DNA from: an uncultured Actinomycetes bacterium
Lineage (GTDB): Bacteria; Actinomycetota; Actinomycetes; Nanopelagicales; Nanopelagicaceae
Assembly: GCA_903838295.1 (NCBI GenBank)
Contig: CAILXX010000003.1
Span: 1 to 39,700 of the forward strand
DNA: 39,700 bases
Direction: 5' to 3'
The notes under the pieces are model-generated. The model worked only from the letters and a program-made list of their open reading frames with translations. It was not told the origin of the DNA and searched no databases. The stretch's first letter is position 1. Each line of letters begins with the position of its first letter. The position numbers and the translations under genes are program-made. Shown here piece after piece: positions 1 through 39,700 of this stretch.

Positions 1-418
1 CCCCACCTGAACGAGTTGGAAGCTGTGCGATGGCAGAAGATATTTGATTGAGATAATTATTTAAATTAATAACAGTTGTTGCTGTGTATGGTTGAAAAGC
101 GAAAGGAGTGATCTGCGGAGCGGCTCCTAGATTTGTCGACCTGCTTGGTGTGGTTGTTGTCGTAGGGCTTTGAGATGTAGTGGCTGGGGCTGGTGTTGTA
201 GGAGTTGGGGCAGCGCTCGTTTCTGCTGGTGCAGGAGTTGCAGAGGTTGCAGGTGTTTGGGCTGTGGATGGCGTCGCCGTTGGCACAGATATACCACCAG
301 AAGTACCACCGCCCATGCCACCTAAATTTAAACTGTGATGAGGTGGTGAATAGGCCAAGACCGCACCAAGTCCGCCAGCCGTATCTACGACGATTAGGGT
401 CGATTTGACTGCGCTCAT
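1..418 (-). CDS. Exported or membrane-anchored protein with Thr/Pro/Ala-rich linker (partial, 3' end outside window)
   Basis: The reading frame opens at ATG 416-418 and runs off the left edge without a stop, giving 139 codons. A good ribosome binding site (AGGAGA, 420-425 read on the minus strand) lies just upstream. The N-terminus (MSAVKSTLIVVDTAGGLG) is a short hydrophobic stretch, perhaps an uncleaved anchor. A Gly-rich segment follows, then about 50 residues dominated by Thr, Ala and Pro, then the start of a more ordinary sequence. It lies 27 bp downstream of the ferric-reductase-like gene on the same strand, so the two probably share a transcript. In many actinobacteria such reductases are followed by a small FMN-binding-domain protein with a similar anchor and linker; that identity is inference, since the domain would lie outside the window. 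Confidence 0.75.
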   Translation of the reverse strand, partial: MSAVKSTLIVVDTAGGLGAVLAYSPPHHSLNLGGMGGGTSGGISVPTATPSTAQTPATSATPAPAETSAAPTPTTPAPATTSQSPTTTTTPSRSTNLGAAPQITPFAFQPYTATTVINLNNYLNQISSAIAQLPTRSGG

Positions 419-445
419 TTTCTCCTCAATCTCTCGTAAAGCATC

Positions 446-1825
446 TTAGTTGGCATGGAACTCGAATATTTCTGCGTGGAAACGACCCTTAGGAATGCCG
501 CATGCTATCGCTGCTTCTCGTACGGCTTCAACTAACGGCGTTGGGCCACAGACGTAGACGTCGCTATAACGGAAAGCGGGCACGTATTTCATTATGTCCT
601 TGGCTGTCATCGGATGCTTCTTGCGAGATCCCACCAAGTAGTGCACTTGGGCCCCAAGTTTCTTGGCAAGAATATCCAGATCATTATTGAGACCAATTTG
701 GTCTTCGGATGAGACTCTCACCAATACGTCAATATCAACCGAGTCGTCAAAATCATCCATTAAGGCTAACAATGGGGCAATTCCTACTCCCCCACCAACT
801 AGCACGACGTGACCTAATCCTCGAGTAACTTTCCCTGCGGTAAAGATTCCAAAAGGTCCTTCGAAAAATACTCTGGTTCCCGGCTTCAGGTCCATAACCG
901 AACCAGATCCATCGCCTAAGTTTTTAACCGTAATCTTTAATTCGGTATTTGTGGGCGCTGCTGACAGAGAGTATGGATGTGCAACCCAGGTATGTCCAGG
1001 AGTTAAAAAACGCTAACTAAAGAACTGACCACCTTGTGCCTTCATCCGATCAAGATCTTTTCCGCGCATAATAATCGAAACCATATTTGCACCTTCATCC
1101 ACAACTTTATAGATCCGTACGTCGTGACGAATAAATCTGTAGAAAGGGATAATAAAACGCCAATACAGAATAATCGCAGCAACAAGTATGTACAGACCTT
1201 CCCAGAACCACTTATTTAACGGGTGGGCAAGGAACATGGGCCCGGTTCGAATTTGATGCATAAAGCTAAGCGCGATAGCCAAGTAGGTATAGAGATGAAC
1301 CGTCCACCATGTTTCGTAGGACATCTTGACACGTACTTTTTTATAGGAAGTTATACCTGCAACAACGAAAAATATGAAGCCAACCGTAGCCGCCAACATC
1401 CAGTCGTATGTCCAGGTGAATTTCCATAATTCTTGCCCGATCCGTGAACCATCGCCGCCTGCATAGCCAATCGAAACTAGTAATACATGAATACCAATTA
1501 AGAAAAGTGAATATGGACCTAATTTGCGATGCCAAAGAATTAAGCGATCGTGCCCCACGGCTCTTTCGATCCACGCGATTCGAGAGACCATTACCAAGCC
1601 AACCAAGGCAAAGTAAGTACCAACGAGTGCGCAGATTCTAGAAATAGAGAGAATAGTCGGATACGGCCATAGCCAATCGTGGTGGGTAGTAGTCTTAAAG
1701 AAAATGCCTAAAGTCAGTCCTAGGCCAATGCCAAGAACCAGACTCGCTGACCTAGAAGTATTTTCCGCTCGACTCACGGGACAAGGACTCTCGCGCTTGT
1801 GGATAGGTGAGAATCTAACATGCAC
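446..1825 (-). pseudogene. Ferric-reductase-like transmembrane flavohaem oxidoreductase, split by an in-frame TAG
   Basis: This is one continuous frame of 460 codons broken by a TAG at 1013-1015. The upstream part (270 residues from GTG 1823-1825) has about six membrane segments and the four histidines expected for two b-type haems (H99, H113, H177, H190). After the stop, the same frame continues with the FAD-binding motif HPYSLSAAP, then GGGVGIAPLLAL, and ends with the NAD-binding CGPTPLVEAV and a terminal EIFEF. The family transfers electrons from NAD(P)H through FAD and haem across the membrane, to ferric iron or another acceptor. The stop replaces the residue after GGQFFS, where relatives usually have Trp, so TGG to TAG is the simplest change. 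No Shine-Dalgarno site is seen; a second GTG in PVSRAENT is an alternative start. It may be a true pseudogene, a sequencing error, or a read-through gene. Confidence 0.8.
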
Positions 1826-1890
1826 AGATTCTACAGGAGGAATCTGCAGATGGGGCTGAAGATTTTAGATAGAACCATCCCCATCCTTTA

Positions 1891-1940
1891 AAACCTATGT
1901 AAACCTATGTAAACCTATGTAAACCTATTTAAACCTATGT
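1891..1940. repeat. Tandem repeat A: 10-bp unit, five copies
   Basis: Five adjacent copies of aaacctatgt fill this stretch; only the fourth differs (aaacctattt). The array lies between the divergent reductase and secreted-protein genes and ends 20 bp before the predicted -10 box of the latter. Four copies create ATGTAA, a start codon followed directly by a stop. Confidence 0.95.
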
Positions 1941-1960
1941 AAAGAATGAATCAGGTTGAA

Positions 1961-1966
1961 TAAAAT
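1961..1966 (+). promoter_or_regulatory. Predicted -10 box (TAAAAT) of a leaderless promoter
   Basis: TAAAAT is followed by six bases and then the ATG at 1973. That spacing would place the transcription start at or next to the start codon. There is no ribosome binding site. This matches the TANNNT-near-ATG layout of leaderless actinobacterial genes. No clear -35 box is visible. Confidence 0.45.
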
Positions 1967-1972
1967 GGAATC

Positions 1973-2413
1973 ATGAACCTAAAGTGGGCGGCTCCGGTTG
2001 GATTGTTAATGTGCCTCAGCACTTCAACCAGTTTTGCGTCAGAGCCAACTACTGGTGCCCAGTTGCGCCAGGACGCCATTACTTTTAATCAAAACTACTC
2101 AAAAAATAGCGTTGGGCCTGTATATGACATGTGGGATGCGGCGAGTCAAAAGCTAATTTCTCGCGCTGAATATATTTATCGCCATCAACTTTGCGCTACA
2201 AATCCAGGACCCGCCATCATCGGAGAAATCACACCCGTAGCAAATAAATTTTGGCAAGTACATTATGTAATCGATCAGGCAAAATTAGTAGATTACTGGC
2301 GATACCAAAATGGACATTGGAGATTTGACTTGTTTAAGAGCAACCCAGAAGCGGTTGCTCTTTACAAATTAAATCGCAAACAATATGAAAAAGCCGTGGG
2401 CTGCCGGCCTTAA
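1973..2413 (+). CDS. Small secreted protein of unknown function
   Basis: I do not recognise this 146-residue protein. It begins with a Sec-type signal peptide (MNLKWAAPVGLLMCL, then TSFASEP), with likely cleavage after FAS, so the mature chain is about 120 residues and extracytoplasmic. The mature part has two cysteines, in HQLCATN and at the end in VGCRP, which could form a disulfide. It is rich in aromatic residues (YDMWDAAS, FWQVHYVI, YWRYQNGHWRFDLF), and the alternating strand-like pattern could suit a small cystatin- or NTF2-like fold; that is only a guess. The gene stands alone, divergent from the reductase gene and converging on rho with a 10-bp gap. Transcription is probably leaderless. 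Confidence 0.8.
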   Translation: MNLKWAAPVGLLMCLSTSTSFASEPTTGAQLRQDAITFNQNYSKNSVGPVYDMWDAASQKLISRAEYIYRHQLCATNPGPAIIGEITPVANKFWQVHYVIDQAKLVDYWRYQNGHWRFDLFKSNPEAVALYKLNRKQYEKAVGCRP

Positions 2414-2423
2414 TTAAGGTTTG

Positions 2424-4121
2424 CTAGTTCCCGTTAACTGTTGAGGATGCAGAATTCTCATTTTCGCTGATAGTCGTCTTCTGGATTTGAATCAAGAATT
2501 CCACATTGGACTTTGTGCCCTTCATCTTGTCGAGCAGCAATTCCAGGGCCTGCTGTGATTCAAGCGCATGAAGCACGCGACGCAGACGCCAGACAATATT
2601 GAGTTCTTCCTTGCCCATAAGGATTTCTTCCTTACGAGTACCAGAAGCATCGATATCCACGGCAGGGAAGATTCGCTTATCAGCGAATCGACGATCAAGC
2701 TTAAGCTCCATGTTTCCGGTGCCCTTGAACTCTTCGAAAATAACTTCGTCCATCTTGGAGCCAGTTTCGACAAGCGCTGTCGCAAGAATGGTAAGTGATC
2801 CACCGTTCTCAATATTACGAGCCGCACCAAAAAACTTCTTTGGTGGATACAACGCGGCTGAATCCACGCCACCGGACAAGATACGTCCTGAAGCTGGCGC
2901 AGAGATGTTGTACGCACGACCCAATCGGGTAATCGAATCTAAAAGAACTACAACGTCGTGACCCATTTCAACTAGACGCTTTGCGCGTTCGATCGCAAGT
3001 TCGGCAACGCTGGTGTGATCATCCGCTGGGCGGTCAAAAGTCGAAGCAATGACTTCGCCCTTAACGCTGCGCTGCATGTCAGTCACTTCTTCAGGACGCT
3101 CATCAACCAGAACCACCATTAGGTGTACTTCTGGATTGTTGGTGGTGATCGCGTTCGCAATCGCTTGCAAAACCATCGTCTTACCAGCCTTAGGTGGCGA
3201 GACGATCAATCCGCGCTGCCCCTTACCAATAGGTGAGACCAAGTCGATTACACGAGTAGTTAAAATGTTTGGTTCGGTTTCAAGGCGTAGTCGCTCTTGT
3301 GGGTACAACGGGACTAGCTTCGCAAAATCCACGCGATCGCGCGCAGCCTCTGGTTCTAGACCATTTACCGTATCAAGGCGGACCAAAGCGTTAAACTTCT
3401 CTTTACGTTCCCCTTCGCGTGCTTGACGAACCTGACCAGTAATTACATCACCTTTACGCAATCCGTTTCGACGAATCTGTTGTAATGAAACATAAACATC
3501 GTTTGGTCCGGCCAAATATCCCTGAGTGCGGATAAAGGCATAAGAATCCAAGATATCTAGCAATCCACCAACTGGTACCAAGACATCATCTTCGGAGAGT
3601 TGAATTTCGCGCTCTTGGCGTTCGCCGCGTTCGCCGCGATCACGGAAACGGCTTCCACCGCGGTCATTACGATCACCGCGATCATTTCGACGACCATGAC
3701 GATCACGTCCACCGCTATTGCGCTCACCACCACCATTGCGATCATTAAAATCGCGTCGTTGTGATTCAGAGCTTTCGCTCCCCGCATTTGACTCTTGTTC
3801 TGGTGCATCTGAATTTTCTGGGTCATCGCCATCATCTTCAGAATCATCATCTGATGCTCGATTGGAATTCTTGGCGGGCTTATTGTTGTTCTTCTTGTTG
3901 CGAGCTTCTTGTCGTTCTGCACGACGAGCTTCGCGTTCGGCCTTTGCGGCATCGCGATTAGCTGCCTGTAGATCCGCGATTGATTGGACTAAATCGGCCT
4001 TGCTCATTTTCGCAGCACCGTCGATACCGAGTGAACCTGCGACTTTCTTTAACTCTGGAAGTAGCATCCCAGAGAGTTCGCCGGCAGCCTTAGCTGGGCG
4101 CGTAATTGTTGTTTCGCTCAT
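2424..4121 (-). CDS. rho: Transcription termination factor Rho
   Basis: Rho is the ring-shaped RNA helicase/ATPase that ends transcription of untranslated RNA. The 565-residue protein begins with a SAP-like Rho-N segment (about 15-55), then an actinobacterial-type insertion (about 55-175) made almost wholly of Arg, Asp, Asn, Gly, Glu and Ser. The cold-shock-type RNA-binding domain follows ([17 protein letters not shown]), then the ATPase core with Walker A SPPKAGKT near residue 310, Walker [11 protein letters not shown], and the C-terminal [11 protein letters not shown]. It is longer than the roughly 420 residues of E. coli Rho because of the insertion. It is the last gene of the argS-lysA-hom-thrC-thrB-rho run, separated from thrB by a 206-bp leader, which suggests its own promoter. 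Confidence 0.98.
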
Positions 4122-4327
4122 TAGTGTTATTGAGTTCCGTTTTCTATTATTTTTATCTGTTGGCCTATATCAAGCACAACGAGAATTAATGGGTTTTATT
4201 GCGATTTTTAAGAGATTCGCTTATCGGTAAAACTTCCGCCATCTTGCGCGGTCTGCCGATAACCGAAAACTATCACAGGATAAGCATGGGAACCAATCCA
4301 AATGGCAACTTTACGCTCGAAGTTCGG
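4122..4327 (-). promoter_or_regulatory. Leader region between thrB and rho
   Basis: This 206-bp gap is the longest within the biosynthetic run. It probably holds the end of the thr transcript and the promoter and leader of rho. A 7-bp inverted repeat (ttatcgg 4221-4227 with ccgataa 4256-4262) could form a long-looped hairpin, but no T-run follows it on either strand, so I do not call it a terminator. Rho leaders are often autoregulated in bacteria; nothing here proves that. Confidence 0.35.
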
Positions 4328-5254
4328 CTATTCCACGCCTAAACGAGAGATCTCGACGGCGCGGGCTTCAAAAGCTGCTCCCCCGGCCTTCATGATTTCT
4401 GAGGCTTCATTTTCTCCGTAGGTATGGAGAACCAGGACTGATGGACCTGCTCCAGAGATAGTTGCTGCCACACCAGCGGCCCGCAATTTTTCGACCAAAG
4501 AGATCGACTTTGGAAATGCCTCTGCACGATATGACTGGTGCAAGAAATCTTCGGTAGCGGTCAATAATAAATCAGGGTGTGTTGATAGCGCTATCGAAAG
4601 AAGCGCAGTATGTGATGAGTTCAAAACTGCATCTTTGTGTGGAATCGACTCTGGTAAAAGTTTGCGTGCTTTAGATGTAGAAAGGTGCGCTTGCGGAATA
4701 AAGAGGATTGCTCTGATATCGGCATTCACGGGAATCGAAACACTACGCCCGGTCTGTACTCCATAGATGTTCTCAGTCCATGCAATCGTCGCACCACCAT
4801 GAATCGCGGCGGCAACGTTGTCAGGATGTCCTTCTAGTTCGGTTGCAATTGCCATCATCTCTTCGGTGGACATGAACTGTTCGCCACCCAAAACTAATTC
4901 GCGAGCAAGCGCCAATCCACCAACGATTGCAGATGCAGAAGAACCCAGGCCACGGCCATGAGGTGTCACATTAAGAGCGCGTAATGCGATACCACGGGGC
5001 TTTTGGCCCATAAATTCAAATCCACGTAACATCGATTTAATAACTAAATTATTCTTATCTTTCTTAACTTCATCTGCACCTTCACCGCTAACATCCACAT
5101 CAAAAACTGCATCATCTAATATCTGTGCTGCATAGCGATCTCGAATGCCGAGGGCTAACCCAAATGTGTCAAAGCCAGAACCTAAATTTGCACTTGTTGC
5201 AGGTACGCTTACCTGTGCAAGCGTTGCTTTGAAGGTGAGGCGATTGGTAGACAC
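4328..5254 (-). CDS. thrB: Homoserine kinase
   Basis: This enzyme phosphorylates homoserine to O-phosphohomoserine, the substrate of ThrC, in threonine synthesis. The 308-residue protein has the GHMP-kinase layout: an N-terminal PATSANLGSGFDTFGLAL segment, the ATP-binding glycine/serine loop PHGRGLGSSASAIVGG at about 98-113, and the C-terminal ISGAGPSVLVL motif. The length is normal for actinobacterial ThrB. It follows thrC after 15 bp, in a gap that holds a weak AGGC-type ribosome binding site, so the two are very likely co-transcribed. Confidence 0.97.
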   Translation of the reverse strand: MSTNRLTFKATLAQVSVPATSANLGSGFDTFGLALGIRDRYAAQILDDAVFDVDVSGEGADEVKKDKNNLVIKSMLRGFEFMGQKPRGIALRALNVTPHGRGLGSSASAIVGGLALARELVLGGEQFMSTEEMMAIATELEGHPDNVAAAIHGGATIAWTENIYGVQTGRSVSIPVNADIRAILFIPQAHLSTSKARKLLPESIPHKDAVLNSSHTALLSIALSTHPDLLLTATEDFLHQSYRAEAFPKSISLVEKLRAAGVAATISGAGPSVLVLHTYGENEASEIMKAGGAAFEARAVEISRLGVE

Positions 5255-5269
5255 TATATTTTGCCTCCG

Positions 5270-6355
5270 TTACTTAAGGCCCATTGCGGCTGCTGCTCTA
5301 GCAAGATCAACAGGTATTACCGTTGGCGCAGCGGCGCCATCCAATATCCACTGAACATCCTTTAAGCCATTGCCAGTAACGGTGATAACAATCTTTTTAC
5401 CTTGAGGAAGTAATCCTTGCGACTTCTTCTTCATTAACCCTGCGATCCCAGCGGCGCTCGAAGGTTCGACAAATATGCCCTCTTTTGCCGCTACCAATCG
5501 ATAAGCACTTAAAATTTCTTCATCTGTAACGGAGTCAATTAACCCGCCAGAAGTATCTCTTGCTTCAATAGCTTGTTCCCATGAAGCTGGGTTACCGATC
5601 CGGATCGCCGTTGCAATCGTTTCTGGATTAGTAACGATCTCGCCACGAACAATCGGTGCAGAACCAGCGGCCTGGAATCCCCACATCTTTGGCAACTTAG
5701 TGGAAACATGATCTTTGTAGTACTCGTTATATCCTTTCCAGTACGCCGTAATATTTCCGGCATTACCAACTGGCAAGACGTGATAATCCGGTGCATCACC
5801 AAGCATGTCAACGATTTCGAATGCGGCAGTCTTCTGACCTTCGATCCGGTAAGGATTAACAGAATTAACCAGCGCAACTGGATAGTTGGCGGCCAGGTCA
5901 CGAGCCAAAGTTAAACAATCATCGAAATTTCCATCTACTTGCAGAAGATTTGCACCGTGGGCAATTGCTTGAGCCAACTTGCCCATAGCAATCTTTCCCT
6001 GAGGAACAAGAACAACCGGTGTCATTCCGGCTTTAGTTGCATACGCTGCTGCGCTGGCAGAAGTATTGCCTGTTGACGCGCAGATAACCGCCTTCGCTCC
6101 ATCTTCTGCCGCCTTAGAAATCGCCATTGTCATTCCGCGATCCTTGAACGATCCGGTTGGATTAGCACCTTCTACTTTAAGCCAGACATCGTTACCTAAC
6201 ATGTCGGAGAGCACTGCTGCAGAAACTAGCGGCGTACCACCTTCGCACAATGAGATGACTGGAGTCTTCTTAGAAACCGGAAGGCGATCACGATATTCAT
6301 CAATAACCCCGCGCCATTGATGTGCGCCACCAGATTTCTTTCCAAAAATACTCAT
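5270..6355 (-). CDS. thrC: Threonine synthase (PLP-dependent)
   Basis: ThrC converts O-phosphohomoserine and water to threonine and phosphate. The 361-residue protein is a fold-type II PLP enzyme. The cofactor lysine is K71 in [11 protein letters not shown], the phosphate-binding loop is seen in [13 protein letters not shown], and the C-terminal [10 protein letters not shown] motif is present. It is the short actinobacterial form without the N-terminal extension of the E. coli type. Its start codon overlaps the stop of hom by 4 bp (ATGA), so translation of the two is coupled. Confidence 0.97.
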
Positions 6356-7662
6356 GACATCAATCCTTCGACTCGAATCATGCTGACCACTTGCTTGACT
6401 ACATCGAGTTGCTGCAAATCTTTTAAGGTGTTGGCTAGCGCTGATTCGGTAGCAACGTGGGTTAGCACAACGAGTTCGGCATCGGCTCCGCGACCTTCTT
6501 GTCGCACCGTCAAAATCGAAACATTATTTTTAGCAACCGTGCTGGCCACCGATGCAAGCACGCCCGGAACATCTGCAACATCCATGCGAATCAAATAACG
6601 AGTACGGCTAACTCCAATTGGGGCGATATCAAGGTCTGCGTAATCAGTTTCTGTGGGCCCAAGACTGCCTTCGTTTCGATTACGAGCAACTGCGACTAGA
6701 TCACCAAGAATTGCTGAAGCAGTTGGGGTTCCACCTGCGCCGCGACCGTAGAACATCAAATCCCCGGCTGATTCGCACTTAACGAAAACTGCATTAAAAG
6801 ATTCACGGACAGATGCCAACGGGTGCGTGAGCGGAATCATGGTTGGATGAACCCGCACAGAGATCGTCTCTTCTTTACTCCCATGCAATTCATTGGCCTC
6901 GGCAATCGCCAGAAGCTTGATAACAAATCCCATTGCCTTTGCAACACTTACATCATCTGCTGTGATCCCTCGAATACCTTCGCGATAAACATCGGCATCG
7001 GTTACTTGCGTGTGGAAGGCCAGGCCAGCCAAAATTGCTGCCTTCGCCGCGGCGTCGAAACCATCAACGTCTGCCGTTGGATCAGATTCTGCATACCCGA
7101 GTGATTGGGCTTCTGCCAATGCACCATCGAATGAGGCGCCGGTTTCATGCATCTTGGTCAAAATATAATTTGTAGTTCCGTTGATAATTCCCATAACGCG
7201 CTGTACCCGGTCACCGACAAGACTTTCGGCCAATGGTCGCAAGATTGGAATCGCTCCAGCAACAGCTGCCTCGTAATAAAAATCGACGTCAGCAAGATCT
7301 GATGCATGAAAAAGTTCTGCGCCATGTTTTGCAAGAAGCGCCTTGTTGGCAGTCACCACAGCTTTACCGTTTGACATTGCCTTAAGAATCAAAGTGCGAG
7401 CAGGTTCGACACCACCTATGACTTCGATGATCAGGTCAATACTTGGATCACTTACTACCGAGTCAGCATCATTGGTAAGCAAAGAAGAATCGATTCCAGG
7501 TCGCGGCACATTAAGATCGCGAACGGCAATCTTGGTGATAACAAGTCCCACACCAGAGCGCGCTGCCAAATCTTGTTGGTTGGCAACCATGAGTCGGGCA
7601 ACTTCTGCGCCTACATTTCCGGCACCGAGCAAGCCCACGCGTAGTACGCGATCGTTGCTCAT
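6352..7662 (-). CDS. hom: Homoserine dehydrogenase with ACT domain
   Basis: This enzyme reduces aspartate semialdehyde to homoserine with NAD(P)H, the branch point towards threonine and methionine. The 436 residues show an N-terminal Rossmann motif ([15 protein letters not shown]), the catalytic domain with [14 protein letters not shown] and the conserved [16 protein letters not shown], and a C-terminal ACT domain from about 350 ([20 protein letters not shown]). ACT domains of actinobacterial Hom usually give feedback inhibition by threonine. A GGAAGTG ribosome binding site precedes the ATG. The gene lies 65 bp after lysA and overlaps thrC by 4 bp. Confidence 0.98.
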
Positions 7663-7727
7663 TGGTTCACTTCCTAATTCTACATTTGGTCTCTTGCGGG
7701 ACTATTAAGGGATAAGTATCTCAAAAA

Positions 7728-9059
7728 CTAGAGCTCGAGCGCCAATAAATCGGTTTCTGTCTCGCGGCGCACGATTAAGCGCGCTTTTCCATCCTTTACG
7801 GCTATAACTGCGGGCCTTGTGAGGTGGTTGTAGTTGCTCGCCATGCTGCGTCCATACGCCCCCGTTGCTGGTATTGCGAGCAAATCCCCTGGAACTAAAT
7901 CTTGCGCAAGTTGGATCTCCCTAATAATTATGTCTCCGCTTTCGCAATGTTTGCCTACAACTCGACAATTGATCTGCGTAGCAGTTGACGATCTATTGGC
8001 GATGATTGCCAAATATTCTGCGCCGTAAAGCGCGGGCCGGATGTTGTCACTCATACCGCCATCCACCGCCACATATCGACGAGTTGCACCATTATCTAGG
8101 GCAACGTCTTTCGTGGTGCCGACCGTATATAAGGTTGTTGTAGTTGGCCCCACAATCGCCCGACCGGGTTCAATCGAAATCTTTGGTACCGCAATCTTGG
8201 CCGCAGCACATTCTCGCTTCACAACTGCAGCAAGTTCTGACATCACGACCGTGGGATCAAGAGTAATTTCTCCTGGGATATATGCGATGCCATAGCCGCC
8301 GCCAAGATCTAGTTCTGGCAATTCTGAACCAAATGCATCTCTGTATTTGGCTAATACTGCAATCACTTTTACTGCAGCTGCCGCAAAACCTTCGCTTGCG
8401 AAAATCTGCGATCCAATATGTGAATGTAGGCCAGCAAGATTAAGTGACGAGGATTTTCTGATCTCTTGGATCGCCGTCCATGCCGCTCCGCTGGCAATAG
8501 AGAACCCAAATTTCACATCTTCATGGGCGGTTGAAATAAATTCATGGGTATGTGCTTCGACGCCTGGCGTCACTCGGATATAAACCTTTTGGACTTTGCC
8601 CAGCTCTGCAGCAATGCGTGATACTCGCTCTATCTCGTGGAAAGAGTCCACGACGATTGTCCCAATGCCTACTTCGATCGCAGTACGAATCTCCTTTTCA
8701 GATTTATTATTTCCGTGTAATTCGACACGATCCATTGGGAAACCAGCGGCAATGGCGACCGCCATTTCTCCGCCGGTACATACGTCAAGTCCGATACCAG
8801 TTTCAGAAACCCAACGAGCAATTTCCTTGCATACAAAAGATTTGGCCGCGTAGTAAACCATGCCGTCGGATACTCCAAAAGCGCTATTCAAGGCATTGTT
8901 CCAACCTTTTGCCCGGGCCTTAAAGTCTGATTCATCGACCACAAACAATGGCGTGCCATAGTCAGCAGCAAGCTGGGTTGCGAGGACTCCCGCAATATCT
9001 AATTCACCCGACTTGATGGAAGAGTGTGTTGAAAAAATAGCAGCATCAAATGAGGTCAT
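7728..9059 (-). CDS. lysA: Diaminopimelate decarboxylase
   Basis: LysA performs the last step of lysine synthesis, decarboxylating meso-diaminopimelate to L-lysine. The 443-residue protein is a fold-type III PLP enzyme: the cofactor lysine lies in MVYYAAKSFVCKE, the glycine-rich phosphate site in LDLGGGYGIAY, the EPGRAIVG motif follows, and the active-site Cys is in VVGKHCESGDII. The start is 2 bp after the stop of argS, the classic actinobacterial argS-lysA pair, so the two are almost certainly in one operon and may be translationally coupled. Confidence 0.98.
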   Translation of the reverse strand: MTSFDAAIFSTHSSIKSGELDIAGVLATQLAADYGTPLFVVDESDFKARAKGWNNALNSAFGVSDGMVYYAAKSFVCKEIARWVSETGIGLDVCTGGEMAVAIAAGFPMDRVELHGNNKSEKEIRTAIEVGIGTIVVDSFHEIERVSRIAAELGKVQKVYIRVTPGVEAHTHEFISTAHEDVKFGFSIASGAAWTAIQEIRKSSSLNLAGLHSHIGSQIFASEGFAAAAVKVIAVLAKYRDAFGSELPELDLGGGYGIAYIPGEITLDPTVVMSELAAVVKRECAAAKIAVPKISIEPGRAIVGPTTTTLYTVGTTKDVALDNGATRRYVAVDGGMSDNIRPALYGAEYLAIIANRSSTATQINCRVVGKHCESGDIIIREIQLAQDLVPGDLLAIPATGAYGRSMASNYNHLTRPAVIAVKDGKARLIVRRETETDLLALEL

Positions 9060-9061
9060 GG

Positions 9062-10750
9062 CTACATCTTTTCTGGGGCGGATACACCCAGCAAGGTTAA
9101 CGAATTGGCTATCACCTGTGCGGTTGCATTACATAAAGTCGCACGGGCGCTATGCAAAGGTCCCGCTGGTTCGTCACCCAACGGAAGAACGCGACAATCT
9201 GCGTAAAAACGATGGTAAATACCGGCCAATTCTTCCGCATATCGGGCAATGCGATGCGGTTCGCGTAGCTGTGCAGCTCCAGAAACGACGCGTTGGAATT
9301 CTGCCAACGCGCCAATTAATTCGCGTTCACGTTCGTGAACCAATAGTTCAGGGTTGACATGATCCAATCCAAATGCGATTCCAAGATCAGAGGCATTGCG
9401 CAATACCGCACAGATCCGGGCATGGGCATACTGGACGTAATACACCGGATTCTCGTTGGTGCGACTTCGTAATAAATCAACGTCCATGATCATAGGAGTA
9501 TCAACTGGATAACGAATTAAAGTATACCTAGCTGCGTCTACACCAACTTTTTCGACCAACTCTTCCAAGGTAATTATTGTTCCAGCACGTTTGCTCAATT
9601 TTAGCTCTTCACCATTTTCAATGATCTTGACCATCTGGCCAATTAATACGTCGATGTTGTAGGACGGATCATCACCTGCACAAGCAGCAATTGCTTTTAG
9701 GCGTTGAACATAACCATGGTGGTCTGCACCGAGCATATAAATACAGATATCAAATCCGCGTTCGCGCTTACTGATGTAGTAGGCAGAATCAGAGGCAAAG
9801 TATGCAAAAGCGCCATCAGATTTGATCATTACTCGGTCTTTGTCATCGCCAAAATCAGTTGTGCGAAGCCATAGGGCTCCGGCATCTTCAAAGACATGTC
9901 CCTGTGATTTAAGGCGATTTAAACAATGGCTGAAAAAGTCATTTTCATACAATGATTTTTCAGAGAACCAAATATCAAAGTGCGTACGGAAAGTTTCAAG
10001 TACCCGCTGCTGGTCGGCTAGTTGTAGCGCATAACCTGCATCCCGAAATTTTGATATTGCTAATGATTCGTCCACCGATAAATAATCTGGATGTGCAGCC
10101 TTTATCTCGGCGGCTATATCATTGATGTATTCACCGTGATAGCCATCTTCTGGGACCGGCACACCCATGGCAGATGCACGAAGTGATGCACCAAATAATT
10201 CCATCTGATTCCCGCGGTCATTGATATAGAACTCGCGAGTTACTTTTGCGCCAGCGGCCGAAAGAACCCGACCCAGCGCGTCCCCAACCGCAGCCCATCG
10301 GGTGTGCCCCAAATGCAGAGGTCCAGTTGGGTTTGCGCTGATGAATTCCAGATTCACTTTGACGCCATCTAATGCAGAACCATGACCAAATCTTTCGCCT
10401 TGTTTCAAGATCGTCGTGATGATGGCGCCTTGGCTTGCCCGTGCAAGGGTGATATTAAGAAATCCAGCTCCAGCGATATCTACGCCTGCGAGAGATCCTT
10501 CTAGCTCATGATCTGCTAATAAATATGTACGAATTTTTTCTGCGATAGTGCGTGGTGGCAACTCTGCCGCTTTGGCGAGCGCCAACGCGATAGAGGTGGC
10601 GTAGTCGCCGTGATCTCGATTTTTAGGGCGATCGAGAATTATCTCGGATGGTAAGGCCAGGCCGCTGGGAAGGTCCCCCGCTGTTACTGCGGCAGCGAGC
10701 GCACGAAGGATTCCCAGGCCCAGAACATCTTGGATCGAATCGCTGCTCAT
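9062..10750 (-). CDS. argS: Arginyl-tRNA synthetase
   Basis: This class I synthetase charges tRNA-Arg. The 562 residues show an N-terminal Add-1 domain, the HIGH-type signature PTGPLHLGHTRW near residue 140, the KMSKS-like loop KLSKRAGT near residue 387, and a DALR-type anticodon-binding C-terminus (NPVYYVQYAHARICAVLRNA). It is the first gene of the amino-acid operon. A TAGGCT box lies nine bases before the ATG and no Shine-Dalgarno site is visible, so a very short leader is possible. Confidence 0.98.
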   Translation of the reverse strand: MSSDSIQDVLGLGILRALAAAVTAGDLPSGLALPSEIILDRPKNRDHGDYATSIALALAKAAELPPRTIAEKIRTYLLADHELEGSLAGVDIAGAGFLNITLARASQGAIITTILKQGERFGHGSALDGVKVNLEFISANPTGPLHLGHTRWAAVGDALGRVLSAAGAKVTREFYINDRGNQMELFGASLRASAMGVPVPEDGYHGEYINDIAAEIKAAHPDYLSVDESLAISKFRDAGYALQLADQQRVLETFRTHFDIWFSEKSLYENDFFSHCLNRLKSQGHVFEDAGALWLRTTDFGDDKDRVMIKSDGAFAYFASDSAYYISKRERGFDICIYMLGADHHGYVQRLKAIAACAGDDPSYNIDVLIGQMVKIIENGEELKLSKRAGTIITLEELVEKVGVDAARYTLIRYPVDTPMIMDVDLLRSRTNENPVYYVQYAHARICAVLRNASDLGIAFGLDHVNPELLVHERERELIGALAEFQRVVSGAAQLREPHRIARYAEELAGIYHRFYADCRVLPLGDEPAGPLHSARATLCNATAQVIANSLTLLGVSAPEKM

Positions 10751-10778
10751 AATAAGTGAAGCCTATCGGGCCCACTGA

Positions 10779-11837
10779 TTAAGTCGTGGCACCTCTGGAT
10801 TTTTCATGAATGAGCAATTTCGCATACAGATCTTCTGTGGTCAGACGCACATCCAAGTGCGAATACACGCGCATCGGAACCCCGGCGGGGTTATCTTCAT
10901 AACTGCCGTCATCTTTAAGCCGAGGCTTTGGCAGGTCATAATAACTGCTGGAGGATGGATCTGCTTCGAAGGTCGACTGTAGAGCGGTCAGCAAGACCAA
11001 CGCGGAATCACCCAACATGTATGTCTCGCCAAATTTGAATCCCAATCGATTTGTCGCCACAGCTACCGAACTCAGCTTTTGATAGAGGTAACTTCCCAGC
11101 AATCCTGCTTGATTCATGCGCAGCTCGAGTTCGGCCTGGCTCGTATTTAATTGCCGATAAGCATTGCGCGGAATCTGCCAAAGTCGAAGATCAGAATCAT
11201 TAAAAATAACCTGCCCGGCAATAACATCCTCATGAAGGTTATATTCATATTGCGAAGCACCGGGTGGTGGTTGGGAATGACCCTGATGTTCTGGTCCGCC
11301 TATCCACACCACGGTTAGCTTTGATGCAATTTCTGGGTTAATCAACCACGCGCTCGCGATCGACGTCAGGCTTCCTCCGCATACGACAAAGAGAGGTAGT
11401 GACGAATCGCTATTCATTGATTCCTCGATAATAAATCGTGCTGCTTCGGAATCGGCAGGGGTCTTTCGATCTACAAGTGGCCCACGAGCCCCACTCAATA
11501 CTTTTGGTACTACTTTTGGAACGGACGCCAATGGTTGTAAATCTTTTTTACCCATCTCCTGAAGATTCATGATCTCCTGAAGATTCATGATCTCTAGAAG
11601 ATTGCGAACTTCCTTGACAGCTTCTTCAACAGAATCGTCAAAACGATTCCAAGAATCACCAGCCCTCAGGTGACTCGCCAGGATGGCACGAGTATCCACG
11701 GTAGGCGACAGAAGGTGATGCGCTAATTGTACAAGTCCATCTGGATCCCCCGAGTAATCATTGTCAGAGATCAAACGCATCTTTGGTTCGATGGGGAAAT
11801 CTCCCCAATGCCTAACCGCCATTGGTCGGTCTGCCAT
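10779..11837 (-). CDS. Nucleoside-hydrolase-like protein
   Basis: The protein resembles inosine/uridine-type nucleoside hydrolases, which cleave the N-glycosidic bond of ribonucleosides with a calcium held by N-terminal aspartates. The motif is MRLISDNDYSGDPDGLVQL at about 20-40; it matches the usual Asp cluster but has Gly where the last Asp is normal. Further family-like segments are VVCGGSLTSIASAW, VVWIGGP and LRLWQIPRNAYRQ. I chose the ATG at 11837 (MADRPMAV) because the frame upstream is only the translation of a tandem repeat. Residues near 95-107 repeat LQEIMN, from an 18-bp in-frame duplication. The true substrate is unknown; DUF1593-type relatives are an alternative placement. It lies just upstream of argS on the same strand (28-bp gap). 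Confidence 0.75.
   Translation of the reverse strand: MADRPMAVRHWGDFPIEPKMRLISDNDYSGDPDGLVQLAHHLLSPTVDTRAILASHLRAGDSWNRFDDSVEEAVKEVRNLLEIMNLQEIMNLQEMGKKDLQPLASVPKVVPKVLSGARGPLVDRKTPADSEAARFIIEESMNSDSSLPLFVVCGGSLTSIASAWLINPEIASKLTVVWIGGPEHQGHSQPPPGASQYEYNLHEDVIAGQVIFNDSDLRLWQIPRNAYRQLNTSQAELELRMNQAGLLGSYLYQKLSSVAVATNRLGFKFGETYMLGDSALVLLTALQSTFEADPSSSSYYDLPKPRLKDDGSYEDNPAGVPMRVYSHLDVRLTTEDLYAKLLIHEKSRGATT
11555..11603. repeat. In-frame 18-bp tandem duplication inside the nucleoside-hydrolase-like gene
   Basis: Copies at 11555-11572 and 11573-11590 are identical (tctcctgaagattcatga), and a diverged partial third copy runs to 11603. It adds the repeated residues LQEIMN without breaking the frame. 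It lies between conserved segments, so it probably falls in a surface loop. Confidence 0.9.
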
Positions 11838-11847
11838 TTTTATCCAT

Positions 11848-11903
11848 TCTGTTGATATGCATCTGTTGAAATGAATCTGTTGATATGAATCTGTTGATAT
11901 GAA
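11848..11903. repeat. Tandem repeat B: 14-bp unit, four copies
   Basis: Four contiguous copies of tctgttgatatgaa are present; copies 3 and 4 are perfect, and copies 1 and 2 each carry one change. The array ends 10 bp before the chosen start codon of the nucleoside-hydrolase-like gene, so it occupies that gene's 5' leader or promoter. Confidence 0.95.
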
Positions 11904-11999
11904 GAATTCACTGCAGAAATGCTGTGAACCCAATCTTAGAACTTTACCAAATTGTTATATTAGACCTCATTTTTGAGCGTGCAGCACAGAAGCTCGGAT

Positions 12000-12068
12000 T
12001 TGGCATGTCACCCGCCAACGATAAAGTTCGGATACTCGCTCTCGTATTTAGGTCAAAAAGATTGACCT
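12000..12068 (+). promoter_or_regulatory. Candidate xylF promoter with a downstream inverted repeat
   Basis: TTGGCA (12000-12005) and TAAAGT (12022-12027), 16 bp apart, are the best sigma-70-like pair before xylF. An inverted repeat follows: aggtcaa 12050-12056 and ttgacct 12062-12068, flanked by ctcg and cgag. Its place just past the predicted start site would suit an operator for a sugar-responsive repressor. Only the inverted repeat is certain; the promoter boxes are weak. Confidence 0.35.
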
Positions 12069-12098
12069 CGTGTGCGAGACCTTTCGAAAGGTTCATAC

Positions 12099-13142
12099 AT
12101 GATCAAGAAGACTGCAAAGGTTGCTGCAATTGCTCTTGCTGTTGCAACAGCTCTTTCACTTACAGGTACATCAGCTGCTACCGCTGCAACAAGCAAGCGC
12201 GCATGCGTAATTCTTCCAGATGCAGATAGCGGAACTCGTTGGGAGTCAGGCGATCGTCCTGCTCTAAACAAGATCCTTACTGCTGCTGGTTTCATCACAG
12301 ATATTCAGAATGCTCAAAAGGACAGCGCTCGTTATGCAACAATCGGTGATGCTCAGCTCTCAAAGGGTTGCGGCGTAATGATTCTTGTTGACCACACAGG
12401 TGAAGCTGTTTCAGTAGCTGCTAAGGCAAAGGCTCAAGGCGTTCCAGTTATCGCTTATGACCGTCCATTCGCTGGAGCTAACTACTACGTTTCATTCGAC
12501 AACACTGTTGTTGGTGCACTACAAGGCCAGACAATTATCGATGGCCTAAAGGCTGCTGGTAAGAATCCAAAGACCGCTAGCGTTGTATTCGGTTCTGGAG
12601 ATCCAACCGATGGAAACGCAGCGATGTTCCTTAATGGAGCTCTTAAGGTCCTTAAGGCTGCTGGCGTAAAGGCTGCATTCACAATGAAGGGCACATGGGA
12701 TGGCCCAACTGCTGGAACAGAGTTCGAGCAGGCATTCACAGCTCTCAAGGGCAAGATCGATGCAGTGTTGTCACCAAATGACAACAATGCTGCAGCAATC
12801 ATCACAATCCTTGATAAGAACAAGCAGACTGCAGTTATTTCAGGCCAGGATGCATCTGTAGCTGGTCTACAGAACGTTCTACTTGGAAAGCAATTCGCAA
12901 CTGTTTACAAGCCATTCAAGGTCGAAGCAACAGCTGCTGCTGGTCTTGCAATCAAGCTTCTTAAGGGTATCCACCCTGCAGTACCAAAGCGTTTGGCTGA
13001 CGGAACACCATTCTTGGCTTCAAAGCCAATCTTGGTAACCGCTGCAACAGTCGAGCAGGTAGTTACAGCTGGCGATGTCAAGGCATCTGATGTCTGTACT
13101 GCTGCTGTCGCTGCTGCTTGCACAGCTAACGGCGTTAAGTAA
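12099..13142 (+). CDS. xylF: Xylose-type ABC transporter, sugar-binding protein
   Basis: This is the extracytoplasmic sugar receptor of a CUT2 ABC importer. The 347-residue chain starts at ATG 12099, with GAAAGG 9 bp upstream; the longer frame from 12072 lacks a ribosome site. A Sec signal peptide ends near SAATAATS. The mature protein starts RACVILPDADSGTRWE, the xylose-binding-protein signature, followed by GVPVIAYDRPF and AVLSPNDNNAAAI of periplasmic-binding-protein class I. There is no lipobox Cys. Cysteines near both ends may form disulfides. Strong codon bias (gct, aag, ctt) points to high expression. A hairpin follows before xylG, which would make the receptor more abundant than the membrane parts. 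A related pentose could be the true ligand. Confidence 0.92.
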   Translation: MIKKTAKVAAIALAVATALSLTGTSAATAATSKRACVILPDADSGTRWESGDRPALNKILTAAGFITDIQNAQKDSARYATIGDAQLSKGCGVMILVDHTGEAVSVAAKAKAQGVPVIAYDRPFAGANYYVSFDNTVVGALQGQTIIDGLKAAGKNPKTASVVFGSGDPTDGNAAMFLNGALKVLKAAGVKAAFTMKGTWDGPTAGTEFEQAFTALKGKIDAVLSPNDNNAAAIITILDKNKQTAVISGQDASVAGLQNVLLGKQFATVYKPFKVEATAAAGLAIKLLKGIHPAVPKRLADGTPFLASKPILVTAATVEQVVTAGDVKASDVCTAAVAAACTANGVK

Positions 13143-13184
13143 CCTCTATCTATTGAGTTTTCTCAATAAATAGGAGTTAAATGA

Positions 13185-13217
13185 AGAGGGCCTAGCGTTC
13201 GCGCTAGGCCCTCTTTT
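13185..13217 (+). terminator. Strong intrinsic terminator or processing hairpin after xylF
   Basis: A perfect 13-bp stem (agagggcctagcg 13185-13197 with its complement 13202-13214) closes a TTCG tetraloop, and TTTT follows. It lies within the xylF-xylG gap and probably gives partial termination or protects the 3' end of the receptor message. A smaller hairpin (tattgag / ctcaata) precedes it at 13151-13168. Confidence 0.9.
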
Positions 13218-13295
13218 CAAAATGAACGGCCCCTTCCAGATAGTGGTGTATCTTTCGACTCAAATAATTTTCTATAAAGCGAAAAGAGATCAACT

Positions 13296-14051
13296 GTGAC
13301 AAATCCCGTGCCAATCATTGAACTCCGGGGCATCACCAAGAGTTTTGGTCCCGTAGACGTTCTCAAGGGGATCAACTTCAAAGTTTATGCTGGCCAAGTA
13401 ACAGCGTTGGTCGGTGATAACGGGGCAGGTAAGTCAACCCTCATCAAGGGCCTCGCAGGAGTCCAGCCATACGATGGCGGAACGGTCCATTTTGCAGGTG
13501 AACAAATTGAAATTAATTCTCCAACACAAGCAAGTAGCCACGGCATCGAAGTCGTGTATCAAGATTTGGCACTTTGCGAGAACCTCGACATTGTGCAAAA
13601 CATGTTTCTTGGGAAAGAGGTCATGAAGGGCGGAACCCTTAATGAGCCAGAGATGGAATTACAAGCGACAAAAGCTTTGAAGAGTCTCTCGGTTAAAACT
13701 GTTAAAGCGGTTCGTCAAAAAGTATCATCACTGTCCGGCGGACAGCGCCAGACCGTGGCAATTGCGCGTTCGGTCCTCCGTGAATCCAAGGTCGTAATTT
13801 TGGATGAACCGACAGCGGCTCTTGGCGTTGCACAGACCGAACAAGTCCTCAACCTTGTGCGCAATTTGGCGAATCAAGGCGTAGCGGTAATCATGATCAG
13901 CCACAACATAAGTGATGTCTTTGAAGTCGCAGACCAAATTTCCGTTCTTTACCTTGGTGGTTTGGTAGCTAATCTGACAACTAAAGATTCGACCTACGAC
14001 GAAGTTATTTCATATATAACTGGTACGAAGACTCAAGAAGGGGTCAAATAA
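13296..14051 (+). CDS. xylG: Sugar ABC transporter ATP-binding protein (single-domain)
   Basis: This is the ATPase that powers the XylFGH-type importer. The 251 residues contain one complete nucleotide-binding domain: Walker A GDNGAGKST, Q-loop in VVYQDLAL, signature LSGGQRQ, Walker B VVILDEPTAA and the switch His in MISHNISD. Classical XylG/RbsA proteins have two fused domains (about 500 residues); this half-size form resembles FrcA and would act as a homodimer. The start is GTG 13296, with a GAAAAGAG ribosome site 6 bp upstream. It overlaps nothing and is followed by xylH after 2 bp. Confidence 0.92.
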   Translation: MTNPVPIIELRGITKSFGPVDVLKGINFKVYAGQVTALVGDNGAGKSTLIKGLAGVQPYDGGTVHFAGEQIEINSPTQASSHGIEVVYQDLALCENLDIVQNMFLGKEVMKGGTLNEPEMELQATKALKSLSVKTVKAVRQKVSSLSGGQRQTVAIARSVLRESKVVILDEPTAALGVAQTEQVLNLVRNLANQGVAVIMISHNISDVFEVADQISVLYLGGLVANLTTKDSTYDEVISYITGTKTQEGVK

Positions 14052-14053
14052 TT

Positions 14054-15292
14054 ATGTCTGAAAAAGTGACCTCACTTGCAAGTGGTAATGAAGGCAATCT
14101 CCGTGACCACGCTTTTGGATACCTTGCACGCGTCAAAGGCGGCGACATGGGATCGATGCCCGCCATTCTCGGCGTCATAATCTTGGCTGGAGTCTTCGAA
14201 TTCCTGAGCCCTTTCTTCATAACAAAATTGAACTTTGCAAACCTCTTCGTTCAATCTGCAGAGCTGACCATGCTTTCTTCGGCACTTGTATTCGTCATTT
14301 TAATTGCCGAAATTGACTTATCTGCTGGCGTAACCGGCGGCGTAGCACTTGCAGTATTTATCGATCTGATCAAGGCAGAAAAGTGGCCCTGGATTCCAGC
14401 ACTTATCGCTGGCTTTGTTGCAGGAATTTTGATTGGAGTCGTTATTGGATTCCTGGTAGCAAAGATCGGTGTCCCATCCTTCGTTGTCAGCCTTGCTTTT
14501 TTCTTAGGCTTTCAGGGCATGCAACTTGTTTTGCTCGGCGACGGAGGTGTCTACCGTATCGAAGTTCCTGCGGTCATCGCCATCATGAACAGCAACCTAC
14601 CTTTGTGGGGTGGCTGGCTTCTTCTACTCGTCTGCATCACCTGTTCGCTCTCTTTTTCAATTTGGGATAGAGGACGTCGTGCTCGCACTGGCTTGGATAA
14701 CAAACCATTATCAATCGTTGTTATTCGACTTGGCATTTTGTCGATGCTCGGAACTGCCGCCGTCTATTACATGAACTTGAACCGCAGCATGGGTCAGGTA
14801 CCCATTAAAGGTGTCCCGATTGTTACGCCAATAACCATCGTGATTCTTGCAATTGGTACTTTTGTTCTCGACCGTACTCGCTTTGGACGTCACCTGTATG
14901 CAGTTGGTGGTAATCCGGAAGCAGCTCGTCGTGCTGGTATCAAGGTCGTTGGAATTCGAATATCTGCATTTATCATCTGTTCGTTCCTTGCGGTTGTTTC
15001 AGGTGTATTTCACGCGAGCCGCATCGGTAGCGTCGACGGCACCGCCGGACATACCATCGTTCTTTCTGGTGTAGCCGCAGCTGTTGTCGGTGGCGTCAGC
15101 CTCTTCGGTGGTCGCGGCCGCCTTGCACACGCTGCTATCGGCGCACTTGTGATCTCAATGATCGATAACGGACTTGGTTTGCTGCAGATGCCTGCTGGTA
15201 TCAGCTATCTCGTTCAGGGTGGCGTTCTACTTATGGCGGCAACAATCGATGCACTATCCAGACGCCGCAATGGCTCTGTTTCGCGCACCTAA
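14054..15292 (+). CDS. xylH: Sugar ABC transporter permease
   Basis: This is the integral-membrane channel subunit of the CUT2 importer. The 412 residues contain about ten or more hydrophobic helices, the CUT2 permease motif EIDLSAGVTGG near residue 85 and the coupling-loop motif YAVGGNPEAARRAGI near 290, which contacts the ATPase. The length and a hydrophilic insertion around residues 200-225 fit XylH rather than the shorter RbsC. It lies 2 bp after xylG and 8 bp before the alpha-xylosidase gene, so all are co-transcribed. Confidence 0.93.
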   Translation: MSEKVTSLASGNEGNLRDHAFGYLARVKGGDMGSMPAILGVIILAGVFEFLSPFFITKLNFANLFVQSAELTMLSSALVFVILIAEIDLSAGVTGGVALAVFIDLIKAEKWPWIPALIAGFVAGILIGVVIGFLVAKIGVPSFVVSLAFFLGFQGMQLVLLGDGGVYRIEVPAVIAIMNSNLPLWGGWLLLLVCITCSLSFSIWDRGRRARTGLDNKPLSIVVIRLGILSMLGTAAVYYMNLNRSMGQVPIKGVPIVTPITIVILAIGTFVLDRTRFGRHLYAVGGNPEAARRAGIKVVGIRISAFIICSFLAVVSGVFHASRIGSVDGTAGHTIVLSGVAAAVVGGVSLFGGRGRLAHAAIGALVISMIDNGLGLLQMPAGISYLVQGGVLLMAATIDALSRRRNGSVSRT

Positions 15293-15300
15293 GTTATGAA

Positions 15301-17313
15301 ATGAAATTTACCGATGGGTTTTGGCTGCTACGCAGTGGAATCACTATGCAGCATGCCACACAGGTTCAATCATTTGAAATAACCGGCGCACCGGGACACG
15401 AGAAAGTTCGTGCAATAGTGGCACCAAAAGTTGTAACTCACCGTGGGGCGACGCTCAATACCGCAACCTTGCTGATTGATCTTGATTCACCACGTGAAGA
15501 CATTATCCGTGTGAAAGCAACTCACCATACTGGTGGAGTTGAAGCCCTCAAATTTGCAATTAACGAATCGAATCCCCAAGTACACATTGAGCAATCTGCA
15601 AATCATGTTAGCCTCAAAACCGGCAAATTTACGGCTCGACTAGGTCTTGGTGAGAGCTGGAACCTTGAATTTATAGCTAACAACGAAGTGATAACCAAAC
15701 AAGGTCCAAAGAGCATATCGATCGTTACTGATGCCCAGAAGAAGCATTACATCGTTGCGCAAGTAAACCTTGGCGTTGGCGAAAATGTCTATGGATTAGG
15801 CGAACGCTTCACATCCTTCATCAAAAATGGCCAGAGTGTTGATATTTGGAACGAAGATGGTGGTACCAGTAGCGAACAGGCTTACAAGAACATTCCGTTC
15901 TACCTGACAAATAATGGTTATGGCGTATTCATCAATCACACAGGCCGAGTCTCTATGGAAGTTGCAAGTGAAGCGGTAGAACGTGTTCAGTTCAGCGCCG
16001 AAACTCAAGATTTAGAGTACTTAGTGATCTATGGCCCAACGCCAAAAGAGATTATCGATAAGTACACCGCACTCACGGGCCGTGCCCCAGTGCTTCCTGA
16101 ATGGTCCTTTGGTCTCTGGCTCAGCACATCTTTTGTTACCGATTACAACGAAAAAACAGTCGGTGAATTCATCGATGGTATGGCTAGTCGCGATATCCCG
16201 CTATCAGTATTTCACTTTGACTGCTTCTGGATGCGAGAGTTTCAGTGGTGCGATTTCGAATGGGATCCACGTACCTTCCCTGATCCAGCGGGAATGCTCA
16301 AACGCCTCAAAGATAAAGGGGTTCGGATCAGCTTATGGATTAATCCTTACATCGCTCAGTCCGGAAAGATTTTTGACGAAGCGAAAGCGAATGGTTACTT
16401 GCTTCGCAGAGCGGACGGATCTGTCTGGCAATGGGATTTATGGCAGCCAGGTAATTCGTTCGTGGATTTCACAAATCCAGCTGCTCGGGAATGGTTTAAA
16501 TCAAAGCTTCGTCCACTTCTTACAATGGGCGTGGACTGTTTCAAGACTGATTTTGGTGAGCGCATACCGACCGATGTCGTTTACTTCAATGGTGCACATC
16601 CAGAGCAGATGCATAATTTGTATTCCTTGTTATACAACCAGACGGTGTGGGAAGTCTTACAAGAGGTAAAGGGCGCAGATGCGGTGGTCTTCGCACGGAG
16701 CGCGACCGCCGGTGGACAAGCCATGCCGGTTCATTGGGGTGGCGACAACACAGCAACATTTGAATCCATGGCCGAAAGTCTTCGTGGTGGTTTAAGTCTT
16801 GCCCTAAGCGGCTTTGGATACTGGAGTCATGACATTGGCGGCTTTGAAGGAAATCCAGATCCGGATGTCTTTAAGCGTTGGGTTGCATTTGGATTGCTGA
16901 GTTCGCATTCACGTCTTCATGGAAACGAGAGCGTCCGCGTTCCATGGAATTACGATGAAGAAGCGTCCGCGATCACTCGTAAATTCGCACACCTGAAGCA
17001 AGAATTAATGCCTTACATCATGAAGGTAGCAGGTGAAGTAAATCTATTGGGAACACCAATGATGCGCCCAATGTTGATGGAATTCCCCGAAGATAAGACC
17101 ACGTGGTTCTTAGACCAGCAATATATGTTTGGGCCAGACTTACTTGTTGCTCCAATTTTTCATAAGAGTGGCAAAGTTGATTTCTACCTTCCAGAAGGTA
17201 ATTGGACTAATTACTTTACGAAGGAAGTGGTCATTGGTGGAAAGTGGCGGAGTGAAACACACGGATACGAGACGCTCCCTCTTTATATAAGAGAGAACGC
17301 CTCCTTACTTTAA
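15301..17313 (+). CDS. yicI: Alpha-xylosidase (GH31, YicI type)
   Basis: This glycosidase removes alpha-1,6-linked xylose from isoprimeverose and xyloglucan oligosaccharides. The N-terminus MKFTDGFWLLRSG aligns by eye with E. coli YicI, supporting the start. The catalytic nucleophile is D417 in FKTDFGERIPTD, the same motif as YicI D416; FARSATAGGQAMPVHWGGDN is the conserved substrate-binding stretch. No signal peptide is present, so it works in the cytoplasm. At 670 residues it is about 100 shorter than YicI and ends soon after LPLYIRENASLL, so the distal C-terminal beta domain is missing. It is the last gene after xylFGH, which suggests that the importer brings in xylosides or the released xylose. 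Confidence 0.92.
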   Translation: MKFTDGFWLLRSGITMQHATQVQSFEITGAPGHEKVRAIVAPKVVTHRGATLNTATLLIDLDSPREDIIRVKATHHTGGVEALKFAINESNPQVHIEQSANHVSLKTGKFTARLGLGESWNLEFIANNEVITKQGPKSISIVTDAQKKHYIVAQVNLGVGENVYGLGERFTSFIKNGQSVDIWNEDGGTSSEQAYKNIPFYLTNNGYGVFINHTGRVSMEVASEAVERVQFSAETQDLEYLVIYGPTPKEIIDKYTALTGRAPVLPEWSFGLWLSTSFVTDYNEKTVGEFIDGMASRDIPLSVFHFDCFWMREFQWCDFEWDPRTFPDPAGMLKRLKDKGVRISLWINPYIAQSGKIFDEAKANGYLLRRADGSVWQWDLWQPGNSFVDFTNPAAREWFKSKLRPLLTMGVDCFKTDFGERIPTDVVYFNGAHPEQMHNLYSLLYNQTVWEVLQEVKGADAVVFARSATAGGQAMPVHWGGDNTATFESMAESLRGGLSLALSGFGYWSHDIGGFEGNPDPDVFKRWVAFGLLSSHSRLHGNESVRVPWNYDEEASAITRKFAHLKQELMPYIMKVAGEVNLLGTPMMRPMLMEFPEDKTTWFLDQQYMFGPDLLVAPIFHKSGKVDFYLPEGNWTNYFTKEVVIGGKWRSETHGYETLPLYIRENASLL

Positions 17314-17319
17314 TCTCTT

Positions 17320-17370
17320 CTAGAACTCTAACTAGAGTTCTAGTTAGAGTTCTAGCTAGAGTTCTAGTTA
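17320..17370. repeat. Tandem/inverted repeat C between convergent genes, 12-bp unit
   Basis: About four diverged copies of ttctagttagag are found. The array also contains a perfect 13-bp inverted repeat (ctagaactctaac 17320-17332 with 17343-17355), so RNA from either strand can fold into a hairpin. It separates the convergent GH31 and xylA genes and touches the xylA stop codon. It has no T-run but may limit read-through in both directions. Confidence 0.85.
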
Positions 17371-18525
17371 GGCTTTAATACCCATCAGATGCTCGAGTGC
17401 AAGCTGATCTAGCTTTTCGTACCCATAACCACGTGCTCCAGCAAGTTCGACATCGAAGGAACTGTTAGCCAAGTCCTTCCAGGTTTCACCCTTTGCAAGT
17501 GTTGGTACTTCTAATTGATCGATGCGTGACTCTTTCATTGCCTCAATAACACGAGGATCTTTACGGAAAGCGAGCGCACGTTCCTTGAGGGCCAAATAGG
17601 TTCGCATATTTGCCGTTGCAGATTCCCATACTCCAGCATCATCTTCGGTACGAGCTGGCTTGTAATCAAAATGCTTTGGACCTTGGTAGTTATAACGCTC
17701 GAGTAGATCAACTAGGAAGAATGCTGACTTAAGATCTCCGTGCCCAAAAACAAGATCCTGGTCAAACTTTGGACCATGTTGACCATTGAGATCGATATGG
17801 AACAGCTTTCCTTGCCAAAGCGCTTGGGCAATACCGTGAACAAAATTAAGACCTGCCATTTGTTCGTGCCCAACTTCTGGATTGAGGCCAACCATCTCGG
17901 GATGATCAAGTGTGTAGATAAATGAGAGCGCGTGTCCAATTGTTGGTAAGAAGATATCACCACGAGGTTCGTTTGGCTTTGGCTCAATGGCAAAACGGAT
18001 CTTGTAATTCTTGTCGATCACATATTGGCTAAGGAGGTTAAAACCTTCTCGGTAACGCTCGAGCGCCACATATGCATCTTTAGCGCCATCTGATTCTGCG
18101 CCTTCTCGTCCACCCCAACATACATAAATCTCTGCTCCAAGTTCGGCAGCTAAATCTATGTTGCGCATCGCCTTGGTAAGCGCAAAGCGACGTATATCGC
18201 GGTCGTTCGATGTTAGCGCACCATCTTTAAATACTGGATGGGTAAATAAATTTGTGGTTGCCATAGGAACTTTCATGCCAGTCTCTTCTAAAGCCTTCTT
18301 GAAGCGATGAATATGGCCATCGCGTGTTGCGTCATCGCTACCGAATGGGATTAAGTCATCGTCATGGAAAGTCACGCCATAGGCACCGCGTGCTGCTAGT
18401 TCGTTGACTGAACGCACTGGATCCAAAGGTCCGCGTGTGGCATCACCGAATGGATCCCTGGCCTGCCAGCCAATAGTCCATAGGCCGAAAGTGAACTTAT
18501 CTGCTGGTGTTGGATTGAGCGACAT
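17368..18525 (-). CDS. xylA: Xylose isomerase
   Basis: XylA converts D-xylose to D-xylulose with two divalent metal ions in a TIM barrel. The 385-residue length is that of the class I actinobacterial enzyme. Recognisable segments are [28 protein letters not shown] (active-site His), [15 protein letters not shown] and [16 protein letters not shown] (metal ligands), and [10 protein letters not shown] strong GAGGAG ribosome site lies 6 bp before the ATG. It follows the GH3 gene on the same strand after 72 bp that hold a duplicated 12-mer. Xylulokinase, the next enzyme, is not in the window. Confidence 0.97.
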
Positions 18526-18550
18526 GGCATCTCCTCATTTTTGATTAAGT

Positions 18551-18574
18551 TGTTGGTTATATTGTTGGTTATAT
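18551..18574. repeat. Tandem repeat D: 12-bp unit, two copies
   Basis: Two perfect copies of tgttggttatat are adjacent, 26 bp upstream of the xylA start. Read towards xylA, each copy contains TATAAC, which resembles a -10 box, so the duplication may have doubled a promoter element. Confidence 0.85.
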
Positions 18575-18597
18575 TGAATACTACTGCGGTTCTAACG

Positions 18598-20967
18598 TTA
18601 TGAAACTGTGACGTCGGTCAATAGCTTGCGCTGTGGGCCAACTTCACGAGTAGGGCCAGTTATCTGGATATTTTTAGAATCCTTGATATCTGTTGACGAG
18701 GCGCCTAAGTGCACCTGAATTACGCCTGCATCAATTATTCGTTTAACCTCGCGGCCGTGATAAGCCAGGCGATCTGTATGCACGTAGAAATCTAACTTCT
18801 TTGAAGCCCCAGGAAGAAGGTCAACCCTTGCAAAGCCAAGAAGCTGGATGACTGGACGAGCAACTTCGGCGACCGGATCGCTGAAATAGAGTTGCACCAC
18901 CTCTGAACCAGCGACTTTGCCTACGTTTTTGACGGTAGCGCTGGCAACGAACTCTCCATTAGTAGAAATACTCTGCGATGAGAGCGCAAGGGAGGAATAT
19001 TCAAATTGTGTGTAGCTCAATCCATGGCCGAAAGTAAAAAGTGGAATCGAATCGACCGGGCTGATTCCCAATCCAGGTTGGCCGTATTTTGGATGGAGAT
19101 ACGTTGAAGGTTGTCCGGTCGGCGTTGATGGAATTTCTACAGGCAATCGACCCGATGGATTTATGGCACCACTAATTACTTCGGCAATAGCAGTACCCCC
19201 CTCTTCACCCGGCATGAATGCTTGAATAATGGCGGCTGCACGCCCTTGAACATTCTCTAACGCGTAAGGACGTCCAGAGACTGAAACAACGATGACCGGA
19301 GTCTTGGAATCCAAGCAACGCGAAAGAAGTTCTGCTTGAGAACCGGGTAGCGCCATATCCGACACATCGTTTCCTTCACCTGAAGTTCCACGACCGAACA
19401 AACCTGCCCGATCTCCCACTACGACAATCGCTAAATCAGCGCCATCAACCGCAGCACGCGCCTTCTCGATTCCTGATGGATCTACCTCTTTGACTGGTAC
19501 GCCAGAGATTGCAGTGACTTGCGAACCCGTGAATTTCTTGGCTATTGATTCGTAGATTGATGGGACTTCAATACCAAGCCCTGACCCAGGCGTCATGGCC
19601 ATTACGTGATTTGCAAATGAGTAACAACCCAAAAATGCGGCGCCATCATCACCACAAGGCCCAACAATTACAATCTTTTCATATTGCTGCACGAGAGGTA
19701 AGAAATTATCCTTATTTGAGAGCAAGATAACGCCTTCACGTGCGGCATCTAATGCAACTTGGCGATTAGCGGGAGTATCAAGATCTACGGTTTCAAGATC
19801 AGCCGTAATATGTTTGGTAGGAGTCCAATCAGGATCTAAGAGTCCAAGTTCCAACTTCTGATTTAAAACGCGCACCAAAGCGCGATCGACATATTCTTCA
19901 GACAACTTACCGCTTCTGATTAGCTCAATTAGCCCATCTCCGTAGCATCGAGTTGCTGGGAGTTCTGTATCTATACCGGCGATGAGTGCTAACGCGCCAG
20001 CTTCTCCTGCTGTTCCCGCAACGTTATGCATTATTTCTAAGAAACTTATCGCCCAGTAATCGGAAACTACCGTTCCAGTGAACTTCATTTGGTTGCGCAA
20101 AATTTCTGTAAATATCTTGGGGTCGGCTCCAGCAGGTAATCCATCTACATCTGTATACGAGTTCATTACCGAACGCGCTTTACCCTCTGTTACTGCCATT
20201 TCAAATGGAGGTAACATGAAGTCGTACAACTCTCGCCAGCCCATCGAAACGGGACCATGGTTGCGAGCAGCTTTAGATGCAGAATGTCCAAAGAAATGTT
20301 TCAGTGTTGACACTATGCCTTGTGATTCCAGACCCTTGACATAGGCAGTCGCGCAGATTCCAGCAAGGTAAGGATCTTCACCAAAGGTCTCCTCGACCCT
20401 TCCCCATCGATAATCGCGCACAACATCGAGAACTGGCGAAAGTCCTTGATGTACCCCCACCGATTTCATATCACGTCCAATTACTCGAGTGACCTTCTCA
20501 ATGATTGCTGGATCAAATGTTGCAGCCAACCCAAGCGGCGTTGGAAAAGAGGTTGCGCCCATCGTGGTGAACCCGGTCAAGCACTCTTCGTGCACCACTG
20601 CGGGTATTCCTAAACGAGTTTCGCTAGTAAGTCTGGTCTGGGCATTTACGACTTTCTTAATGCCATCTTTCACAGTCGTTGGCAAAGTTCCAAAAACACG
20701 AGTGAGCTGACCAAGTCCGTTCTTAGTGACGACGCTCCATTCCTGGGGCTGAGCGACCTCCGCAAAGATAGGAACGTTATCTACGGGGCTGTCTTCGGTT
20801 CCACCATCATCTTTTGGCAAGTTAAATTCGGACCAGATACTTCCGAGCTGGCCCACCTTCTCTTCCAGCGTCATCTCTGCCATCAGAGCAGCCACGCGCG
20901 CTTCTGGAGACTTTGAAAGGTCATGCCAAGCGGCATCTTTTACCTGCTTGGATTCTGAAGTACTCAT
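18598..20967 (-). CDS. Beta-glycosidase, family GH3 (beta-glucosidase or beta-xylosidase)
   Basis: This enzyme removes beta-linked sugars from the non-reducing ends of oligosaccharides. I set the start at ATG 20967 (MSTSESKQ), 9 bp after GAAAGG; the frame is open to 20994. The 789 residues form a GH3 TIM-barrel domain (EMTLEEKVGQLGSIW onwards), with the nucleophile Asp in GTVVSDYWAI near residue 303, then the alpha/beta sandwich (VVVGDRAGLFGRG, SGRPYALENV), and a C-terminal fibronectin-like domain (ATVKNVGKVAGSEVVQLYFS). GIDTELP resembles beta-xylosidase and beta-glucosidase members; substrate cannot be fixed by eye. It has no signal peptide, so it is cytoplasmic. It is divergent from the CUT1 genes and upstream of xylA. 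Confidence 0.92.
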   Translation of the reverse strand: MSTSESKQVKDAAWHDLSKSPEARVAALMAEMTLEEKVGQLGSIWSEFNLPKDDGGTEDSPVDNVPIFAEVAQPQEWSVVTKNGLGQLTRVFGTLPTTVKDGIKKVVNAQTRLTSETRLGIPAVVHEECLTGFTTMGATSFPTPLGLAATFDPAIIEKVTRVIGRDMKSVGVHQGLSPVLDVVRDYRWGRVEETFGEDPYLAGICATAYVKGLESQGIVSTLKHFFGHSASKAARNHGPVSMGWRELYDFMLPPFEMAVTEGKARSVMNSYTDVDGLPAGADPKIFTEILRNQMKFTGTVVSDYWAISFLEIMHNVAGTAGEAGALALIAGIDTELPATRCYGDGLIELIRSGKLSEEYVDRALVRVLNQKLELGLLDPDWTPTKHITADLETVDLDTPANRQVALDAAREGVILLSNKDNFLPLVQQYEKIVIVGPCGDDGAAFLGCYSFANHVMAMTPGSGLGIEVPSIYESIAKKFTGSQVTAISGVPVKEVDPSGIEKARAAVDGADLAIVVVGDRAGLFGRGTSGEGNDVSDMALPGSQAELLSRCLDSKTPVIVVSVSGRPYALENVQGRAAAIIQAFMPGEEGGTAIAEVISGAINPSGRLPVEIPSTPTGQPSTYLHPKYGQPGLGISPVDSIPLFTFGHGLSYTQFEYSSLALSSQSISTNGEFVASATVKNVGKVAGSEVVQLYFSDPVAEVARPVIQLLGFARVDLLPGASKKLDFYVHTDRLAYHGREVKRIIDAGVIQVHLGASSTDIKDSKNIQITGPTREVGPQRKLLTDVTVS

Positions 20968-21049
20968 GTCTGGGTGCCTTTCGGTCGTAAGCACATCCCA
21001 ATCGGAATGCTCATTTTCAGAACGCGCTCTCGCAAAACTACGCTCAGGA

Positions 21050-21079
21050 TTGAAATGTTATCAATTCTTTACCAATAAT
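21050..21079 (+). promoter_or_regulatory. Predicted sigma-70-type promoter of the CUT1 transporter genes
   Basis: TTGAAA (21050-21055) and AATAAT (21074-21079) are separated by 18 bp and lie before the transporter receptor gene. The -10 box overlaps the 24-bp palindrome, the usual geometry for repression by a LacI-family protein. The leader to the start codon would be about 125 nt. Confidence 0.5.
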
Positions 21080-21100
21080 CAATAGAGCGCTCTATTGATT
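21077..21100. promoter_or_regulatory. Perfect 24-bp palindrome, predicted LacI-family operator
   Basis: The half-site aatcaatagagc is followed directly by its exact reverse complement, with GAGCGCTC at the centre. That core is shared with known LacI-family operators such as the CebR box. It overlaps the predicted -10 box of the CUT1 genes and lies 110 bp before the GH3 gene, so one site could control both directions. The LacI gene at 24384 is the obvious candidate regulator. Confidence 0.8.
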
Positions 21101-21142
21101 TCTCACGAACCTCTCAATAACATGATGGATTCGCTAGTTGGG

Positions 21143-21159
21143 CAGGTGACCGTCACCTG
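21143..21159. promoter_or_regulatory. 17-bp inverted repeat in the leader of the CUT1 receptor gene
   Basis: caggtgac and its exact complement gtcacctg flank a single base. Short ttgg and ccaa arms lie further out (21138-21141 and 21164-21168). It could be a second operator or part of an RNA structure in the leader. I cannot assign a regulator. Confidence 0.5.
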
Positions 21160-21212
21160 GCAGTCCAAAGGACCTCAAGCGGCGGAGATCAGAAGAAACG
21201 GAGTTTTAATTG

Positions 21213-22511
21213 ATGAAACTGAGGAATCGGAAAATCATTTTAAAGCGTCTAGCGCCAATGGCGGCACTTGCTCTTGCTGTCACGGGTATGGCCGCACTAC
21301 CTGCTCATGCTGAAAGCACAATAACCCTTTGGCACATTCAGAGCACTGGGACCGGCCCTAAGCTCATCCAAGATGCTGTGGACCGCTTTATGGCGGACAA
21401 CCCTGGAGTCAAGGTCGTCGTTTCCCCAATTGCTAATGATGCATACAAAGATAAAATCAAAGTAGCTCTTGGTGCAAACAGTGCACCATGCATCTTCCCT
21501 TCATGGGGTGGTGGGCCTCTCGCGACTTATGTAAAGGCAGGTCAAGTAATTGATCTAAATTCATATGTCGCCGCCAACAGTTACAAGGCACGATTCCTTC
21601 CAGCGTCTTGGTCAAACGTAACTTTCAATGACAAGATTTATGGAATCCCAGTAGAAAATAGCTCTGTTGCTGTTATTTGGTACAGCAAGTCTCTTTTCAA
21701 GAAGTACAACTTGTCGACACCAACAACATGGACTCAATTGTTAAAGGTTGTCGCCGTCTTGAAGAGTAAGGGCGTCGCTCCCTTCACAATGGGCGGAAAA
21801 GCAAAGTGGCCAGAAATTATGTGGTACGACTATCTTGTTGACCGTGTAGGTGGTTCGGCTGCATTTAACGCAGCTGCACTTCGTACTGGTGGAAAGTTTA
21901 CAGATCCAACATTTGTCCGTGCCGGCCAACTCTTGCAAAACCTTGTAAAGATGGGCGCTTTCATCAATGGGTACAATGGAATTGACTATGACACCGCCGG
22001 AATGCGTGCTCCTCTCTATGCAGGAAAGGCTGCAATGGAGCTCATGGGAACATGGGAGTATTCATCATTCCTCTCAGACAAGATGGCTTCGGACTTTGGG
22101 TTCTTCCCATTCCCTACTGTTCCAGGTGGCGTTGGTGACCCTACTGACGTACTAGGAACTGTCGGAGATAACTATTACAGCATATCTTCATCGTGTGCAG
22201 ACAAGGCAAATGCTTTCAAGGTAATCCAATACTTGATTGATGACACCTCAGTTAAAGCACGTATCACCGACGGTCGAATTCCTCCAGTTGCGGGCGTTAA
22301 ATTGACCGACCCAAATAACGTCAACATCTATAACCTTCTCTCGAAGGCAAATGGAGTGCAATTATGGTGGGATCAATACCTTCCACCTGACCTTGCGCAA
22401 CTCCACCTAGATGAAACTCAAGCTCTCTTTGGTTTGAGTGAATCTCCTAGTGGAATGGCATCAAAGCAAGAAGCACTTGCTAGCAAGCTTCTAGGAGCAA
22501 GCAAGAAGTAA
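21213..22511 (+). CDS. CUT1 ABC transporter, extracellular sugar-binding protein
   Basis: This is a family 1 solute-binding protein that captures an oligosaccharide outside the membrane. I chose ATG 21213 over the TTG just before it; CGGAG lies upstream. The signal peptide runs from the basic MKLRNRKIILKR to about LPAHAES, and no lipobox Cys is visible. The mature chain starts with STITLWHIQSTG and has the VGDNYYSISSSC region and a C-terminal helical lobe typical of the MalE/UgpB class. It has 432 residues. Two permease genes follow after a terminator-like hairpin. The ligand is unknown, but neighbouring GH3, GH31 and xylA suggest beta-gluco- or xylo-oligosaccharides. Confidence 0.92.
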   Translation: MKLRNRKIILKRLAPMAALALAVTGMAALPAHAESTITLWHIQSTGTGPKLIQDAVDRFMADNPGVKVVVSPIANDAYKDKIKVALGANSAPCIFPSWGGGPLATYVKAGQVIDLNSYVAANSYKARFLPASWSNVTFNDKIYGIPVENSSVAVIWYSKSLFKKYNLSTPTTWTQLLKVVAVLKSKGVAPFTMGGKAKWPEIMWYDYLVDRVGGSAAFNAAALRTGGKFTDPTFVRAGQLLQNLVKMGAFINGYNGIDYDTAGMRAPLYAGKAAMELMGTWEYSSFLSDKMASDFGFFPFPTVPGGVGDPTDVLGTVGDNYYSISSSCADKANAFKVIQYLIDDTSVKARITDGRIPPVAGVKLTDPNNVNIYNLLSKANGVQLWWDQYLPPDLAQLHLDETQALFGLSESPSGMASKQEALASKLLGASKK

Positions 22512-22523
22512 TTCGATCAAGAG

Positions 22524-22565
22524 GGACCAAGGTGAGTAAGAAAACTTGCACACCTTGGTCCTTTT
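22524..22565 (+). terminator. Terminator-like hairpin after the CUT1 receptor gene
   Basis: An 11-bp perfect stem (ggaccaaggtg 22524-22534 with caccttggtcc 22551-22561) is followed by TTTT. It lies between the receptor gene and the two permease genes, the same position as the hairpin after xylF, and probably lowers permease expression relative to the receptor. Confidence 0.85.
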
Positions 22566-22597
22566 CGAGCATTGACTAACGTACGGGATAAGGACCC

Positions 22598-23494
22598 ATG
22601 AAACGAAAGCCATATGATCCCCTAAAGCCAAGAATCACAACATTGCTTTGGATGCTGGGGCCTGCCGTAGTTATGCTCGCTGTTTATCTAATATGGCCTA
22701 TCTTTCAGACTTTAAAATTGAGCCTATACGATTGGAACGGAATCGATCGAAAGGCGAAAGCAATTGGTTTTGGTAACTGGGTCGAACTCTTCCATGATCA
22801 TATTTTTTGGTTATCGGTTAAAAACTCTTTTATTTTGCTCTTGATCTCAGCTTTGGTAGAAATTCCAATCGGCTTAGGTCTGGCGATTCTAATTTTTCGC
22901 GGAGGAAAGCGCTTCCGGATTTTTAAATTCGGGTACTTCTTCCCATTTTTGATGTCCACTGTGGGAATCTCGATTCTCTTCAAACAGATTTTTGATACAA
23001 ATTTTGGTCTCATTAATCAAGTTTTAGGAATCTTGCACCTTTCTGGACTCGAACAAGACTGGCTTGGCAACAAACATCTTGCGATATACACAGTTGCACT
23101 GCTCATCTGCTGGCAATACATACCGTTTTACATGCTTCTCTTCTTAGCTGCACTCAATGGAATTTCTCCTGATATCGAAGAGGCAGCAGCTATCGATGGT
23201 GCAGCATCGTGGAAATTCACTCGATACATTCAAATTCCCCTCATTCGCGGAGCCATGATTACCGCACTTTTGCTCATCGTTATCGGTTCACTCAAATATT
23301 TTGACTTGATTTGGGTACTCACAAATGGTGGCCCTGAATTTTCGACAAGCGTAATGGCTTCCTATCTTTACACGCTCGCATTCAAGAATTACAGAGTTGG
23401 ATATGCCTCAACAGTGGCTGGCGCTCTCTTCTTCATCGTTTTCATCACCGCAATCTCAATAGGACGAATTACTAAGAGATTTAGAGAGGTCTAA
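22598..23494 (+). CDS. CUT1 ABC transporter permease, MalF type
   Basis: This is one of two channel-forming subunits of the oligosaccharide importer. The 298 residues have six predicted membrane helices, starting LLWMLGPAVVMLAVYLIWP. The EAA loop that binds the ATPase is seen in ISPDIEEAAAIDGAASWKF near residue 195. It follows the receptor gene and its hairpin by 86 bp and is 3 bp before the second permease gene. A weak GGATAAGGA ribosome site precedes the ATG. Confidence 0.94.
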   Translation: MKRKPYDPLKPRITTLLWMLGPAVVMLAVYLIWPIFQTLKLSLYDWNGIDRKAKAIGFGNWVELFHDHIFWLSVKNSFILLLISALVEIPIGLGLAILIFRGGKRFRIFKFGYFFPFLMSTVGISILFKQIFDTNFGLINQVLGILHLSGLEQDWLGNKHLAIYTVALLICWQYIPFYMLLFLAALNGISPDIEEAAAIDGAASWKFTRYIQIPLIRGAMITALLLIVIGSLKYFDLIWVLTNGGPEFSTSVMASYLYTLAFKNYRVGYASTVAGALFFIVFITAISIGRITKRFREV

Positions 23495-23497
23495 GAA

Positions 23498-24346
23498 ATG
23501 GCAAAGAAGAAGACCTACGGCTTTCGTCGTCCAAAACTTTCCCCTGTCGCATGGGTGGTTGCGGTTATCTGGTTACTTGTAGCCATTGTTCCGTATATTT
23601 TCATGATTCTTATGGGATTCAAGGGGTCAACCGAATACATAATGTCGCCGGTTTACAAACTCCCTCAACATTGGAGTTGGATTAACTTTAACGCGGTTCT
23701 GCATGGAAGTTACTTTCATGGCCTCCTTAACTCTTTGCTGGTAGTAGTTATCTCAATGTTCTTTATCGTTATGTTCGCTGCATCTGCTGCATTTGCCTTT
23801 GCTCGACTTCGTTTCAGAGGAACTGCAATTCTTTTTAGTGCCGTCGTTGCCGCGCTAATCGTCCCCATTCACACGACTCTGATTCCTATCTATCTCCTAA
23901 CAAATAAATTGCATGTCTATGACCAACTGGCAGGACTAATCGGTCCTTATGTTGCCTTTGCAATTCCCATCACCGTCTTTATCCTGACGCAATTTATGCG
24001 AGAAATACCTAAGGACTTCTTTGAAGCTGCCATCGTCGACGGGGCTAGCCACGCACGAGTTTTTTTCCAGATTTATTTTCCGTTAGTTCGCACAGCTGTC
24101 GTGACAGTAGGAATTTTTAACGCAGTCACACTCTGGAACGAGTTTGTCTTTGCATATGTTCTCACTTCTAGCGGAAATAAAAGGACTCTCCCATTAACCG
24201 TATTTGACTATCAAGGTGAATATTCATCCAACATCCCGGCAATTATGGCCGCACTCACGCTCGCCGCAATTCCTTTAACTTTGTCCTACTTGATATTCCA
24301 AGAGAGATTAGTGAATGGCGTTATGGCAGGTGCGATTAAATCATAA
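23498..24346 (+). CDS. CUT1 ABC transporter permease, MalG type
   Basis: This is the second channel subunit, with 282 residues and six membrane helices. The EAA coupling loop is PKDFFEAAIVDGASHARVFF near residue 175, as in MalG/AraQ relatives. The N-terminus is basic and the first helix begins near residue 15. No ATP-binding protein follows: the next gene is the regulator. CUT1 systems of Gram-positive bacteria often share one MsmK/UgpC-type ATPase encoded elsewhere, and that is likely here. Confidence 0.94.
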   Translation: MAKKKTYGFRRPKLSPVAWVVAVIWLLVAIVPYIFMILMGFKGSTEYIMSPVYKLPQHWSWINFNAVLHGSYFHGLLNSLLVVVISMFFIVMFAASAAFAFARLRFRGTAILFSAVVAALIVPIHTTLIPIYLLTNKLHVYDQLAGLIGPYVAFAIPITVFILTQFMREIPKDFFEAAIVDGASHARVFFQIYFPLVRTAVVTVGIFNAVTLWNEFVFAYVLTSSGNKRTLPLTVFDYQGEYSSNIPAIMAALTLAAIPLTLSYLIFQERLVNGVMAGAIKS

Positions 24347-24383
24347 TTCATTTTTTTTCACCCAAATATGGCAGACTTTCTAG

Positions 24384-25406
24384 GTGAGTTCCTCAAAGCG
24401 ACCTACCCTAGAAGATGTCGCCCGGTTGGCAAAGGTCTCTCGAGCGACTGTTTCACGAGTCGTTCGAAATGTTAGTGGGGTCAATCCAGATATAGTTAAC
24501 AAAGTCAATGAAGTAATCGCCGAAATTGGATTCAAGGTTAATCCTGCCGCCCGAGCTCTGGCAGGTGGATCTACCCAAACTATTGGACTCGTATTCCGCG
24601 AGAAATTATCTGACTTGTTTAGAAATGCATACTGGGGCGAGGTGCTCCAGGGTATTTATATGATTTTTTCTGATTTGAATTATCAGCTGACCATCTTGGT
24701 TAATGATGAAGACCACTTAGCTAGCGTGGAGTCTTATTTATTTAATGGTCACGTCGATGGGGTTTTGTTTTTAGGCGTAGATCAAGATGATGTGCTCATG
24801 CAAAACCTATATGAGAGAAAGATTCCGATGGCGGCCATGGGTCGTCCTGCACGTAATCTAAAAATCTCGTTTGTGGACGGTGATGACCATGCCGGTGGCT
24901 CAATGGCAGCCCACAAGCTAATAGAGACTGGTTGTGAGACGTTGGGGCTTATTTCAGGTCGCGATGACATCAACTCGAGCAGATTTCGAGTGAATGGTTT
25001 TAAAGAGGGTATGGCTGAAATGGACTTCCCAACAACTAATTATTTTGAAATTTCAGGTAGATTTACGCAAGAGGGCGCGTACCTTGCAACAAATGAATTA
25101 TTGAATGAGCATCCAGATATCGATGGAATATTTGTGCTGAGCGATCTCATGGCCCTCGGGGTTATGGAAGCTTTGAATGAGAGAAATATTAAAGTCCCCG
25201 AACAGATCTCCGTGATCTCGAATGACGACTCCCCCAATGCATTAGCAACCTCGCCAAAACTGACCAGCCTTGGGTATAGCTCAAGAGAGTCGGGGCAATC
25301 TGGAGCCGAATTATTGCTAGACGTTATTGCTGGGAAACCCACTCGAAGCATTACCTTTAACCCCTATTTAGTGGAGCGTGGCTCTACCAAGAACGCGAAA
25401 AAGTAG
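24384..25406 (+). CDS. LacI-family transcriptional regulator
   Basis: This sugar-responsive DNA-binding protein has 340 residues and starts at GTG 24384. The N-terminal helix-turn-helix is TLEDVARLAKVSRATVSRVV (residues 8-27), with the hinge helix at NPAARALAGG. The rest is a periplasmic-binding-like effector domain (TIGLVFREK, DGVLFLGVD, LGLISGRDD, DGIFVLSDLMALGVMEAL, ISVISNDDSP). It closes the CUT1 gene set, 37 bp after the second permease gene. It most likely binds the 24-bp palindrome at 21077-21100 and is released by an imported sugar. The start has no clear ribosome site. Confidence 0.94.
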   Translation: MSSSKRPTLEDVARLAKVSRATVSRVVRNVSGVNPDIVNKVNEVIAEIGFKVNPAARALAGGSTQTIGLVFREKLSDLFRNAYWGEVLQGIYMIFSDLNYQLTILVNDEDHLASVESYLFNGHVDGVLFLGVDQDDVLMQNLYERKIPMAAMGRPARNLKISFVDGDDHAGGSMAAHKLIETGCETLGLISGRDDINSSRFRVNGFKEGMAEMDFPTTNYFEISGRFTQEGAYLATNELLNEHPDIDGIFVLSDLMALGVMEALNERNIKVPEQISVISNDDSPNALATSPKLTSLGYSSRESGQSGAELLLDVIAGKPTRSITFNPYLVERGSTKNAKK

Positions 25407-25469
25407 CCAAAAAGCCGCTCGGTTTGGAACCTAGGCACCTTTCCCTTAGCCTTCTACCTACTTACTCCA

Positions 25470-25550
25470 GCGGGAGTGGTGAAATGGCAGACACGCAGGT
25501 CTTAGGAACCTGTGTCTTCGGACGTGCGGGTTCAAGTCCCGCCTCCCGCA
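25470..25550 (+). tRNA. tRNA-Leu (anticodon UAG)
   Basis: The acceptor stem is GCGGGAG (25470-25476) with CTCCCGC (25543-25549), followed by discriminator A. The anticodon loop is CTTAGGA with TAG at 25503-25505, inside the stem CAGGT/ACCTG. A long variable arm (TGTCTTCGGACG) and the T-loop GGTTCAAGTCC identify a class II tRNA, and the anticodon gives leucine (CUN codons). The CCA end is not encoded. Confidence 0.96.
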
Positions 25551-25558
25551 CGCAATAA

Positions 25559-25614
25559 CCCGTTCTAAACAGCCCATTCTAAATGACCCGTTCTAAATGA
25601 CCCTTTCTATTTTG
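25559..25614. repeat. Tandem repeat E: 14-bp unit, four copies
   Basis: Four copies of cccgttctaaatga follow the tRNA directly, the last being more diverged. The array ends 25 bp before the coiled-coil gene. The last copy contains TATTTT (25608-25613), a possible -10 box for that gene. Confidence 0.9.
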
Positions 25615-25639
25615 CAGTTATTCGCGAGAGGATTACTTC

Positions 25640-26551
25640 ATGGCTGAAAAGAAATTTCTCTCCTGGGTCGGCTTCAAGAGCGATACCCCCACAACTTCCT
25701 CATCTGCACATAAGGCAGATACATCGACTTCTGGAACTTCTGGAACTTCTGGAACCACTCCATCTCACGGAGCATTTGATCGGATCAGAGAACTAGAAAC
25801 TCAACTTGCAGATATGCGATCTCGTAGAGATATTTCTGGCCTAACAAAAGAAGAGTTTGAAATACTGGCAACAGAGACGGCAACCAGTCTCATTAAGACT
25901 GCCCAGGCCCGCGAACGCAGTGCAATTGCTGCTGCCGAACGTGCACTAGCCGAAGCAACACGAATTGCCCGTCAGGCAACGGAAGAGGCTGAATCAAAAG
26001 CAAAGGCAATCCTTTCTGGCGCAGAAAACCGTAGCCGTAAATATTTAGAGGCAGCAGAAAGTGAAGCGGCGGAAAAGATTTCTGAAGCAACATTGAACGC
26101 AGAAAAAATTATTGATAACAAGCGTCGGGAAGCCGCGACTCTTGCAAGCGCTGCGAAGCGTGAAGCAGAGCGTTTAATAGCTGAGGCTGCAGTAGATGTC
26201 ACTAGCTTTAAGAGTTGGTTGACTAGTGCAATTTCTGAATCTGAACGCCTGCATAGGATACAAAGCCAATCGCTTGCTTCGGCAGAAGAAGCAATTCGCC
26301 AAACTCGCCAACGATTGACCACTGCATTTGAAAAACTTGCTGCTTTAGGTTCTGATATTGATTCCAGCTTGGGAGAAGATAGCCTGCCTAAAGAAAATAC
26401 CTTTGCACGCTCAAAAAATATAGTTACGGATGCCACTGCGCCTAGCGCTATAAAGAAAGCACCGGTCAAAAAGAAGGCACCGGTCAAAAAGAAAGCAGTT
26501 GCTAAAAAAAGTACTCGGAAGAGCGTAGGAAAAAAACCAAAGCGTAAGTAA
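25640..26551 (+). CDS. Coiled-coil protein with histone-like basic tail
   Basis: I cannot assign a family with certainty. The 303-residue protein has a short N-terminal segment (AEKKFLSWVGF), a Ser/Thr/Gly linker with three SGT repeats, and then a long, almost uninterrupted helical region (about 50-235) rich in Ala, Glu and Arg with heptad spacing, a coiled coil reminiscent of DivIVA/Wag31-like or ATP-synthase-b-like proteins. It ends in a very basic tail from about 270 with KKAPVK repeats (KKAPVKKKAPVKKKAVAKK), like a histone H1 tail. There is no membrane helix. A GAGAGGA ribosome site precedes the ATG. Its stop overlaps the acyltransferase start by 1 bp (taATG), so the two are coupled. A polar-growth or nucleoid-organising role is possible but unproven. 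Confidence 0.8.
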   Translation: MAEKKFLSWVGFKSDTPTTSSSAHKADTSTSGTSGTSGTTPSHGAFDRIRELETQLADMRSRRDISGLTKEEFEILATETATSLIKTAQARERSAIAAAERALAEATRIARQATEEAESKAKAILSGAENRSRKYLEAAESEAAEKISEATLNAEKIIDNKRREAATLASAAKREAERLIAEAAVDVTSFKSWLTSAISESERLHRIQSQSLASAEEAIRQTRQRLTTAFEKLAALGSDIDSSLGEDSLPKENTFARSKNIVTDATAPSAIKKAPVKKKAPVKKKAVAKKSTRKSVGKKPKRK

Positions 26552-28302
26552 TGGCTCCAAAAACTTCGCGATATATTGCCCCGATTGATGGTCTTCGGGC
26601 TCTGGCTGTCACGGCCGTAATTCTTTATCACCTGGGAATCAACTGGATTCCTGGTGGCTTTTTAGGTGTAGATCTGTTCTTTGTCATCAGCGGCTACGTG
26701 ATTACACGCTTACTCCTAGATTCGATTCATACCAAGAGTGCACTAGACCTTCGGGAATTTTATTGGGCCAGATTTCGCCGTCTCTACCCCGCACTTCTAT
26801 TCATGCTTACAAGTACAACTTTTATCATTGCGCTCTGGAAACCAGATGCGATTCATCGCTTCCTTAAGGATCTGCCTTATGTCCTCACGGGATCTGAGAA
26901 TTGGCATCTAGTTGCTATCCATCAAGATTATTTTCAGACGATTGGTCGCCCACCCCTACTGCAACACACCTGGTCTCTGGCCGTCGAAGCACAGTTCTAT
27001 CTTCTTTGGCCTTTAGTTCTACTTGCTATTTTAAAATACTTTGGCAAAAAGTATGTCGCAAAAATTTCACTTGGAATCGCGTTCATATCGGGGCTTGCAT
27101 TATTTATCTTTTCACTGAGAGTTGATAACGCTTCGACTAATCGCATTAGCCACATTTATTTCGGGACTGATACGCACAGTTTGGGACTCTTTCTCGGGGC
27201 TGCCCTTGCGGTCAGTTGGGTCCCACGTAATCTCAATCGCAATATCTCCAGGAGAGCTCAAGATTTTGTCGATGGAATCGGCATAATCGGCCTCTTTGGA
27301 TTGCTCGGCACATTCTTCTTTATTAATGAATCTAATCCTGCTTTGTACCGTATAGCTTTTCCCCTCGCTGGAATCTTTGGATGTGCCATCATCACCTCGC
27401 TGGTTCACCCAGCGTCGCGATTTGCACCCTTAATGAGCACCAAACCAATGTTGTGGATCGGTGAAAGATCCTATGGAATTTATTTATGGCATTGGGTTGT
27501 ATTCCAAGTTACACGACCTTCGGTTGACCTGGCTGGTGCTGCTTGGGCGATCAACTCTGCACGAATTCTGATTGTTATAGCACTGGCTGATATATCCCTG
27601 CGTTGGGTAGAAATTCCTATACGCCGAGGCAAACTTTCTGACTGGCTGCGAGGAATGAAATATCGACGAACAGGTGTCAGAATCCGTCAAAAGATAGTGA
27701 TAGCCGGTTCTACTATTTTGGTTCTCCTCGGTGCATCAGGCGCCTCTATTGCGGCAATCATCGAAAATGATGATGCAAATACTGTAATCACCGCCGTCAC
27801 CGGTGAAGCTACAACTTCTTCCACCACGGTTTCATCATCTAAATCTGGCCTATGGGTAACCGGGGACTCGGTTATTTTGGGAATTAGGAGCAAATTGGCG
27901 AGCCACTATCCGATTGCGCTTGTGAACGCTCGTGTCGGACGCCAAATCGGTGAACTGATCAACGTTGTACAGGCCGACCGTGTTGGACTTGAAAAATCCA
28001 CAGTGATCTTTGATTTAGGAAATAACAATCATCTAACCGAGGCCGATGTCCGTACATTATTTAAACTCTTCCAGAATCAGCCTCGAATCATTGTGGTTGA
28101 TACCGCGGTGCCACGCCCTTGGCGTGAAGACAATAACCGAATCATCAAAAAAGTGATCACCGACTATCCACAAGCAACCTTGGTCGATTGGGAAAGTATC
28201 TCTCTCAATCATCCCGAATACTTCGCACCCGATGGGGTTCATTTAGATGAAGCCGGTGGTGACGTTTACGTTAACGCGATCTTAGAGGCGCTTAATAAGT
28301 AA
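26551..28302 (+). CDS. Membrane acyltransferase (family 3) with SGNH-like C-terminal domain
   Basis: Proteins of this type (OafA/OatA) move acetyl or other acyl groups across the membrane onto cell-surface glycans. The 583 residues start with the acyltransferase-3 signature YIAPIDGLRALAVTAVILYH, continue GGFLGVDLFFVISGYVIT and REFYWARFRRLYPA, and contain about ten membrane helices to about 370. One more helix follows near 390-410, then an extracytoplasmic SGNH-like domain with VTGDSVILG (serine near 439), DLGNNNH and the catalytic pair in DGVHLDEAG near 560. The target could be peptidoglycan, lipid-linked sugars or a surface polysaccharide. It is translationally coupled to the coiled-coil gene. 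Confidence 0.9.
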   Translation: MAPKTSRYIAPIDGLRALAVTAVILYHLGINWIPGGFLGVDLFFVISGYVITRLLLDSIHTKSALDLREFYWARFRRLYPALLFMLTSTTFIIALWKPDAIHRFLKDLPYVLTGSENWHLVAIHQDYFQTIGRPPLLQHTWSLAVEAQFYLLWPLVLLAILKYFGKKYVAKISLGIAFISGLALFIFSLRVDNASTNRISHIYFGTDTHSLGLFLGAALAVSWVPRNLNRNISRRAQDFVDGIGIIGLFGLLGTFFFINESNPALYRIAFPLAGIFGCAIITSLVHPASRFAPLMSTKPMLWIGERSYGIYLWHWVVFQVTRPSVDLAGAAWAINSARILIVIALADISLRWVEIPIRRGKLSDWLRGMKYRRTGVRIRQKIVIAGSTILVLLGASGASIAAIIENDDANTVITAVTGEATTSSTTVSSSKSGLWVTGDSVILGIRSKLASHYPIALVNARVGRQIGELINVVQADRVGLEKSTVIFDLGNNNHLTEADVRTLFKLFQNQPRIIVVDTAVPRPWREDNNRIIKKVITDYPQATLVDWESISLNHPEYFAPDGVHLDEAGGDVYVNAILEALNK

Positions 28303-28313
28303 TCGAGAGCATT

Positions 28314-28345
28314 AAAAAACCCCACCTTTTAAAGCGGGGTTTTTT
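28314..28345. terminator. Bidirectional intrinsic terminator
   Basis: The 10-bp stem aaaaaacccc (28314-28323) and its complement (28336-28345) give a GC core with an A-run on one side and a T-run on the other. It can therefore end transcription from both the acyltransferase gene and the convergent histone-tailed gene. Confidence 0.93.
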
Positions 28346-28364
28346 ATTTAACTTTTGATAGTTC

Positions 28365-29240
28365 TTATGAATACTGTCCAGGAAGTCCGAAGACCTTGCC
28401 AGCAAAAGTGTTGCCATCTGAATAAACAGCAGAAATCTTGAAGGATACCCAACCATCTGTGCCGTTCTTTGTGACATCCAGTGAAAGTTGAGTTGCTGGA
28501 ACAGTTGCGATCAACTTAAACTCACCGCCGTTTGAAGCCGCTGCAACGTTGTAGCTTGTTAAACCGGTTGCACCTTGAGGTGCGGCCCAGAATATGGTCG
28601 CTCCCTTTGCCGTGTAATGAGCAACAATTCCAACAGGAGCTGCATCGGAAGCATTTGGAGTAGTCGATGCTGTGTCGGATGCTGATGCTGATGCTGATGA
28701 CATTGATGCTGTCGTTGGTGAATCAGTAGCCGCTGGTGAAGTTGACGCCGTCGATGAGGTAGAACTCGAATTGTGGTTACGTGATACGACCAATACCGCC
28801 AGGAGAATTACTCCGACGACCACAGTAAATACGACTCTAGATGATGACTTTTGGGCATTACTAGAAGTAGTGCTTGAAGCAGGCGCAGCGATTGACTTCG
28901 GAGCCACAGCACTAGAAATTGTTGTTGCCTTTGATGAACTGCTCGAAGGAACTGGTGGGATAACAATGCGGGTTGCGGCGTTTGAAGGTGCTTTCTTAGC
29001 AATAGCATTCTTTGTTACAGCCTTCTTAGCAACCTTCTTGGCTGGTGCTCTCTTCGCAACTTTTTTCGCAACCGCCTTCTTAGCCACAGCCTTCTTGGCT
29101 GGTGCTCTCTTTGCAGAAGACTTCTTAGCAACGGCTTTCTTTGCCGCAGCCTTCTTGGCAGGTGCTCTCTTCGCAGAAGACTTCTTAACAACAGCCTTCT
29201 TTGCGACCTTCTTTTTCGTTGCTGTCTTTTTGACTGCCAC
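28365..29240 (-). CDS. Membrane protein with histone-H1-like N-terminal tail and extracytoplasmic Fn3-like domain
   Basis: I do not know a named family for this protein. It has 291 residues and starts at GTG 29240 after an AAGGAG ribosome site. Residues 1 to about 85 are almost all Lys, Ala, Val, Pro, Arg and Ser in repeats such as [15 protein letters not shown], as in bacterial H1-like proteins that bind DNA. A Ser/Thr/Ala linker follows, then a single membrane helix ([17 protein letters not shown], about 137-153), another Ser/Thr-rich linker (about 155-200) and a C-terminal fibronectin-III-like domain ([30 protein letters not shown]). With Lys-rich residues before the helix, the tail should be cytoplasmic and the Fn3-like domain outside. 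This suggests a tether between DNA and the envelope. Two long DNA repeats (about 29091-29190) encode the tail. Confidence 0.82.
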
Positions 29241-29306
29241 GGTTTCTCCTTGAGTTAATAGTGATCAAATCAGAGGTATTCCAATGGCAAAATCGTACCT
29301 TAATCA

Positions 29307-29921
29307 TTACAACAAGCGCCTTAGATCGGGCAACATGGCTTGGAGCGCCTTGCCCCGATGGCTTATTTGATCCTTGTGTTCAGCGGCGAGTTCTGCCGTA
29401 GTTTCACTGTATCCATGCGGCTGGAAAATTGGGTCATACCCAAAGCCATTAGTTCCACGCGGGACCACAACTATCTCCCCCACAATCTCACGCTGGTGAA
29501 CCACCTCTAATCCGGCATTGGCATGTGTGTGTGGGAAGACTAAGGCGACCGCGCACTGGAACTGGGCTCCCATAGATGGATTGTCCAGCTCTGATAATTC
29601 TCGTAATACTTTTTCAAGATTTGCCTTGTCATCCCCATGCGTTCCCGCCCAGCGAGCAGAAAATATTCCCGGAGCACCGTTTAAAGCATCAACACACAAT
29701 CCACTGTCATCTGCCAATGAAGGTAAGTGCGTGAACGAACTTATTTCTCGAGCCTTTAGCAAAGCATTCTCTTCAAATGTAGAACCGGTTTCATCTACTT
29801 CCGGCATATCTGGAAAATCGCGCAGACCAAGCACCTGTATATCTAACTGGGCATTGCGGAGCATTCGGTCGAACTCTTCGATTTTTCCTACATTGCGAGT
29901 AGCGAGTACAACTTTCTTCAC
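29307..29921 (-). CDS. rdgB: Non-canonical purine NTP pyrophosphatase (RdgB/HAM1)
   Basis: This enzyme hydrolyses dITP, XTP and similar damaged nucleotides to monophosphates and keeps them out of nucleic acids. Recognisable segments are KKVVLATRNVGKIEEF, the active-site SLADDSGLCVDALNGAPGIFSARWAG, and TNGFGYDPIFQPHGY. I prefer the GTG at 29921 because it gives the family N-terminus and avoids overlap; another GTG at 29954 would add 11 residues and overlap rph by 20 bp. It is the last gene of the clpS-DUF2017-murI-rph-rdgB order that is common in actinobacteria. Confidence 0.95.
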   Translation of the reverse strand: MKKVVLATRNVGKIEEFDRMLRNAQLDIQVLGLRDFPDMPEVDETGSTFEENALLKAREISSFTHLPSLADDSGLCVDALNGAPGIFSARWAGTHGDDKANLEKVLRELSELDNPSMGAQFQCAVALVFPHTHANAGLEVVHQREIVGEIVVVPRGTNGFGYDPIFQPHGYSETTAELAAEHKDQISHRGKALQAMLPDLRRLL

Positions 29922-29934
29922 TGGAATAATTTCT

Positions 29935-30663
29935 TCACTGGGATAAAGCGACACTCTGCAGACGTGTTATTTCTGCGCATCCAGCAACACCAAGATCGAG
30001 AAGTTGATTCAATAGCGCACGATCAAATGGGACGCCTTCGGCAGTTCCTTGGACTTCTACAAAGTTGCCATCACCTGTGCACACTATGTTCATGTCAGTA
30101 TCTGCATCAACATCTTCCACATAACAAAGGTCCAACATCGGAACACCCTTGATAATTCCTACACTTACCGCAGCAACTGACTGACGCAATGGTTGACGGT
30201 CAGCAATGATGTGGCCCTGGGATTTAGCCCACGTAATCGCATCTGCTAGCGCGACATAAGCACCTGTGATTGCCGCTGTTCGGGTACCACCATCTGCTTG
30301 GAGTACATCGCAGTCGATAACAATTGTGTTTTCACCCAATGCATGAGTATCAACCACCGCACGTAATGACCGGCCAACAAGTCGAGAAATCTCTTGAGTT
30401 CGCCCGCCTAATTTACCTTTGACGCTTTCGCGATCAGACCTTGTGTGAGTTGCGCGTGGCAACATTGCATATTCACTTGTTACCCAACCCGTGCCTTTGC
30501 CGGTCAACCAGCGCGGAACACCGGGGGTAAATGATGCAACGCAGAGCACGCGAGTATTTCCGAATTCAACAAGAACCGAACCTTCGGCATTTTTCAACCA
30601 ATTGCGGGTGAATGTAATTGGGCGTAATTGATCCGCCGAACGTCCATCGATGCGCTGACTCAT
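29935..30663 (-). CDS. rph: Ribonuclease PH
   Basis: RNase PH is a phosphate-dependent 3' exonuclease that trims tRNA precursors. The 242 residues contain the family start [17 protein letters not shown], the phosphate-binding [19 protein letters not shown] and [20 protein letters not shown]. The length is normal. The start overlaps the stop of murI by 1 bp, so the two are coupled. It acts in the cytoplasm as a hexamer in known relatives. Confidence 0.97.
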
Positions 30664-31475
30664 TAAATATTCCTCTCAACGTGCGTGACTTCGGGACCAA
30701 GAAAACGTCGTGCTAATTTACTAAAAGAGTCTGCATTTCCTGTGGCAATAAACTTGTGCGTAACCGGCAAGGAAAGGTCACTGTTCAGTAAGTTGTTCTC
30801 GACTAATACTCGATATAAATCTTTAGCGGTCTCTTCTGCGCTGGACACTAACGTAACTCCATCGCCCATGACATATGAGATTACGCCTGTGAGTAACGGG
30901 TAGTGAGTGCAACCAAGGACGAGAGTGTCTACATCGGCGTTAATCATTGGCTGAAGGTAGTCACGTGCCAACGAAGTGATCGCTGCTCCAGATGTTTCAC
31001 CACGTTCTACAAATTCTACAAATGCCGGGCAGGGGGTAGATGTAATTTCTAATTGTGGGGCAGCAGCAAAAGCATCCAGATAGGCACCAGATTCAATGGT
31101 CGCATTGGTACCAATTACTCCAACTTTTCCGGTTCGAGTCGCTGCAACAGCACGACGAGCAGCTGGCTGGATTACTTCTAGTACAGGAATTTCGTAGCGT
31201 TCGCGCGCATCACGCAAAGTAGCAGCGCTGGCGGTATTGCAAGCAATAACAATCGTCTTTACTCCGGCCGCTACGAGCTTGTCCATGATCTCTAGCGCGA
31301 AGGCGCGCACTTCTGCCAATGGACGTGGTCCATATGGGCCCCTGGCTGTATCTCCAACATAAATAATAGATTCGTTCGGTAGTTGATCGATGATTGCTCG
31401 AGCCACCGTAAGTCCGCCTACTCCTGAATCAAATATGCCGATCGGCGCAGTTGCAGAGAGAGTGGCTTCGGACAT
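30663..31475 (-). CDS. murI: Glutamate racemase
   Basis: MurI makes D-glutamate for peptidoglycan. The 270-residue protein has the N-terminal [15 protein letters not shown] motif and the two catalytic cysteines, C79 in [10 protein letters not shown] and C189 in [10 protein letters not shown]. Both are intact. It lies 9 bp after the DUF2017 gene and overlaps rph by 1 bp. Confidence 0.98.
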
Positions 31476-31484
31476 TGGGTAAGT

Positions 31485-32051
31485 CTAACCTGCCATCAGA
31501 TTAAGCAGGTTCGCCTGTAGCCAGCCAAGCCAGAAATAGACTGCATATATCGGCTTCTGCGGATCAGAATCTGATAACGCTTCAAAATGATCAAAGCTGT
31601 TGGGGTCAATTTCGAGTCGAATAGATAGCGCCAGACGTAAGTCATTTATGGCCATCAACCATATTTCGCTATCAAGATCTTCGACTACACCTGATCGATC
31701 GTCATCTACAATTATTTCTAAAGCTTGCCGAACCATTTGTAGTGTTCGCTGTTTTTTACCGCGCAGGGTGGGTTCTGTATAACGACGAAAATCAGCGGCT
31801 GCTTCCGGGTCCGAATATGCATTAGGCAAAAGGCGAAGTAAAACCGGATCTTCTGGAGTAACAATTTCTTCAGGGGCGGCTTTAAGTTGCGACATGAGTT
31901 GGGCAAAGGGATCGCTTTCATCGTAATGATGATGAAAATCGCCCTCTCCTAAGAGTTCTAAGAGTTGTTCTACTAAATTGATAAGTATGTGTGCTTCATC
32001 AATTGACAGATCGAGTGAGTAAATATTTTGATCGCGGGTAAATTCTGACAT
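31485..32051 (-). CDS. DUF2017 family protein
   Basis: This 188-residue cytoplasmic protein has no known function. It belongs by sequence style and position to the DUF2017 family, which in actinobacteria sits between clpS and murI. It is largely helical and acidic, with a His/Asp-rich HHHYDESDPFAQL stretch and LRLLPNAYSDPEAAADFRRYTE, the most typical segment. The N-terminus repeats hydrophobic positions (DEAHILINLVEQLLELL). It follows clpS after 9 bp, so a link to Clp proteolysis is often suspected but unproven. Confidence 0.88.
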   Translation of the reverse strand: MSEFTRDQNIYSLDLSIDEAHILINLVEQLLELLGEGDFHHHYDESDPFAQLMSQLKAAPEEIVTPEDPVLLRLLPNAYSDPEAAADFRRYTEPTLRGKKQRTLQMVRQALEIIVDDDRSGVVEDLDSEIWLMAINDLRLALSIRLEIDPNSFDHFEALSDSDPQKPIYAVYFWLGWLQANLLNLMAG

Positions 32052-32060
32052 AGTGCTGCG

Positions 32061-32351
32061 CTAGATCTTGTCATCGCGTTGAAGGGTGGCCCAAAGCCCA
32101 TGTTCATGAAGACGTTGAACATCTCTTTCCATCTCTTCGCGACTCCCCTGCGAAACCGCCGCTCTTCCTTCGGTATGAACCTGCATCATCAATTCATTTG
32201 CCTTGGCGGGAGAAAACTCAAATAATTTAATAAATACATAAGTCACATAACTCATTAGGTTGACCGGATCATCCCAAACAATCGTGACCCAAGGACGATC
32301 AACTAATTGCGAAATATCTAGATCGGATTCGATCAAGGTATCAGTTGCCAC
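32061..32351 (-). CDS. clpS: ClpS, adaptor of the Clp protease
   Basis: ClpS hands substrates with N-degron residues to the ClpAP/ClpCP protease. The 96 residues show the family core: [20 protein letters not shown] near 22-41 (with the Asp and Asn of the binding pocket), [12 protein letters not shown], and a C-terminal [12 protein letters not shown]. The start is GTG 32351 with a GGGAGGAG ribosome site 5 bp before. It opens the clpS-DUF2017-murI-rph-rdgB series, 34 bp after the GH18 gene. Confidence 0.96.
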
Positions 32352-32385
32352 TTGGCTCCTCCCTTATCCGCGTCACTGCTTAAGG

Positions 32386-34221
32386 TTAACGCACCCACAC
32401 AGTGACAATGTTGGTTTGTGAGGCAACAAAACGCTTATCCGGGTTGGCAGTAACCTGATATTTAATAAAGCCGGGCAAAGTATTGGTTACCGAGAATGTG
32501 AAGTTACCATTTGCATCTGTTGTCGCGGTGGCACCGTTACTAAGCGTCATCGTGACACCAGGAATTTTTGGTTGGATCTGTCCACTGATCGAATATGTCG
32601 TGCCACGCTTCATTGTTGCGGGAATCGACCAAGAAATGGCACGTGCTACTGAAATAACAAGAGTTGGGGTTTGCCCAGCCAGACGTTCCCATGTTGCATC
32701 TGTCGTCATCTTGACTCCAGTATTTTCACCCAGGATCAGCGAAGCAGAATATGTTCCATCGGAAGCGCTCACTCCATCAGAAAGGTTTGTCCAAACACCA
32801 TCAGAATTCTGGGTTTGAAGATGTACTGGAATTCCGACAATCGGTGATTTATCTGGAAGCGTAAATGTTCCGGTCAAGTTAATCGCAGAGCCGATGGTAA
32901 CGGCCGAAGCGTTCGAGACAATCTGCGCAGCAACCGCATCTGGTGCAATTGATTGAGCAACGCTGCGTACTGCTTGCATCGCTGTCGGATCTTCCATCCC
33001 CAGAGTCCACTCTGAGATGCCACCTAGTCGATATTGAGCAACCAGATTAGCTCGCAACGTAAACGCTTGGGCATCTTGATACCAAACAGTTCTTGATGCA
33101 GTGCAAGTGGTAAGGGATCCATTTGCAGTTGTTCCATTATAAACCTTTTGATATTTAAAAGTTGACTCCCCATTATTTGTATCAAATGTTGGAGTTGCTC
33201 CATACGTTGTGGCGAGCCCAGCCACATCGTGCATGACAAAAGTTGAAACTACTCCTGGGGCAACTGTTTTAAGATAATTTACAGGCTGCGATGGGCAGGT
33301 GCCTGATACAGATGTGACCCAATCTCTTCCGTATCCAGGGATTCCGATGTAGACCTTGGAGGCTGGCATCACAGAAATTGCATATGTAACCGCATTGGTC
33401 GTCCACTGAATCGGGCCAATAGGTCCGGGCGAAGATGTCGAATAGTCGTAAGCCATGATGTGAAGTTGATCGATGAACTGTCCGACTTGTGACCAAGCAA
33501 ATAGGTAATACCCTTTTTTGCCACTCGACGGGTCAAAGAGTGGTGGTGTAGTAATTGAAAGAATTTTTCCCTGGGCGTGCAATGCAGTAGATAGGTCGCT
33601 TATAAATTGCACCCATCGGATTTGAGTAGTGGGCCAACTGGAATTCGGATCGACGAAAGCAAAATTTTCGAAATCTAAATCGATTCCATCAAATTTGTTG
33701 CTCATTACCAAGTTAACAATCGTGTTAACTACTTTTGCTCTAGACACTGGATCGGCTAATAGATTCGACAAAACCATCGGAACATACTTTCCAGTTTTTG
33801 GATCGATAGCGGTGCCATCCGTTATTGTCGGAATAATTTTGTAACCCACAGATTCTAAAGTTGATAATGGCGTAGACATAGGGATGCTGGGGTTCGCGGG
33901 AGTGTAGAGATCGGCAATAGTGTTTTGATCTTTGAGGCTGTACCAAAATGGTAGGACCTCCTGAATTAAATCAGAATTGTTGACTGCAGATGGCATCGAA
34001 GTTTTCATTGAATAATATGGAATCCAACCTGACAATATTTTTCTAGGCGGAGTGGAGAACGATGTCGCGGGAGTTGCCGGTGTTGCGGAGGGTGTTGCGG
34101 GAGTTGCCGGCGTTGCGGAGGGAGTAGGTGTATCAGCTACGGCAAAACTCATTCCCACGCAGTGAGAAAGAAAGATTGATGTGCCCGCAAGAGCCGTGAG
34201 CAGTGGGCTCTTTAACTTCAC
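32386..34221 (-). CDS. Secreted GH18-type glycoside hydrolase with Ig-like C-terminal domains
   Basis: The protein resembles GH18 enzymes such as the spore peptidoglycan hydrolase YaaH and chitinases. It has 611 residues: a signal peptide ending near FAVADT, a Pro/Ala/Thr/Ser linker with repeated TPSATPATPA, then a TIM barrel (60-425) with the catalytic motif DGIDLDFE, E185 being the proton donor, plus LHIMAYDYS and YIGIPGYGRDW. Two beta-sandwich Ig-like domains follow from about 430. Its likely site of action is the cell wall or external glycan. The start codon GTG overlaps the stop of the DUF3039 gene by 4 bp. There is no anchor at the C-terminus. Confidence 0.9.
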   Translation of the reverse strand: MKLKSPLLTALAGTSIFLSHCVGMSFAVADTPTPSATPATPATPSATPATPATSFSTPPRKILSGWIPYYSMKTSMPSAVNNSDLIQEVLPFWYSLKDQNTIADLYTPANPSIPMSTPLSTLESVGYKIIPTITDGTAIDPKTGKYVPMVLSNLLADPVSRAKVVNTIVNLVMSNKFDGIDLDFENFAFVDPNSSWPTTQIRWVQFISDLSTALHAQGKILSITTPPLFDPSSGKKGYYLFAWSQVGQFIDQLHIMAYDYSTSSPGPIGPIQWTTNAVTYAISVMPASKVYIGIPGYGRDWVTSVSGTCPSQPVNYLKTVAPGVVSTFVMHDVAGLATTYGATPTFDTNNGESTFKYQKVYNGTTANGSLTTCTASRTVWYQDAQAFTLRANLVAQYRLGGISEWTLGMEDPTAMQAVRSVAQSIAPDAVAAQIVSNASAVTIGSAINLTGTFTLPDKSPIVGIPVHLQTQNSDGVWTNLSDGVSASDGTYSASLILGENTGVKMTTDATWERLAGQTPTLVISVARAISWSIPATMKRGTTYSISGQIQPKIPGVTMTLSNGATATTDANGNFTFSVTNTLPGFIKYQVTANPDKRFVASQTNIVTVWVR

Positions 34222-34502
34222 TCTTTTTTCAACCCGTTAAAAATCTCTTTACATGTGGGGCAGATCGGGAATTTCTCCGGATCACGACTTGGTACCCATT
34301 TCTTTCCGCAGAGCGCGCGGACCGGTTTTCCTGTCACCATGGCTTCAGTGATTTTCTCTTTACGTACGTAGTGAGAGAAACGTTCGTGGTCCCCGTCATC
34401 ATGTGGGGCCAGCCGCTCCTCTTCGAGGGTATCCGTACCTCCTACGCCAATAGGCTCACCACGTCGTGGATCGCCAGACCCCGGCGCAAACGGATTTTTC
34501 AC
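34218..34502 (-). CDS. DUF3039 family protein
   Basis: This 94-residue protein is a small actinobacterial protein of unknown function. It carries HERFSHYVRKEKI and a cysteine set RALCGKKW ... FPICPTCKEIF that could bind zinc (three Cys, with a CxxC). The start is GTG 34502. The gap to argF is only 30 bp and the predicted -10 box TAACAT lies 7 nt before the GTG, so the mRNA should be leaderless. It is the first gene before GH18 and the clpS series. Confidence 0.88.
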   Translation of the reverse strand: MKNPFAPGSGDPRRGEPIGVGGTDTLEEERLAPHDDGDHERFSHYVRKEKITEAMVTGKPVRALCGKKWVPSRDPEKFPICPTCKEIFNGLKKE

Positions 34503-34509
34503 AACTGCA

Positions 34510-34515
34510 ATGTTA
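34510..34515 (-). promoter_or_regulatory. Predicted -10 box (TAACAT) for the DUF3039 gene
   Basis: Read on the minus strand this is TAACAT, seven bases before the GTG at 34502. No ribosome binding site is present. It fits a leaderless transcript. Confidence 0.5.
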
Positions 34516-34520
34516 TCGCC

Positions 34521-34526
34521 TAAGAT
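34521..34526 (+). promoter_or_regulatory. Predicted -10 box (TAAGAT) for argF
   Basis: TAAGAT is followed by six bases and ATG 34533, so transcription should begin at the A of the start codon. It is back to back with the -10 box of the opposite gene, five bases away; any -35 contacts must lie inside the neighbouring coding sequence. Confidence 0.5.
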
Positions 34527-34532
34527 TACGTA

Positions 34533-35471
34533 ATGAAGGATCTCCTACGCACCGCTGACTTGAGTCCTACGGATGTCGAACTTTTACTTCAGACGGCTGC
34601 TGATTTCGCCGCCAAGCCCTTTCTTGCCAACACCACCCTCGCTAATCGCACCGTTGCCATTTATATGACAAAGCCTTCTACGCGGACGCGACTTGCATCA
34701 GAGACCGCAGTTGCTCACCTTGGCGGTACTCCGATTTTTATCCGTGGCGACGAATTGCAGATAGGTCGTGGTGAAACTATTGCAGATACAGCTCGAGTTA
34801 TCAGCGGGTATGCATCCGCACTCCTTGTCAGAACTTTTAAACAATCTGATGTTGACGAGCTTGGAGCCAATGCAACGATTCCAGTGATTAATGGGTTAAC
34901 CGATGACGACCATCCGACACAACTCCTTGCAGATTGGGTCACGATCCGCGAAGTTTTTGGAAAAGATATTGCTGGTCGCAAATTCACCTATGTTGGTGAT
35001 GGAAATAATATGGCCCACGCATGGTTGACAATGGGCGCAATCCTGGGGGCTCATGTAGTTGTAGCAACACCTGGTGGTTCGTACGCCCCTGATTCACAGG
35101 CGGTCAGCGCTGCACAATCGATCGCGAAAAAGACAGGTGCAACTCTCGAAATTCTGACGGATCCAGAAGCCGCCGCCAAAGATGCCAGTGTTCTTTATAC
35201 CGATGTATGGATGTCTATGGGGGACTCTGAATCTGACCGAGCCAGCAAAACCAAAGCGCTGGCACCATTTGCCGTCACGCCAAATCTCATGAAACTCACA
35301 AGCTCCGACTCGATTTTCATGCATTGCCTCCCCGCCCATAGGGGGGAAGAGGTCTCGGCGGATGTCATTGATGGCAATAGTTCCGTTGTGTGGCGCGAAG
35401 CTTTCCATCGTCGAACCACTATTCAGGCGATTCTTTATCATCTGGTCCGTGGAGACCTAATCGGTAACTGA
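34533..35471 (+). CDS. argF: Ornithine carbamoyltransferase
   Basis: ArgF makes citrulline from ornithine and carbamoyl phosphate in arginine synthesis. The 312 residues contain the carbamoyl-phosphate motif KPSTRTR (47-53), the ornithine-binding DDDHPTQLLADW and the active-site HCLPAHRGEE with Cys near 264. All expected motifs are intact. No other arg biosynthesis gene is in the window, so it is detached from the usual arg cluster. Transcription is probably leaderless, and repeat F follows its stop codon. Confidence 0.97.
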   Translation: MKDLLRTADLSPTDVELLLQTAADFAAKPFLANTTLANRTVAIYMTKPSTRTRLASETAVAHLGGTPIFIRGDELQIGRGETIADTARVISGYASALLVRTFKQSDVDELGANATIPVINGLTDDDHPTQLLADWVTIREVFGKDIAGRKFTYVGDGNNMAHAWLTMGAILGAHVVVATPGGSYAPDSQAVSAAQSIAKKTGATLEILTDPEAAAKDASVLYTDVWMSMGDSESDRASKTKALAPFAVTPNLMKLTSSDSIFMHCLPAHRGEEVSADVIDGNSSVVWREAFHRRTTIQAILYHLVRGDLIGN

Positions 35472-35480
35472 TTTCAATAC

Positions 35481-35552
35481 CTATTCAGCTAGCTATTCAG
35501 ATAGTTATTTAGATAGTTATTTAGATAGATATTCGGAAAGATATTCGGATAG
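35481..35552. repeat. Tandem repeat F: 12-bp unit, six copies, before pntAA
   Basis: Six contiguous 12-mers form three pairs: ctattcagctag/ctattcagatag, two identical ttatttagatag, and atattcggaaag/atattcggatag. The last copy ends inside the predicted -10 box of pntAA. The copies are diverged, so the array is not brand new, but the middle pair is perfect. Confidence 0.93.
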
Positions 35553-35555
35553 ATT
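35550..35555 (+). promoter_or_regulatory. Predicted -10 box (TAGATT) for pntAA, formed partly by repeat F
   Basis: TAGATT is followed by six bases and the ATG at 35562, the same geometry as at argF. Its first three bases belong to the last repeat copy. This supports leaderless translation from 35562. Confidence 0.45.
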
Positions 35556-35561
35556 ATGTCC

Positions 35562-36668
35562 ATGCGTTTAGCCGTCCCTAAAGAATCCAGACCTGGCGAA
35601 AAGCGAGTCGCCCTAGTCCCAGACATCATCGGCAAGCTTGTTAAAGCGGGCCTTGAAGTTGTCATTGAGTCCGGCGCAGGAGTCGCAGCTGATTTTTCAG
35701 ATGCACAATTTACTGCTGCTGGTGCAACCGTCAAGAGTGGCGATGTTTTGAGTGATGCGGATGTTGTCGCATCGGTTCAACCACTTGCTCCTGCGGTTAT
35801 GAAAACCCTCAAAAAAGGTGCAATAACTATCTCTTTCTTATCTCCTTCTACAGCAGCAGATTCAATCGAAGCAGCCCTCTCTGCAGGAGTCACGGCGCTT
35901 TCACTTGAATTAGTACCAAGAATTTCACGAGCTCAATCAATGGATGCGCTTACATCCCAAGCACTCTGTGCCGGATATAAAGCAGCACTTGTTGGCGCAG
36001 AAATGTCACCCCGCTTCTTCCCGCTTTTGATGACTGCTGCCGGAACTGTAACCCCTGCCAAAGTTGTAGTGCTTGGCGCCGGTGTCGCAGGATTGCAAGC
36101 GATTGCAACGGCAAAACGATTGGGCGCGGTAGTGAGTGCTTATGACGTGCGTCCGGCATCAGCAGATGAAGTGAAGTCTATGGGCGCAAAATTTATAACC
36201 CTCGAACTCGAAGCACTCGAAGGGGCCGGCGGTTACGCCCGCGAGATGACAGAAGAGCGTGCAGCAAAGCAACGCGAATTACTTACTCCTTATATTGCAG
36301 CTGCTGACGTGTTGATTACCACTGCTGCTGTTCCTGGTCGGCCTGCACCACGTTTAGTCACCGCAGAGATGGTTGCCACCATGGCACCGGGTTCTGTCGT
36401 AGTTGACCTTGCTGCCGAAACCGGTGGAAATGTCGAAGGCGCAAAACCTGGCGAAATTGTGACAACCGCCAATGGAGTTCGTATTTGGGGTGGCAAGGAT
36501 GTTCCAAGCCAGCTCGCATTCCACGCGTCAATGCTCTATTCACGCAACGTAGTCAATCTGCTCTTGCTCATGACTAAAGATGGCCAAGTGATTCCGAACT
36601 TTGAGGATGAAATTATTGATTCTGCAACTGTGACCACAAATGGTGAAAATCGCAAGGGAGCAAAGTAA
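35562..36668 (+). CDS. pntAA: NAD(P) transhydrogenase alpha subunit, NAD-binding part
   Basis: This is the soluble NAD(H)-binding domain (dI) of the proton-translocating transhydrogenase, which uses the proton gradient to make NADPH from NADH and NADP. I chose ATG 35562, giving MRLAVPKESRPGEKRVALVP, the canonical N-terminus; an in-frame ATG lies two codons upstream. The Rossmann motif VVVLGAGVAGLQAIATAKRL lies near residue 170, followed by SAYDVRP and the conserved EGAGGYAREMTEE loop. It overlaps pntAB by 1 bp. The alpha subunit is split into two genes, as in many actinobacteria and alphaproteobacteria. Confidence 0.97.
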   Translation: MRLAVPKESRPGEKRVALVPDIIGKLVKAGLEVVIESGAGVAADFSDAQFTAAGATVKSGDVLSDADVVASVQPLAPAVMKTLKKGAITISFLSPSTAADSIEAALSAGVTALSLELVPRISRAQSMDALTSQALCAGYKAALVGAEMSPRFFPLLMTAAGTVTPAKVVVLGAGVAGLQAIATAKRLGAVVSAYDVRPASADEVKSMGAKFITLELEALEGAGGYAREMTEERAAKQRELLTPYIAAADVLITTAAVPGRPAPRLVTAEMVATMAPGSVVVDLAAETGGNVEGAKPGEIVTTANGVRIWGGKDVPSQLAFHASMLYSRNVVNLLLLMTKDGQVIPNFEDEIIDSATVTTNGENRKGAK

Positions 36669-36985
36669 TGAGTAACGGGCTAGCGCTTCTTTCGATCTTC
36701 GTTCTTTCAATATTTATTGGATTTGAAGTGGTTTCTAAGGTCTCCACGACATTGCATACGCCTTTGATGTCTGGCGCAAATGCTATTCACGGAGTGATTT
36801 TGGTAGGTGCAATTACTGTGGCAGATCGTGCGACTTCCAATCTGCAGCTTGCTCTTGCAATCGTCGCTGTGGTTTTGGCAACCATCAATATGGTTGGCGG
36901 ATTTGTTGTTACCGACAGGATGTTGGAGATGTTTAAAGGTAAGCCCCGAGTAAAGAAGGAAGCGGAAGGGGTTGACGCAGAATGA
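36668..36985 (+). CDS. pntAB: NAD(P) transhydrogenase alpha subunit, membrane part
   Basis: This 105-residue protein supplies the first membrane helices of domain dII. It has three to four hydrophobic segments (LALLSIFVLSIFIGFEVVSK, the HTPLMSGANAIHGVILVGAI segment typical of the family, and LALAIVAVVLATINMVGGF) and ends in a basic cytoplasmic tail. The motif TPLMSGANAIHG is diagnostic. It overlaps pntAA by 1 bp and pntB by 4 bp (ATGA), so all three are coupled. Confidence 0.96.
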   Translation: MSNGLALLSIFVLSIFIGFEVVSKVSTTLHTPLMSGANAIHGVILVGAITVADRATSNLQLALAIVAVVLATINMVGGFVVTDRMLEMFKGKPRVKKEAEGVDAE

Positions 36986-38361
36986 ACAAGAATTTATATG
37001 ACCTTGTTGGGCTAGTTGTTGCTGTCTGTTTTATCTTGGCTCTCAAAGGTCTCTCATCGCCTAAATCTGCTCGACGCGGAAACTGGATCGGCGCATTTGG
37101 TGCATTTGCAGCAACCGAAGTTGTTTTCTACTCCCCTGGCCAAACCGGCAACCACAAATGGTTAATTATTGGTGCGATCGCATTTGGCGTAATTGTTGGC
37201 GTACCTGCTGCACGCAAAATTCAAATGACACAGATGCCACAACTTGTAGCACTATTTAATGGCGTTGGCGGTGGCGCTGCTGCATTAGTAGCCATTGTCG
37301 AATACCTAAAGCTTGGTACAGATGCCAGTATGGCTGATGTTGTTGCTTCTGTATTTACGGTAATTGTGGGTTGCGTTTCCTTCTCTGGATCTGTTGTGAC
37401 ATTCTTAAAACTGCAAGAGATCATGACGACTCGACCAGTTGTTTTCCCTGGTGGACGCTTTGTTATTGCCGCAACTTTGGTTGGCGTACTTGGATCTGGT
37501 GAGTGGGTTATTCATTCACTTGGTACAACTCCACTGCTTGTGGTCGCCGGCCTCTCTTTACTGTTCGGAATCCTCTTTGTGTTGCCAGTAGGCGGGGCAG
37601 ACGTTCCAATTGTTATCTCTCTTCTCAACGCATTTACCGGTCTTACAGTTGCTGCTAGCGGTTATGTTCTTCAGGCTACTGTTCTCATTGTTGCCGGAAC
37701 CTTGGTTGGCGCTTCGGGAACCATCTTGACGCGTTTAATGGCTGCAGCAATGGGCCGTTCGCTATTTGGAACTCTCTTCGGTGCATTTACGGCGAAGCCA
37801 CAAGCTGCTGTTGAAGGCGGCGAAGCTCGTTCAGTTAAATCTGGATCACCAGACGACGTAGCAATCTTGCTCAATTATGCCCAGCGCGTAGTCATCGTTC
37901 CTGGCTTTGGTTTAGCGGTTGCTCAAGCACAGCACACCGTGCGCGAAATAGCTGATTTATTGGCGGCTAAGGGAATCGATGTTGCTTACGGAATTCACCC
38001 AGTTGCCGGTCGCATGCCTGGCCATATGAACGTTCTGCTTGCTGAGGCAAATGTGCCTTACGAGCAATTGGTGGAGATGGAAGAGATAAATCCGACCTTT
38101 CCTCAGACCGATGTTGTATTGGTTGTTGGTGCAAATGACGTTGTCAACCCAGCGGCCAAAACAACTCCTGGTTGCCCAATTTATGGAATGCCAATTTTAG
38201 ATGTTTCATCAGCTGGAAATGTCATCTTCTTAAAGCGTTCTATGCGTCCTGGTTTTGCTGGAATTGAGAACGAACTTCTCTACGAGCCAAAGACAACGTT
38301 GCTCTTCGGAGATGCTAAAGAATCACTTACGAAAGTTGTGAGTGCTCTTAAAGCTTTGTAA
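36982..38361 (+). CDS. pntB: NAD(P) transhydrogenase beta subunit
   Basis: This subunit carries the remaining membrane helices of the proton channel and the NADP(H)-binding domain dIII. The 459 residues start with about eight to nine helices (to about 270), including QMPQLVALFNGVGGGAAALVA. The soluble domain has the family motifs VIVPGFGLAVAQAQHTVREI, YGIHPVAGRMPGHMNVLLAEA and VLVVGANDVVNPAA. It is complete. A short weak hairpin (ggatt / aatcc, 38370-38384) lies after the stop at the convergent end with the OYE gene. Confidence 0.97.
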   Translation: MNKNLYDLVGLVVAVCFILALKGLSSPKSARRGNWIGAFGAFAATEVVFYSPGQTGNHKWLIIGAIAFGVIVGVPAARKIQMTQMPQLVALFNGVGGGAAALVAIVEYLKLGTDASMADVVASVFTVIVGCVSFSGSVVTFLKLQEIMTTRPVVFPGGRFVIAATLVGVLGSGEWVIHSLGTTPLLVVAGLSLLFGILFVLPVGGADVPIVISLLNAFTGLTVAASGYVLQATVLIVAGTLVGASGTILTRLMAAAMGRSLFGTLFGAFTAKPQAAVEGGEARSVKSGSPDDVAILLNYAQRVVIVPGFGLAVAQAQHTVREIADLLAAKGIDVAYGIHPVAGRMPGHMNVLLAEANVPYEQLVEMEEINPTFPQTDVVLVVGANDVVNPAAKTTPGCPIYGMPILDVSSAGNVIFLKRSMRPGFAGIENELLYEPKTTLLFGDAKESLTKVVSALKAL

Positions 38362-38383
38362 GTAGTGTTGGATTAAATAAATC

Positions 38384-39451
38384 CTATTTTGTAGGTTTGC
38401 CTCGAGCAATTGCTTCGGGCCATGTGATCTCTGCGCCTAACTCGCCGGCTGCATAAAGTGGCCAACGAGGATTGCGGAGCATTTCCCGAGCCAACATGAC
38501 AGCGTCTGCTTTTCCAGATGTAATAATCTCATTTGCTTGATGTGGATCTGTGATCATTCCAACTGCAGATGTAGCAATTGTGCTTCCATGTTTGATCTGA
38601 TCGGCAAAGGGAACTTGATAGCCGGGACCAACGGTAATTTTGGCATTATGAACATTTCCTCCGCTTGAAGTATCTATAAGGTCGACACCAAGAGATTTGA
38701 GTTCTTCAGAAAGTTGTACAGAATCTTCTACTGTCCAACCGCCTTCGGTCCAATCGGATGCGGAGATACGCACGAATAGCGGCATCGAATCGGGAATACT
38801 CTTACGGACTTCTATAACGACCTCTTTAAGGAATTTGGTACGTCCCGCAAAGTCGCCACCATATTCATCGGTGCGTTGGTTAGAAAGTGGCGAATAAAAT
38901 TCGTGTATCAAATACCCGTGGGCTGCGTGAATTTCGATCAGGTCAAAGCCAGCTTTAATCGCGCGCTTGGCAGATTCTCCAAAACTCTTAACGATTGCAT
39001 GAATTTCTTCTACGGTAAGGGCATGGGGCACGGGATAGCCTTCGAATTCGATTGAACTGGGTGCGACAGTTTCCCAGCCACCTTCTTCAGGAGTAGCCAT
39101 ACGGAATCCCTTAAACGGTAGCGCCGTACCTCCTTTACGGCCAGCATGCGCTAATTGAATACCAACTGCTGCGCCCATTGAGTGAGCGAATTCCACGACG
39201 GGCGCCCAGGCATCACCTTGCGCATCGTTATAAAGTCCAGGGCAGCCGATCGAGATACGTCCTTCTGGGACGACGCCGGTTGCTTCAGCAATAATTAATC
39301 CAGCACCACCAACTGCAAAGCCACCGATATGAACATGGTGCCATTCACCAATCACGCCTTCTTTGGCTGAGTATTGGCACATTGGGCTGACCCATGCGCG
39401 GTTCTTTATTTCTAGGCCGCGGATTTTAATTGGATCAAAGAGCGTTGGCAT
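38384..39451 (-). CDS. Old yellow enzyme family NADH:flavin oxidoreductase (YqjM-like)
   Basis: These FMN enzymes reduce activated C=C bonds or nitro groups with NAD(P)H; the natural substrate is rarely known. The 355 residues form one TIM barrel: PIKIRGLEIKNRAWVSPMCQYSA (with the Cys typical of the YqjM/thermophilic-like class), IQLAHAGRKG, the substrate-binding HAAHGYLIHEFYSPLSNQR with two His and a Tyr, and DEYGGDFAGRTKFL. The C-terminal part has SAVGMITDPHQANEI and the FMN phosphate site. TAGATT lies 5 nt before the ATG, with no ribosome site, so it is probably leaderless. It converges on pntB. Confidence 0.95.
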   Translation of the reverse strand: MPTLFDPIKIRGLEIKNRAWVSPMCQYSAKEGVIGEWHHVHIGGFAVGGAGLIIAEATGVVPEGRISIGCPGLYNDAQGDAWAPVVEFAHSMGAAVGIQLAHAGRKGGTALPFKGFRMATPEEGGWETVAPSSIEFEGYPVPHALTVEEIHAIVKSFGESAKRAIKAGFDLIEIHAAHGYLIHEFYSPLSNQRTDEYGGDFAGRTKFLKEVVIEVRKSIPDSMPLFVRISASDWTEGGWTVEDSVQLSEELKSLGVDLIDTSSGGNVHNAKITVGPGYQVPFADQIKHGSTIATSAVGMITDPHQANEIITSGKADAVMLAREMLRNPRWPLYAAGELGAEITWPEAIARGKPTK

Positions 39452-39456
39452 TCGGG

Positions 39457-39462
39457 AATCTA
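39457..39462 (-). promoter_or_regulatory. Predicted -10 box (TAGATT) for the OYE gene
   Basis: Read on the minus strand this is TAGATT, five bases before ATG 39451. The upstream CTCCTCC run is the reverse of a ribosome site and cannot serve this gene. The layout matches the other leaderless candidates in the window. Confidence 0.4.
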
Positions 39463-39553
39463 CTTTCTATTGGAGGAGTTTCGGATAGTTGGTCCAAGCT
39501 ACTAGCTAAATTCATATTCGGATTAAAGCATTTTTCTGTACTGCCCTGCTTTA

Positions 39554-39609
39554 CTCAATCAACCTTCCTCAATCAACCTTCCTCAATCAACCTTCCTCAA
39601 TCAACCTTT
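39554..39609. repeat. Tandem repeat G: 14-bp unit, four copies
   Basis: Three perfect copies and one near-perfect copy of ctcaatcaaccttc lie in the gap to the right of the OYE gene. What lies beyond the window edge is unknown. The rest of 39463-39700 shows no gene I can support. Confidence 0.95.
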
Positions 39610-39700
39610 CTAAATGATCGTACCAAAACAATTTTCTCGATTGAAGTGGGTAAATCGCTGGTGACTAGCTCTCTTCAATTTTATTTGGTGTGTTATGAAC

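Follow-up and report, generated by a model that had tools for sequence, protein, structure and literature searches.

A conserved Nanopelagicaceae protein with a histone-H1-like tail, a membrane helix and a fibronectin type III domain, and its possible role in linking nucleoid and envelope

The DNA analysed here, referred to as the window, is a stretch of 39,700 nucleotides from an uncultured member of the Nanopelagicaceae (contig CAILXX010000003.1). Its gene of interest is an open reading frame with a GTG start codon, the limits of which (28365-29240) match exactly those given in an earlier note made from the sequence alone (the original prediction), which had left the minus strand unstated. 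The gene, its features and its neighbours are listed in Table 1. A sigma-70-like promoter was sought upstream of the gene and was not found, and the strong hairpin separating it from the convergent acyltransferase gene is predicted to fold on both strands, with energies of -19.4 kcal/mol (z -4.5) for the minus and -14.1 kcal/mol (z -3.4) for the plus strand. A search of PHROGs with the protein gave no match. When relatives were compared, an excess of third-position differences was seen in the tail, helix and fibronectin type III (Fn3) parts alike, with changes at codon positions 1/2/3 numbering 747/704/1983 in the Fn3 part and 639/750/1576 in the tail part, and aligned Lys residues often used different codons (1965 of 5077 pairs). 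Because homologues of the Fn3 part occur in congeneric genomes, because the complete relatives examined share the layout, and because of this codon-position bias, a chance low-complexity frame can be ruled out, and the gene is real, selected and conserved. A plus-strand frame at 28672-29253 (193 aa) mirrors the Lys-rich tail; it probably exists only because of the repeats and was not counted as a gene.

Table 1. Features of the gene for the H1-like/Fn3 protein and its surroundings (positions in the window)
Feature	Position	Strand	Basis
Complete gene for the 291-aa protein (H1-like tail, membrane helix and Fn3)	28365..29240	minus	ORF and homologues
Lys/Ala/Pro/Arg tail, residues 1-86, predicted cytoplasmic and putatively DNA-binding	28983..29240	minus	disordered in model
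IVIPPVP, residues 92-98, conserved in an otherwise variable inner linker; candidate docking site	28947..28967	minus	relatives
Single transmembrane helix, residues 134-154	28779..28841	minus	AlphaFold and hydrophobicity
Ser/Thr/Ala outer linker, residues 155-200	28641..28778	minus	model and relatives
Fibronectin type III domain, residues 201-291, predicted extracellular	28368..28640	minus	profile and fold
Ribosome-binding site AAGGAG	29246..29251	minus	sequence
Bidirectional terminator hairpin between convergent genes	28313..28346	.	folding energy
rdgB (Ham1 family), which follows murI and rph; conserved upstream	29307..29954	minus	family loci
Membrane acyltransferase (Acyl_transf_3), conserved convergent neighbour	26551..28302	plus	family loci
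Coiled-coil protein that ends in a Lys-rich tail of its own, conserved in the block; possible partner	25640..26551	plus	family loci

The AlphaFold model of the whole window protein contains a helix (residues 134-154) and an ordered beta domain that runs from about residue 201 to the C-terminus, with an outer linker of approximately 46 residues and then the 91-residue Fn3 domain lying C-terminal to the helix; confidence is low in the tail and in both linkers, and nothing on the inner side is modelled as ordered. The tail of about 85 Lys/Ala/Pro/Arg residues that had been predicted was found at about residues 1-86, with Lys making up 37% of its first 83 residues, and the single membrane helix is likewise borne out by one hydrophobic segment. 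Layout and charge were surveyed in 41 complete members of the protein family, all of which have one hydrophobic membrane peak each, and net charges of +21 to +49 inside and -12 to +3 outside (the inner side of the window protein has +38). When the positive-inside rule is applied to these charges, the tail is predicted to be cytoplasmic and the Fn3 domain external (N-in/C-out) in 41/41 members, which agrees with the original prediction and is the outcome of the topology check that it had suggested. A tail outside the cell was rejected on the basis of charge in all 41 members examined. While the length of the tail (54-114 residues among the complete members) and its residue order are variable, its composition stays constant despite fast reshuffling of the sequence (37-47% Lys), which is what a disordered polycation would show. 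In the inner linker the pattern [FIVL][IVL][IVL]P-x(1,2)-P is present in 33 of 41 relatives, compared with a mean of 0.37 in shuffled linkers, a count from related sequences and as such not a formal probability; this conserved IVIPPVP-type motif suggests a docking site.

The C-terminal approximately 91 residues are a true Fn3 domain as judged by profile and by predicted fold, which supports the fibronectin-like domain of the original prediction. Folded alone, the domain was predicted with a pLDDT of 94.7, and among solved Fn3 domains the model aligned best with 2w1n, from a glycoside hydrolase of Clostridium perfringens (Z 12.9, 87 residues at 1.9 A). The Fn3 profile matched Titin Fn3 (E 2.8e-7) and FN3con (E 1.9e-6), and 31 of 44 members gave a Pfam fn3 match with E<1, the lowest value being 7.4e-5; the window sequence alone gave no match to Pfam fn3. 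The external domain may contact the wall; Fn3 domains, however, have many roles.

With regard to the tail, the description as histone-H1-like holds for its composition, as Lys/Ala/Pro/Arg repeats are common to the window protein and the soluble histone-H1-like proteins (Hc2/PF07382, NF038053), but not for its scores, which are below the Pfam gathering score for Hc2 (28.9 vs 40 bits) and the curated cut-off for NF038053 (38.6 vs 80 bits). The E-value of the match to the H1-like models was 1.3e-9. Some relatives are above the PF07382 gathering score in a six-frame search (e.g. G046, 54.2 bits), and in a check of 14 genomes with NF038053 none was over the cut-off. A Pfam scan of the window protein gave no match to the HU domain (PF00216), and the HU of the source genome (L187) carries a tail of the same type. 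This HU tail and the published tails of HbhA and Rv3852 make DNA the likely target of the tail of the window protein: deletion of the HbhA tail abolishes DNA binding and the isolated tail binds (PMC10665949), and DNA is bound by the PAKK/KKAP repeats of Rv3852 (PMC4433263).

The Fn3 region matched 28 of the 32 congeneric genomes and 176 of the 201 genomes of the family, which are small (about 1-2 Mb) and recorded as actinobacterial metagenome bins, many of which seem to come from lakes. Four of the 176 (genus g6) are weak matches in different Fn3 proteins, most of them far larger, and were left out, which gives 172/201 carriers, 92 of them among the 99 near-complete genomes; in these 92 the H1-like/Fn3 layout is single-copy with the same neighbours. 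Six of the seven near-complete genomes lacking the protein belong to the basal genera g6 and g9 (0/6 carry it), and in the seventh (G051) the start of the tail runs into the contig end. It is also missing from a third basal genus, g12, the genomes of which are under the near-complete threshold. No family-like frame was found in approximately 266 genomes from the rest of the class, and in the non-family genomes of the class that were sampled no such gene adjoins rdgB; searching the class with the profile gave five outside genomes with weak Fn3 matches, in long multidomain frames (516-2108 aa). The H1-like/Fn3 protein thus appears to be a lineage-wide family, near-universal above the three basal genera; the original prediction had proposed the search for the same domain order, and had overlooked both this family and its conserved neighbourhood. 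One record titled Bifidobacterium breve (L058, CAMAYZ010000008.1) matches the family in gene and gene order, and is probably a misnamed metagenome bin.

Tails rich in Lys were also seen on other proteins. In the source genome (L195, G000:C2:54500-58500) and in relatives (L196, L197, L201 and L209), a zinc-finger protein of the DksA/TraR-like type bears a long Lys/Ala/Pro tail at its N-terminus, and ribosomal protein L17 has a C-terminal Lys/Ala/Pro tail in g6, g9 and g12 (L199, L204, L207, L208 and L217). Genus g6, without the membrane version, has a soluble, almost pure H1-like protein of about 140 aa (L202, L205 and L212). In the basal genera the Lys tails are on helix-less proteins (L17, topoisomerase I, DksA-like and soluble H1-like), and outside the family the top-ranking loci from the class-wide HC2 search have them on HU, topoisomerase I and others, again with no convincing membrane helix.

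The neighbourhood was surveyed in 43 loci from named records. The rdgB gene is located just upstream on the same strand in 42 of these, the remaining locus beginning inside the gene, the membrane acyltransferase gene converges on the H1-like/Fn3 gene in 43/43, and the coiled-coil gene is next in 37/43, with the stretch stopping before reaching it in the other six. By eye, the acyltransferase has an SGNH-like C-terminal part, and may modify wall or surface polymers. Nearly all relatives of the coiled-coil protein have a terminal Lys-rich tail, and it is present in 178/201 genomes of the family (93/99 near-complete) and absent from g6, g9 and g12 save for one fragment in G064 (contig C54, L229; genus g9), which resembles genus g17 and is probably contamination. 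Its presence and absence are the same as for the H1-like/Fn3 protein. In a tree of rdgB and rph, g6 and the g9/g12 clade are at the base of the family (bootstrap 63-86 for key branches), and one gain therefore explains both genes, so that their shared absence is not independent evidence of partnership; conservation of gene order across this deep split favours a shared role without proving it. DivIVA is widespread in actinobacteria. No DivIVA (PF05103) over the cut-off was found in six genomes of the family, including the source genome, in a six-frame search in which the control Corynebacterium glutamicum was positive. The coiled-coil protein weakly matches DivIVA/Wag31, and other coiled coils too; it was rejected as a DivIVA, as these weak coiled-coil matches are below the PF05103 gathering score and do not amount to an N-terminal DivIVA domain.

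By analogy with known proteins, we hold with moderate confidence that the window protein is a non-specific tether between nucleoid and envelope, with both DNA binding and wall contact presumed. The disordered, positive N-terminal tail would bind DNA non-specifically in the cytoplasm, as AKKA/PAKK tails do, the single helix would keep it at the membrane, and the Ser/Thr/Ala linker would bear the Fn3 domain outside, where its ligand may be a polymer of the wall or a surface protein. A partner in the cytoplasm probably docks at the conserved IVIPPVP motif; a candidate for it is the coiled-coil protein with a Lys tail that is encoded two genes away. This reading is supported by the layout held in 41/41 members, the tail on HU, the precedent of Rv3852 and single-copy near-universality, and is weakened by the dispute over Rv3852, by the ability of Lys tails to bind other polyanions and by H1-like scores under the cut-offs. 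A more specific version, which we put forward tentatively and consider rather unlikely, is that in the main branch of the family, in which no canonical DivIVA was detected, the coiled-coil protein and the window protein form a dedicated nucleoid-envelope scaffold for positioning and packing the chromosome in very small cells. Both would grip DNA, one of them reaching across the membrane to the wall, and they would take the place of systems built on DivIVA (RacA-DivIVA or Rv3852-Wag31, for example). The physical ties of the bacterial chromosome to the envelope are poorly known outside a few models, and the layout recalls a tethering for which a single mycobacterial protein, of loose similarity, is the one example to date; if the proposed role is true, an abundant, hard-to-study group would have a protein that ties nucleoid directly to envelope, and the disputed Rv3852 design would not be a one-off.

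The tail may instead hold another cytoplasmic polyanion (ribosomes or RNA, polyphosphate or acidic lipid), and the protein would then tether translation or organise the membrane. Lys-rich tails can bind other polyanions too, polycations being promiscuous, and similar Lys/Ala/Pro tails are on the L17 and DksA-like proteins of the family; set against this are the close similarity to the tail on HU of the same genome and the DNA binding by AKKA tails elsewhere (PMC10665949, PMC4433263), and we consider such a target rather unlikely. Another reading dispenses with DNA altogether: the tail would serve electrostatically or as a topogenic signal, docking the neighbouring coiled-coil protein or the membrane surface, and the real job would lie in the envelope, with the Fn3 domain and the acyltransferase. 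The conserved inner motif fits such a device, as does the conserved grouping of the gene with those for a membrane acyltransferase and a coiled-coil protein, yet for a topogenic signal a few charges would do, rather than 54-114 residues at approximately 42% Lys, and we consider it improbable.

Surface sensing, the second of the two roles originally proposed, is weaker than tethering, which is favoured, because the protein has neither a sequence-specific DNA-binding domain nor a signalling domain. As a one-piece, CadC/ToxR-like sensor, binding of a ligand by the Fn3 domain would alter the hold of the tail on DNA and hence gene expression. The protein does have an outside domain, one helix and an inside DNA-binding candidate, and CadC shows that membrane-integrated binders exist (PMC6320335), but with no winged helix and an inner side disordered in the model we give this possibility a low probability as well. 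Least probable is a Lys-rich segment exposed outside the cell for adhesion, a position that the Lys-rich end of HbhA can take in mycobacteria: while HbhA is an adhesion molecule with a Lys/Pro/Ala tail (PMC10665949), the window protein has no signal peptide, its tail precedes the helix, and the positive-inside rule favours the tail inside in all 41 members.

Compared with known systems, the preferred tethering role has its nearest counterpart in Rv3852 of Mycobacterium tuberculosis, an already known membrane-anchored nucleoid protein with KAP repeats that the original prediction had overlooked. Confined to slow-growing mycobacteria, of which it is the 'H-NS', Rv3852 combines KAAK/PAAK repeats with a membrane helix at its C-terminus. 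It reportedly binds DNA while anchored in the membrane and makes the nucleoid more diffuse, reportedly condenses the nucleoid once its helix is taken away, and reportedly binds the DivIVA homologue Wag31 (PMC8233713). This precedent is disputed, as a 2017 study, as cited in PMC6155035, found no role of Rv3852 in nucleoid compaction. Both proteins have Lys/Ala/Pro repeats at the N-terminus and, after these, one membrane helix (PMC8233713, PMC4433263), whereas in Rv3852 the helix is C-terminal with no outer domain, and the window protein adds the external Fn3 domain, a longer tail and the conserved inner motif, and adjoins rdgB. The NCBIfam model of Rv3852 (NF050153) gave 10.6 bits (E 0.62) against a cut-off of 100, with weak matches to 10 of 43 relatives (best E 8.3e-8); because of this failed score and the added outer Fn3 domain, the window protein is not a member of the Rv3852 family, and by analogy would act at most like it. 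We found no description of an H1-like/Fn3 protein in the literature. Relative to the soluble histone-H1-like proteins, whose curated cut-offs it does not reach, the window protein adds a membrane helix and Fn3, and it shares the type of Lys-rich tail with HU of the HupB/HupS type while being without the HU domain. Receptors of the CadC/ToxR type have a folded, specific DNA-binding domain, whereas the inside of the window protein is a disordered tail; the order of inside DNA binder, one helix and outside domain is the same (CadC, PMC6320335). HbhA of M. tuberculosis has an AKKA-rich tail, DNA-binding in HbhA, in common with the window protein, although its layout of a coiled coil with a C-terminal tail is closer to that of the neighbour at 25640-26551. 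The window protein is thus not the first membrane-anchored H1-like protein, with Rv3852 as a known precedent.
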